Assembly (NCBI GenBank): GCA_004295005.1
Contig: SHNG01000134.1
Coordinates: 1-52,699, forward strand
From: Gammaproteobacteria bacterium
GTDB taxonomy: Bacteria > Pseudomonadota > Gammaproteobacteria > Xanthomonadales > Rhodanobacteraceae
Direction of reading: 5' to 3'
Length of the DNA stretch: 52,699 nt
Shown here: positions 1 to 52,699 of the stretch, one piece after another
Position numbering within the stretch: the first letter of the stretch is position 1
How the letters are laid out: each line of letters starts with the position of its first letter
The notes under the pieces: generated by a model
The model's database searches: none
The model's input: only the letters and a program-made list of their open reading frames with translations
Told to the model about the DNA's origin: nothing
Made by a program: the position numbers and the translations under genes

Positions 1-31
1 CCGCGCCTGATTTGAGCAGCCAGTCAGGCGA

Positions 32-850
32 TCACGGGTTCGGAGTCGGGTGCTGTTTTTCGTAGTCCACCTGTTCCTGCAACAGCGAGTCCAGATCGTC
101 CTCATCGAGTCCCTGCAATTGCTGGATGGCCTCGAATGGCGGTTCGCCGTCGTATATCAGGTACAGGCGCCGTTGCCGGTAGGCATCGCGGTAGAAAACG
201 TAGGGATCGAACGCACCTTCGACCAGGTTTTCGGCATCGATGGCTCCAGCCCGCAGGGTGACCAGATAAGCCATGCTCGGCCAATACTGGCGACCCAGTT
301 CGTATTCGTGGGTGCGCGAGTAATACCCCATGGGATCGAACAAACGGCCGTCGACCGGCATGCGCCAGATGTCGCGTGCACTGGTCGAGCCAACAAAGGG
401 CAAAACCAGATACGGGCCTTCGCCGACGCCCCACTTGGCGAGGGTCACGGCGAAATCGGTTTCCTGCCGCGATAGACGCATTTCACTGGCCGGATCAAAA
501 AAACCCAGGAACCCCGCCGTGGTGTTGATAAGGAAGCGTCCAGTACCCTTGAGGGCGTCCTTCATTTCGCCTTGCAGTGCATCATTTGCGATGGTGATCG
601 GCATGCGCAAGTTGGCAAAAAAATTGCTCAGCAGGCGTCTGACATTGGCTGATGTGAGCTTTCGATAGACCACTGCAGTGGGTCGGATCACCGCATTGTC
701 GACCTTTACGTTGAAGGCATAGACCTTGCGATTGAACTTTTCCCAGGGATCGTCGGTTCGCGGCTTGGCAATCGTGCAGCCGGCCAACACCAGCAAGGAT
801 GCGGCGAGCAGCCCGTTGCGGACAGGTGTTGGATTGAAGAATCGCAGCAT
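32..850 (-). CDS. mlaA: MlaA (VacJ) family phospholipid-transport lipoprotein
   Basis: The 272-residue product is the outer-membrane lipoprotein of the Mla system, which removes mislocalised phospholipids from the outer leaflet and passes them to periplasmic MlaC (known for the family). The start at 850 is chosen because it gives a short hydrophobic signal ending in the lipobox LAGC, with lipidated cysteine about residue 23; upstream in-frame codons only add a non-signal extension. Family motifs follow: DPWEKFNRKVYAFN just after the lipobox, then GRFLINTTAG, GVGEGPYLVLPF and the SxARD stretch. The C-terminal tail is acidic and Gln-rich, with low complexity. It stands alone here, divergent from rpoZ, without mlaBCDEF, as is common where those genes sit elsewhere. 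Confidence 0.93.
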   Translation of the reverse strand: MLRFFNPTPVRNGLLAASLLVLAGCTIAKPRTDDPWEKFNRKVYAFNVKVDNAVIRPTAVVYRKLTSANVRRLLSNFFANLRMPITIANDALQGEMKDALKGTGRFLINTTAGFLGFFDPASEMRLSRQETDFAVTLAKWGVGEGPYLVLPFVGSTSARDIWRMPVDGRLFDPMGYYSRTHEYELGRQYWPSMAYLVTLRAGAIDAENLVEGAFDPYVFYRDAYRQRRLYLIYDGEPPFEAIQQLQGLDEDDLDSLLQEQVDYEKQHPTPNP

Positions 851-995
851 GGGTACAGGGTTCCTTGCAGTACGCCGAGCGCCACGGGTCAGGTTGGCAT
901 GCCAGGACCAGGCCGGGTACATCCGGCAGGGTAAATCAAACCGACTTCCGGTTGTGCATTTGAAACATTGCAGATTGGTCGTCCAAGGGCCTTGA

Positions 996-1025
996 TTGCA
1001 CTGCAATATATCAGCCCGCTAGAAT
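996..1025 (+). promoter_or_regulatory. Candidate sigma-70 promoter for rpoZ
   Basis: TTGCAC at 996-1001 and TAGAAT at 1020-1025 are separated by 18 bp, about 50 bp before the rpoZ start and pointing at it. This is seen by eye only; the rpoZ-spoT-ridA-recG genes downstream could be read from it. Confidence 0.5.
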
Positions 1026-1073
1026 ACCCGCCCAAACCGGTGTTGCAACTGATTTTCAAGAGGCTGGCTGCAG

Positions 1074-1367
1074 ATGGCGCGTATTACCGTAGAAGATTGC
1101 CTTTCGGTCGTCGATAACCGATTCGAACTGGTGTTGATGGCGACCAAGCGTGCGCGTCAGCTTTCCAAGGGTGCTGATCCGACGATTGAAGCCCACAACG
1201 ACAAGCCGACCGTGGTTTCCCTGCGTGAAATCGCAGCACGCAAGGTTGATCTGCCCATGATCGACGAGATCGACCGGCAAGCCCGCGAGCGCGCCGAACG
1301 CGAAGCCTTGGAATGGGCTGCCGCGGAAGTGGATGACGACCTTTCCAAGGGTGGCGACGACCTGTAA
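1074..1367 (+). CDS. rpoZ: DNA-directed RNA polymerase subunit omega
   Basis: The 97-residue protein matches the omega subunit over its whole length: MARITVEDC at the N-terminus, the [16 protein letters not shown] helix that packs against beta-prime, and the [11 protein letters not shown] segment, followed by a charged acidic tail. Omega aids RNA polymerase assembly and forms part of one ppGpp-binding site with beta-prime in proteobacteria (established knowledge). It is directly followed by spoT, a usual pairing that places a ppGpp target next to the ppGpp enzyme. A plausible promoter lies at 996-1025. The length is normal for the family. Confidence 0.96.
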
Positions 1368-1436
1368 TTTGGCGATGCTCCGCGGCAAATCCGGCCATTG
1401 CGCGGCGGCCTGATCGGCCGCGGCAGCGAGGTGGCG

Positions 1437-3599
1437 ATGAAGGCAGCTGCGGATTCGCGAACGACCAGGCGCAACAAGGTCCCCGCGTATGTGTTGGCGC
1501 TGGAGGACAAGCTCTCCGGCTACCTGCCGGAGGCGCAAGTTGTGCGCGTGCGGCGTGCCTACGAAGTGGGTGCGCTGGCGCACAAGGGCCAAACCCGGCG
1601 CAGCGGCGAGCCCTACATCACCCATCCGATCGCCGTGGCCGGCATCCTCGCCGAGCTTGGCATGGATGTCGAAACCATCATTGCCGCGATCCTGCATGAC
1701 ACCCTCGAAGATACCGAAGTCACCGCCGAACACCTGAATGAGGAGTTCGGCAGCGCCGTCCTCGAACTGGTGGACGGGGTAACCAAACTCGACAAGCTCC
1801 ACTTCAAGAGTCGCCAGGAAGCCGCTGCCGAGAGCTTCCGCAAGATGCTGCTGGCGATGGCGCGCGACCTGCGCGTGATCCTGATCAAACTGGCTGATCG
1901 CCTCCACAACATGCGTACCCTCGGCGCCATGGAGCCCGAGGCGCGCCGCCGCATTGCCCTTGAAACCCTGGAGATCTACGCGCCCATTGCGCAGCGACTG
2001 GGCATGAACCAGTTCAAGGCCGAGTTGCAGGATCTCGGCTTCCGCGCCATGCATCCGAACCGACACCGGGTCATCTCCGATCGCATCCGCACCGCGCTGG
2101 GCAATCGTCGCGAAGTCATGGCGCGAATTGAATCGGCGCTCGAGGCGCGACTCAATGCCGAAGGACTTGCCCACCGCACCATCAGCCGGATCAAGTCGCC
2201 CTACAGCATCTATCAGAAGATGCGCAGTGACCATAAATCCTTTGCCCAGGTCATGGACGTCTACGGATTCCGTGTGGTCGTCGATTCGGTCATGCATTGT
2301 TACCACGCGCTGGGTGCTGTGCATGCCCTGTACAAGCCGCTGGATGGCAGGTTCCGCGACTTCATCGCAATTCCAAAAGCCAACGGCTATCAATCGCTGC
2401 ACACGGTCCTGTTTGGACCCTTTGGTGCGCCCATCGAGATCCAGATCCGCACCGAAGACATGAATACCGTGGCCGAGCGCGGTGTTGCCGCGCACTGGGC
2501 CTACAAGAGCGATTCCATGCCGGCCAACAGTGCGCAGAATCGCGCCCGTGAATGGGTGACGAGCCTCGTCGATGAACAGCGCCAGATGCCCTCGTCGCTG
2601 GAGTTCATTGAAAGCGTCAAGGTCGATCTGTTCCCGGATGAGGTCTATCTGTTCACTCCGCGCGGCAAGATCCTGGCGTTGCCGCGCAATGCCACGGCCC
2701 TGGATTTCGCCTATGCGGTGCACACCGATGTCGGCAGTCACGCGGTGGCCACGCGCGTCGACAAGAAACTGGCACCGCTGCGCACCCGCTTGAGCAGCGG
2801 GCAATCCGTGGAAATCATCACCGCGCCATCGGCCGTGCCGAGCACGCAATGGCTGGAATGGGTGGTCACGGCGAAGGCGCGTACCGCGATTCGCCACTTC
2901 CTGAAGCGCCTGCAACACGAGGACGCCATCGAACTGGGCCATCGCATGCTGGATCGCGCCATGGATGCGCTGGGTGGCTCGCTTGAGGCGCTGCCGCCGG
3001 ATCAACTGGGCCGCTATCTCGAAGACAACAAGCTGCGTGCCCTGGAAGACCTGCTTGCCGACATTGCCCTCGGCAACCGCACCGCTGAACAGGTTGCACG
3101 CAGCCTGCTGCAGCTCCACGACGAGGCATCGCCCGCTTTGAATGCGCGACCCGCGGAAAAGATCCTGATCACCGGCGCTGAACGTGGCGTGCTCAGTTTC
3201 GGCAATTGCTGTCATCCGGTTCCGGGTGACGAGATCGTCGGTTACCTGTCCGCCGGCAAGGGCATCGTTGTGCACAGGCTCGAATGCCCGAACATGGTGG
3301 AATTGCGCAAGACGCCGGAACGCTGCGTGGAGATCGCCTGGGACACCAGCGTCAGTGGCGACTATCGGGTGGAGTTGCGCATCATCGTCGCCAACAAGCC
3401 GGGCGTGCTTGCACAGGTTGCGGCGGCGGTGGCGCAGGCCAATTCGAACATCGAGAATGTCGAGTACAAGGAACGCGACCTGATGACCGCGACCTTGTTG
3501 TTCACCATAGAAGTCACCAGCCGCAAGCACCTGGCTGATGTGATGCGCGGCGTGCGCCGACTTGCAGTCGTCAACGCGGTCTATCGTCATCCTGTCTGA
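1437..3599 (+). CDS. spoT: Bifunctional (p)ppGpp synthetase/hydrolase SpoT
   Basis: The 720-residue protein makes and degrades the stringent-response alarmone (p)ppGpp. Seen domains: an intact HD hydrolase domain (HDTLEDT near residues 87-93), a synthetase domain with the IPKANGYQSLHT motif near 312-323, a TGS domain around YLFTPRGKILALP, a Cys-containing region (GNCCHPVPGD) and a C-terminal ACT domain. Both active sites therefore look present. The basic motif that marks bifunctional enzymes is RFRD (305-308) rather than the commoner RxKD, a conservative change. ATG 1437 is preferred because GAGG lies at 1428-1431, 5 bp upstream; GTG 1431 is possible. It is the second gene of rpoZ-spoT-ridA-recG. 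Confidence 0.95.
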   Translation: MKAAADSRTTRRNKVPAYVLALEDKLSGYLPEAQVVRVRRAYEVGALAHKGQTRRSGEPYITHPIAVAGILAELGMDVETIIAAILHDTLEDTEVTAEHLNEEFGSAVLELVDGVTKLDKLHFKSRQEAAAESFRKMLLAMARDLRVILIKLADRLHNMRTLGAMEPEARRRIALETLEIYAPIAQRLGMNQFKAELQDLGFRAMHPNRHRVISDRIRTALGNRREVMARIESALEARLNAEGLAHRTISRIKSPYSIYQKMRSDHKSFAQVMDVYGFRVVVDSVMHCYHALGAVHALYKPLDGRFRDFIAIPKANGYQSLHTVLFGPFGAPIEIQIRTEDMNTVAERGVAAHWAYKSDSMPANSAQNRAREWVTSLVDEQRQMPSSLEFIESVKVDLFPDEVYLFTPRGKILALPRNATALDFAYAVHTDVGSHAVATRVDKKLAPLRTRLSSGQSVEIITAPSAVPSTQWLEWVVTAKARTAIRHFLKRLQHEDAIELGHRMLDRAMDALGGSLEALPPDQLGRYLEDNKLRALEDLLADIALGNRTAEQVARSLLQLHDEASPALNARPAEKILITGAERGVLSFGNCCHPVPGDEIVGYLSAGKGIVVHRLECPNMVELRKTPERCVEIAWDTSVSGDYRVELRIIVANKPGVLAQVAAAVAQANSNIENVEYKERDLMTATLLFTIEVTSRKHLADVMRGVRRLAVVNAVYRHPV

Positions 3600-3614
3600 A
3601 TCGAGGAGTTTCAC

Positions 3615-4001
3615 ATGTCGCAACGCCGTATCATCCATTCCGACCGCGCCCCCAAGGCCATCGGTCCGTACTCGCAGGCCGTACAGGTCGGCAATACCCT
3701 GTACCTGTCGGGACAGACCCCGCTTGATCCTGCGACCGGCGAATTGGTGGAGGGTGACATCAGCGTGCAGGCACGGCAGGTTTTCGAGAATCTCAAGGCC
3801 GTTCTCGCCGCGGCCAACGCGGACTTCGGGAATGTGGTGCGGGTTGGCATCTATCTCACCGATCTGGGCAACTTCACCGCTGTCAATGAGGTGATGAAGC
3901 AGTATTTTCGTGAGCCGTATCCGGCGCGCTCAACGATCGGCGTGGCGGCCCTGCCGCGGGCTGCGCAGGTCGAGATCGATCTGGTTGCAGTCGTCGACTG
4001 A
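3615..4001 (+). CDS. ridA: RidA family enamine/imine deaminase
   Basis: The 128-residue protein is a YjgF/YER057c/UK114 family member. RidA hydrolyses reactive enamine and imine intermediates released by PLP enzymes such as threonine dehydratase (known for the family). Seen motifs are APKAIGPYSQA near the N-terminus, LYLSGQTPLDP, and YPARSTIGVAALPRAAQVEID near the C-terminus, which contains the substrate-carboxylate-binding arginine. It forms a trimer in characterised members. A good GAGGAG site precedes the ATG. It starts 15 bp after the spoT stop and is probably co-transcribed with it. Confidence 0.94.
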   Translation: MSQRRIIHSDRAPKAIGPYSQAVQVGNTLYLSGQTPLDPATGELVEGDISVQARQVFENLKAVLAAANADFGNVVRVGIYLTDLGNFTAVNEVMKQYFREPYPARSTIGVAALPRAAQVEIDLVAVVD

Positions 4002-4048
4002 AGCGCGGTTTGCGTGATCGCGCGGGTCATCAAGGCTGCGCTGCGCGC

Positions 4049-6157
4049 ATGACGTCGGCGCTGCACCCCCAGCCGCGCAATTCAGCGGATCCAGGCCTGG
4101 CGCCGGTCGCCAGCCTGCCCGGGGTTGGTCCTGCCCTGGAAGCGACACTGGCGCGCTTGGGCATCGTGCGCATCCAGGATCTCTGGTTCCACCTGCCGTT
4201 GCGCTACGAGGATCGCACCCGCATCACCCCGATCCGCGATTTGCGTGCTGCGGATAGCGTTCAGGTTGAAGGTACGGTGGAAGCCGTCGAGCAGGGGTTC
4301 CGTTTCCGTCCGCAATTGCGTGTCGTCATCACCGATGACGCGCGATCCATGCTGACCTTGCGCTTTTTCAGTTTCCGTCGCGCCCAGGTTCAGCAACTGG
4401 CGCCGGGTACGCGCCTTCGCTGTTACGGCCAGGTCAGGCACGGCGCGCACGGTTTCGAGATGGTGCATCCGCAGTACCAGCGGGTGATGGCCAATGGCTC
4501 GGGCGTGGACGAGTGCCTGACCCCCGTGTACCCAACCACCGAAGGCCTCGGCCAGAAGCGACTGGCCATGCTGATTGAAAAGGCACTGCTGCAGCTTCCT
4601 CCGGCTGCGCAACTTGAGCAGATCCCGGAATCGTTGCTGGAACCCTTGCATCTGCAGTCGTTGCGCGACGCGCTGCTGCATGTGCATCGCCCAGCCGCTG
4701 AGGCTGACCTTGCAGCATTGCTTCAAGGCACCCATCCGAGCCAGCGGCGACTGGCATTCGAGGAATTGCTGGCGCATCACCTAGGCATGAAGCGCCTGCG
4801 CGCCAGGATCCGCTCGCATCGCGCACCGGGTCTGGCTGGAACGGGCGAAGCCCAACGCGACTTGCTTGCCGCACTCCCGTTCAAGCTCACCGGTGCGCAG
4901 CAACGGGTTGCACGGGAGATCGTCCACGACATGGCGCGCAGCGAGCCCATGCTGCGTCTGGTGCACGGCGACGTCGGCTCGGGCAAGACCGTGGTTGCCG
5001 CGCTGGCCGCGCTGGTCGCCATTGAATCCGGTTTCCAGGTTGCCCTGATGGCACCTACCGAATTGCTCGCGGAACAACACTTGCGCAACTTCCGCGCCTG
5101 GCTTGCGCCGCTCGGCATTGAGCCGGTTTGGCTGGCCGGCAAGGTCCAGGGCAAGGCACGGAAAGCGGCCATGTCCGCACTGCAGGGTTCGGCGCAACTG
5201 GTCATCGGCACCCATGCGCTGATGCAGGAGGCCGTCGCATTTCGCAGGCTCGGCCTGGTCATCATTGACGAGCAGCATCGCTTCGGAGTCCACCAGCGCC
5301 TGGCCCTGCGTGACAAGGGAGCCGATGCCGACCTTGTGCCGCATCAACTGGTGCTCACGGCCACGCCGATACCGCGCACCCTGGCGATGACCGCTTATGC
5401 CGATCTGGACGTGTCGCGCATCGATGAACTCCCGCCCGGACGCAGCCCGGTGACCACGGTTGCCATTTCCACCGCACGTCGCGCCGAAGTGATTGATCGC
5501 ATCCGCGCCGCGTGTGGCGAGGGGCGGCAAGCCTACTGGGTGTGCACGCTGATTGAGGATTCCGAGCAACTGGAAGCGCAGGCTGCCGAAACCACCCATG
5601 CCGAACTGGAACGCACGCTGCAAGGCATTTCCATCGGCCTGGTCCATGGCCGCATGAAGACGGCCGAAAAGCAGAAGGTCATGCAGCAATTCCAGTCCGG
5701 TGCCATCAGCGTACTGGTTGCAACAACCGTTATCGAAGTGGGCGTGGATGTGCCCAATGCCAGCTTGATGATCATGGAGAATGCGGAACGCCTGGGTCTG
5801 GCGCAATTGCACCAGTTGCGCGGACGCGTGGGTCGGGGGAGTCTGGCATCCAGTTGCGTGTTGCTCTACCAGTCGCCGCTTTCGGCGATGGCGCGCGCGC
5901 GCCTGAATGCTTTGCGCGAGACCAACGATGGTTTCGAGATCGCCGAAAGGGATCTCGAGTTGCGCGGTCCGGGCGAGTTGCTGGGTACGCGGCAGACCGG
6001 TCGGCTCGAATTCCGCATTGCAAACCTGTCGCGCGACGCGGCCGTGCTGGCCGAAGTCCAGGATGTGGCCAGTACCATGCTGCGCGAGCATGCGGGGGCA
6101 TGCGATCGCTTGATTGCGCGCTGGGTCGGCAACTCTGCACGCTTTGCGGATGCATGA
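4049..6157 (+). CDS. recG: ATP-dependent DNA helicase RecG
   Basis: The 702-residue helicase remodels stalled replication forks and branch-migrates Holliday junctions. Seen features: an N-terminal wedge/OB region (SLPGVGPALEATL, then LRFFSFRRAQ), Walker A GDVGSGKT near residue 307, the RecG-type Walker B DEQHRFG near 407, the TATPIPRT motif III, and the C-terminal TTVIEVGVDVPNA and QLRGRVGRG motifs. ATG 4049 gives a length close to E. coli RecG (693); a TTG at 4010 would add 13 residues not typical of the family. It lies about 50 bp after ridA on the same strand and is likely the last gene of that operon. Confidence 0.95.
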   Translation: MTSALHPQPRNSADPGLAPVASLPGVGPALEATLARLGIVRIQDLWFHLPLRYEDRTRITPIRDLRAADSVQVEGTVEAVEQGFRFRPQLRVVITDDARSMLTLRFFSFRRAQVQQLAPGTRLRCYGQVRHGAHGFEMVHPQYQRVMANGSGVDECLTPVYPTTEGLGQKRLAMLIEKALLQLPPAAQLEQIPESLLEPLHLQSLRDALLHVHRPAAEADLAALLQGTHPSQRRLAFEELLAHHLGMKRLRARIRSHRAPGLAGTGEAQRDLLAALPFKLTGAQQRVAREIVHDMARSEPMLRLVHGDVGSGKTVVAALAALVAIESGFQVALMAPTELLAEQHLRNFRAWLAPLGIEPVWLAGKVQGKARKAAMSALQGSAQLVIGTHALMQEAVAFRRLGLVIIDEQHRFGVHQRLALRDKGADADLVPHQLVLTATPIPRTLAMTAYADLDVSRIDELPPGRSPVTTVAISTARRAEVIDRIRAACGEGRQAYWVCTLIEDSEQLEAQAAETTHAELERTLQGISIGLVHGRMKTAEKQKVMQQFQSGAISVLVATTVIEVGVDVPNASLMIMENAERLGLAQLHQLRGRVGRGSLASSCVLLYQSPLSAMARARLNALRETNDGFEIAERDLELRGPGELLGTRQTGRLEFRIANLSRDAAVLAEVQDVASTMLREHAGACDRLIARWVGNSARFADA

Positions 6158-6238
6158 TGCCCGGGCTGGAATGCGTGCTTGTGGAGAAACCGCCCCCGTG
6201 TCTGAAACAATCAATGCCTGCCCTTCGAATGGACGAAC

Positions 6239-7165
6239 ATGCGCGCACCGCTACTGATTGATACCGACCCGGGCGTCGATGACGCACTGGCGATCCTGAT
6301 GGCACATCAGCATGCCGAGGTGAAAGGCTTGACGATTGCCGCGGGAAACGTCGGCTTGCGCCACACCGTGAACAATGCCCTGAAGCTGGTTGAAGTGATG
6401 GGACGCGAAACACCCGTGTTTCCCGGTTGCGCGAGCCCCCTGGTGCTCGATGCTGCGGATGCCGCGTTCGTGCATGGCGCCGATGGCTTCGGTGATACCG
6501 GCTATTCGCGATCAACGCGAGTAGCCGCCAGCGAACATGCGGCACTCGCGATCAGTCGCCTGAGCAGGGAATATGCAGGCGAGCTGACGCTGGTCGCATT
6601 GGGACCGCTGACCAACCTGGCACTCGCGCTACGCCTGGATCCTGCGTTGCCGGAGCGCGTGGCGCGCCTGGTGATCATGGGCGGCGCCGTCAACGGACGC
6701 GGCAACACGCATCTGGTGCCGGCGGAATTCAACATCGGCTTCGACCCTGAAGCCGCGCATGTGGTGTTCTGCAACTGGCCGAAGTTCGAGCTGGTGGACT
6801 GGGAGGCGACCGTGCGTCATGGGCTGGCGTATGACGACCTCGAGCAATGGCTGGCCGCCAATGACGACCGGGCGCGATTCTATGCATCGGTATCCCGTCG
6901 AACGCGAAGCTGGGCCAGGCAACATGGACGCCAGCGCATGCTGTCCGCCGACGCATTGGCGATGGCGGTTGCGCTTGATCCCTCCATCATTGTGGAGTCC
7001 GCGGATCGTCACGTTGGCATTGAACTGACGGGGGGCCTCACGCGCGGTGCCACCGTGGTCGACTGGGAACAGCGCATGGCTCGGCCAGCGAACGCCCGCA
7101 TCGTGCTGCAGGTGGATCAGGGAAAATTCGAGAATCTGATCAGGCATGCATTGGGCGCGGCTTGA
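6239..7165 (+). CDS. Nucleoside hydrolase (IunH/RihA-C family)
   Basis: The 308-residue enzyme cleaves the N-glycosidic bond of ribonucleosides to free base and ribose for salvage. The Ca2+-binding DTDPGVDDA motif sits at residues 8-16, and the family's LVIMGGAV and PAEFNIGFDPEAA segments, which contact the ribose and metal, are present in the middle. The histidine near VRHGLAYDD and the WARQHGRQRM region resemble substrate-binding parts of the C-terminal half. Substrate choice (pyrimidine, purine or broad) cannot be read from the sequence, so no symbol is given. It starts 80 bp after recG with only a weak ribosome-binding site. Confidence 0.9.
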   Translation: MRAPLLIDTDPGVDDALAILMAHQHAEVKGLTIAAGNVGLRHTVNNALKLVEVMGRETPVFPGCASPLVLDAADAAFVHGADGFGDTGYSRSTRVAASEHAALAISRLSREYAGELTLVALGPLTNLALALRLDPALPERVARLVIMGGAVNGRGNTHLVPAEFNIGFDPEAAHVVFCNWPKFELVDWEATVRHGLAYDDLEQWLAANDDRARFYASVSRRTRSWARQHGRQRMLSADALAMAVALDPSIIVESADRHVGIELTGGLTRGATVVDWEQRMARPANARIVLQVDQGKFENLIRHALGAA

Positions 7166-7272
7166 GATTTGCCTCGGGCTGCATGCCAAACCAGCATGGA
7201 ATGGATTCAGAAACAGTGACTTGCGTGAATCACCCGCGCATTGCCAGTGACCTTCTTTGGTCTTCGGCGTGC

Positions 7273-7302
7273 TTGCGTCGTTATCTGATTGCCACCTATA
7301 AT
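7273..7302 (+). promoter_or_regulatory. Candidate sigma-70 promoter for rpmE2
   Basis: TTGCGT at 7273-7278 and a perfect TATAAT at 7297-7302 are 18 bp apart, 44 bp before the L31 start. The leader that follows contains a short CCGGG/CCCGG stem near 7316-7330. Confidence 0.6.
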
Positions 7303-7346
7303 CGCGCTCTTTTCTCCGGGGTCAGCCCGGCCAACGGTAGCGTCCC

Positions 7347-7589
7347 ATGAAGCCCGATATCCATCCCAAGTACCAGCCCGTCGTGTTCCAGGATCTGTCC
7401 AGCGACTTTTCGTTCCTGACCGGTTCGACCATGTCGTCGAAGGAGACCGTCAAGTGGACGGATGGCCGAGAGTATCCGCTGATCAAGATCGATATTTCCA
7501 GCCAGTCCCACCCGTTCTATACCGGCAAGCAGAAGATCGTGGATTCCGGTGGCCGCGTGGACAAGTTCCGTCGTCGTTACGCCAAGTAA
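7347..7589 (+). CDS. rpmE2: 50S ribosomal protein L31 type B (zinc-free paralogue)
   Basis: The 80-residue protein starts [16 protein letters not shown] and ends [13 protein letters not shown], as in type B L31. It contains no cysteine, so it is the zinc-independent form; in many bacteria this form replaces zinc-binding L31 under zinc limitation through Zur (established knowledge). No obvious Zur box was recognised here, and a strong TATAAT promoter upstream suggests it may be the constitutive L31. No type A copy is in the window. A clear intrinsic terminator follows, making it a single-gene unit. Confidence 0.94.
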
Positions 7590-7612
7590 CGCACGATTCC
7601 CGATGCACGCAG

Positions 7613-7644
7613 GAACGCCGGCCCAAAGCCGGCGTTCTTGTTTG
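7613..7644 (+). terminator. Intrinsic terminator after rpmE2
   Basis: A perfect 10-bp stem (GAACGCCGGC at 7613-7622, GCCGGCGTTC at 7628-7637) closes a CCAAA loop and is followed by TTGTTTG. Confidence 0.85.
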
Positions 7645-7812
7645 CGCGCTTCATTCGCGAACGCCGAATGCGCGCCTATGCGCTATGCGATAATCAGGGT
7701 GCGGACGCGCGCATCCCATGCGGGGGTCCGATCTTCGACGTTCGGCCATTTGCCCCTGCGCTCCCGCAAGGCCAGATGCCGCGAGTCCGAAACCCGCCAA
7801 AAGGAGCCCGTC

Positions 7813-9105
7813 GTGTCCGACAAAGCAGTGAACCTCACCGATACCAACAATGACCGCAGCACTTCGTTGCCGGTCGTCTCTGGCACCCTGGGTGATCCGG
7901 CCCTCGATATCGGCAAGCTGCACCGTGACACCGGCTACTTCACCTTCGATCCGGGTTTTGTTTCAACGGCCAGTACGCGCAGCGCCATCACCTACATCGA
8001 TGGCGACAAGGGCGTGTTGCTCTATCGCGGCTATCCGATCGAGCAGTTGGCCAAGCAATCAAGTTTTCTCGAGACGGCCTATCTGTTGATCAACGGAGAA
8101 TTGCCGAGCAAGGCGGAATTCGGCGTTTTCGAGCATGAGGTAACGCATCACACGATGATGCATGAGGCGCAGAAGAATTTTCTCAACGGCTTCCACTACG
8201 ACGCCCACCCGATGGCCATGCTGTGTGCGTCGGTTGCCTCGCTGTCGGCTTTCTACCACGACACCCTGGACATGGATGATCCCGAGCAGCGCAGGTTGGC
8301 TGCGATCCGCCTGATTGCCAAGGTGCCAACCATTGCCGCCGCCGCGTATCGCTATTCGATCGGCTGGCCAGTGCGCTATCCGCGCAACAACCTCGAGTAC
8401 GTGACCCGTTTCCTGCACATGATGTTCGAGGTGCCGAGCGAACCGCTGGAGTTGAGTCCGGTGGTGGCCAAGGCGCTTGACCTGTTGTTCATCCTGCATG
8501 CCGATCACGAACAGAATGCCTCCACGTCGACCGTGCGACTGGTCGGTTCGACCGGCGCCAATCCGTATGCCTGTGTGGCCGCGGGAATTGCCGCGTTGTG
8601 GGGGCCCGCGCATGGCGGAGCCAACGAGGCCGTGCTCAGCATGCTTACGGAAATCGGCGATGCCGGCAATGTGGCATCCGCCGTGGCCAAGGCGAAGGAC
8701 AAGGACTCCGGATTCCGCCTGATGGGCTTCGGCCATCGCGTCTACAAGAACTTCGATCCGCGGGCGACCATCATCCGCGAAATGACCCACAAGGTTCTGG
8801 CGGACCTCAACCTCAAGGATCCCCTGCTTGATGTGGCCATGGCGCTTGAGGAAGTGGCCCTCAAGGACTCCTACTTCGTCGACCGCAAGCTATACCCGAA
8901 TGTCGATTTCTATTCGGGCATCATTTACAAGGCACTGAAGATTCCCACCGAGATGTTCACCGTGATGTTTGCCATTGCGCGGACCGCCGGTTGGGTGGCG
9001 CACTGGCTCGAGCAGCAGGGCGCAGCGGATGGCAAGATCGGTCGCCCTCGCCAGGTCTACACGGGCGCCGCCCAGCGCAACTACGTGGCAATGGACAAGC
9101 GATGA
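7813..9105 (+). CDS. gltA: Citrate synthase, type II (hexameric)
   Basis: The 430-residue enzyme condenses oxaloacetate and acetyl-CoA to citrate at TCA cycle entry. The catalytic triad is visible as His267 (GPAHGGANE), His308 ([14 protein letters not shown]) and Asp365 (NVDFYSG), each offset by three from E. coli His264/His305/Asp362. The long N-terminal domain is that of the Gram-negative NADH-sensitive form. The start is a GTG at 7813, decided by a strong AAGGAG at 7801-7806, 6 bp upstream; the open frame extends further 5' but without homology. A possible -10 GATAAT lies at 7689-7694 with no convincing -35 element. It is followed by a convergent gene. Confidence 0.96.
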
Positions 9106-9147
9106 GCCAATGCGGACCCGGCAATGCGATGAGGCTTGCAAGCCGAT

Positions 9148-9768
9148 TCAGGCGTCCGGGGGTGAGTCCAGAAGCCGGCTCAGGGTATCGATGCTTGCGC
9201 GACGCATCGGCCGCTCGGTGATGCGGTCCAAGGGGGCCTGGCGCAAGCCGTCGCGGGGAAACACAGTGAGGTCGATGGTGTTGGCGCCGGCCGTGAATTC
9301 GAGCGCCGGCACGCGGGTGTCGGTAACCGCATCCAGACGGACCCGCCGATCATGCAGTTGGTAGGGAATGCCGCGTTCGCCCAGTAGCGAAATGACCGAT
9401 GTCATGTCATCCGTGAACAGATGCAGGCAGATCGCGGAATGCTCGTCTGCGGTTCCTTCCAGCACGGCACCCACCAGGCGAGGCTCAAGTTGATGGAAGA
9501 AGCGCATCGCATCCCGCGCCGCGGAACGCAGGCGGACCAGGATTGCCGTTTGGGTTTGCGACTGGAACAGGCGCTGGTGTTCGCGCAGGGCTGATTCAAT
9601 TTCCGAATTTCGCGGGAGGCCGGTGTCTGCCGAAAACCCCAACCGCGAGGCCGCCTTGACTTTCGCCGCGTGATAATCACGCATGCCATGGTCGGCAATC
9701 AGGCGCGCGGCTTCAACCGCAATGCGTCGCCTGGAGTCGTCGTTTCGTCCCCGCACAGAACGGTGCAT
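9148..9768 (-). CDS. Conserved protein of unknown function, coupled to mrcA
   Basis: The 206-residue product was not assigned to a named family. The N-terminal third (RRRIAVEAARLIADHGMRDY, then AAKVKAASRLGF) is helical and looks like a small DNA- or protein-binding helical bundle; the rest contains HSAICLHLFTDD and a strand-rich segment ending in VPALEFTAGANTIDLTVFPRDGLR. There is no signal peptide or membrane segment, so it is predicted cytoplasmic. Its start codon overlaps the mrcA stop by one base (TGATG at 9766-9770 on the complement), so translation is probably coupled to penicillin-binding protein 1A. A role linked to the cell wall is only inferred from that context. Confidence 0.8.
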   Translation of the reverse strand: MHRSVRGRNDDSRRRIAVEAARLIADHGMRDYHAAKVKAASRLGFSADTGLPRNSEIESALREHQRLFQSQTQTAILVRLRSAARDAMRFFHQLEPRLVGAVLEGTADEHSAICLHLFTDDMTSVISLLGERGIPYQLHDRRVRLDAVTDTRVPALEFTAGANTIDLTVFPRDGLRQAPLDRITERPMRRASIDTLSRLLDSPPDA

Positions 9769-12239
9769 CAGAACACGTCATAGGCTTCGCGCAGCTCTTC
9801 CTGCTGCGAATCCGGGCGTGTTGCCAGTTGGTCGACATCTTCGGTCCTGAAATACTCGATCATCGACTCGGGATCACCGGCGGATGCGAGCAAACCGCTG
9901 TGCCTGTCGATGCGCGCCGTTGTGATACCCGCCGGCATGTCGAAGGGCTGTTCTGGCATGTCGGCCAATGCTTCACGCATGAAGCCGATCCAGATCGGAA
10001 GAGCTGACTTGGCGCCGAACTCGCGGCTGCCGAGCGAACTGAAGTCGTCGAATCCAACCCAGGCCGTTGCCGCAATTCTTGAATTGAAACCGGAGAACCA
10101 GGCATCCCGGTATTCGTTGGTGGTTCCGGTTTTGCCGGCGAGGTCGTTTCGCTTCAAAACCATTGCCCCCGAGCCTGTTCCACGCCGGATGACATCGCGC
10201 ATCAGGGATGTCACCAGAAAGGCTACCCTCGCGTCGAGGACCCGCGGAGCAAGGCGGGGGCTGCCGCTGGCAGGAGTTGCGGCTGGATTTGCGTGCGCGC
10301 TGCTGATGGCGCTGAATCCCGCGGGCGAGGATGCATCCGAGCCTACGGCGCCGCCGCTGCCTTCGAGCTGGCGTTGCGGACACTCGCGGCAGACCCGGGC
10401 AGGGTCGGCGCGATAGATCAGCTTGCCGTCCCGGTCACTGATTTCGGCGATGAAATAGGGATCGACGAGAAATCCACCATTGGCAAGTACCGCGTAGCCG
10501 CGTGCCATTTCCAGCGGGGATACGGCTGCCGTGCCAAGTGCCATGGAGAGGTTTTCGGGAATCTGTTGTGCCTTGAATCCGAAACGGGTCACGTACTCGT
10601 GGGCATAGTGGACCCCAATGGCATCGAGCAGGCGGACCGAGATCAGGTTCTTCGATTGCACCAGGGCCTCGCGCAAGCGCATCGGCCCGTCGAACTTGTT
10701 GTCGTCGTTCGAGGGCGTCCACAGCCCATTGGGTCGCGATGGATCCGGAAACACGAGGGGCGCATCGTTGACCACAGAGGCGGGGGTGAATCCATGCTCG
10801 AAAGCCGCCGAATACAGGAAGGGCTTGAAACTGGATCCGGCTGAGCGGCTCGACTGGGTGGCCCGGTTGAACTTGCTGCGCGAGAAGTTGAAGCCGCCTA
10901 TCAGGGACCGGATCGCGCCATCCTCTGGATCCAGGGCGGCAAACGCACCCTGCACGGCGGGAAGTTGGGCCAGGCGCCAGGTGCCCTCATCGTCACGCAC
11001 AACGCGGATGATGTCGCCGACCTTGAGGACATCCGAAACCCGCTTGGGCGAGGGACCGAGCCGACTGTCGTCAATATAGGGGCGCGCCCATTCAACGGCG
11101 GCAAGATCAAGCGCAATGCTCTGGCCGTCCTTCAAGTACACGATGGCTTCGGTTTCGCTGCTCGCGCTGACGATGCCCGGCATCAACCCGCTGACCACCT
11201 CATGGGCTTCGATGTGCGCGGCCAGATGCCCGGGGTCGCGTTCGGAGCCGATCTCCACGTGCGCTTCCGCGCCACGATAGCCGTGGCGCCTGTCGTAGTT
11301 GAGCAGCGATTCCCTCAGGGACTGGTTCGCCGCTGCCTGGTCGGCTGATTCAATCGTGGTGCGGATGACGTAGCCGTTGTTGAGAGCGTCGTTGCCAAGG
11401 CGCGCAATGGCTTCCTGGCGGACCATCTCGGCAAGGTACGAAGCCTCGATTTCGATCGGTGGCTCGTGGGCGAAAGAGAGATCGTCCTCGGCCATTGCCG
11501 CGTCATACCTGGCCTTGTCGATGTGGCCCAGGTCCAGCATGCGTCCAAGCACATAGGCTCGGCGCAGCAGCGCGCGCGGAAGGTTGCTGATCGGATTGCC
11601 CGTGGACGGAAACTTCGGCAAGGAGGCCAGCATTGCGCACTCGGCGAGTGTCAGTTGGTCGAGTGATTTTCCGTAGTAAAACTCGGCGGCTGCGGCAATA
11701 CCGTAGGCGCGATTGCCGAAGAAACTCTTGTTGAGGTAAAGCTCGAGGATTTCGTCCTTGCTGAGCGCATTCTCGATGCGGAACGCGAGAAAGATCTCCG
11801 ATAGTTTGCGCGTGTAGGTGACTTCGGGACTCAGGAAGAATTGGCGCGCAACCTGCTGGGTAATCGTGCTGCCGCCAGCGACATGCTTGCTGCCGGTGGT
11901 TGTAACCAGCCATACAGCGCGCGCAATTCCGCCGATATCGATGCCCGAATGGTTGTAGAAATCCGCGTCCTCAGCCGATAGCACCGCATAGCGAAGACGA
12001 TCCGGCACGTCCTTCATGGTGATGGGAATACGCCGGGTTTCGCCAAAGGTCGCCATCAGCTTGCCGTCCGCAGACAGCACTTTCAGCGGAACCTGAAGGT
12101 TCACGTTCTTGAGGGATTCCACGGCTGGAAGCCGGGGTGAAATCAACCAATAAGCGACGCCCAGGGCAAGGAAACCCAGCAGCGCGCCACCGAGGCCCAG
12201 GTAAAGCGCATAGCGGGCCAGACGTAGGAAAATTCTCAT
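9768..12239 (-). CDS. mrcA: Penicillin-binding protein 1A (bifunctional class A PBP)
   Basis: The 823-residue inner-membrane protein polymerises and cross-links peptidoglycan. Seen in order: one N-terminal membrane anchor (about residues 7-29), a GT51 glycosyltransferase domain with catalytic EDADFYNH and GGSTITQQVARQ, an OB-like insert typical of PBP1A, and a transpeptidase domain with SSFK (active-site serine), SKN and KTGTTNEYRDAWF. A Ser/Ala/Gly-rich loop lies between SKN and KTG. The start at 12239 places the membrane helix at the N-terminus; earlier in-frame codons do not add a sensible segment. It diverges from pilMNOPQ, a common arrangement in gammaproteobacteria, and a helper gene overlaps its 3' end. 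Confidence 0.95.
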   Translation of the reverse strand: MRIFLRLARYALYLGLGGALLGFLALGVAYWLISPRLPAVESLKNVNLQVPLKVLSADGKLMATFGETRRIPITMKDVPDRLRYAVLSAEDADFYNHSGIDIGGIARAVWLVTTTGSKHVAGGSTITQQVARQFFLSPEVTYTRKLSEIFLAFRIENALSKDEILELYLNKSFFGNRAYGIAAAAEFYYGKSLDQLTLAECAMLASLPKFPSTGNPISNLPRALLRRAYVLGRMLDLGHIDKARYDAAMAEDDLSFAHEPPIEIEASYLAEMVRQEAIARLGNDALNNGYVIRTTIESADQAAANQSLRESLLNYDRRHGYRGAEAHVEIGSERDPGHLAAHIEAHEVVSGLMPGIVSASSETEAIVYLKDGQSIALDLAAVEWARPYIDDSRLGPSPKRVSDVLKVGDIIRVVRDDEGTWRLAQLPAVQGAFAALDPEDGAIRSLIGGFNFSRSKFNRATQSSRSAGSSFKPFLYSAAFEHGFTPASVVNDAPLVFPDPSRPNGLWTPSNDDNKFDGPMRLREALVQSKNLISVRLLDAIGVHYAHEYVTRFGFKAQQIPENLSMALGTAAVSPLEMARGYAVLANGGFLVDPYFIAEISDRDGKLIYRADPARVCRECPQRQLEGSGGAVGSDASSPAGFSAISSAHANPAATPASGSPRLAPRVLDARVAFLVTSLMRDVIRRGTGSGAMVLKRNDLAGKTGTTNEYRDAWFSGFNSRIAATAWVGFDDFSSLGSREFGAKSALPIWIGFMREALADMPEQPFDMPAGITTARIDRHSGLLASAGDPESMIEYFRTEDVDQLATRPDSQQEELREAYDVF

Positions 12240-12402
12240 GCAGTGGAATTGACTTGTGATGGCAGTCAAGGACGAAACCGGGATCAGACGACACAGTATA
12301 GGTGTTAGCGCCCGTTCAGGCCTTTCCGGGGGCGCCAAGGGGCCAGAAAGGCACCAAATTCGGCCATTTTCGCGACGGGGTCGACGAATTGAGAGGACCC
12401 TG

Positions 12403-13539
<1,137 letters not shown>

Positions 13540-13540
<1 letters not shown>

Positions 13541-14280
13541 TGGCCAGAATCAACCTATTGCCGTGGCGGGCGGAGCGACGCAAGCAGCGCGAGCGCGAGT
13601 TCTACATGATGCTCGCCATGTCTGCGGCGGCTGCCGTATTCGTGTTCCTGTGTGCGTCGTACTGGATGGGCATGCGTATCGACAACCAGAACAATCGTAA
13701 CAATTACCTATCGGACCAGATCAAGCTGCTGGACAAGGACATCGAGTCCATCAAGGAACTCGAGCGCACGCGCGCGCAGTTGGTGGCACGCAAGGAAATC
13801 ATCGAGGACCTGCAAGCCAACCGAGCGCAGATGGTTCACCTTTTTGACCAGATGTCCAAGACCATCCCGGATGGCACGCGGTTGACATCCATCAAGCAGA
13901 ATGGCGACACCCTCACGTTCGCGGGAGTGGCCGAGTCCAGCACGCGAGTGGCGACCTACATGAAGGCCTTGGAGAATTCACCCTATCTGGGCAAGGCGGA
14001 TCTGGCCAAGATCGAGAACAAGGAAGGCGCCAAAGACGTGGACGCCCGGCTTCCCTTCGAGTTTTCCCTGGCGGTCAACACAAAGAAGTCGCAAACCGAG
14101 GCTGAAAAGAGTGCGTCAGCCGATGGAAAGGATGCCGCATCGGCTTCAACGGCTGCCGCTCCGGCAGGGCCAACGGCCAAGCCGGCTGCCGACTTGGGTG
14201 CGCAGCTCAATGCGGCGGCGACCAAGCTGACCGACAAGGAGGCTCCAGCAAAGCCGGCCACCGAGGAGAAGAAGCCATGA
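13540..14280 (+). CDS. pilN: Type IV pilus alignment protein PilN
   Basis: The 246-residue inner-membrane protein begins MARINLLPWRAERRKQRE, the conserved cytoplasmic peptide that docks into PilM. One membrane helix follows (about residues 22-45), then a coiled-coil segment (SDQIKLLDKDIESIKELERT) and a ferredoxin-like periplasmic domain that pairs with PilO. The last 60 residues are Ala/Lys/Thr-rich and low in complexity, longer than in many PilN proteins. ATG 13540 was chosen over in-frame codons 30 bp upstream because it gives the canonical N-terminus and has GAGGAG-like purines 10 bp before it. Confidence 0.95.
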
Positions 14281-14987
14281 GTTTCTTCGACGATCTCCGA
14301 AACCTTGATCGCAACAATGTCGGCAACTGGCCAAAATCGATCAAGGCATTTTTTGCCATCCTGATCATCGCCGCCATCCTGTTTCTTGGCTGGTGGTTCA
14401 AGATCAGCGGGCAGCAAGACGAGCTGAAGCAAGCCGAAAGCAAAGAAGAGGGGTTAAAGGCTGAATTCACCAAGAAATGGGCGCAGGTCGTGAATCTTCC
14501 CGAGCTGGAAAGGCAGCTCAAGGAAATGACCGACAAGCTGCAGGAAGCGATCAACCAGCTGCCAGGCAAGACGGAAATGCCCAAGCTGATCATGGAGATC
14601 TCCCAGGCAGCACTCGGCTCAGGTATCACCAACGACCTCTTCCAGCCCGGCCCTGAAGTCATGAAGGGTTTCTACGCGGAAAAACCCATCCAGTTGCGCA
14701 TGGTCGGTACTTACCATGAATTCGGAACCTTCATCAGCAAGGTTGCGTCGCTCCCACGCGTCGTGATCCTGACCATGCACGATGTTTCATTGCGTCCATC
14801 CGCAACAGCGACTGCCGGTTCGGGGCGTTCGAGCGCAAGAGGCACTCTCACGTTGGAAGGTACGGTCAAGACCTACCGCTACATGGACAATGATGAGATC
14901 GCCGAGTTCGAGGCCGCAAACGCTCCCAAGGGTGCCAAGGGCGCGAAGCCGCCAGCTGCCCCCCCCAAAGCCAAGGGAGGTGAGTGA
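14277..14987 (+). CDS. pilO: Type IV pilus alignment protein PilO
   Basis: The 236-residue protein has a short cytoplasmic part, one membrane helix (AFFAILIIAAILFLGWWFK), a coiled coil (QDELKQAESKEEGLKAEF onward) and the periplasmic PilO domain (IMEISQAALGSGITNDLFQPG, VGTYHEFGTFISKVASLPRV). It heterodimerises with PilN and links PilM to the PilP-PilQ secretin across the periplasm. The C-terminal tail is Lys/Pro/Ala-rich. Start and pilN stop overlap as ATGA (14277-14280). Confidence 0.95.
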   Translation: MSFFDDLRNLDRNNVGNWPKSIKAFFAILIIAAILFLGWWFKISGQQDELKQAESKEEGLKAEFTKKWAQVVNLPELERQLKEMTDKLQEAINQLPGKTEMPKLIMEISQAALGSGITNDLFQPGPEVMKGFYAEKPIQLRMVGTYHEFGTFISKVASLPRVVILTMHDVSLRPSATATAGSGRSSARGTLTLEGTVKTYRYMDNDEIAEFEAANAPKGAKGAKPPAAPPKAKGGE

Positions 14988-14988
14988 C

Positions 14989-15537
14989 ATGGCCTTTCGA
15001 ATCTCCCTTTCTTACAGAATCTCTGCACTGCTCCTGGCGCTTTCAGTGCTGGCCGGCTGCACCTCGGGAACCGACGAAGTCAAATTGTGGATAGAGGCCG
15101 CGAAGAAAAAGGCCAAGCCCAATGTCGAACCCATTCCGACCATGAAAACCTTCGAGAAATTCGAGTACACCTTGAAGGCCCCGGATGATCGCGATCCATT
15201 CGACATGCCGCCATCCAGCAAGGATGACGAGCAGTCTGCAGATGCCGGGCCAAAGCCCGACCAAAACAGGGTTCCGGAGCCGCTGGAAGGTTTTCCGCTT
15301 GACGGTTTGAAGATGGTGGGAACGCTGGGGCCGGCAGGGGCGCCGGAAGGTTTGTTGAAGGATCCGAATGGCGCGATTCACCGCGTTCATGTGGGCAATT
15401 ACGCCGGCCAGAATTACGGGCGCATCACCGCGATCAACGAAGGCCAGATTGAACTGGTCGAACTGGTTCCAAATCTGACCGGCGGCTGGGTTGAGCGGCA
15501 AGCTTCGATCTCGTTAGCCAATACCGACAAGAAATGA
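14989..15537 (+). CDS. pilP: Type IV pilus lipoprotein PilP
   Basis: The 182-residue lipoprotein has a signal peptide with lipobox LAGC (lipidated Cys about residue 24), a flexible linker containing the PilO-binding part (RDPFDMP), and a C-terminal beta domain (PLEGFPLDGLKMVGTLG to YGRITAINEGQIELVELVPN) that contacts the N-domains of PilQ. ATG 14989 is chosen because GGGAGG lies at 14975-14980 and because the lipoprotein signal begins there. It starts one base after the pilO stop and its stop overlaps a possible pilQ start. Confidence 0.95.
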   Translation: MAFRISLSYRISALLLALSVLAGCTSGTDEVKLWIEAAKKKAKPNVEPIPTMKTFEKFEYTLKAPDDRDPFDMPPSSKDDEQSADAGPKPDQNRVPEPLEGFPLDGLKMVGTLGPAGAPEGLLKDPNGAIHRVHVGNYAGQNYGRITAINEGQIELVELVPNLTGGWVERQASISLANTDKK

Positions 15538-17825
15538 CCGACCCGTTGGGGGTAAGCAAAATGACTACGACAGCTACTGACTTCCAGGGGCGCAAGCCCG
15601 CCAAAGGGACAAGGCGAGCCGGAATCGCGGGTCTGATCGCGTTGCTCGGTTTCAGCTTCGCAAATCTGGCACAGGCCGAGAACGTGCTTGAAGATCTCAC
15701 CTACACCGCACAACCCGGAGGGCGGGTCGAAGTCACCATGCGGTTTGCCGAACCAGTAGCGGTGCCGCAGGCCTTCACTACCGAGTCTCCGCCGCGAATT
15801 GCGCTCGATATGGCCGACACGCGAAACGCGCTCAGCCAACGTCGCATCGAGGTCGGTGCAGGAGCCACCTCGGGCATAACCACGGTAGAGGCGGCCGGAC
15901 GCACGCGTGTCGTGGTGGATCTGTTCCGGCCTGCAAGCTACGAAACCCGGATCAACGGCAAGGAGCTGGTTCTCAGCATTGCCGCCAATGTGGCGGGTAC
16001 GACAGCCGCTGCTGCATCCGCCGGTAGCCGCAATCCGACCAAGACCCTTGCCAGCAGTTCGGTGGAACTGAGCAATGTCGATTTTCGCCGCGGCACCGAT
16101 GGCGAAGGACGCATCCTGGTCAGCTTCTCGGGCCCCGGCGCCGCAGCCGACCTGAAGCAGGAAGGCGACAAGATCGTGCTGGACATCCTCAACGTGAAGC
16201 TGCCGCCAAGTCAGGCCAAGCGACTGGACGTGCTCGATTTTGCGACTCCGGTGCAATACATCGAGACGCGTTCCCGTGGAACCGGTGCGCGCATCGAGAT
16301 ATCGGCCAAGGGTCCGTTCGAACAACTCGCCTACCAGACCGGCAACGAATACGTCGTCGAGATTGCACCCAAGCGGGTTGACGACAAGCTGGCCAAGAAT
16401 GCCGAGCCGGTTTTCAACGGCAGCCGGGTCACCTTCAATTTCCAGGACATCCCAACGCGTTCGGTATTGCAATTGATCGCGGATGTGTCGGATCTCAACA
16501 TCGTTGTCGCCGACAGCGTGCAGGGCAACGTGACCTTGCGCCTGATCAACGTGCCATGGGACCAGGCCTTGCATATCGTGTTGCGTGCCAAGGGCCTCGA
16601 CCAGCGCAAGCAGGGCAATGTGATCTGGGTTGCTCCGCAAAAGGAAATTGCCGACCGCGAACAGGCCATCGCCGATGCGCGCATGCAGATGGAAGACAAG
16701 GCGGAACTGGTGTCCGACTACATTCCGATCAGTTACGGCAATGCCAAGGACATCGCGGCCTTGCTGACCAAGGATGTCTCCAGCGGTCAGGTCGGTGGCT
16801 CGGGTGGAACTGGTGCTTCAGGACAGAATCAGCAACGTGGATTCATGTCCAAGCGCGGCACCGTTACTTACGACGACCGCACCAACACCCTGCTGGTCAG
16901 TGACACGCCGGAAAAGGTGCTGGAAATCCGCCAGCTGATCGCGGTGCTCGATCGTCCCGTGCAGCAGGTGTTGATTGAATCCCGCATCGTCATCGCCACG
17001 GATACCTTTGCCCGTGAGCTGGGCGTCAAATTCGGCATCAGCGGTGGTTACGAGGACAACAACGGCAATGTGATTTCGACAACGGGCTCTGCCATCGGCA
17101 CCGACCGCATGTCCAACCTGGCACTGAACAATCGTTTTGGCGGTGGTCGCGGGCTTCCCGTGTTCGCTCCGGGCACCACGGCAGGAACGGGCGGCATCGC
17201 GGTGCCGAATCTCAATGATCGCCTCAATATCAATCTTCCGGCTGCGTCACCCGCCGGCAGCTTTGGCCTGGCCATACTTGGTGCCGACTACCTGTTGGAT
17301 CTGGAGCTGTCTGCTGCGCAAAACGAAGGTCGTGGCGAAGTCGTATCCAGCCCGCGCGTGGTCACCGCCAACCAGAAGGAAGCCGTGATCAAGCAAGGCC
17401 AGGAAGTAGCCTATGTCACATTCCAGAACTCAGGCGCGGGGGGCACCGGTACAGCGACAGTCCAGTTCAAGGAAGTGGTGCTGGAACTCAAGGTGACGCC
17501 AACCATCACGGCGGATGATCGGGTAGTGCTCAATCTCGGCGTCAAGAAGGATGCCGTCAACCGCTACATCGACAACCCGGGTGGTGGCCAGGTGCCCATC
17601 ATCGACAAGCGCGAGATCAATACCTCCGTGCTGGTCGACAACGGCCAGACCGTGGTGCTCGGCGGTGTCTACGAAGTTGAGAAGCGCGACGATTTGACCA
17701 AGGTTCCATTCTTGGGCGACGTGCCGATTCTCGGCAATCTTTTCAAGAAGACCGGTCGCACCGATACCAAGGCCGAGCTGCTCATCTTCGTAACGCCAAG
17801 AATCCTGAGTGAGAGTCTGAAGTAA
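15534..17825 (+). CDS. pilQ: Type IV pilus secretin PilQ
   Basis: The product (763 residues from 15534) forms the outer-membrane channel through which the pilus passes. Seen in order: a signal peptide ending AQA-EN, two AMIN domains that bind peptidoglycan (around EDLTYTAQPGGRVEV and VELSNVDFRRG), an STN/N0 domain (VTFNFQDIPTRSVLQLIADVS), an N1 domain, and a secretin domain with VVSSPRVVTANQKEA and VPFLGDVPILGNLF. ATG 15534 overlaps the pilP stop (ATGA), like other junctions in this operon; ATG 15561 is the alternative, is preceded by GGGGGT and keeps the whole signal peptide. A 9-bp hairpin follows the stop. Confidence 0.95.
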   Translation: MTDPLGVSKMTTTATDFQGRKPAKGTRRAGIAGLIALLGFSFANLAQAENVLEDLTYTAQPGGRVEVTMRFAEPVAVPQAFTTESPPRIALDMADTRNALSQRRIEVGAGATSGITTVEAAGRTRVVVDLFRPASYETRINGKELVLSIAANVAGTTAAAASAGSRNPTKTLASSSVELSNVDFRRGTDGEGRILVSFSGPGAAADLKQEGDKIVLDILNVKLPPSQAKRLDVLDFATPVQYIETRSRGTGARIEISAKGPFEQLAYQTGNEYVVEIAPKRVDDKLAKNAEPVFNGSRVTFNFQDIPTRSVLQLIADVSDLNIVVADSVQGNVTLRLINVPWDQALHIVLRAKGLDQRKQGNVIWVAPQKEIADREQAIADARMQMEDKAELVSDYIPISYGNAKDIAALLTKDVSSGQVGGSGGTGASGQNQQRGFMSKRGTVTYDDRTNTLLVSDTPEKVLEIRQLIAVLDRPVQQVLIESRIVIATDTFARELGVKFGISGGYEDNNGNVISTTGSAIGTDRMSNLALNNRFGGGRGLPVFAPGTTAGTGGIAVPNLNDRLNINLPAASPAGSFGLAILGADYLLDLELSAAQNEGRGEVVSSPRVVTANQKEAVIKQGQEVAYVTFQNSGAGGTGTATVQFKEVVLELKVTPTITADDRVVLNLGVKKDAVNRYIDNPGGGQVPIIDKREINTSVLVDNGQTVVLGGVYEVEKRDDLTKVPFLGDVPILGNLFKKTGRTDTKAELLIFVTPRILSESLK

Positions 17826-17839
17826 GACGTCCAGGGGCA

Positions 17840-17861
17840 GGCAGCACGGCAACGTGCTGCC
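17840..17861 (+). other. RNA hairpin with GNRA tetraloop between pilQ and the lipoprotein gene
   Basis: A perfect 9-bp stem (GGCAGCACG at 17840-17848, CGTGCTGCC at 17853-17861) closes a GCAA tetraloop. No U-run follows (GAAAGAGAC), so it is not a standard intrinsic terminator; it could trim or stabilise pil mRNA or lower read-through into the next gene. It lies 14 bp after the pilQ stop. Confidence 0.6.
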
Positions 17862-17907
17862 GAAAGAGACGTATCACGAGAACCCATTGCAAGCCTGGAG
17901 AAACCAC

Positions 17908-20178
17908 ATGAAATTCCCTTTCAAGACGCTTGGCTTGCTGCTTGCCAGCGCAACCTTGGCCAGTTGTGGCGGCGGTGGCGGTGACGGCGGCGCGGCCACT
18001 CCGCAGTCCGGCACGATAACCCTGGTTGCTTCGCGCACGAATCTGCCGCTCAACCCGAACAACATCCTGCCGTATCCGGGCTCACCGTTCATGGCGGAGG
18101 TTTCCTTTACCTTCCGCAACAGCAGCGGTCAGATCACGGCATTGACGCAGGATGCGACCTTCACGACCAGCTCGCCGAGCACACTCAGTCTGTCGCCACC
18201 GGATGATCCGTCCACAACCGACATCAATGAGCTGGCAACGCGGGTGGTCAGCTTCCCGGCCACCACCAACAATGGCTCCTACGTGTTCTTCGCCACGTCC
18301 TACGATGTGGCCGGCAGCGCGACGGTGACTGCTTCGGCGGTCGACCCGACTACCGGGCTTACCGTTACCAGGACCCTGGTATTCAACGTACAAGGCGCAA
18401 CGCCGCTGCCTGCCGCACTGGATATCGCGCCAAGTCCGGCCGGCGTCTACATTCCCGGCTCTGGTGGGCAGACAAACTCCGTAATTACCGTGCAGGTTCG
18501 CGACGGTGCGAACCAGCCGGTTCCCGATCCGGGCGCCGTTGACAATGTGCGCTATGAGATTGTCGGTGGCGCCGGTGGATCCATTCTCCAGGCAACTTCG
18601 GCAGGTGGCGCGGTTTCCGGGAATAGTGTGAATACTCGCACCGTTAACGGAATTGCCGTAGCCTCCTTCCAGGCGGGCACTGTGCAGGGTCCGATCCAGA
18701 TCCGCGCCACCGTGGATCGCAACGACAACAACGTCACCAACGGAATCGCGGATCCGATTTCGGCAACGACGACCGTGGTCGTGTCGGATGGCAAGCTGTT
18801 CAGCCTCACCCTCACCTCGCCGATCATCAACGCCCTGCGCGTCAATCGCGTGTCCGATGGGGTGGATGCACCGGATGAAGTTCCGGAGGTTGACGAAAAC
18901 GGAATTCCGGTTGATCCGGACGCCACCTATAGCCTGACCGTGAGCGCGTTGGCCAAGGATCGACAGGGCAATCCGGTGGTGCCCGGAACGGTCATTCGTT
19001 TCGGTGTCGTGGATGAACCGTTCAACGTGGCCGGCGACGTGTTCTCGATGTCGGGCGTTGACGGCGACGCGGCTGAAGGCGGCAACCTGTTCAACGCAGC
19101 ATCCGGTCTCTTCGTCACCGGCGGTGGTGGTGCAGGCCCGGGCGATGTGCTCGCCGTGTTCGGTCAGGAAGTGCAGGGCAACAGTGACCTCGAAAGTGCA
19201 CTGACCGTTGCGCAGATCAATTCGCAGACCAGCATCCGCACGGCTTCGAACTTCAATCTCAACAACACCACGGGTGTGTCGGTCAACTACGGCCCGGTGC
19301 TGCCCTATGTGGTTGCCCGCGCGCAGCACGGCAACATCACCGCGACTGGCGTCACCAATGACATCGGTCGGGCTTCGGCAACCCTCAACTACACGATCTC
19401 GACCTTGGGTTTCCAGAACGTCATCTGGGCGCAGGGCGAGAGCGTGGACACGGTGACCGGTGGCGCCAAGCGCGTGACGGATGTCGAGATTGGTTCCTAT
19501 CCGGGTCTTGCACCGGCGACCATCGCTGCATCACCCGATCCGATCATTGGCAATACCACGCAGCAGGTGCAGGTCTGCGTGCGTGACGCCATGCTCGCCC
19601 CGTTGCAGCGCGTACGCCTCGGCTTTGCCTTCCAGTTGGGCTCGGGCACGGGCTCGGTCGACGGCACCAGCGGTTCCGGGTTGCTTGGCAACAGCACCGG
19701 TGCCAATGGCTGCGTGATCGCCACTGTCGTGACCTCCGGTTTGACGGCGAGTACCGGCGACGCACCCAGCGGAATCCTGACCTTCTCCCTGGGCGGTCTC
19801 GCGGCCGATGTGGACATCATTGTCAACTTGGCCGCCCTGCAGGTCTCCCCGAATCTGGTGGTTGTAGGCATTGATCCGCCTGCAACTGGATTCAACATTC
19901 AGATAGGCGCAGTGGATACGTTTGGAAATCCGATTCCAGGCGTGGCGATCACCGGTGCGTGCACGGTTACCGGAAGCGCAGTGATCAATCCCTCGTCCTT
20001 TACTGGAACGACGGGTGGCAATGGCCGGACCATCCACTCCGGAAGCGCAACCGGATTCACCATAGCCGGACCCACCGCTGTTGGTGGGGGTTCATGCACC
20101 TATTCAACCCAGGATGGCCTGAGCGCAACCGTGCCTTTCATCAGCTCTGCTGGCTGCGGCTTCAGTCCTTGCCCCTGA
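17908..20178 (+). CDS. Large surface lipoprotein with Ig-like repeats
   Basis: The 756-residue product is a lipoprotein: the signal ends in LASC with the lipidated cysteine at residue 20, followed by a run of glycines that serves as a linker. The rest is Thr/Ser/Val/Gly-rich beta-sandwich sequence resembling invasin/Big_1-type modules, for example YSLTVSALAKDRQGNPVVPGTVIRF and a later QVQVCVRDAMLAPLQRVRLGF. Four cysteines in the last 200 residues may form disulfides. I do not recognise a named family. It follows pilQ by 82 bp with a hairpin between, so a link to pili or adhesion is contextual inference only. The ATG at 17908 is chosen for the signal peptide. A strong terminator follows. Confidence 0.85.
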   Translation: MKFPFKTLGLLLASATLASCGGGGGDGGAATPQSGTITLVASRTNLPLNPNNILPYPGSPFMAEVSFTFRNSSGQITALTQDATFTTSSPSTLSLSPPDDPSTTDINELATRVVSFPATTNNGSYVFFATSYDVAGSATVTASAVDPTTGLTVTRTLVFNVQGATPLPAALDIAPSPAGVYIPGSGGQTNSVITVQVRDGANQPVPDPGAVDNVRYEIVGGAGGSILQATSAGGAVSGNSVNTRTVNGIAVASFQAGTVQGPIQIRATVDRNDNNVTNGIADPISATTTVVVSDGKLFSLTLTSPIINALRVNRVSDGVDAPDEVPEVDENGIPVDPDATYSLTVSALAKDRQGNPVVPGTVIRFGVVDEPFNVAGDVFSMSGVDGDAAEGGNLFNAASGLFVTGGGGAGPGDVLAVFGQEVQGNSDLESALTVAQINSQTSIRTASNFNLNNTTGVSVNYGPVLPYVVARAQHGNITATGVTNDIGRASATLNYTISTLGFQNVIWAQGESVDTVTGGAKRVTDVEIGSYPGLAPATIAASPDPIIGNTTQQVQVCVRDAMLAPLQRVRLGFAFQLGSGTGSVDGTSGSGLLGNSTGANGCVIATVVTSGLTASTGDAPSGILTFSLGGLAADVDIIVNLAALQVSPNLVVVGIDPPATGFNIQIGAVDTFGNPIPGVAITGACTVTGSAVINPSSFTGTTGGNGRTIHSGSATGFTIAGPTAVGGGSCTYSTQDGLSATVPFISSAGCGFSPCP

Positions 20179-20202
20179 CAGGTTCGTTCCTTGGATTCCG
20201 TG

Positions 20203-20234
20203 CAAGGGCCGCGCAAGCGGCCCTTGTTCGTTCT
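20203..20234 (+). terminator. Intrinsic terminator closing the pil region
   Basis: A perfect 10-bp stem (CAAGGGCCGC at 20203-20212, GCGGCCCTTG at 20217-20226) closes a GCAA loop and is followed by TTCGTTCT. Confidence 0.8.
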
Positions 20235-20332
20235 GGCGTTCCCACGACATTGACTACCCTGAGTGACGGTGCAGATGCGCGCCGGGAGGGGACGGTTCTG
20301 CCACAATCGCAACACTGGGGCTGCAGGGTAGC

Positions 20333-21499
20333 GTGCGCATGACGACAACAATGCCTCGCAAGACATTCCGTGCCGGAGAGATGATCTTCGCTGAAGACGA
20401 CGCGCCCACCACGGCGTTCCTGGTTGAAACCGGGCAGGTACGCATCACCACCGTGCAGCACGGAAAGACACGCCTGCTTGGCGACCTCGGCCCGGGCGCA
20501 TTGTTGGGCGAAATGGCCGTCATCGACTCCTCGCCACGCTCCGCCAGCGCGCAGGCCTTGAGCGACTGCGTGCTCACGCCGATCGACCGCAACCAGTTTG
20601 CCGAACGCCTGGCTGCGGCGGATCCGGTTGTACGCGCACTGCTGATGAGCCAGCTTTCGCGCTACCGCTCGGCATTGGCCACCTTGACCGGAGACACGCG
20701 TCAGGCGCCAGGCCGATTGGCCCAGGAAGATGTTCACGCCTTCGACAAGATTCGCCTGGAAAGTGAACTGCGCAATGCCCTTGAGCGCAACGAGCTGGGC
20801 GTTCAATTGCAACCCATCCTGCACATTGCCAGCGGTGAAATTGCGGGATACGAGGCGCTGATTCGCTGGCAGCATCCGGAACGTGGCCAGGTTTCACCGA
20901 TCGAATTCATTCGGCTTGCCGAAGAAACCTCATTGATCGTGCCCGTGGGTGAGTATGTGCTCAAGCGCGTGTGCGAAATGCTGGTCGCGCTGCGCCGCAG
21001 GGGACGCAACCCATTGCCGTTCATCGCCCTCAATGTTTCCGCGCGACAATTGGAGGAGCCCGGCCTGGTCGAGCGCATGCTGGTGCAACTCGATGCGCAT
21101 GACCTGCCACGTGATCGCCTTGAGGTGGAAATCACCGAGAGTCTGGTTTTCAAACACAGCCTGATCAAGCACCTGATCGACGAATGCCATGCGGCCGGCA
21201 TGGAAGTGGCACTCGATGATTTTGGCACGGGATATTCCAACCTGGGTCCCCTGCTGGGCCTCAACTTTGATCGCATCAAGCTGGATCAGAGTTTCACCCG
21301 ATCCATGGACCAGCCACGTGGCAGGGCCATCGTTCAGGCCATTGCCGCCATGACCAAGGCGCTCGGCAGTGAAATGATTGCCGAAGGCGTGGAAACCCAG
21401 GACCAGCTCGATACCCTTCGCGAGCTCGAATGCGAATACGCACAAGGCTGGTTGGTCGGCAGGCCGGTTTCCCTGCAATCCGTGCTGGAAACGGATTGA
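20333..21499 (+). CDS. Cyclic-nucleotide-binding domain / EAL phosphodiesterase
   Basis: The 388-residue cytoplasmic protein joins an N-terminal cNMP-binding domain (residues 8-125, with phosphate-cassette motif GEMAVIDSSPRSASA) to a C-terminal EAL domain. Catalytic c-di-GMP phosphodiesterase residues appear intact: EAL at 174-176, LNVSARQ, EITES, DDFGTGYS, KLD, EGVET and the glutamine in YAQGW. There is no GGDEF domain or membrane segment. The likely role is c-di-GMP breakdown controlled by a small ligand bound to the Crp-like module. Start choices are GTG 20333 (AGGG 4 bp upstream), ATG 20339 or ATG 20351. The genes on either side are separated by a terminator or a 94-bp gap, so it is probably monocistronic. 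Confidence 0.9.
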   Translation: MRMTTTMPRKTFRAGEMIFAEDDAPTTAFLVETGQVRITTVQHGKTRLLGDLGPGALLGEMAVIDSSPRSASAQALSDCVLTPIDRNQFAERLAAADPVVRALLMSQLSRYRSALATLTGDTRQAPGRLAQEDVHAFDKIRLESELRNALERNELGVQLQPILHIASGEIAGYEALIRWQHPERGQVSPIEFIRLAEETSLIVPVGEYVLKRVCEMLVALRRRGRNPLPFIALNVSARQLEEPGLVERMLVQLDAHDLPRDRLEVEITESLVFKHSLIKHLIDECHAAGMEVALDDFGTGYSNLGPLLGLNFDRIKLDQSFTRSMDQPRGRAIVQAIAAMTKALGSEMIAEGVETQDQLDTLRELECEYAQGWLVGRPVSLQSVLETD

Positions 21500-21593
21500 G
21501 AACGATCAGATAGGGCAACTTTCAGGCAGGCTTGCGGTCACACCCAGCGCGCCGCCTGGCGCCCGTCACTCCAACGTCACAGACTTCAGAACC

Positions 21594-22580
21594 ATGGACA
21601 TGCCCGATTCAAACACGGTCGCAAGCGCGTTTTCCCATCTTCGCAACGAACTCGCCCAATGCATCATCGGCCAGCAGGCCCTGGTCGATCGCCTGCTGAT
21701 TGCGCTGCTTGCCGATGGACACCTGTTGGTCGAGGGCGCGCCCGGATTGGCCAAGACCACCGCCATCAAGGAACTTGCCGCTCGCATTGAAGCGGACTTC
21801 CATCGTGTGCAATTCACCCCGGATCTGCTGCCGGCCGATCTCACCGGTACGGAAATCTACCGACCGCAAACCGGGCAGTTCGAATTCCAGCGCGGGCCCT
21901 TGTTCCACAACGTGATCCTTGCCGACGAGGTAAACCGTGCCCCGGCCAAGGTGCAATCCGCCCTTCTTGAAGCGATGGGTGAGCGGCAAATCACGGTTGG
22001 CAGCAACACCTTTGGGTTGCCGCCGCTGTTCCTCGTGATGGCCACGCAAAATCCCATCGAACAGGAAGGCACCTATCCCTTGCCGGAAGCGCAACTGGAC
22101 CGTTTCCTTCTGCATGTGCGGATTGGCTATCCCGATGCCGCATCGGAAGCGGCGATCCTCGAACTCGCGCGTTCGCGCGCTAAAGCCGGGATGGTCGAGG
22201 CAAAAGCGCAGGTGCGCTTGCTGAGCCAGGCCCAGGTGTTTGCGGCGCGTACCGAGGTGCTGGACATGCATCTGGCGCCAGCACTGGAGAAGTACATCGT
22301 ACAGTTGGTGCTTGCCACGCGTTCGCCGGCAAACTACGACGAACAACTGGCACGCTGGATTGCCTTTGGCGCCAGTCCGCGTGGCACCATCGCGCTGGAT
22401 CGCTGCGCGCGTGCGCATGCCTGGCTCAACCAGCGCGACTACGTATCCCCCGAGGATGTGCACGCGGTTGCCGCCGACGTGCTGCGCCATCGCGTCCTCT
22501 TGACCTACGAAGCCGAAGCCGAGGGAATCAGCAGCGACCAGGTGATCTCCCGCTTGCTGGAACTGATTCCGCTGCCTTGA
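21594..22580 (+). CDS. MoxR family AAA+ ATPase
   Basis: The 328-residue chaperone-like ATPase has Walker A (EGAPGLAKT, about residues 44-52), Walker B ILADEVNRA, sensor 1 MATQNP and the family signature IEQEGTYPLPEAQLDRF. MoxR proteins act with von Willebrand A proteins encoded downstream, by helping metal insertion or complex remodelling (established for several systems). It heads the operon moxR-DUF58-DUF4381-batA-batBC-batD. ATG 21594 is preferred to ATG 21600; neither has a clear ribosome-binding site. A longer open frame starts upstream inside the preceding gene, but that part has no family match. Confidence 0.93.
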   Translation: MDMPDSNTVASAFSHLRNELAQCIIGQQALVDRLLIALLADGHLLVEGAPGLAKTTAIKELAARIEADFHRVQFTPDLLPADLTGTEIYRPQTGQFEFQRGPLFHNVILADEVNRAPAKVQSALLEAMGERQITVGSNTFGLPPLFLVMATQNPIEQEGTYPLPEAQLDRFLLHVRIGYPDAASEAAILELARSRAKAGMVEAKAQVRLLSQAQVFAARTEVLDMHLAPALEKYIVQLVLATRSPANYDEQLARWIAFGASPRGTIALDRCARAHAWLNQRDYVSPEDVHAVAADVLRHRVLLTYEAEAEGISSDQVISRLLELIPLP

Positions 22581-22697
22581 GTTAATCAGGGATTGCCAGC
22601 TCAGGCTCGCCGCCTGCGCACTCGCGTCGGCTCAAGTCGGCAACAAGCGCGGCGCAAGGGTTTGAATTCCATCGCAGTCATCCATGCATACGCATCC

Positions 22698-23639
22698 ATG
22701 AATTCCGCAAGCACCACTGATGAATCCGCCATCCGCGTGGCCTTGCCGGAGTTGCTGGCGATCTCCGCGTTGGCGCGTGGTGCGGCCCTGGCTGAGTCGA
22801 GGCGAGCCTCGGCAGCGCAAAGCGGCCTGCACCTTTCACGCTGGCGCGGACGCGGCGTGGATTTTCGTGAATCGCGCATCTACCAGCCGGGGGATGATAT
22901 TCGCCATATGGATTGGCGGGTAACCGCACGCAGTGGGCGAGCGCACACCAAGTTGTTCGAGGAGGAGCGCGAGCGCGGCCTGTTGCTGCTGGTTGATTTC
23001 AACCCCGGCATGCGCTTCGGCACGCGAGTGCGCTTCAAGAGCGTGCAGGCGGCACGGGCGGCCAGCCTGTTGGCCTGGCTGGCCAGCGCCAATGGTGATC
23101 GGGTGGGGATCTGTGGGTTCGGCGGTGGCATTGCCGCCGAGGTCAAACCGGCGCGGGGCCGACGTGGGGTCCTGCAGGTATTGCGTGCCTTGCGCGATTG
23201 GGATCACGCCGCCGCAGACAGCAACGAAGCCTTGTCGAGCGGGCTTGAACGAGCGCGTCGCCTGCTCAGGCCGGGCATGCGCCTGGTTCTGGTCAGCGAT
23301 GGTTTCAGTGCGGATGCCGAGTCTTCACCGGCCTTGCTGCGCAGTGCGGGGCGACATGAGCTCGGAGCCGTACTCCTGAGCGATCAACTCGAACAGCATC
23401 CGCCGCCGGCTGGCCGGTTTGCATTGAGCCTGGCCGGCAAACGTCGCGTGCTTGATTTCGACAACCTGCGGATGCGCAGGCAGTGGTCGCAATCATTCGC
23501 CGAGCGACGCCTGAAGCTTCGTAGCGAATTGCAGCGCATCGGTGCGCGCGTAGTCGATCTTTCTACCGATTCGGATCTGCGTCGCAGCCTCGCTCCCTTC
23601 ACCCAGCGCAGTGTCGGTCCACGGGATTCACAGGCATGA
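22698..23639 (+). CDS. DUF58 domain protein of the Bat operon
   Basis: The 313-residue protein carries the DUF58 signature: GLHLSRWRGRGVDFRESRIYQPGDDIRHMDWRVTAR (read in two pieces, residues about 45-80), followed by a vWA-like fold (LLLLVDFNPGMRFG, then RLVLVSDGFSADAE). The DFNPGM and SDGFS stretches correspond to a divergent MIDAS. DUF58 proteins regularly pair with MoxR ATPases. ATG 22698 was chosen as the first methionine before the conserved region; it lacks a good ribosome-binding site, and the 117-bp gap after moxR has in-frame TTG codons that could extend it. Its stop overlaps the next gene (ATGA). Confidence 0.88.
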   Translation: MNSASTTDESAIRVALPELLAISALARGAALAESRRASAAQSGLHLSRWRGRGVDFRESRIYQPGDDIRHMDWRVTARSGRAHTKLFEEERERGLLLLVDFNPGMRFGTRVRFKSVQAARAASLLAWLASANGDRVGICGFGGGIAAEVKPARGRRGVLQVLRALRDWDHAAADSNEALSSGLERARRLLRPGMRLVLVSDGFSADAESSPALLRSAGRHELGAVLLSDQLEQHPPPAGRFALSLAGKRRVLDFDNLRMRRQWSQSFAERRLKLRSELQRIGARVVDLSTDSDLRRSLAPFTQRSVGPRDSQA

Positions 23640-24118
23640 ACGCTGACGGCCCGCAACTGCGCGACATCCACATGCCACCGGATCCCTCCTGGTGGCCACC
23701 TGCACCCGGTTGGTGGTTGCTGGCGCTGGTTGTGATTGTATTGGTGCTGTGGGCAGGGCGCCTGCTGTTGCGAACCCTGCGCAGGCGACTGTGGCGCCGC
23801 CGCGTGCTTGCGGAATTTGACCAGGCGGTGGCTGCGCATGCCGCTGCCGACAATGGCGTTGAGCTTGCCACTGAGGTTTCCGCCGTGCTCAGGCGTGCCG
23901 GGCGCTTGCTTGATGCGCGCAGCGTGGCATTGCAGGGCGAAGCCTGGTTGAAATTTCTCGATGATCGAATGCGCGGCAGCGAGTTTTGCAGTGGCGTGGG
24001 TCGCGTGCTGCTGGATGCTCCCTACCGGCCACGGGCGGAAATCGATGCGCCTGCATTGATCGCACTGTCGCGGCGCTGGTTGCAGCACGCACTTGGCGAG
24101 GTTGATCTCCATGCTTGA
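23636..24118 (+). CDS. DUF4381 membrane protein of the Bat operon
   Basis: The 160-residue protein starts with a Pro/Trp-rich stretch (MPPDPSWWPPAPGWW), then one membrane helix (LLALVVIVLVLWAGRLLL) and a basic cytoplasmic region with helices. This layout is that of DUF4381, found between DUF58 and vWA genes in MoxR operons. Its function is unknown; a scaffold role for the Bat complex is inferred. It overlaps its upstream neighbour by 4 bp and its downstream neighbour by 8 bp, so translation is coupled. Confidence 0.86.
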   Translation: MNADGPQLRDIHMPPDPSWWPPAPGWWLLALVVIVLVLWAGRLLLRTLRRRLWRRRVLAEFDQAVAAHAAADNGVELATEVSAVLRRAGRLLDARSVALQGEAWLKFLDDRMRGSEFCSGVGRVLLDAPYRPRAEIDAPALIALSRRWLQHALGEVDLHA

Positions 24119-25115
24119 GCTGGCCTGGCCATGGTTGCTGCTGGCGCTGCCGCTGCCCTGGATCGCCGCGTGGCTGCTGCCGCGTGCGCGCACCCTGACC
24201 CGCGGCGTGCTGCATCTTCCGCATGTCGGCGTGGCCCTGGAAGAATCCGCCGTGCGCAGCCTGGCATCGCGCTGGAGCCGTGTGCTTGCCATGCTGGCAT
24301 GGGCCTTGTTGCTGCTTGCCGCGGCGCGACCGCAGTGGTTGGGCGAGGCCGAAGACGTGCCACGCAGCGGCCGTGACCTGCTGCTCGCGGTGGATACCTC
24401 AGGCAGCATGAGCACCGCCGACATGCAGGTCGGCGGCAGCGCCGCGGATCGCTTTTCAGTCGTGCAAATGATTGCTTCGGACTTCATCCAGCGTCGGCAA
24501 GGCGATCGCGTCGGCTTGATCCTGTTCGGATCGAACGCCTACATGCTGACGCCGCTCACTTTCGATCTGAAGACCGTTTCCACCCAATTGCGCGATGCGG
24601 TGATCGGGCTTGCCGGTCGCGAAACCGCCATTGGCGATGCCTTGGGCCTGGCCGTGAAGCGACTGCTGGACAGGCCCGAAGGACAGCGCGTGGTGATCCT
24701 GTTGACCGATGGCGTCAACAATGCCGGAGAGTTGCCGCCGGAAAAGGCCACGGAGCTGGCCGTGGCGAACAAGGTGCGCGTCTACACCATCGGCATCGGC
24801 GCCGATGCGGTCACCATCGACAGCTTCTTCGGACAGCGCACCGTCAACCCTTCCGCCAACCTCAATGCGCCGATGCTGACCCAAATGGCCGAGAGTACCG
24901 GTGGCAAGTTCTTCCGCGCCCGCGACACCGCCGAGCTTGCCGGCATCTACCAGGAAATCAGCCAGCTCGAGCCGGTTGCCGACAAGACGGAAACCCTGCG
25001 CCCGGTGGATGAGTTGTACTGGCTGCCCTTGCTGGCAGCGATGCTGCTGGCGATCGCTGGTTTGCTGCAACCGTCGCTGCGCGTGCGTCGAAACCTGGCG
25101 CAGGTGTCGACATGA
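24111..25115 (+). CDS. BatA-type vWA domain membrane protein
   Basis: The 334-residue protein has two N-terminal membrane helices (about residues 4-24 and 57-75), a periplasmic or cytoplasmic von Willebrand A domain, and a last helix (LPLLAAMLLAIAGLLQ). The metal-ion-dependent adhesion site is complete: DTSGS at 95-99, a mid-domain threonine region, and LLTDGVNNAG. This is the metal-binding vWA subunit of the aerotolerance (Bat) type operon. It starts at ATG 24111 inside the end of the DUF4381 gene and ends overlapping the next gene (ATGA 25112-25115). Confidence 0.92.
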   Translation: MLELAWPWLLLALPLPWIAAWLLPRARTLTRGVLHLPHVGVALEESAVRSLASRWSRVLAMLAWALLLLAAARPQWLGEAEDVPRSGRDLLLAVDTSGSMSTADMQVGGSAADRFSVVQMIASDFIQRRQGDRVGLILFGSNAYMLTPLTFDLKTVSTQLRDAVIGLAGRETAIGDALGLAVKRLLDRPEGQRVVILLTDGVNNAGELPPEKATELAVANKVRVYTIGIGADAVTIDSFFGQRTVNPSANLNAPMLTQMAESTGGKFFRARDTAELAGIYQEISQLEPVADKTETLRPVDELYWLPLLAAMLLAIAGLLQPSLRVRRNLAQVST

Positions 25116-27061
25116 TGGCGCTGGCCGATTTCCATTTTCTGCGACCGTGGTGGTTGCTCGCCTTGCTGCTGCTACCCCTGCTTGGTTGGACTTGGCGCCG
25201 GCAAGGCCGCAGTGCAGGCGCATGGGGTGAATTCGTCGATGCACATCTTTTGCCGCATCTCATCGAGCAGGCCCCTGCGCATCGCCACAATGCGGCTGCC
25301 TGGCTTGCGGCGGCCGCGTGGATGATCGCCTGCCTTGCCCTGGCCGGTCCGGCCTGGGAGCGCGAACCGATGCCCTTGTTCCGCAACGACGCCGCCCGAA
25401 TCCTCGCCATCGAACTCTCGCCCACCATGCTGGCCGGTGACGTGAAGCCAACCCGGCTTGAGCGCGCCCGATTCAAGATCAACGACATTCTCGAAGCCAG
25501 TCGCGACCGCGAGACTGCACTGATCGGCTACGCCGGCGATGCCTTTGTCGCTGCGCCCCTGACCAGCGACGTGAACACCGTGCGCAATCTCGTTGATGCC
25601 ATGGATCCGGGAATCATGCCGGTGGTCGGCAACGCGCCGGAACGTGCGATTGCCGAAGCACAACGTCTGCTGGAACAGGCCGGATTCAAGCGTGGCGAAC
25701 TGATCCTGCTGGCCGACAGCAGCAGCGCAAAAGCCGAGGCTGCCGCACGCCGTGCATTCTCGGCCGGACTGCGTGTATCCGTGCTCGGTGTGGGATCCGC
25801 CAAGGGTGCACCGGTGCCCTTGCCCCAGGGCGGATTCCTGCGGGATGCCAACGGCAATATCGTGCTGCCTCGTCTTGCGCAGGTGGAACTCGAGCAACTG
25901 GCGAGTGCGGGCGGCGGACGCTACGCCACCCTGGGCAACGATCATCACGATATCGACCTGTTGCTTGGCGGCATCGAACTCGGCAAGGCACAAACCAGCG
26001 ACTCCACGCGCCAAGCCGTCAGCGAGCGCTTCCGTGATCGCGGTCCCTGGTTGGTACTCCTGCTCCTGCCATTGGCCTTGCTTGCCTTTCGTCGCGGCTG
26101 GCTGATGAGCGTGGCCCTGCTGGCGCTGGCGTCGCCCCCGCAGGCGCAGGCCTTTGAATTGCGCGACCTCTGGCTGCGGGCCGATCAGCAGGCGGCACAG
26201 GCCTTGGCCGCGGGTGATGCCGCGCGCGCGCAAGCCCTGGCGCGCGACCCGGCATTGCGCGGCAGCGCTGCCTATCGGGCAGAGGATTTTTCGGCAGCGG
26301 AGTCCGCATGGCGTCAAACCCGCGGTGCCTATGCGCACTACAACCTCGGCAATGCCCTGGCCAAATCCGGCAAGTACGAAGATGCCATCGCAGCCTACGA
26401 GCAGGCCTTGGCGACGGATCCCGGAATGGAGGACGCCAAGGCGAACAAGCAGGCAGTCGAGGATTGGCTGAAGCGCAAGCAGGAGGAATCGAAGAAGCAG
26501 TCGCAAGACCAGCAGGGCGACAAGGGCCAGCAGGAGAAACAGCAATCCGGTGGAAGCGACGGCGCTTCGGATGCGTCGCAGCAGGATCAGCAATCCGGCT
26601 CCAAGGGTGGGAATCAGGACACATCCAGACAGCAGGATTCCGACCAACAGTCATCGCAGCAGAAACCCGGGGAGCAATCCGCGGAAGGCGGAACCCAGGA
26701 CCAGAATGCACAGGCCAATGAAGATGCCGGGCAGCCTTCGCAGGCTGCAGACGAGGATTCCGGCAAGGACGCAAGCACCGATCAATCGAAGGCGCCAGCA
26801 TCGAACGATACCTCTGCGCAGCAGCAGAAGCAGCAACAGGCGCAGCAGCAAGCTCTGTCGCAAGCCATCGACCAGGCGCTTGAAGACAAGCCGTCCGACG
26901 GACAAGCGCTGGCAGCGCCGAGTCCAGAGGAACAGGCGCAGAACGAACAACGACAGGCACTCAACCAGTGGCTGCAACGTGTGCCGGATGATCCGGGCGG
27001 CCTGTTGCGCCGCAAGTTCCAGCTTGAATACGAACGACGCCAGCGCGGAGAAGGGCAGTGA
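25112..27061 (+). CDS. BatB-BatC fusion: vWA domain plus TPR and Gln-rich tail
   Basis: The 649-residue protein fuses two Bat components. Residues 1-330 form a BatB-like vWA unit between membrane helices, but the MIDAS is altered: ELSPT (101-105) replaces the usual DxSxS, and LLADSSS replaces the LLTDG motif. A helix and a second signal-like segment (WLMSVALLALASPPQAQA) follow, then TPR repeats (YAHYNLGNALAKSGKYEDAIAAYEQAL, in pieces about 408-440). Residues about 465-620 are Gln/Ser/Asp-rich, low in complexity and likely disordered, before a conserved tail (WLQRVPDDPGGLLRRKF) typical of BatC. The fusion is known in gammaproteobacteria; loss of the acidic Asp is notable. Confidence 0.92.
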   Translation: MMALADFHFLRPWWLLALLLLPLLGWTWRRQGRSAGAWGEFVDAHLLPHLIEQAPAHRHNAAAWLAAAAWMIACLALAGPAWEREPMPLFRNDAARILAIELSPTMLAGDVKPTRLERARFKINDILEASRDRETALIGYAGDAFVAAPLTSDVNTVRNLVDAMDPGIMPVVGNAPERAIAEAQRLLEQAGFKRGELILLADSSSAKAEAAARRAFSAGLRVSVLGVGSAKGAPVPLPQGGFLRDANGNIVLPRLAQVELEQLASAGGGRYATLGNDHHDIDLLLGGIELGKAQTSDSTRQAVSERFRDRGPWLVLLLLPLALLAFRRGWLMSVALLALASPPQAQAFELRDLWLRADQQAAQALAAGDAARAQALARDPALRGSAAYRAEDFSAAESAWRQTRGAYAHYNLGNALAKSGKYEDAIAAYEQALATDPGMEDAKANKQAVEDWLKRKQEESKKQSQDQQGDKGQQEKQQSGGSDGASDASQQDQQSGSKGGNQDTSRQQDSDQQSSQQKPGEQSAEGGTQDQNAQANEDAGQPSQAADEDSGKDASTDQSKAPASNDTSAQQQKQQQAQQQALSQAIDQALEDKPSDGQALAAPSPEEQAQNEQRQALNQWLQRVPDDPGGLLRRKFQLEYERRQRGEGQ

Positions 27062-28770
27062 TGAAATTCCGGATTTGCATGATGCTGGCCTTGCTGTTGA
27101 TCGTGCCGATCAGCGCCGAGGCCGCTGGCAGTGCGCGCGCCTGGCTTGATCGCAACACCATGCAATTGGGCGAAACCGTCACCCTCAACGTTGAAGTCGA
27201 GGGTGGTAGCGCGAGCCAGCCGGATTTCAGCGTGCTCGACTCCGATTTCAACACCCTGGGCACGCAGTCCAGTCGCCAGATGAGCCTGGTCAATGGCAGT
27301 GCCAGTTCGAAGACGGTCTGGGCCATCGGACTTGAGCCCAAACATGCAGGCAGCCTCACCATTCCGGCTTTCGACATCGGCTCGGCAAAGACGCAGCCGC
27401 TGGTTCTGGTGGTAACGCCCGCGGCAACCACGCGCCAGGGTGCGGCAGGTGATGCCATCTTCATCACCGTGAATGCGGAACCCCTCTCGCCGTATGTCCA
27501 GCAACAGATCCGACTCACGGTCAAACTGCACTTTTCGGTGGATCTGAGTGAAGGCGCGCTGGATGAGCCAGCCATCGATTCCGCGCATGTGCAGAAACTC
27601 GGGCGCGACAAGCAATACGCGACCAACCTCAATGGCCGGCGCTACCAGGTGCTGGAACGCAATTACGCAATCACGCCGGAACACAGCGGAACCCTGCAAA
27701 TACCGGGCTTGAATTTTCGCGGCAGCGCCCTGGACAACTCCGATCCGGGCAGCTTCTTCCGCCGTGGCCGCGCGGTCAGCGCGCGATCCGAGGAACTCGA
27801 TATCGAGGTGCGTGGCAAGCCCGTGGCCTGGGGCAATGCACCGTGGCTGCCGGCGCAAGCCTTGAGCATCACCGATGAAACGACGCTGCCTGATGAGGTC
27901 GCGCTCGGTGAGCCCCTGACGCGCACAATCAAGCTGCGTGCGCAGGGATTGGGCTTTGAGCAGTTGCCGGAACTGGAAGTGCCGCCCATTGCCGGTGCCG
28001 ATGTCTATGCGGACAAATCAGAGACGCGAACCCGTGACGATGGCACCTGGCTGTATGGCGAGCGCACGCGAAAATTCGCCGTGGTTGCGTCCCGGCCGGG
28101 AACGCTGGTTCTGCCGGAAATGCGGGTGCAGTGGTGGGACACCAGCAACGATCGCATGGAAACGGCGGTGTTGCCGGAGCATTCCGTCCGCGTCGTGGCA
28201 GCGGGCACCAGCAGCAACCCGGCTGCCGGGCAATCCTCGGCAGGTGACGCGACCTCCGCCACTCCTGCGCCGGTGGCCAATGCGACACCGATCATTTATC
28301 CGGGTGCAGCGGATACGACCTCGGCACAGCGCTGGCGCTGGTTGAGCTTCCTATTTGCCGGGTTGTGGCTGGCGACCGTGCTGCTGTGGTGGCGCTCACG
28401 CCGCAAACCGGATCCACAGCCAATGCGAGTGTCCGCTGCACTCGGCGGCGGTGGGCGCGATGCCTTCCTGCGCGCGTGCGCGATGGCCGATCTGGCTGAG
28501 GCGGAACGGACCCTGCTGGCTTGGGCGCGCTTGCACAATTCGGGCGTACACAATCTCGGTGAACTCGCACGTCTGCTGTCCGATCCCGATCAAGGCCAGG
28601 CCATCCAGTCGTTACAACGCGTGCGCTATGCCGGGGACAGTGCCGATGGCGTCGCCTCGCATCTGGCGCGTGCGTTCCGCTCGGGTCTCGCCTGGATTCA
28701 GCCAACCAATGACTCCGCGTCGGCCTCCGCGCTGCCGCCGCTTTACCCGCCTTCGCGCAAGGCAGGTTGA
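27061..28770 (+). CDS. BatD family protein
   Basis: The 569-residue protein has a signal peptide (ending AEA), a BatD beta-rich periplasmic region beginning ARAWLDRNTMQLGETVTLNVEV, a membrane helix near residue 430 (WLSFLFAGLWLATVLLWW) and a cytoplasmic helical tail. BatD closes the Bat operon and is thought to assemble with the vWA proteins in the membrane. ATG 27061 overlaps the previous stop by one base (TGATG); GTG 27058 is an alternative. No clear terminator was found after it. Confidence 0.91.
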   Translation: MKFRICMMLALLLIVPISAEAAGSARAWLDRNTMQLGETVTLNVEVEGGSASQPDFSVLDSDFNTLGTQSSRQMSLVNGSASSKTVWAIGLEPKHAGSLTIPAFDIGSAKTQPLVLVVTPAATTRQGAAGDAIFITVNAEPLSPYVQQQIRLTVKLHFSVDLSEGALDEPAIDSAHVQKLGRDKQYATNLNGRRYQVLERNYAITPEHSGTLQIPGLNFRGSALDNSDPGSFFRRGRAVSARSEELDIEVRGKPVAWGNAPWLPAQALSITDETTLPDEVALGEPLTRTIKLRAQGLGFEQLPELEVPPIAGADVYADKSETRTRDDGTWLYGERTRKFAVVASRPGTLVLPEMRVQWWDTSNDRMETAVLPEHSVRVVAAGTSSNPAAGQSSAGDATSATPAPVANATPIIYPGAADTTSAQRWRWLSFLFAGLWLATVLLWWRSRRKPDPQPMRVSAALGGGGRDAFLRACAMADLAEAERTLLAWARLHNSGVHNLGELARLLSDPDQGQAIQSLQRVRYAGDSADGVASHLARAFRSGLAWIQPTNDSASASALPPLYPPSRKAG

Positions 28771-29169
28771 ACAGCATCGGTTTCATGGCGGCGACGCATG
28801 CGGCACACGAGCCCGTATTGTTCACGAACGTCGGAGAAAAACGCCCGAATACTAGTTGGAGCAACGGCAAGCAGTAATTGCCTGGTATGACAGATTGTGC
28901 GGTTGCGTTTCCCTGCTGGCACGGCCCTCGCGGGTCTTTTGCGCCAAGTGCTGCGTTGCTTGTCGCCCCAATGGAACCACCATTGGGGCTCCGCGCGCCT
29001 TGCCCTTGCCGAAAAATCCTCCTCGATCATCCGCGCCCGTTCATGAATAATGCGGGCTAGGGCCTGACTCCACGCAGGCCGCGCGAGCAGAACTCCCCAT
29101 GAACCGAGTCATCACGGCACACCGACCATCCTTGTCCTGCACGGGAAACACCCTGCGCGTGGTGCGCGC
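28771..29169. other. 399-bp intergenic region with a palindrome; no gene supported
   Basis: Short open frames here have no recognisable content. The region holds a perfect 10-bp stem (28965-28989) and lies between batD and the symporter gene, both on the plus strand. The palindrome sits in a GC-rich context (TGCGTTGCTTGTC before, CTCCGCGCGCC after) like the interspersed palindromes of related genomes. A promoter for the symporter is expected here but was not convincingly seen. Confidence 0.6.
28965..28989. repeat. 10-bp inverted repeat, possible REP-like palindrome
   Basis: GCCCCAATGG at 28965-28974 and CCATTGGGGC at 28980-28989 pair perfectly around an AACCA loop. No T-run follows on either side, so it is not a typical terminator. 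It could be a copy of an interspersed palindrome. Confidence 0.5.
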
Positions 29170-30474
29170 ATGAGCACAAGGACCGGCATGGCACTGCATA
29201 CGAAGATGCTGATCGGGTTTGTGCTCGGTCTGGGCGCCGGCCTTGCGGTGCACTGGAGCGGTGGTGCACACCTGGCCTGGGTGGAGTGGCTGATGCAATG
29301 GGTCACTCAACCGGTCGGCAAGATTTTCCTGCGCCTGTTGTTCATGCTGGTCATCCCCTTGTTGTTCTCGGCACTGGTGGTTGGCATTGCCGAAATGGGC
29401 GACCTGCGTTCGCTCGGCCGCGTCGGCTGGAAAACCCTGGCCTTCACCCTCTGTGTTTCGTCCATTGCCGTGATCATCGGCATCAGTCTGGTCAACCTGT
29501 TCAAGCCCGGTGCGGGGGTTGATCCCGCGGTCGCCCAGCAATTGCTCAGCGACGCCAGCGAAAATGCGCAAAAGATCGTCGCCAGCAGTGCCACGCAGGG
29601 TTCCGGTATCGATCTGTTGCTCAACATCGTGCCGACCAATGTCATCCGCGCCGCGGCCGACAACGACATTCTGGCCGTCATGTTTTTCGCGTTGATATTC
29701 GGCATCGGCATCGTGCTGACACGCTCGCCGCTGGCGCAGAAGACCAAGGATGTCGTCGAAGGCGTGTTCGAGATCTGCATGACCCTGATTCACCTGGTCA
29801 TCCGCCTCGCTCCGTATGCGGTGGCTTGCCTGGTGTTCAATCTTGCCGCGGCGTTTGGCTGGGAACTGCTGACCAAGCTGGCCGGCTATGTGGGCGTTGC
29901 CCTGTTGGCCATGGCCATCCATTTCTTCATCGTCTATTCGATCAGCGTGCGCTGGCTTGGCGGCATGTCGCCGATTGCCTTCTTCCGTGGCTCGCAGGAA
30001 GCCATCGTGATGGCATTCTCCACCGCATCGAGCAATGCCACCTTGCCCACCGCCCTGAAGGTGGCCGATGAGGAACTCAAGTTGCCGCGCAAGGTTGCGC
30101 GCTTCGTGTTGACCGTCGGAGCCACCGCAAACCAGAACGGTACCGCCCTGTTCGAAGGCGTCACCGTGCTGTTTCTTGCCCAGTTCTTCAACATCGATCT
30201 CAGCCTGACCCAGCAGGTCGTGGTGATGCTGGTGTGCATCCTCGGTGGTGTTGGTACCGCGGGTGTGCCGGCTGGATCACTGCCGGTGATCGCGATGATC
30301 TGCGGCATGGTCGGCGTACCCGCCGAAGGCATCGGCCTGATCCTCGGCGTCGACCGCCTGCTCGACATGTGCCGCACCACGCTCAACGTGACCGGTGATC
30401 TGGCCGCGGCGGTGGTAGTGTCCAATGGCAGCGGCGATGCGGACGGAGTTGCTTCGACGCAGACCCAAACCTGA
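29170..30474 (+). CDS. Dicarboxylate/amino acid:cation symporter (DAACS family)
   Basis: The 434-residue inner-membrane protein belongs to the GltP/DctA family of Na+- or H+-coupled glutamate/aspartate/C4-dicarboxylate carriers. Motifs: FLRLLFMLVIPLLFSALVVGI in the first half, the HP1-like serine-rich STASSNATLPTAL, NQNGTALFEGV (the NMDGT-equivalent in TM7) and HP2-like GTAGVPAGSLPVIAM, then GVDRLLDMCRTTLNVTGD in TM8, where the Asp and Arg contact substrate. The NMDGT motif reads NQNGT here, so cation or substrate preference may differ from GltP. ATG 29170 and ATG 29188 are both possible. The kinase gene follows immediately. Confidence 0.92.
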   Translation: MSTRTGMALHTKMLIGFVLGLGAGLAVHWSGGAHLAWVEWLMQWVTQPVGKIFLRLLFMLVIPLLFSALVVGIAEMGDLRSLGRVGWKTLAFTLCVSSIAVIIGISLVNLFKPGAGVDPAVAQQLLSDASENAQKIVASSATQGSGIDLLLNIVPTNVIRAAADNDILAVMFFALIFGIGIVLTRSPLAQKTKDVVEGVFEICMTLIHLVIRLAPYAVACLVFNLAAAFGWELLTKLAGYVGVALLAMAIHFFIVYSISVRWLGGMSPIAFFRGSQEAIVMAFSTASSNATLPTALKVADEELKLPRKVARFVLTVGATANQNGTALFEGVTVLFLAQFFNIDLSLTQQVVVMLVCILGGVGTAGVPAGSLPVIAMICGMVGVPAEGIGLILGVDRLLDMCRTTLNVTGDLAAAVVVSNGSGDADGVASTQTQT

Positions 30475-30481
30475 AGGTTCC

Positions 30482-33274
30482 GTGGACAGCGGCGACGCAC
30501 ACGAGGAAACCATTCGTCGGCTGCAGGCCGAAGTGCGCGACTTGCCCGAATCGGCACGACACAAACGCCTGCTGGAACTGGGCGCGGATCCGCTGCTGAT
30601 TGCCGAGGTCGATGCGCGTCTGATGGCCGATGCGGAAACCTCTGCATGGCGCGACGGGCAATCGCCGCGCTCCGGCAATACGTCCCAGGACACGCTGGAA
30701 TTGCACGCCGGCGACAGCCTCGGCTCCTGGCGCCTGCTCAAGGAGATCGGCAGCGGTGGCATGGGCGCGGTGTTCCTGGCCGAACGCAGCGACGGGCATT
30801 TCGACCAGCGTGTCGCGATCAAGCTGATCCGCGGCGTGCCCGACGCGGAAACCTTCCTGCACTTCGCGCGCGAACGGCAGATCCTGGCCAGGTTGCAGCA
30901 TCCGGACATCGCCCGCCTGCTTGATGGTGGCGCGACTCCGGGTGGGCAGCCCTACCTGGTGATGGAGCACATCGAGGGCATTCCGATCGAGCGTCACTGT
31001 GCCGGACAGCGACTGGATCTGGAATCCCGCCTGCGCCTGTTCCGCAGGGTTTGTGATGCGGTGCAGTTTGCCCATCAACGCCTCATCGTGCATTGCGACC
31101 TGAAACCGTCCAATGTCCTCGTGCGTGCGGATGGCACGCCGGTACTGCTGGATTTCGGCATTGCGCGCGCTCTCGATCAGCAACCCGCCTCGCGCGAGGC
31201 AAGGTCGGCAGGCGCATGGATCACGCCGCTGTACGCGAGTCCCGAGCAATTGCGTGGCGAACCGGTCAGCACCGCCAGCGACGTGTATTCGCTGGGCCTG
31301 ATCCTGTTCGAACTGCTGGCCGGTCGGCGCGCGCGCGTGGATGCCGAAGACCACACCATCACCTTGCTGGGCAAGGCCGAGGTGCGACCGAGTGAGCTCG
31401 CTGCCGACATGCCGTGGCGCTCGCGCCTGCGGGGTGATCTGGACGCCATCGTGCAGCGGGCCACGGCAAATGATCCCGCGCAGCGCTACGAGTCCGCCGA
31501 GGCACTGGGCCTCGATCTGCAACGCCATCTTGAGCATCGCCCGGTGGGCGCGCGGCCACCCACCCTGGCTTACCGCACAAGCCGCCTTGTGCGCAGGCGC
31601 TGGCCGGCTTTCGCCGCCGCGCTGGTCATGCTGATCGGCGCCGCGGCGTTTACCTGGCAACTCGCGCAGGAGCGCGACCGTGCGCGCGCCGCCGAGGCCG
31701 CAGCCCACATCGAGGCGCAGACCGCGCAGCGTGCCAGCGAATTCCTGGTCTCGGTGTTCAACGTTTCCAATCCGGATCTGAACCAGAATCGCCAGATCAG
31801 TGCGCGCGATGTGCTCGACGAGGGCGCGCAACGCATCGAGAAGGAGCTCAACGATGAGCCCGGGATCAAGGCGAGGATGCTGGCGGTGATTGGCACGGCC
31901 TACCGTTACATTGGTGAACCGCAGCGCGCGGTGGACATGCTGTCCAAGTCGGCTGCGCTCTACCAGGACCCACGGGTGGACAAGCCGCTGGAAGCCGCAG
32001 GAGTGCTCAGCCAGCTTGCGATTGTCTACAGCAACAACGAATTTCCGGCCAGCAAGGCAAAGCAGGCGGCGCGAGAGTCCTTGCGTATTCGCGAACAGCA
32101 CACGGCACCGGAGTCGGCCGAGATTGCCGATTCACTCAACACCCTGGGCGTGGTGCTGGAACATGCCGACGAGCACGATGAGGCAGAGCGCGTGCTGCTG
32201 CATTCACTGGCCATCCGCGAGCGCCTGTTCGGCGAGGATGCCCTCGTTGTTGCGGGCAATCTCAACAACCTCGGCCTGGTGGAGCGCGAACGCAGGAACT
32301 ATGCGCAATCGCTCGCTTATTTCGAGCGCTCCTTGCAAATCAAGCGCAAGGCCAATGGCGAGCACAATCCCGACTACGAAATCGGCCTGGGCAACTATGC
32401 GCGCGCCCTGACCGAGAGTGGTGATCGCCTGCGTGCGCTCGAGTTGCGTCGCCAGCATCTGGCCCTGGCCCTGGACCTGTATGGGGCGGACAGCGAGAAG
32501 GTGTCATCCGCGCACAACGAGTTGGGGTCTGTGCTGCACGATCTTGGTCGCTTCGACGAAGCGGCCGAACAGTATCGTGAATGCATGGCGATCCTGGCCC
32601 GCAAGGGGCGCAAGCAATCCAGCGCCTATGCTCTTCCGCTCAACAACCTGGCTTCGGCATACGAGGACATGGGCAACTACGCGGCAGCCGAGCCGCTGTT
32701 CCGTGAGTCGCTGGCCGTGCGCAAGGCCACCCAGGACGTGGACAGTCCCATGGTTGCGCGTGCCGAATACAACCTGGGCCGATTGCTTGAAAAGCGCGGC
32801 GAGTACCGCGAATCCGAAACTCTCTCCGCACAGGCGCTGGCCAGCTTCCGCAAGCGCCACGATGCAACCCATCGCAACGTGGTCAAGCTCATCTTGCTGG
32901 ATGTCGAGCGCCAGCTTGACCAGCACCGGTTTGAACCCGCGCGTAGGCAATTGGCGCAACTGGCGGCTGGCGATATCCGTTGGGATGACCGCGAACTGGC
33001 CCTGCGCGATGCACTCGACGCGCGAATCGCGGAACAGGACGGCGATCTGCCTGCTGCCCTGAAGGCAAGCCAAGAGGCCCTGGCCGCGATCCGCCGGGCC
33101 TGGGGCGATCATCATCCGCTGATCCTGCGCTACGCGCTGGATCTCGCCCGCCTGCAGCAACGTGCTGGAGATACCGAAAAGGCGAAGGCACTGGTTGCGT
33201 CCGTTTCCGATCTGGGTTCCGCGTTCCATGCGACTGCGCCGGTGCGCATGCAACTGGAGCAGTGGCGACGATAG
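30482..33274 (+). CDS. Membrane Ser/Thr protein kinase with TPR sensor region
   Basis: The 930-residue protein has a short helical N-terminal region (residues 1-60), a Hanks-type kinase domain, one membrane helix (about 374-392) and a long TPR array. Kinase motifs: glycine loop GSGGMG near 90, Lys114 (VAIK), catalytic HCDLKPSN at 204-211, DFG at 224-226 and YASPEQL. The catalytic-loop arginine is replaced by cysteine (HCD, not HRD), so activation-loop control may be unusual, though Asp and Asn are intact. TPR units appear as NLNNLGLVERER, ELGSVLHDLGRFDEAAEQYREC and NNLASAYEDMGNY. GTG 30482 is chosen because it avoids overlap with the symporter and has GAAGG upstream; ATG 30425 or 30437 would overlap it. 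Confidence 0.9.
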   Translation: MDSGDAHEETIRRLQAEVRDLPESARHKRLLELGADPLLIAEVDARLMADAETSAWRDGQSPRSGNTSQDTLELHAGDSLGSWRLLKEIGSGGMGAVFLAERSDGHFDQRVAIKLIRGVPDAETFLHFARERQILARLQHPDIARLLDGGATPGGQPYLVMEHIEGIPIERHCAGQRLDLESRLRLFRRVCDAVQFAHQRLIVHCDLKPSNVLVRADGTPVLLDFGIARALDQQPASREARSAGAWITPLYASPEQLRGEPVSTASDVYSLGLILFELLAGRRARVDAEDHTITLLGKAEVRPSELAADMPWRSRLRGDLDAIVQRATANDPAQRYESAEALGLDLQRHLEHRPVGARPPTLAYRTSRLVRRRWPAFAAALVMLIGAAAFTWQLAQERDRARAAEAAAHIEAQTAQRASEFLVSVFNVSNPDLNQNRQISARDVLDEGAQRIEKELNDEPGIKARMLAVIGTAYRYIGEPQRAVDMLSKSAALYQDPRVDKPLEAAGVLSQLAIVYSNNEFPASKAKQAARESLRIREQHTAPESAEIADSLNTLGVVLEHADEHDEAERVLLHSLAIRERLFGEDALVVAGNLNNLGLVERERRNYAQSLAYFERSLQIKRKANGEHNPDYEIGLGNYARALTESGDRLRALELRRQHLALALDLYGADSEKVSSAHNELGSVLHDLGRFDEAAEQYRECMAILARKGRKQSSAYALPLNNLASAYEDMGNYAAAEPLFRESLAVRKATQDVDSPMVARAEYNLGRLLEKRGEYRESETLSAQALASFRKRHDATHRNVVKLILLDVERQLDQHRFEPARRQLAQLAAGDIRWDDRELALRDALDARIAEQDGDLPAALKASQEALAAIRRAWGDHHPLILRYALDLARLQQRAGDTEKAKALVASVSDLGSAFHATAPVRMQLEQWRR

Positions 33275-33373
33275 GCCGCCGCACCCGCTGCGTCTCCTTC
33301 ATCAGGCAAACCAGCCCGTTGCCGGACTGGTCTGCGCTGTCTTCATGGCTACTGCGGAGAACCGGCTGCGGTT

Positions 33374-33967
33374 TCAGAAGCGCAGTTCCGCGCTGGCGGA
33401 AATCACGCCCGGGTCGACCTTGAAGCCATTGTCGTCGGTCTTGTAGTAGTCGTAGTTGAGGCCGACGCTGAAGTTGTCGGTGAAGTCGTAGCCGACACCT
33501 GCACCGGCATACCATTCGGTGCTCTTGCCATCGGCACGAACCGCCGCACCGTCGATGAGGAGATCGCCTTCGGCATCGGCACGGAACAATCCGGCGCGTC
33601 CGCTCAGGTACCAGTTGTCGGTGAAGTTGTAGTGGGCGTTGGCGCCAAGGGTCCAACCCTTCAACTCACTGTCGCGCAGGCTGATGCCGGGATTGGCAGC
33701 GATCGCGCTGTCCTTGGGCGACCATGTGCCGAGATTGGCCGCACCTGCCTCGATGCCCAGCGCAAAGGAAGGTGACAGCGCCCAGCGATAGCCGAGATTC
33801 ACGTTGTAGGCGGTGTCGGTGTCGTCGTAGATGCTCTTGCTGTAGTCGGACTGGCCCACGCTTCCGTTGATGAAGAATCCGCCCTTGTCTTCGGCGGCAT
33901 GGCTCAGGGCGGGGACGGCAACAAGGCCGGCAGCGGCGAGGGAAATTACCAACAGTGTGTTTTTCAT
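33374..33967 (-). CDS. OmpA-like/opacity-type outer membrane beta-barrel
   Basis: The 197-residue protein has a signal peptide (MKNTLLVISLAAAGLVAVPALSHA, cleavage after SHA), then alternating amphipathic strands (FFINGSVGQSDY, YNVNLGYRWALS, YAGAGVGYDFTDNFSVGLNYDYY) and a C-terminal phenylalanine (SAELRF), the signal for BAM insertion. It fits an eight-stranded OmpA/Opa-type barrel without a peptidoglycan-binding domain. Its specific role is unknown. A CAGGAG ribosome-binding site (33978-33983 on the complement) lies 10 bp before the ATG. It converges with the kinase gene. Confidence 0.88.
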   Translation of the reverse strand: MKNTLLVISLAAAGLVAVPALSHAAEDKGGFFINGSVGQSDYSKSIYDDTDTAYNVNLGYRWALSPSFALGIEAGAANLGTWSPKDSAIAANPGISLRDSELKGWTLGANAHYNFTDNWYLSGRAGLFRADAEGDLLIDGAAVRADGKSTEWYAGAGVGYDFTDNFSVGLNYDYYKTDDNGFKVDPGVISASAELRF

Positions 33968-34307
33968 GGTGCTTCAACTCCTGTATTTCGAGGTCAGAGC
34001 CGCACAAGGCCAGGCATTGCGCGGGTTCGGAGCTTGCAGAGGGGCCGGTTTGAGGGCCGTACTTGAGTTCCGATGCCCATCAGATGGGGTGCATTGGGCA
34101 AATACCAAACTGCATAGTTCAGTAAATAGTCAGGCCCGCTGTGCACAGCCTTCCTGGCTGATCCGGGGCTGCCTGATGGTGTCGCGCCATGACCGCGCGG
34201 GCGATGTGGCGCGGTGTTCAACCAGACAATCGGGTCCTGATCGGCGACAATGCGCACCCCTCGCGGCCGCCAGCCGGTCCGCCGCGCCATCCAGTCGGGT
34301 CTGAATC
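33968..34307. other. 340-bp divergent intergenic region
   Basis: This gap separates the outer-membrane barrel gene (minus) from transketolase (plus) and should hold both promoters. The most promoter-like part is the A+T-richer patch around 34091-34132. On the minus strand it reads TTTACT then, 16 bp on, TATTTG, a weak match. No RNA gene or convincing ORF was seen. Confidence 0.4.
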
Positions 34308-36302
34308 ATGTCGAGCCGTAAAGAACTCGCCAACGCCATCCGTGCGCTGGCCATGGACGCCGTTGAAGCCGCGAAATCCGGTCATCCGGGCATGCCGATG
34401 GGCATGGCCGATATTGCCGAGGTCTTGTGGAACAATTTCCTTGCGCACAACCCGGGCAATCCGAAATGGGCCAACCGCGACCGCTTCGTGCTGTCCAACG
34501 GCCACGGTTCGATGCTGATTTATGCCTTGCTGCACTTGAGCGGATACGCCCTGCCGATGGCGGAGCTGAAAAACTTCCGCCAACTGCACTCTAAAACCGC
34601 CGGGCATCCGGAAGCCAGCGAAACCCCGGGCGTGGAAACCACCACCGGCCCACTTGGCCAAGGCCTGGCCAATGCGGTTGGCATGGCGCTGGCCGAGAAG
34701 GTGCTGGCGGCGCGTTTCAATCGCGATGGATTCAATGTCGTCGATCACCGCACTTTTGTTTTCCTCGGCGACGGCTGCCTGATGGAAGGCATTTCGCACG
34801 AGGCGGCTTCGCTGGCCGGTACGCTCGGCCTCGGAAAGCTGGTTGCGATCTGGGACGACAACGGCATTTCCATCGATGGCGAAGTGGAAGGCTGGTTCAC
34901 CGACGACACGCCCAAGCGCTTCGAGGCCTATGGCTGGAATGTGATTCGCGGAGTTGACGGGCACGATCCGGCCGCGATCAAGACCGCCATCGAACAGGCC
35001 ACGGCTTCAGTCAAGCCGACCCTGATCTGTGCAAAGACCGTGATCGGCTTCGGCGCGCCCAACAAGCAAGGCAAGGAATCCTGCCATGGTGCGCCGCTGG
35101 GCAAGGACGAGGTTGCCGCCGCGCGCGCGCAGCTCGGATGGAACCATGCGCCGTTCGAGATTCCCGATGACATTTACGCAGGCTGGAACGCCAAGGCCAA
35201 GGGCACCGAGCGCGAGTCCGCATGGAATACCTTGTTTGCTCGCTACCGCGCCGCGCATCCCGAGCTCGCCGCGGAGTTCGAGCGGCGTCAGAGCGGAAAG
35301 CTGCCCGAAAATTTTTCAACCGCCGTCGATGCCTGGATTGCCAAGTTGCAGGTGGAAGGTCCGGCGGTCGCCTCGCGCAAGGCCTCGCAGATGGCACTGG
35401 ATGCGTATGGCCCGCTGTTGCCGGAATTGATTGGCGGTTCGGCGGATCTGGCCGGCTCCAACCTGACGATCTGGAAAGGTTCGAAGGATGTGGTCAAAGG
35501 TGGCGAAACCGCCAACTATGTGCACTACGGCGTGCGCGAATTCGGCATGGGTGCGATTGCCAACGGCTTGGCCTTGCACGGCGGCTTCATTCCCTACGAT
35601 GCAACCTTCCTGGTGTTCTCGGATTACGCGCGCAATGCGGTGCGCATGAGTGCGCTGATCCCGACCCGCGCGATCCATGTCTACACCCACGATTCCATCG
35701 GCCTTGGTGAAGACGGTCCCACCCACCAACCGGTGGAACACCTGGCCAGCCTTCGTTACATCCCCAACAACCCGGTGTGGCGTCCCTGCGATGCGGTGGA
35801 ATCGGCGGTGGCATGGAAGTGTGCGATCGAGCGCAATGACGGTCCCTCGTGCCTGGTGTTTTCGCGCCAGACGCTGGTGCATCAATCACGCGACGATGAA
35901 CAGGTGCAACAGATCTCGCGCGGCGGTTATGTGTTGTCGGACCCGGCCAACACGAAGTTCGATGTGATCCTGATTGCGACCGGTTCGGAAGTGGAAGTGG
36001 CCATGCAGGCCATGCGCATCCTCGCCGACAAGGGCGTCGCCGCACGCGTGGTCTCGATGCCCTGCACCCAGGTGTTCGATGCACAGCCCATCGAGTACCG
36101 CGAAGGCGTGTTGCCGGACTGGTGCCGCAAGCGCATTGCCATCGAAGCCGGTGTTACCGACTTCTGGCGCAAGTACGTTGGCCTCGACGGCGACGTGATA
36201 GGACTCGACCGCTTTGGCGCCTCGGCACCGGCGGAAAGGCTGTACGTCCATTTCGGCATCACTGCCGAAGCGGTGGTTGATCGGGTCAAGGCGCTGGCTT
36301 GA
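34308..36302 (+). CDS. tkt: Transketolase
   Basis: The 664-residue TPP-dependent enzyme moves two-carbon units between sugar phosphates in the pentose phosphate pathway. Seen: the N-terminal [24 protein letters not shown], the TPP/Mg2+ motif [22 protein letters not shown] (residues about 156-177, in pieces), and the pyrimidine domain with [15 protein letters not shown] and [21 protein letters not shown], containing the catalytic histidine region. Length equals E. coli TktA (663). The ribosome-binding site is weak. Its last 17 bp overlap the 3' end of the convergent metallohydrolase gene. Confidence 0.96.
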
Positions 36303-37194
36303 GTTGCAGGGATTCCAGCGCCTCGCCGCCCAGTGGCATCTTCAGGTAGCTTTGGCCTTGTGCGTTGGCGGGTGGAAATCGCCCGCCCAGCAAATTGGTC
36401 TGGATTGATGGCCAGAACAGTCTGGGCATGCCCAGGGTGGCATCGCGTGCCTTGCGCATTTCCACGAAATCCGACGCAGTGGCACCTGCACGCACATGGA
36501 TATTGCCCGCCTTCTGCGCAGCAATGCTGGTTTCCGCAAGCGGAGCTTCGCCTTCCGGCGGGTAGTCGTGGGCAAGGAAAACGCGGGTGGCATCGGGCAG
36601 GGCATACAGGCGCTGGATCGAATCAAAAAGCACCTGTGCATCGCCGCCGGGAAAATCGCAGCGCGCGCTGCCGCTGCGTGGCGCGAACAGGGTGTCGCCG
36701 ATAAAGGCCGTATTGCCGAACAGGTAACTCAGGCTGTCCGCGGTGTGGCCTGGAGTGGACATCGCGCGACCTGAGAGATTGCCGATGGTGATTTCGGCGC
36801 CATCGTCGAACAAGGCATCGAACTCGCGACCATCGGCGGCGAACTCATCGCCCAGGTCAAGCTTTTGCTTGAAGGTGCGCTGTACCGTGAGCACGCCACG
36901 ACCGATGCCGATGCGTGGGCTCGTTCCTGCAGCGCCCAGTCGATCCTTGAGCCAGGCGGCTGCGGTCAGGTGATCGGCATGGACATGGGTTTCCAGTATC
37001 CAATCCACCTGCAGGGCGGTGGTTTCGATGTATTCCAACAGGCGTTGCGCGCTGGCCGTTTCGATCTGGCCGGTGACCGGATCGAAATCCAGCGCAGGGT
37101 CGATGATGGCGGCGTGTCGGCTGGCGGCATCCACCACGACATGCGACCAGGTAAAGGTATCCTGATGATGGAAACTGCGGACTTCGGGGTTCAT
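36286..37194 (-). CDS. MBL-fold metallohydrolase, ETHE1/Blh persulfide-dioxygenase-like
   Basis: The 302-residue protein has the metallo-beta-lactamase metal motif HVHADH, then [14 protein letters not shown] and HDYPP. The arrangement and the C-terminal part ([21 protein letters not shown], in pieces) resemble the ETHE1/Blh group, iron-dependent enzymes that oxidise glutathione persulfide to sulfite. No rhodanese domain is fused and no BigR-type regulator is adjacent. The start at 37194 is chosen because homology begins there ([20 protein letters not shown]); codons further upstream run into the gap promoter region. It overlaps the tkt 3' end by 17 bp, tail to tail. A glyoxalase II role is less likely. 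Confidence 0.85.
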
Positions 37195-37319
37195 GTGATC
37201 GGGGCCGGTTGCTTTGACATGAGTGTAGTGCGCCGGGCGCAGGGCCGGACAGTGGCTGCGGATGGTGTCCTGGATTGGTCCCATCCAAGTGGTGCTGTGC
37301 GGCCAACCGAAGGGGCCGT

Positions 37320-37325
37320 TACAAT
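37320..37325 (+). promoter_or_regulatory. Possible -10 element of the GAPDH gene
   Basis: TACAAT lies 50 bp before the GAPDH start in the 181-bp divergent gap. No good -35 was found at 16-19 bp upstream, so the call is weak. Confidence 0.3.
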
Positions 37326-37375
37326 ACACAACCCGCGTCACCCGTATTTCCGCCAACGCATTCGAGGAGTGTGCA

Positions 37376-38389
37376 ATGTCTGTCAAGGTTGCCATCAATG
37401 GCTATGGTCGTATCGGTCGCAATGTGTTGCGTGCGCTCTACGAGGCCAAGCGCAATGGCGAGATCCAGGTCGTCGCCGTCAATGACCTGGGCGATGCGGC
37501 AACCAATGCACACCTGACCCAGTACGACACCGCGCACGGCCGCTTCCCCGGTGAAGTCGGTGTCGATGGCGGTGATCTCATCGTCAACGGCGATCGAATC
37601 AAGGTCTGCGCCGAGCGTGATCCGGCCAAGTTGCCCTGGGCCGATCTCGGCGTGGATGTGGTGCTGGAATCCACCGGTTTCTTCACCAGCAAGGCCAAGG
37701 CCGGCGCGCACATTTCCGCAGGTGCGAAGAAGGTGATCATCTCCGCGCCCGGCGACAAGGATGTGGACGGCACCTTCGTCTACGGCGTCAACCACGACAA
37801 GCTCACCGCTGCGCACCAGGTGATCTCGAATGCGTCGTGCACCACCAACTGCCTGGCACCACTGGCCAAGGTGCTGAACGAGAAGATCGGCATCGTGCAT
37901 GGCCTGATGACCACCATCCACGCCTACACCAACGACCAGGTGCTGACCGACGTCTACCACTCCGACTTGCGTCGCGCACGTTCGGCCACGCATTCGCAGA
38001 TTCCGACCAAGACCGGTGCCGCCGCCGCAGTCGGCCTGGTGCTGCCCGAACTCAACGGCAAGCTGGATGGTTTTGCCATGCGCGTGCCGACCATCAATGT
38101 TTCGGTCGTGGACCTGAGCTTTGTTGCCGCGAAGGCCACCTCGGTCGAGGAAATCAATGCCGCCGTGCAGGCCGCCGCCGATGGCCCGCTCAAGGGCGTG
38201 ATCGGGGTCAACACCAAGCCGCTGGTGTCCATCGACTTCAACCACAACCCGCTGTCCAGCGTCTACGACGCCACCCAGACCCGCGTCATGGGCGGCACCT
38301 TGGTCAAGGTGCTCTCCTGGTACGACAACGAGTGGGGCTTCTCCAACCGCATGCTCGACATGACCTTGGCTTTGGTCAAAGCGAAGTAG
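37376..38389 (+). CDS. gap: Type I glyceraldehyde-3-phosphate dehydrogenase
   Basis: The 337-residue enzyme oxidises glyceraldehyde-3-phosphate to 1,3-bisphosphoglycerate. Seen: the Rossmann motif [20 protein letters not shown] after the second strand (Asp indicates NAD+ preference), the catalytic Cys155 in [12 protein letters not shown], the HAYTNDQ histidine region and [12 protein letters not shown] at the C-terminus. A good GAGGAG precedes the ATG at 37376. Together with transketolase just upstream it gives this part of the window a central-carbon character. A repeat-rich intergenic region follows. Confidence 0.96.
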
Positions 38390-38400
38390 CTGGAAGCCGG

Positions 38401-38428
38401 GATTCGGGATTCGGGATTCGGGATTCGG
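38401..38428. repeat. GATTCGG heptamer tandem repeat (4 perfect copies)
   Basis: Four head-to-tail copies of GATTCGG occupy 38401-38428; a degenerate fifth (GACGCGG) and a GGATTGGG follow, and another GATTCGGGAATC occurs near 38605-38616. Such short G-rich heptamer arrays are typical of intergenic DNA in Lysobacterales. They are likely variable in copy number. Confidence 0.85.
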
Positions 38429-38459
38429 GACGCGGGGATTGGGAAGCGTTGCTTTTCCG

Positions 38460-38579
38460 CCTCTCCCGCTGGCGTACCCCGAGGGCATGAAGGAGAGGCC
38501 GATGCATAGCGGCGGGTGAGGGTGGGGCTTCGACCTGCGCTCCACCCTCACCCCAACCCTCTCCCGCCAGCGGGAGAGG
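38460..38579. repeat. Nested inverted-repeat element in the GAPDH/CaiB gap
   Basis: An outer perfect 15-bp inverted repeat (CCTCTCCCGCTGGCG at 38460-38474, CGCCAGCGGGAGAGG at 38565-38579) encloses an inner 12-bp one (GGGTGAGGGTGG at 38514-38525, CCACCCTCACCC at 38542-38553). The 304-bp gap between convergent genes contains only this element and the heptamers. The structure resembles an interspersed, non-coding, MITE-like repeat; no transposase gene is present. Confidence 0.75.
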
Positions 38580-38693
38580 GAGACTTCACTGTCTCGGTAG
38601 AAGAGATTCGGGAATCGCAAAGAGCAGGCCAGGGCAGGAGCAAAGCGCACTTCGCTTGGGCCATTGCCTACTCTCCATTCTCCATTCCCGGCC

Positions 38694-39851
38694 TTATTGT
38701 TCACCCAACCGCGGCGCGCGGCGTGACAGGGCGAGCTCGGCAGCCGAGAAACAAATCGGTGTACGCACGCCGGGCAGGGTGCTGCCGTTTCCGCCGTCCA
38801 GTTGCAGTTGCATCTTGCGATGGCGCACCTGCGGATCGGCAAATACCTGGTCGATGCTGTTGATCGGTCCAGCCGGCACGCCCTGGGCTTCGAGTTCCGC
38901 AAGCAGCGCATCGCGTGAGTGCGTGGACAGCGCGTCGGTGAGCAAGGCCACCAGTTCTTCGCGGTTCGCCACGCGAGCGGCGTTGCTGGCGTAGCGCGGA
39001 TCTGCGGCCAGCGAAGGCATTCCGAGCAGTGTGCACAGCTTGAGGAACTGGCCATCATTGCCCACCGCCAGCATGATGTGGCCATCACGCACGGCAAACA
39101 CCTGATAGGGCACGATGTTGGGGTGCGCATTGCCCAGCCGCGTGGGCACCTTGCCGGATACCAGGTAATTGAGATTCTGGTTGGCGAGCATGGCGACCAT
39201 GGTGTCGAGCAAGGCAACGTCGACGTGCTGGCCGTGGCCGCTGCGTTCGCGCATGGCCAGTGCCGCCTGGATTCCAATTACCCCATACAAGCCCGCGCAC
39301 AGATCACCGATGGCGACGCCGACCTTCTGCGGCAGGCCATCCGCTTCGCCGGTGATGCTCATCAATCCACCCATGGCCTGGATCATGGCGTCGTAGCCGG
39401 CGCGTGCCGCGTATGGACCATCCTGGCCGAAGCCGGTAACCGAGCAATAGACCAGACGCGGATTCAACGCCGCGAGTGAGGCGTAGTCGAGGCCGTACTT
39501 TGCGAGGCCGCCGACCTTGAAATTCTCGATCAGCACATCGGCATCTCGAACCAGGCTGCGCACCAGTGCTTGCCCGTCCCCGCTGCGCAGGTCGGCAATC
39601 ACGGAACGCTTGCCACGATTGCAACTGTGGAAATAGGCGGCATCACCGTCCGATCCATCGGCGGTGCGCACAAACGGCGGGCCCCAGCGCCGGGTGTCGT
39701 CGCCTTGCGGCGCCTCGACCTTGATCACCTCCGCACCCAGGTCGGCCAGGGTCTGGCCAATCCACGGTCCGGCCAGGATGCGCGCCAGCTCGATCACCTT
39801 GAGTCCGGCCAATGGCGTATTCGCTTCGTGCATGTCGTCAAGCCTTGTCAT
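38694..39851 (-). CDS. CaiB/BaiF family CoA-transferase (glutarate CoA-transferase-like)
   Basis: The 385-residue family III CoA-transferase moves CoA between carboxylic acids. The catalytic aspartate is Asp183 in VGVAIGDLCAGL, after TGEADG. Stretches such as LAGPWIGQTLADLGAEVIKVE, GDDTRRWGPPFV, NIVPYQVF and GPINSIDQVFADPQV recall, from memory, the succinate/glutarate CoA-transferase group (SUGCT, bacterial GcdG) more than carnitine or formyl-CoA transferases. That suggests activation of a dicarboxylate such as glutarate. It diverges from the aminotransferase gene, with a repeat pair in between. ATG 39851 is used; ATG 39833 is possible. The specific substrate is inference. Confidence 0.85.
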   Translation of the reverse strand: MTRLDDMHEANTPLAGLKVIELARILAGPWIGQTLADLGAEVIKVEAPQGDDTRRWGPPFVRTADGSDGDAAYFHSCNRGKRSVIADLRSGDGQALVRSLVRDADVLIENFKVGGLAKYGLDYASLAALNPRLVYCSVTGFGQDGPYAARAGYDAMIQAMGGLMSITGEADGLPQKVGVAIGDLCAGLYGVIGIQAALAMRERSGHGQHVDVALLDTMVAMLANQNLNYLVSGKVPTRLGNAHPNIVPYQVFAVRDGHIMLAVGNDGQFLKLCTLLGMPSLAADPRYASNAARVANREELVALLTDALSTHSRDALLAELEAQGVPAGPINSIDQVFADPQVRHRKMQLQLDGGNGSTLPGVRTPICFSAAELALSRRAPRLGEQ

Positions 39852-39859
39852 GGAAAACT

Positions 39860-39891
39860 CGATTGCAGACGCATCGTAGCGACAATTGCAG
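39860..39891. promoter_or_regulatory. Paired direct repeats, putative MocR operator (caiB-gabT)
   Basis: CGATTGCAG (39860-39868) and CAATTGCAG (39883-39891) are direct repeats starting 23 bp apart, in the gap between the divergent CoA-transferase and aminotransferase genes. The same spacing and consensus CRRTTGCAR recur upstream of the amidase gene on the other strand. MocR regulators such as GabR, TauR and PdxR bind direct repeats. Confidence 0.55.
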
Positions 39892-39980
39892 TTCAATCTG
39901 GCTCCATGGCCGTCGATATTCTGGCCCTATGCGCCGTGGCCCGCGGTTCGCAAGCTTGGCACCTGAGCCGAGGTGAAATG

Positions 39981-41261
39981 ATGACCAACAATGCCAATTT
40001 GCTGGGGCGACGCGAGGCCGCCGTTCCACGCGGTGTCGCCACCGCCCTGCCGGTGTTTGCAGACAGGGCCTTGCATGCCGAACTGTGGGATGTCGAAGGC
40101 AGGCGCTACATCGACTTTGCCTGTGGCATTGGCGTGCTCAATGTCGGCCATTGCCATCCACGCGTGATGGCGGCAGCGCATGCGCAGATCGACCGCTTCA
40201 CGCATACCGCGTTCCAGGTCACGGCGTATGAATCCTACATTGCCCTTGCCGAGCGCTTGAACAATCTGGCGCCGCTGGGTTCAGCGGCCCGTTCGATCTT
40301 CTTTTCCACGGGTGCCGAAGCGGTTGAGAATGCCGTGAAGATTGCGCGCAAGGCCACCGGCCGCTCCGCGCTGATCGCGTTCTCCGGCGCCTTCCACGGA
40401 CGCAGCTTCATGTCCATGGCGCTGACCGGAAAGACCGCACCGTACAAGCGCGGCTTTGGGCCGATGCCGCCGGAAGTCTTCCATGTGCCATTTCCGGTTG
40501 CGCACCAGGGCATCAGCGTCGATGCCAGCATCAAGGCGCTGCATCAATTGTTCAAGACCGATGTTGCCGCCGATGAGGTGGCCGCGATCATCATCGAACC
40601 GGTGCAGGGCGAGGGTGGATTCCATATCGCGCCGCCGGAGTTGCTACAGGCACTGCGCCGCATTGCCGATGACAACGGCATCGTGTTGGTTGCCGATGAG
40701 GTGCAAAGTGGATTTGCCCGTACCGGCAAGTTGTTCGGCATCGAGCATTCCGGCATCCGTCCTGACTTGATAACTGTGGCCAAGGCGCTCGGCGGCGGCT
40801 TTCCGCTGTCGGCGGTCATTGGTCGCGCCGAGGTGATGGATGCGGTTGATCCGGGAGGTCTCGGCGGCACCTACGCAGGCTCACCCGTTGCCTGCGCAGC
40901 AGCCTTGGCCGTGCTCGATGTCATCGAGGAAGAAGGCTTGTGCGCGCGTTCGCAGGCTCTGGGCGACCATGTTGTTGCACAGTTGCTGGCCTTTGCCGCG
41001 CGCAGCGATCTACGCCCGATCGGCCATGTGCGCGCCCTGGGTTCGATGATTGCGTTCGACCTGCTGGCAGAACGCGGAGCGGACGCGGTCGATCCGCTGG
41101 CGGCCCAGGCTGTGATCAAGCGTGCGCACGCGCTGGGCCTGATCGTGTTGGGCTGTGGCGCCCAGGGCGAAGCCGTACGCCTGCTGTACCCATTGACGAT
41201 CACCGATGAGGTGCTGGCCGAAGGCATGGCATTGCTGGAGCAGGCATTGGCAGGCAGTTGA
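39981..41261 (+). CDS. gabT: 4-aminobutyrate/5-aminovalerate aminotransferase
   Basis: The 426-residue class III PLP aminotransferase has the same length as E. coli GabT. The PLP lysine is Lys268 in TVAKALGGGFPLSA; the phosphate-binding STGAEAVENAVKIAR, the FHGRSF segment and VADEVQSGFARTGK with the PLP-contacting Asp are present. It transfers the omega-amino group of GABA, and in homologues (DavT) of 5-aminovalerate, to 2-oxoglutarate. GAGG at 39970-39973 favours ATG 39981 over ATG 39978. It is alone on its strand up to the palindrome at its stop codon; the neighbouring semialdehyde dehydrogenase supplies the next step. Confidence 0.93.
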   Translation: MTNNANLLGRREAAVPRGVATALPVFADRALHAELWDVEGRRYIDFACGIGVLNVGHCHPRVMAAAHAQIDRFTHTAFQVTAYESYIALAERLNNLAPLGSAARSIFFSTGAEAVENAVKIARKATGRSALIAFSGAFHGRSFMSMALTGKTAPYKRGFGPMPPEVFHVPFPVAHQGISVDASIKALHQLFKTDVAADEVAAIIIEPVQGEGGFHIAPPELLQALRRIADDNGIVLVADEVQSGFARTGKLFGIEHSGIRPDLITVAKALGGGFPLSAVIGRAEVMDAVDPGGLGGTYAGSPVACAAALAVLDVIEEEGLCARSQALGDHVVAQLLAFAARSDLRPIGHVRALGSMIAFDLLAERGADAVDPLAAQAVIKRAHALGLIVLGCGAQGEAVRLLYPLTITDEVLAEGMALLEQALAGS

Positions 41262-41385
41262 AAAACTACCTGCGTTGCCATCGCTGCGTTAAAAGCGAGG
41301 CTCAAAATGCTCATTTACGCCACGTAAACTGCGCTTTTTCGCCCTCTTTTGCCTTGCGCTGGCTGCCTCGCCAACGTTTTTCAAC
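41257..41385. repeat. 129-bp imperfect palindromic element at the gabT stop
   Basis: The element is exactly symmetric in layout: two 63-bp arms around CCA at 41320-41322. The outer 10 bp match perfectly (GTTGAAAAAC at 41257-41266, GTTTTTCAAC at 41376-41385), as does the centre (TTTACG-CCA-CGTAAA). The parts between are only partly complementary. The gabT stop codon lies inside its first five bases. The sequence resembles interspersed palindromic elements I recall from several gammaproteobacteria. It may also act as a terminator between gabT and the regulator. Confidence 0.8.
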
Positions 41386-41433
41386 AACCTGCCAAGGTAA
41401 CGCGGCTCACGCTGCTATGCTGGGAACATCGCC

Positions 41434-43248
41434 ATGATGTCCAAGGCCAGGCGCGATCCACGCTCCATGGATGACCTCAATATCGTCCTTGATCCGACCG
41501 ACGGGCTGAGCCTGCAGCATCAGTTGCGCCAGAAGCTGATTGACGCCATTCATCGCGGCGTGCTGCGCCCCGGTCGCCGTTTGCCCTCGTCGCGCAGCCT
41601 GGCCGAACGTATCGGCGTGTCGCGCAACACGGTCAGCCTCGCCTACGACGCCTTGCTTGCCGAAGGCCACATCGTCAGTCGCGCACGCAGTGGCATCTTC
41701 GTGGCAACCGAAGTGGCCAGCGTGCGCATAGCCGTGGCCAGCCGCGCGCCTGCGCCTGCGGGTCCGCTGTTGGAGCGCCTGCCGGCGGCGCCGGATGACC
41801 GCGGTTTCCGTTGTCCAGGCAACTGGCATCAATATCCGTATCCCTTCATCGACGGTTGCGTTGATTCCAGCCTGATTCCCAACTCCGAATGGCGTGAAGC
41901 GCTGCGCCTGGCATCGTCCCGCCACGAGATTGACGGCATCATCCGCAGCGTCGGCGAAGGCGATGATGCAGGTCTCGTCGATGAGGTGCGCAGCAAGGTG
42001 TTGCCGATGCGTGGCATCGATGCCGACGCCGAACAGGTGCTGCTGACGCTTTCCGCACGGCAAGCCCTGCAACTGGTTGGCAGCCTGCTGGTTGGACGCG
42101 GCACGCCGGTGGTGCTGGAGGCTCCGGTCGATGCCGAGTTCGAGCGTCGCATGCGCGATCGCCAGGCCGACTTGTCCATGCTCGATGCCCACGATGGCAA
42201 ACCCCTGCCCGACGGCGCCGTGGTGGTGGGCAGTTGCAAGCGCAGCTATGCCGCCAACTCGCCACGTCCACGCCAACTGCTTGCACGCATCGCCGCGGCC
42301 AATGCGGTGCTGGTAGAACACGACATGCCGGCTGGTGCGCGCGATGGCAGTCACCTGGCGCCAGCCCTGCGCGCGATAGACAACGGACGCCGGGTTGTTT
42401 ACGTGGGCAGCTTCGCGCCAGCGATTTCCTGTGGCGAGGCGCCCGGCATGATCGTCAGCGACGCCGACTTCATTGAACGCCTGCGCCAGTTGCGCCACAT
42501 CCAGGGCGCGCAGTTGCCGAATCTGCTGCAACGCGCATGGTCATACTTCATCGGACTCGGACACTACTCGGCGGCCTTGCTGCGCAGTGGGCGCGTGCTC
42601 GAATCGAGGCGCACGGCACTGCGCGACGCACTCAATCATTACCTGCACCAGCAGGTCAGCATCCACACCTTGCCGGGTGCCAGTGCCTACTGGGTGAGCT
42701 TGCCGCCGCACATGGACAGCCGTGAATTTGCGCGAAACGCGGCGGCGATCGGCGTGCTGGTCGAGCCAACCCGGCTTGATGGAGGACGCGAGGTGCTGTG
42801 CATGGGCGTCACCGGCATCGAAGAGGCGCAGATACGCGAAGGAGTAAGGGCGCTGTCGCGCCTGATCCGTGGTGATCTCAGCCCGGCTTCCCGCCGCATC
42901 GAAGATGACGCGCAGTCACCCCTTCGTGGCGCAGCCCTGCGCAGGAAAATGGCCGGGGCAACCCTGCTCTACAGCACGGTCTACGGCGATCCGGCCACGC
43001 TGGAGGTGCGTGCCAACGGCGAACTGGCCGGTAGTGCCGGCTACGCCGGCGAGGATTGTGACCAGGGTCGCTGGTGGGTGGAAGGCGATCACTGGTGCCG
43101 CCAATGGCAGCGCTGGGCGTATGCCGAGGTCACCGGATTCCGCATCGTCATTGATGGCGACCAGTTGCGCTGGTACGCCGATGACGGCTTGCTTGCCGAT
43201 ACCGCGATCATCCTGCGCAAGCCGCGACGCAAGGCAACGTCGCGCTGA
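41434..43248 (+). CDS. MocR/GabR-type regulator with PLP-lysine loss and extra C-terminal domain
   Basis: The 604-residue protein begins with a GntR winged helix (residues about 15-85: LSLQHQLRQKLIDAI, GRRLPSSRSLAERIGVSRNTV). A class-I-aminotransferase-like domain follows (about 115-480), but the expected lysine of the GTFSK motif is Pro329 in VGSFAPAIS, and the usual EDDYDSE motif reads VEHDMPAGA. PLP binding is therefore unlikely. Residues about 500-597 form an added domain with many Trp and Gly residues (WWVEGDHWCRQWQRW) that I cannot name. It lies between gabT and the amidase operon, both preceded by matching repeat pairs, so it is the probable local regulator. ATG 41434 is used; 41437 and 41467 are alternatives. 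Confidence 0.88.
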   Translation: MMSKARRDPRSMDDLNIVLDPTDGLSLQHQLRQKLIDAIHRGVLRPGRRLPSSRSLAERIGVSRNTVSLAYDALLAEGHIVSRARSGIFVATEVASVRIAVASRAPAPAGPLLERLPAAPDDRGFRCPGNWHQYPYPFIDGCVDSSLIPNSEWREALRLASSRHEIDGIIRSVGEGDDAGLVDEVRSKVLPMRGIDADAEQVLLTLSARQALQLVGSLLVGRGTPVVLEAPVDAEFERRMRDRQADLSMLDAHDGKPLPDGAVVVGSCKRSYAANSPRPRQLLARIAAANAVLVEHDMPAGARDGSHLAPALRAIDNGRRVVYVGSFAPAISCGEAPGMIVSDADFIERLRQLRHIQGAQLPNLLQRAWSYFIGLGHYSAALLRSGRVLESRRTALRDALNHYLHQQVSIHTLPGASAYWVSLPPHMDSREFARNAAAIGVLVEPTRLDGGREVLCMGVTGIEEAQIREGVRALSRLIRGDLSPASRRIEDDAQSPLRGAALRRKMAGATLLYSTVYGDPATLEVRANGELAGSAGYAGEDCDQGRWWVEGDHWCRQWQRWAYAEVTGFRIVIDGDQLRWYADDGLLADTAIILRKPRRKATSR

Positions 43249-43275
43249 ACGCGCATGCCCGCGCAGGCGGCGCGG

Positions 43276-43307
43276 CTGCAACTGGCCCCAAACCCGGGTT
43301 GCAACTG
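43276..43307. promoter_or_regulatory. Paired direct repeats, putative MocR operator (amidase operon)
   Basis: CTGCAACTG (43276-43284) and TTGCAACTG (43299-43307) read on the minus strand as CAGTTGCAG and CAGTTGCAA, direct repeats 23 bp apart as in the caiB-gabT gap. The second overlaps a possible -35 (TTGCAA, 43299-43304) for the amidase gene. Confidence 0.55.
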
Positions 43308-43372
43308 TCACTACTGGGCTTTTCGATCTGGCGCTAACGTCGTCTGCATATCGGAACACGACGGATCCAGCC

Positions 43373-44263
43373 TTGGCCGAGCACACACACGCCGACCCGC
43401 ATGCGGGCGCATCAACATCCTTTGGCATTGCCGGACTCCAGCTTGCGCTTACGGCGGGTGACAACCTCGAGAAGCTCGGCGCCGAGATCGCCGGCGTGGC
43501 CCGGCGCTTTCCGTGGGTGCGCATGATCCTCGCCGGGGAGTTGTGCGGATTTGGCGCAGGCCTCGACCATGCCGAATGCATGCCCGGCGATGCCGAGCAG
43601 CGCCTGTGTCGCCTGGCCGCAGAGCATGGCCTGTGGTTGATTCCGGGTTCGCTCTACGAACTGCGTGATGGGGCGGTCCACAACACCACGCCGGTGATCA
43701 ATCCGCAGGGCGAAGTGATTGCCCGCTACCGCAAGATCTTTCCGTTTTATCCGTATGAGGCCCGCATCGCACCGGGAGATGAATTCGTCGTGTTCGATGT
43801 GCCGGGTGCCGGGCGCTTCGGCATCTCGATCTGCTACGACATGTGGTTTCCGGAAACCACCCGCTCGCTGGTCAGCCTGGGTGCGGAAGTGATCCTGCAT
43901 CCCACCATGACCAACACCATCGATCGCGATGTCGAGATCTGCATGGCGCGTTCCAGCGCCATGACCAACCAGTGCTACTTCGTCGACGTGAATGTCGCCG
44001 GCGAGCTGGGTGTTGGCCAGTCGGTGATCTGCGGTCCCGGCGGCGAGGTCATCTACCAGGCCGGCGTGGGTCGCGAAATCATGCCGTTTGAAGTCGATTT
44101 CGCCTACCTGCGCCGTTGTCGCGCGCGCGGCTGGCACGGGCTCGGCCAGCCGCTCAAGAGTTTCCGCGACAACCCGATCATCTACCCCGCCTATGGCGCA
44201 GCACGGGCGGAATCGCCTGCGCTGGATGCGCTGGGCCCGCTTGAGATGCCAACGCAACTCTGA
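43373..44263 (+). CDS. Nitrilase-superfamily amidohydrolase (carbon-nitrogen hydrolase)
   Basis: The 296-residue enzyme carries the full nitrilase-superfamily triad: Glu56 (AGELCGFG), Lys121 (YRKIFPF) and Cys154 (ICYDMWFPE). Such enzymes hydrolyse amides, N-carbamoyl compounds or nitriles; in this family nitrile activity is the exception. In this context it could release an omega-amino acid from its amide, as 5-aminovaleramidase (DavA) does, though its sequence is not obviously a DavA orthologue. No ATG fits the N-terminus; TTG 43373 is chosen as the last good codon before the conserved core (FGIAGLQLALTAGDN). It heads the operon that runs to the window end. Confidence 0.87.
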   Translation: MAEHTHADPHAGASTSFGIAGLQLALTAGDNLEKLGAEIAGVARRFPWVRMILAGELCGFGAGLDHAECMPGDAEQRLCRLAAEHGLWLIPGSLYELRDGAVHNTTPVINPQGEVIARYRKIFPFYPYEARIAPGDEFVVFDVPGAGRFGISICYDMWFPETTRSLVSLGAEVILHPTMTNTIDRDVEICMARSSAMTNQCYFVDVNVAGELGVGQSVICGPGGEVIYQAGVGREIMPFEVDFAYLRRCRARGWHGLGQPLKSFRDNPIIYPAYGAARAESPALDALGPLEMPTQL

Positions 44264-44315
44264 AACCCGCAATTGCCGAATCGTTACGCAACATCCAAAT
44301 GGGGGATACGCAAAC

Positions 44316-46724
44316 ATGAATTCCAGGACCTCGAACCATGCGCTGATGCAATTGCGCAGACCACGACACACGGTGCTTGCCGTGGCCATTGCCAGCGCCC
44401 TGCTGGTGCAGGCCCAGGCCTTCGCGCAGACCGACAACGACGACAAGGAACAGGACAAGACAACGGAACTGGCACCGGTCACGGTTACCGCACAAGGCCG
44501 CGAGGAAAACATCCTTGCCGTGCCATACAACATCAGCGCGGTGTCCGGCGACAGCATCGAGGAAGCCAACATTCTCGACACCGCTGAACTGATGCGCACG
44601 GTTCCCGGAGTCGGCGTCATTGATCGCGGCGCGCGCAATTCCAGCGTGGTCAGCGGCATCCGCATCCGCGGCCTCAATGTCGACAGTTCCGCGCTCGGCG
44701 ACTACGCGGTGTCCGCTGCCGCAACCGTGGCCACTTACGTTGACAAGACGCCTCTGTTCGCCAACTTCCTGCTGTCCGACATCGAGCGTGTCGAGATCCT
44801 GCGCGGACCGCAGGGCACCTTGTACGGATCCGGTGCCCTGGGCGGCGCGGTGCGTTTCATCCTTCGCGAACCGGACACCGAAGCCTTCAGCGGTCGGGTC
44901 AGCCTCAGCGGTTCCAGCGTCAAGCATTCGGATGACATCGGCGGATCCGCTTCGGCAACCCTGAACATTCCGCTGGCCGACACCCTGGCGATCCGCCTCA
45001 ACACGACGATCAACGATTTCCCGGGCATCACCGACTACCGCAATCTCTACGTGCTCGATGGCCAGGGCATTCCGGTTGCACCGGCCGGGATTCTTGATCC
45101 GGCTGCATCCTATCGGGTGAAGGAAGATGCCGATACGGTCGAGCAGTCCTACGGTCGCGCCTCCCTGCTGTGGCGACCGAGTGACACCTTTGACCTGACC
45201 TTGAGTTACATGGCGCAGGCCGATCGGTTTGGCGGCCGCCGCGGAACTTCGCTCGGCACGGATGGCTTTGGCATTCCCTATGGCGATCTCGAAGTCGGTT
45301 CGGCGCAGCTTGAGCCGGCTGATCGCCATGTGAACCTGGCCAGCCTTGAAGCAAACATCGACCTCGGCTTTGCCACCCTGACATCCAGCACCTCGAGCTA
45401 CAACCACGAGGGCGACATCACCAGCGAGAACACCGGCTTCTATGCCGGCAACGGTTGGTTGGCTTCGTTCTACTACAACTATCCGCGGCCGATGGCTTCG
45501 GCCGTGCGTACCTACGGCGACAAGGCCTTCACCCAGGAATTGCGCCTCACGTCCAATGCCGGCGAGCAGTTCGATTACGTGCTCGGTGCGTATTACCAGG
45601 ACCAGAAGCGGCGCAGCTCGCAGGACAGTTTCCTGCGCGGTTTCAAGCAATGGTGGGATGCCGCTTATCCGGCGTTCGCCGATGCGGTGGTCAGCGACCA
45701 GGATTACCTCTATCGCCAGCGCGAGAAGTTCAAGGAAACCGCGTTCTACGGTGAGCTGACCTGGCACGCGACGGACAGCGTCGATTTCACCGGCGGCTTC
45801 CGCCACTTCCGCGATGAATCCGATACCCGCGTGCAGCAGACCACGGGGTTGTACTCAGCCATCATCGACAGCTCGGATTCAAGTGGCAGCGAAAGCGACA
45901 GCGATACCCTGTTCAAGGGCAATGTGTCGTGGAAATTCTCGCCATCCAACCAGCTCTACGCGACCATTTCCGAAGGTTACCGGCGTGGCGGCACCAATGG
46001 CACGCCGACCACCGGCAACTTTGCGGAGAATCCGGCCTGGACCACCTACAAGGCCGACACCGTGCGCAACTACGAGCTCGGCGTGAAGGGCGCAGTCGGG
46101 CGCATGACCTACAACGCCAACGTGTTTTACGTGGACTGGAAAGATCCGCAAATCAACAGTTCAACCACGAACTGGGGATTCTTCGCCGTGCAGAACGCGG
46201 ATGAAGCCAGCACCCGCGGCATCGAGCTGGAGCTTGCCGGCAGCGCCGGCGACGGATTCACCTACGCACTCGGATACACCTACACCGATGCCCAGTTGGA
46301 AGCCGACGCGGTGGCGGCCGATGGTGCCTACCTGGTCGGCTACAAGGGTGATCGCCTGCCGGGTGCACCCGAGCATCGCTTCAATGCATCAGCCGGATAC
46401 GGCATCCCCATGGCCAATGGCTTGCTCACCATCCGCGGCGACATCTACCACCAGTCGGACATGCGCAATGCACTGAGCCTGAGTCCACGCTTCGATGTGG
46501 ACCTCGATGCCTACACCATCGTCAACGCATCCATGACCTACAGCCGAAACAACTGGGATGCCACGCTGTGGATCAAGAACATCGGCAATACCGATGCGGT
46601 CAACGGCGTCTACACCGAGCTTTACATGGGTACATCGCCCGACCAGAACTACTACGGCAACGGCTCCAAGGCACTGGTCACCTTGCCGCGCACCATCGGT
46701 GTGACGGCCAGCTACCGGTTCTGA
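44316..46724 (+). CDS. TonB-dependent outer-membrane receptor
   Basis: The 802-residue protein has a signal peptide (cleavage about after AFA, residue 37), a TonB box-like LAPVTVTAQ, a plug domain with VPGVGVIDRG, IRIRGLNVD and VEILRGPQGTLYGSGALGGAVRF, and a 22-strand-type barrel ending in phenylalanine (VTASYRF). It belongs to the FecA/CirA-like class used for scarce or bulky nutrients, often carbohydrates or aromatics in Lysobacterales rather than iron. It lies 52 bp after the amidase gene, which suggests it imports the amidase or hydrolase substrate. GGGGG precedes the ATG at 44316. The substrate is unknown. Confidence 0.92.
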   Translation: MNSRTSNHALMQLRRPRHTVLAVAIASALLVQAQAFAQTDNDDKEQDKTTELAPVTVTAQGREENILAVPYNISAVSGDSIEEANILDTAELMRTVPGVGVIDRGARNSSVVSGIRIRGLNVDSSALGDYAVSAAATVATYVDKTPLFANFLLSDIERVEILRGPQGTLYGSGALGGAVRFILREPDTEAFSGRVSLSGSSVKHSDDIGGSASATLNIPLADTLAIRLNTTINDFPGITDYRNLYVLDGQGIPVAPAGILDPAASYRVKEDADTVEQSYGRASLLWRPSDTFDLTLSYMAQADRFGGRRGTSLGTDGFGIPYGDLEVGSAQLEPADRHVNLASLEANIDLGFATLTSSTSSYNHEGDITSENTGFYAGNGWLASFYYNYPRPMASAVRTYGDKAFTQELRLTSNAGEQFDYVLGAYYQDQKRRSSQDSFLRGFKQWWDAAYPAFADAVVSDQDYLYRQREKFKETAFYGELTWHATDSVDFTGGFRHFRDESDTRVQQTTGLYSAIIDSSDSSGSESDSDTLFKGNVSWKFSPSNQLYATISEGYRRGGTNGTPTTGNFAENPAWTTYKADTVRNYELGVKGAVGRMTYNANVFYVDWKDPQINSSTTNWGFFAVQNADEASTRGIELELAGSAGDGFTYALGYTYTDAQLEADAVAADGAYLVGYKGDRLPGAPEHRFNASAGYGIPMANGLLTIRGDIYHQSDMRNALSLSPRFDVDLDAYTIVNASMTYSRNNWDATLWIKNIGNTDAVNGVYTELYMGTSPDQNYYGNGSKALVTLPRTIGVTASYRF

Positions 46725-46773
46725 AGAATCCTGGGGGCGGCATGAACAATCTTGGGAGTGGACCGATCCTGTG

Positions 46774-48411
46774 ATGCAATCAGTACCCCATGCTGATCCA
46801 GCACGTCGATGGGTGCCAACACGATTGAACATGCCAACGCGGGACGTCGAGCAGGCGCTGAACCGGATAGAGGCCCTGCTCGGCACGGGGCAGGCGCGCG
46901 CCGCCGAGCAAGCGGCGCGTGCCTTGCTCTCGAATGCGCCGGATGTTGCGCAACTGGGTGTGCTGCTGGCGCATGCCTTGCGCGCCCAGTCTCGACTTGC
47001 CGAAGCACGGGACGTTCTGGATCACGTCCTCGCCCGCCATCCCGGTCTGGTTTCGGCGCGCATGCTGGATGTCGATCTGTTGCACGCATCCGGCAGGCAG
47101 CAGGCCTGTATTGAAAACCTGCAAGCCCTGGAAGCCGAGGCATCACGTCATCCACCCCGCCTGCTTCAGGATATTGCCCAGCGCTACACCGTGCTCGGTC
47201 TGCACGTCGAGGCGGAGCGCTGCCAGCGTGCGTCGCGACAGCGCGAACCCGACAATGCCGCGATCATCTACAACCATGCCACGGCGTTGATCGCGCTCGG
47301 CAAGCTCGATGAGGCCGAGACGGCGCTGGATCGCGTCATTGCCCTGAAGCCCGGTGACAGTGATGCCTGGTACAACCGCTCGACATTGCGCAGGCAGACG
47401 CCCGCCAGCAATCACATTGGCGAACTCCAGGCGCGTCTTGAGGCAACTGCACCGGCAGTATCCGACCGGGTTGCGCTGGGTTATGCGCTGGCCAAGGAAT
47501 ATGAGGACATCGGCCAACATGCGGAATCCTTCGCCGCGCTCAAACAGGCGGCCGATACGCGACGCAAGCTGCTGCGTTACCGGGTGGAAGACGATATCGA
47601 AACCATGCACTTGATCGCGCAGGCCTTCGATTCGGAGTTCTTCGAGCGCACGCACACCGGGCACGCCGATGCCCGCCCACTGTTCATCGTCGGCCTGCCG
47701 CGCAGCGGCACCACCCTGGTTGATCGCATCCTGAGTTCGCACTCGCAGGTCGGCAGTCGCGGTGAGACCAGCGACCTGGCCATGGCCCTGGTCGGCATGG
47801 CTGGTGCGGTCGGCAGCAAGGCCGAGCTGGTGGAGCGATCAACACAACTTGATTTTGCTGCGCTGGGTCAGCGCTATTGCGCGCACCTCGATGCCGATGG
47901 CGGGGCACGCCAGATCGACAAGACGCCGGTCAATTTCCTCTACCTCGGACTGATTGCCGCCGCCTTGCCCGCTGCCCGCATCATCCATGTGCGCCGCAAT
48001 CCGATGGACGTGGGCTATGCGATGTACAAGACCCTGTTCCGCATGGCCTATCCGTTTTCCTACGATCAAAACGACCTGGCGCGTTATTGGCTGGCCTACG
48101 ACGGATTGATGCAGCATTGGCGCAAGGTGCTGCCAGCCGGCCGCATGATTGAGATCGACTACGAAGAGCTGGTCGCCGATCAGGAAGGGGCCAGCCGACG
48201 CCTGGTCGAGTGGATTGACATGCCCTGGCAGGATCAATGCCTGGCTTTCGAGAAAAATTCCTCGCCGTCGCTGACAGCCAGCGCAGCCCAGGTGCGCCAG
48301 CCGATCTACTCGAGTTCGGTGGGCCTGTGGAAGCGCTATGCCAGTGAACTTGCACCCCTGCGCGATGCCCTGCGCGCGCGCGGCATCCACATCGAGGGAG
48401 ATCCGGCGTGA
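46774..48411 (+). CDS. TPR-repeat sulfotransferase family protein
   Basis: The 545-residue protein has TPR repeats in residues 1-230 (ARALLSNAPDVAQLGVLLAHAL, IIYNHATALIALGKLDEAETAL) and a P-loop sulfotransferase domain with the PAPS-binding GLPRSGTTLVDRILSSH near residues 307-323 and VRRNPMDVGYAMYK for the 3'-phosphate. It is the kind of TPR-sulfotransferase often found beside TonB receptors. The acceptor is unknown; tyrosine sulfation and modification of a small metabolite are both conceivable. GTG 46771 or ATG 46774 begins the frame; no clear ribosome-binding site. Its stop overlaps the MFS start. Confidence 0.88.
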   Translation: MQSVPHADPARRWVPTRLNMPTRDVEQALNRIEALLGTGQARAAEQAARALLSNAPDVAQLGVLLAHALRAQSRLAEARDVLDHVLARHPGLVSARMLDVDLLHASGRQQACIENLQALEAEASRHPPRLLQDIAQRYTVLGLHVEAERCQRASRQREPDNAAIIYNHATALIALGKLDEAETALDRVIALKPGDSDAWYNRSTLRRQTPASNHIGELQARLEATAPAVSDRVALGYALAKEYEDIGQHAESFAALKQAADTRRKLLRYRVEDDIETMHLIAQAFDSEFFERTHTGHADARPLFIVGLPRSGTTLVDRILSSHSQVGSRGETSDLAMALVGMAGAVGSKAELVERSTQLDFAALGQRYCAHLDADGGARQIDKTPVNFLYLGLIAAALPAARIIHVRRNPMDVGYAMYKTLFRMAYPFSYDQNDLARYWLAYDGLMQHWRKVLPAGRMIEIDYEELVADQEGASRRLVEWIDMPWQDQCLAFEKNSSPSLTASAAQVRQPIYSSSVGLWKRYASELAPLRDALRARGIHIEGDPA

Positions 48412-49604
48412 CTCAGGCGCAGATGCAAGCTCATGCAGAGGGCGTGGGCGTGGTTCGCCATGATCGCCTCTGGCTGTACCTGTTGTTTGCCCTGCTCGCA
48501 ACCGCCGGATTCTTCTACATCAACATCATGTCGGCCATCGTCGATGGCCTGATCACCGGACTCGGCTTCAGCAATGCCGAAGCGGGCCTGGTGGGATCGG
48601 CCAACATCTATGGCGCCAGTTTCGGCAGCCTGTGCGCGGTGTTTATCGTGCGCCACATCCGCTGGCGGCCCGCCCTGCTGGCCCTGTTCCTGGTGATGAT
48701 GTCCCTCGACCTGGCATCGACATTGATCCATGCGCCCGTCCTGCTCGCAGCCGTGCGTGGAGTGCATGGCGTCATTGCCGGCATGAGCGTGGGCATCGTC
48801 TACTCGGTGATGGCGCGACTGCATTCACCGGATCGTGCCTTTGGCGTGCTGCTGGTGTTGCAGTTTGCGCTGGGTGGACTGGGCGTGATGTTGCTGCCAC
48901 AACTGGTGCCGCAGTTTGGTGCGCGCATCCTGTTCATGGTGCTGGCCGGGTTGACCCTGCTGGCCCTCGTTTCCATGCTCGCCGTGCCGAAGTCGTTGAC
49001 CGGCAATGGGACGAAAGATGATCGTGCCGAAGCGCCGACCCGCTACCTGAGGCCCGTCGTGCTGCTTTCGTTGCTGGCCTTGTTCCTGTTTCAGGCCGGC
49101 AACATGGCCTTGGCCGCGTTCATCATCCGGCTCGGCGAGCACGCGCAACTGGAGCGCGGTTTCATTGGCGATGCATTGGGATGGGCCACCTGGCTCGGCA
49201 CCGCCGGCGCCGTGCTGGTGATCGTCATGGGCGCACGCTTCGGTCGTTTGCGTCCGCTGTTTGCCGCCTTCCTGCTGACCCTCGTGGGTACGGCAGGATT
49301 CCTGTGGAGTTCGAATCCGCTGGTTTTCCTCATCGCCAACATCGGCACCGCCATCACCTGGTCGTTTGTGGTGCCGTACTTGTTCGGCATGATTTCGCAG
49401 CTTGATTCCAGTGGTCGACTGGCGACCCTCGGCGGTTTCGTTTCCAAATGCGGCCTGGCGTCCGGCCCGTTGCTCGCCGGGCTGCTGCTGCGTTCCGACA
49501 ATTTCGACTTGCTGATCTGGTTGAGCGTGCTGGTGCTGGCAGTTTCTGCCATGGCCGCCTTCATGGCCGCACAGCGGATCGATCAACAGGAGGTTTCAGC
49601 GTGA
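48408..49604 (+). CDS. MFS transporter
   Basis: The 398-residue membrane protein has 12 predicted helices in two halves, with a loop near the middle ([20 protein letters not shown]). Hydrophobic segments such as [18 protein letters not shown] and [22 protein letters not shown] show the layout; the first-half [10 protein letters not shown] and the basic IRWRP turn match the usual loop 2-3 position. It should carry the small product across the inner membrane after outer-membrane uptake. Translation likely starts at GTG 48408, overlapping the previous stop as GTGA; ATG 48423 is an alternative. Substrate not assignable. Confidence 0.9.
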
Positions 49605-51076
49605 ATGCCGTTTCAAGCATCCCCGGTCTCACCGATCTCGATCTGCTGCGTACGCAATGCCTGATCAATGGCCAATGGCTCGATCAGGCAAAAGGCAAGA
49701 GCTGTACCGTATCCAATCCCGCCAGCGGGCAGGCCATTGGAACCGTGCCTGACCTTGGCGCCGATGAAACCAATGCGGCGATTGCCGCGGCGCACGAGGC
49801 TCTGCCTGCATGGTCGGCGAGAACAGCAAAGGAGCGCGCACAGGTTCTGCGCCGCATGGTCGAGTTGATGTTGCGGCATCAGGAAGACCTGGCGCGCATC
49901 CTCACCGCCGAACAGGGCAAGCCGCTGGCCGAGGCGCGCGGCGAGATCGCCTACTCGGCCAGTTTCCTCGAATGGTTCGGCGAGGAAGCCAAGCGCATGT
50001 ATGGCGACACCATTCCGGGGCACGCGCGCGACAAGCGCATCCTGGTGCTGCGCCAACCGATCGGCGTGGTGGCGATGATCACGCCGTGGAATTTTCCATC
50101 GGCCATGCTCGCGCGCAAGATCGGCCCCGCGCTCGCTGCCGGTTGCACGGTGGTGTGCAAGCCGGCCTTGCAGACGCCGTTCTCCGCACTGGCCTTTGGC
50201 GTGATTGCCGAACGCGCCGGCATCCCGCCCGGCGTCATCAACATCGTCACCGGCAGTTCATCGCGTGCGATTGGCGCTGCGATGACTTCTCACCCGGATG
50301 TGCGCAAGCTGAGCTTCACCGGCTCCACCGAGGTCGGCAAGCAGTTGATGGCGCAGTGTGCCACCGGCATGAAGCGGGTGTCGCTGGAACTCGGCGGCAA
50401 TGCACCCTTCATCGTGTTCGATGATGCCGATCTCGATGCGGCAGTGCAGGGCGCCATTGCCAGCAAGTACCGCAATACCGGCCAGACCTGTGTGTGCGCC
50501 AACCGCCTGTTCGTGCAGGCAGGTGTGTACGACGCCTTCGCGCGCAAGCTGGCCGATGCGGTGAAGAAACTGCGTATCGGTGACGGCCTTGCCGGGGAAA
50601 CCGAGCAAGGCCCGCTGATTGACGCGGCTGCCCTGGCCAAGGTCGAGCAGCACGTGGCCGACGCGGTGGGCAAGGGTGCGCGGGTGTTGTGCGGCGGCAA
50701 GCGTCATGCACTCGGCGGCACCTTCTACGAGCCGACCCTGCTCACCGATGTCAACACGGACATGCTGATTGCCGGGGAAGAAACCTTTGGCCCGGTGGCA
50801 CCCCTGTTCCGTTTCGACACCGAAGCCGATGCGATCCGCATGGCCAATGACACCGAGTTCGGTCTGGCCGGCTATTTCTACACGCGTGATCTTGCGCGCA
50901 GTTGGCGTGTGGCCGAGGCGCTTGAATGCGGCATCGTCGGTGTCAACACCGGCATCATCTCCACCGAGGTTGCACCGTTCGGTGGCATCAAGCAGTCGGG
51001 AACCGGTCGCGAAGGCTCGAAGTACGGCCTCGACGACTACACCGAACTCAAGTACGTGTGCATCGGGGAAATCTGA
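49601..51076 (+). CDS. gabD: NAD(P)-dependent succinate/glutarate-semialdehyde dehydrogenase
   Basis: The 491-residue aldehyde dehydrogenase matches GabD/Dav[24 protein letters not shown], the [10 protein letters not shown] segment near the cofactor, [11 protein letters not shown], general base Glu263 in LELGG, and nucleophile Cys297 in [11 protein letters not shown], then [16 protein letters not shown]. It oxidises the semialdehyde left by the GabT-type enzyme. The start is GTG 49601, decided by a consensus AGGAGG at 49588-49593, 7 bp upstream, and a GTGA overlap with the MFS stop. It lies in the same operon as the transporter and hydrolase, while gabT is in a separate unit. Confidence 0.94.
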
Positions 51077-51077
51077 A

Positions 51078-52699
51078 GTGAAGGCGCCTGCGCTGCTGTG
51101 TCTGGTTCTGCTTGCTTGTGCCGCATCCGCTTGGGCGCGCGATTTACTCGACCACCGGTCCATGCTGTCCGGCGGCTATCGCAACAGCGTGGATCTGTCC
51201 GCCTATGCGCCGGGTGCCGACGCAAGGCCGCCGACGCATCGTTTCGAAGGCAGGCTCCGACTTTCCGGCAAGCCCATGCAGCGTACCCGGGTGGCCAACA
51301 CCGACTACCTGAGCGCCGAAAGCATCAAGGCATCGAAAAACTTTCCCGGGGATCTGGAATTCTCATTCGTGCAGGATGGCGATGCACTGATTCCCGCACA
51401 GCGCGGACCAATCCGTGGCAATGATGCCTGGTGGGAAGTGATTCTCGAACCTGGCCGCGTGTGGGATGAACCCGGCGACAAGGGCTTGAGTCGTGCCGCC
51501 ATTCCGTTTGCCCTGACCCAGAAGAACGCCAACTGCACGCACAACGGCGTCTTCATGTTCCTTTTCGACGACAAGCGCATTGTGGGCCGCGCGGCGATGC
51601 AGGTCAGCAGCGAGACCTGCCTCTACCTGCAACGCGACATGTGGGGCTGGCTGAAGGCGCACTATGCGCCGCGGACGGTGGCCGATGCGCAAGAGCTGAT
51701 CGCAGGTTACCGGCACGAAGTGGCTGCGCGCCTGCCGACCCGGCCGCTGTCGGCATTGGCCAGCGAATTTCCCGGATTGGAAGTGTCCAGGCTTGCCACT
51801 GCACCGGACAGTTCGCGCACCCGCCACGGGGTTTACTTCAAGGGCATCCACTACGTGTCGGATTGCCCGACCCGGCATGGCAACTATCCGTACTGCGAGG
51901 TGCTCGATGTGCCATCGTACTCCGTAGCCAAGTCCGTGGTGGGCGCGATGGCGCTGATGCGCATGGAGAAGCTGTTCCCGGGCAGCAAGCACACGCCGGC
52001 CAGCATTGTTCCAGCCACCGGTTGCCGCAGTGACTCCTGGAAGGGCGTGAATCTGCTCAATCTGCTCGACATGGATACCGGACACTACGATTCGGCCAGC
52101 TACATGGCCGATGAGGATTCGGCAAGGATCGTGCAGTTCTTCAATCCGGAAGACTACCCGCACAAGCTCGCCTTCAGTTGCGAGGCTTACCCGCGCCACG
52201 AAGACGCGGGCAAGACCTGGGTCTACCACACCGCCGATACCTTCCTGCTCGGCGTTGGCCTCAATACCTTGCTCAGGCAACAACCCGGACAACAGGGCAA
52301 GGACATCTTCAGCGACGTGGTCGATGCCGACATCTACGCGCCGTTGAAGCTCAGCGCTACCGCGCGCACCACGCGCCGCACCTACGATGATTACGCCCAG
52401 GCGTTTTTCGGCTGGGGTTTGTTCCTGCATGCCGATGATCTGGTCAAGCTGGCACGCTTTCTCGCGCTGGATCATGGCGTCATCGATGGCCAGGCGCTGC
52501 TTGATCGATCAATGCTGGATGAGGCCCTGCAACGCGATCCTCGGCAGCGTGGATTGCAGGTCGCGCACCTTGCAAAGTTCCGCTACCAGCACGGCTTCTG
52601 GGCACGCAACCTGCAAACCGAACTCGGCTGCGACAAGCCCGCATGGGTTCCCTTCATGTCCGGCTTTGGCGGCATCCTGGTGGTGATGTTTCCCAACGG
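51078..52699 (+). CDS. Serine hydrolase of the beta-lactamase superfamily (3' end outside window)
   Basis: The frame opens at GTG 51078, one base after the gabD stop, and stays open for at least 540 residues to the window end. It begins with a signal peptide (PALLCLVLLACAASAWA). The first 240 residues lack a clear match; the C-terminal part has the class C/DD-peptidase-like fold signature, with the nucleophile motif SVAK at 282-285, YHT at 383-385 in place of YxN, and SGFGG near residue 530 in the KTG/HxG position. It is exported, so it probably cuts an amide or ester outside the cytoplasm. Several Cys residues may form disulfides. The natural substrate is unknown. Confidence 0.85.
   Translation, partial: MKAPALLCLVLLACAASAWARDLLDHRSMLSGGYRNSVDLSAYAPGADARPPTHRFEGRLRLSGKPMQRTRVANTDYLSAESIKASKNFPGDLEFSFVQDGDALIPAQRGPIRGNDAWWEVILEPGRVWDEPGDKGLSRAAIPFALTQKNANCTHNGVFMFLFDDKRIVGRAAMQVSSETCLYLQRDMWGWLKAHYAPRTVADAQELIAGYRHEVAARLPTRPLSALASEFPGLEVSRLATAPDSSRTRHGVYFKGIHYVSDCPTRHGNYPYCEVLDVPSYSVAKSVVGAMALMRMEKLFPGSKHTPASIVPATGCRSDSWKGVNLLNLLDMDTGHYDSASYMADEDSARIVQFFNPEDYPHKLAFSCEAYPRHEDAGKTWVYHTADTFLLGVGLNTLLRQQPGQQGKDIFSDVVDADIYAPLKLSATARTTRRTYDDYAQAFFGWGLFLHADDLVKLARFLALDHGVIDGQALLDRSMLDEALQRDPRQRGLQVAHLAKFRYQHGFWARNLQTELGCDKPAWVPFMSGFGGILVVMFPN

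Follow-up and report, generated by a model that had tools for sequence, protein, structure and literature searches.

The two transcription units that flank a MocR-type regulator gene in the window (the whole 52,699-nucleotide stretch of DNA that was analysed) each carry an operator of direct repeats with starts 23 bp apart, close to WCTGGHCYNA followed by WCTGGNYCTA, and repeats of this kind track the MocR gene across the order. The initial annotation had joined both units into one regulon under the gene between them through a shared word, CRRTTGCAR; the idea of a shared regulon stands, but the proposed word does not. Taking the evidence as a whole, we consider it likely that the MocR protein acts from the 23-bp operator to activate a regulon for amide or peptide degradation, and that it senses without a PLP aldimine. 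A two-site guess is thereby replaced by an operator checked on 398 genomes, and the regulon gains a predicted substrate class.

The regulator gene (41434..43248, + strand, 604 aa) is preceded by a gene for a gabT-type class-III aminotransferase (39978..41261, +, TIGR00700 above its cut-off) and, on the opposite strand, by one for a CaiB-type CoA-transferase (38694..39854, −), which NCBIfam places closest to succinate-glutarate CoA-transferase, at 578.6 bits and so below the cut-off of 750. Behind it, all on the + strand, follow a carbon-nitrogen hydrolase (nitrilase-superfamily amidase, 43373..44263, uncertain TTG start), a TonB-dependent receptor (44316..46724), a TPR protein with a sulfotransferase domain (46771..48411), an MFS transporter (48408..49604), an aldehyde dehydrogenase (49595..51076, scoring above the cut-off of the SSADH subfamily TIGR01780, with an uncertain start), and a hydrolase that runs off the window (51132..52697), a 45% relative of a serine-hydrolase-like protein encoded on an unlinked contig, C64. 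The family of the C64 hydrolase was found in 24 of 25 genomes with a MocR orthologue, against 1 of 11 others tested. Predicted targets are gabT, the run from the amidase through the receptor, sulfotransferase, transporter and dehydrogenase to the hydrolase, and an unlinked secreted hydrolase. Judged by gene families, this regulon would import, cleave and degrade an omega-amino-acid amide or peptide, with the amidase, omega-aminotransferase, semialdehyde dehydrogenase and CoA-transferase as putative pathway enzymes.

A 23-bp operator site was present in all 24 readable MocR-amidase gaps (score at least 14.4; 16 strict, 8 weaker), a spacing that agrees with operators of the MocR class, whose repeats lie one or several helical turns apart (PMC5320631). 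Of the 398 genomes searched in the order, 25 have a MocR orthologue, and the strict form occurred in 21 of these but in none of the 373 others (Fisher p = 3e-31, uncorrected for kinship); its backward control gave 3 matches. Among the four orthologue genomes with no strict site, three (G118, G192, G223) had weaker sites, and in the fourth (G207) the contig ends inside MocR. A motif-free check found a 5-mer exactly repeated at a distance of 23 bp in 14 of the 24 gaps, the maximum over 200 shuffles at any spacing being 8. Scoring with a matrix trained on 35 strict sites gave 50 sites at or above 14 that were not overlapped by a stronger one, and all 50 were directed at the next gene. By hand tally, amidase genes stood behind 24 of them, and operator sites also lay upstream of TonB-receptor genes (15), gabT (4), aldehyde dehydrogenase-gabT (4), MocR (1) and some secreted-hydrolase genes (2). 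A hydrolase stood directly behind a site in four genomes (G000, G006, G143, G227), and no site scoring at least 14 was found at the other fetched hydrolase loci; a separate operator for the hydrolase within the cluster was rejected, its fetched stretch (L177) containing none. Good operator sites were present in G002 and G006, yet no MocR orthologue was found there. The loose operator pattern was unspecific, with 43 of 47 genomes matching among the matches listed, and rates near the backward control where the orthologue was absent.

Operator 1 (39897..39929, +) faces gabT and consists of a distal box TCTGGCTCCA (39897-39906) and a proximal box TCTGGCCCTA (39920-39929), with starts 23 bp apart. 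It is a strict match with a score of 29.1, is conserved in G003/L003, and is the sole exact match to WCTGGCNC at 23 bp in the genome. Control of caiB by operator 1 is not supported, because the site faces gabT; the relative L003 also has extra bases between the site and caiB. Operator 2 (43281..43336, +) faces the amidase run with a box every 23 bp: ACTGGCCCCA (43281-43290), a degenerate ACTGTCACTA (43304-43313), and TCTGGCGCTA (43327-43336). Its scores are 22.9 and 14.5, with no strict match, and its L003 counterpart reads ACTGGCCCCA / ACTGGCCCTA / TCTGGCGCTA. Three boxes occur in Dokdonella, four at 23 bp in G277, and two in most other genomes, so the third box was not adopted as an essential operator part. 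The loose pattern had four hits in the window's own genome, two of which (C39, C91) were taken for chance; an unlinked site (score 24.0) lies before the hydrolase gene on C64.

The best -10 match lay 21-22 nt behind the proximal box in 25 of the 50 sites, and elsewhere in the remaining 25. The -10 score peaked at offset 21 with a value of 0.85, against -2.99 for the best among 500 shuffles, and no -35 score peak was found at the matching place over the same 50 sites (about -2.5). Because the -10 preference comes without a -35 peak, the regulator is probably an activator. The boxes would sit at about -66/-57 and -43/-34, a geometry read from the sequence, so a dimer bound to the two head-to-tail boxes may replace the missing -35 element and thereby activate transcription. 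At the amidase promoter, the family-wide offset and the sequence predict a -10 element TAACGT (43335..43340, +), at offset 21 behind the second box and overlapping the third; at the gabT promoter, the offset rule would place it at CAAGCT (39951..39956, +), a poor match that is, with the degenerate middle amidase box, a weakness of the window. Many GntR proteins repress, and the same operator could serve a repressor that occupies the -35 region until an inducer releases it. The proximal box, immediately upstream of the predicted -10, is placed suitably for this too, and the third boxes of Dokdonella and G277 overlap possible -10 elements; repression is nevertheless unlikely, given the absence of a -35 score peak where one is expected and the activator-like preferred distance to the -10, and GabR, TauR and PdxR activate their target genes (PMC5320631).

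The regulator is composed of an N-terminal GntR winged helix (residues 28-90, PF00392, E 6e-15), an aminotransferase-like domain to about residue 480, and a C-terminal beta-barrel at about 497-595. Pfam detected no aminotransferase domain in the protein; the fold-type-I assignment is supported by the structural model (pLDDT 74), for which Foldseek ranked GabR 4mgr first at E 3e-26, and the phmmer alignment to GabR spans residues 14-480. NCBIfam scores were under cut-off for PdxR (NF052282, the top hit, 186.7 bits against 320), rhizopine MocR (NF052281, 145.7 against 650) and GabR (NF052285, 82.4 against 600). For the C-terminal domain, Pfam gave a chance-level hit only (PRR20, E 0.16), and fold matches to the barrel were weak (best E 0.009). 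In GabR, K312 is the PLP Schiff-base lysine and D279 the pyridine aspartate. Pro329, His296 and Met298 of the window protein align with GabR K312, D279 and Y281, so that by alignment the hallmark lysine and aspartate of MocR proteins are missing; loss of Tyr281 alone says little about PLP, because the residue is Val or Ile in two of three MocR clusters (PMC6677901).

Among 24 barrel-bearing proteins, the PLP lysine was kept in 12 and the aspartate in the same 12, and the lysine was kept in all 14 relatives without a barrel (their frames end before it) and in 2 with cut-off ends. Members of the window's clade differ at the lysine, at the aspartate and in the TPSHQ loop. The pocket is completely lost in a single clade with full support, subject to a warning of long branches in the tree; lysine changed to arginine three separate times. 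The window regulator seems to have lost its vitamin B6 (PLP) pocket, and the best reading is a MocR variant with sensing moved off the PLP aldimine. Since the pocket of the aminotransferase-like domain appears to be gone, the inducer would be sensed by a remodelled pocket or by the added C-terminal beta-barrel. PLP might instead still be bound, non-covalently or via another lysine, leaving the protein a PLP sensor, and the joint retention of lysine and aspartate in half of the barrel-bearing orthologues fits this; with lysine, aspartate and loop all altered in the fully supported, if long-branched, window clade, we regard continued PLP sensing as quite improbable there. A decaying regulator with a remnant operator is very improbable: the long branch of the window's clade, its degenerate middle box and the relic-like sites of G002 would fit decay, but the L003 MocR protein is 96% identical with an open frame while aligned DNA blocks are 86-90% identical, and operator and gene order are kept.

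For sensing moved off the PLP aldimine, one tentative and somewhat doubtful route is that a gained calycin-like C-terminal barrel took over inducer binding and the PLP pocket then eroded, with the operator unchanged. Our confidence in this route, and in the overall explanation, was slightly lowered because Tyr281 varies within MocR proteins and 2 of 16 relatives outside the order are cut before the tail. If the route is correct, a MocR regulator would be working without vitamin B6. Two general questions become testable, namely whether a MocR regulator can dispense with PLP, and whether sensing can pass to an added domain with no change in the operator or the promoter geometry; proteins with the lysine kept, with lysine changed to arginine, and with the pocket gone, all sharing one operator, form a natural experiment. 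A literature search (title and abstract level, limited for subscription journals, main texts without supplements) found no such regulon and no MocR protein lacking the PLP lysine; RegPrecise tables may list one.

The CRRTTGCAR pairs were confirmed at both promoters with starts 23 bp apart: CGATTGCAG (39860-39868) and CAATTGCAG (39883-39891) on the + strand of the caiB-gabT gap, and CAGTTGCAG (43276-43284) and CAGTTGCAA (43299-43307) on the − strand of the amidase gap, where they overlap the first two boxes of operator 2. CRRTTGCAR-N14-CRRTTGCAR has exactly these two matches in the assembly (3,469,551 bases, 87% complete by software estimate); the backward control gave 0 matches in the same assembly, and the expectation of ~0.0045 from base composition is circular, the pattern having been written from both hits. 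Conservation upstream of orthologues, a test that the initial annotation had proposed, failed. No TTGCA pair at 23 bp was found in 17.8 kb of L003, where the two places in the caiB-gabT gap are pushed apart by ~170 extra bases, the second reads CAATCGCGA, and one copy in the amidase gap is changed to CAGTTGCTG. Across 26 orthologue stretches of 25 genomes the pair was found only in the window's own stretch, and a looser TTGCAR pair occurred once outside the window, in G030, ~10 kb from its MocR. The amidase-gap pair is a shadow of the overlapping true 23-bp repeat (boxes 43281-43290 and 43304-43313), and the caiB-gabT pair, which is excluded from the operator and has a different, conserved repeat (39897-39929) directly downstream, is best taken as a coincidence. 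That these pairs are themselves the operator is hardly credible, ruled out as CRRTTGCAR is by conservation, even though both of its genome matches lie beside the MocR gene and one overlaps conserved boxes.

Compared with known systems, the window boxes are similar, not identical, to the direct repeats of TauR from Rhodobacter capsulatus, a member of the same MocR subfamily with the box consensus CTGGACYTAA (quoted in PMC5320631). According to the same source, TauR serves taurine genes and is PLP-dependent, whereas the window neighbours are an amidase, gabT, a CoA-transferase, a TonB receptor and an aldehyde dehydrogenase, so taurine-utilization targets of the TauR type are not matched. GabR of Bacillus subtilis, the best structural match, activates gabT and uses direct repeats two or three helical turns apart (PMC5320631), but keeps K312, D279 and Y281, and the window protein extends 124 residues further. 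PdxR, DNA-bound structures of which are among the Foldseek hits, controls PLP synthesis or salvage (PMC5320631), whereas the window protein, despite its top NCBIfam hit, lies below the PdxR cut-off. Among 16 gammaproteobacterial MocR relatives from outside the order (L188-L203), lysine, aspartate and tyrosine were intact in all 16, 14 end without a barrel, and 2 (L193, L202) are truncated where their contigs stop; the flanks fetched with these genes, at most 1.5 kb long, gave no amidase match. A site scoring at least 14 was present in 6 of these 16 fetched stretches, and in 4 of the 6 the site lies between the MocR gene and a divergently oriented GabT-like gene.

The regulator is best read as a MocR derivative whose operator is of the classical type and whose sensor probably is not. 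The CRRTTGCAR pairs proposed as its operator in the initial annotation are present in the window, at 39860 and 39883 in the caiB-gabT gap and at 43276-43284 and 43299-43307 on the other strand in the amidase gap, both with 23 bp spacing, and the spaced pair is rare, the 3.47-Mb assembly holding 2 matches, those two alone. As a conserved motif CRRTTGCAR proved wrong: no TTGCA pair at 23 bp was found in L003, the closest named relative (a Dokdonella MAG, MocR 96% identical), and no CRRTTGCAR pair in the other orthologue stretches, among which the looser TTGCAR pair occurred once, in genome G030, far from the cluster. Within the L003 caiB-gabT gap the TTGCAG words are altered, with ~170 extra bases between them, and TCTGGCTCCA-N13-TCTGGCCCTA is retained; the L003 amidase gap carries ACTGGCCCC, ACTGGCCCT and TCTGGCGCT at a 23-bp period. 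The ~170-base insert (L003 ~6400-6570) lies between caiB and the gabT operator, and is MITE-like, with inverted ends GGGAAACTCTGAT...ATCAGAGTTTCCC.

In an order-wide search, MocR matches at E <= 1e-60 were found in 30 of 398 genomes among the matches listed, and the 25 best genomes (E <= 3e-88) were taken as orthologue holders; the five left out (G041, G151, G175, G235, G394; E 1e-75 to 4e-61) had matches without the C-terminal part. MocR-amidase gaps were readable in 24 of the 25 (23, window included, plus G087 on a second contig), the G207 contig ending within MocR, and all 24 contained two boxes at 23 bp, near WCTGGHCYNA and WCTGGNYCTA, with a weight-matrix score of at least 14.4. The strict pattern was satisfied in 16 of these gaps, the remainder being G000, G118, G143, G168, G192, G202, G223 and G227, with the window's own included. 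A motif-free check recovered identical 5-mers at 23 bp in 14/24 gaps, and 200 shuffles gave at most 8 for any spacing. Outside the order, G417 encodes a full-length protein with an amidase behind it and a site scoring 29.8 between them.

The loose pattern, derived from the MocR-amidase gaps, also picked up sites in front of genes for TonB receptors, gabT and aldehyde dehydrogenase, none of which was used to derive it, and was unspecific (at least 43 of 47 genomes matching). The strict pattern, searched in 398 genomes with handles identical to those of the MocR search, gave 35 sites in 21 genomes, all orthologue holders, and 0 sites in the 373 others, with 3 matches for the backward control; orthologue genomes lacking a strict site were G118, G192, G207 and G223. 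A weight matrix trained on the 35 strict sites, and thus not independent of them, gave 53 sites scoring at least 14 in 24 loci, of which 3 overlap a stronger site and all 50 non-overlapping ones face the next gene; a sub-threshold site (score 11.5) lies within a TonB gene. PMC5320631 describes MocR operators as repeats in direct or inverted orientation, most of them containing TGT or TGG, and cites CTGGACYTAA for TauR; a search of its main text for xanthomonad, amidase, TonB or nitrilase gave no hit.

With -10 and -35 weight sets applied to the 50 sites, the mean score for a -10-like hexamer was highest at 21 nt downstream of the proximal box, reaching 0.85 against -1.88 for the next value and -2.99 for the best among 500 shuffles; the best match lay at offset 21-22 in 25 sites and elsewhere in the other 25. 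This peak implies box positions near -66/-57 and -43/-34. The -35 score showed no peak at the place matching the -10 (about -2.5), and its maximum, 0.27, fell on the box itself. Judged from sequence, this geometry fits an activator replacing the -35 element; a repressor at the same operator is the less likely reading. At 43327-43340 the amidase operator's third box and the predicted -10 overlap, and at the 23-bp period the final TA of a box coincides with the expected -10 TA; this may be a built-in means of shutting the promoter off when regulator levels are high, or may be chance.

The MocR protein combines a winged helix with an aminotransferase-like fold, nearest GabR, in which K312 is the PLP Schiff-base lysine and D279 the pyridine aspartate. 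Whereas GabR has K312, D279, Y281 and a TPSHQ loop, the aligned window protein has P329, H296 and M298 and has lost the loop. Y281 stacks on PLP, and its position is Val/Ile in two of three MocR clusters, according to passages of PMC6677901. The model of the 112-residue C-terminal stretch (pLDDT 92) shows one short helix plus a beta-barrel that weakly resembles lipocalin-type barrels (best E 0.009, none < 0.001).

Of the 24 proteins with a barrel (23 from the order, plus G417), 12 keep lysine at the lysine position, 7 (G417 included) have arginine there and 5 another residue; G223 alone retains all three PLP residues, which are present in 16/16 outside-order relatives. Fourteen of those 16 have no barrel (L203 among them with a frame break); L193 and L202 run off their contigs before the tail. 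Lysine was kept in 12/24 barrel-bearing versus 14/14 barrel-less proteins (p 0.001, uncorrected for kinship). A tree, carrying a long-branch warning, placed complete pocket loss in one clade (support 100/100) and K-to-R changes three separate times within the 23 order proteins. The operator probably predates the barrel, because sites scoring at least 14 occur in 6 of the 16 outside-order relatives (L191, L192, L193, L194, L201, L202), 4 of them facing a divergent GabT-like gene.

In 24/24 loci MocR adjoins the amidase, and the stretch read includes a TonB receptor; a TPR-sulfotransferase was found in 23 (the G118 stretch ends before showing one) and an MFS transporter in 20, some stretches ending early. 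In G223 receptor and sulfotransferase are inverted. The enzyme families at the locus (amidase, GABA-type aminotransferase, succinate-semialdehyde-type dehydrogenase, CoA-transferase near succinate-glutarate) suggest that the regulon degrades an omega-amino-acid amide, for example a 5-aminovalerate compound.

A PF00144-type hydrolase is present in 24 of 25 orthologue genomes. The window's own genome gave four loose-pattern matches: operator 1 in the caiB-gabT gap, two matches that end in G on contigs C39 and C91 and were taken for chance, and one on C64, whose site (score 24.0) precedes a 722-aa secreted hydrolase-family member with a weak family match (E 0.011). Members of the family likewise follow sites in G143, G227 and G006; G006 (85% complete) has a site scoring 25.3, and the search returned no MocR orthologue for it. 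In G002, which belongs to the genus Dokdonella, is estimated as 100% complete and lacks the MocR orthologue, two apparent relic operators lie at 1817 and 3701 of stretch L181; these sites score 19.1 and 20.4, one stands before an apparent broken hydrolase start and the other beside a caiB, and they are read as decay. Large secreted-looking proteins with an N-terminal region and a serine-hydrolase-like part are encoded at L139 577-3078 (G143; Ig-like matches in the N-terminal region) and L149 5012-7180 (own genome; no NCBIfam name).

Elsewhere in the window, a 141-bp intergenic repeat (41258-41398) lies between gabT and the MocR gene, with 11 further matches in the genome (up to 90-94% identity, some partial); the L003 gabT-MocR gap is < 60 bp, without this repeat. 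A short tandem repeat of the 7-base unit GGATTCG, seen by eye, lies at 38400-38429 behind a GAPDH-like gene.
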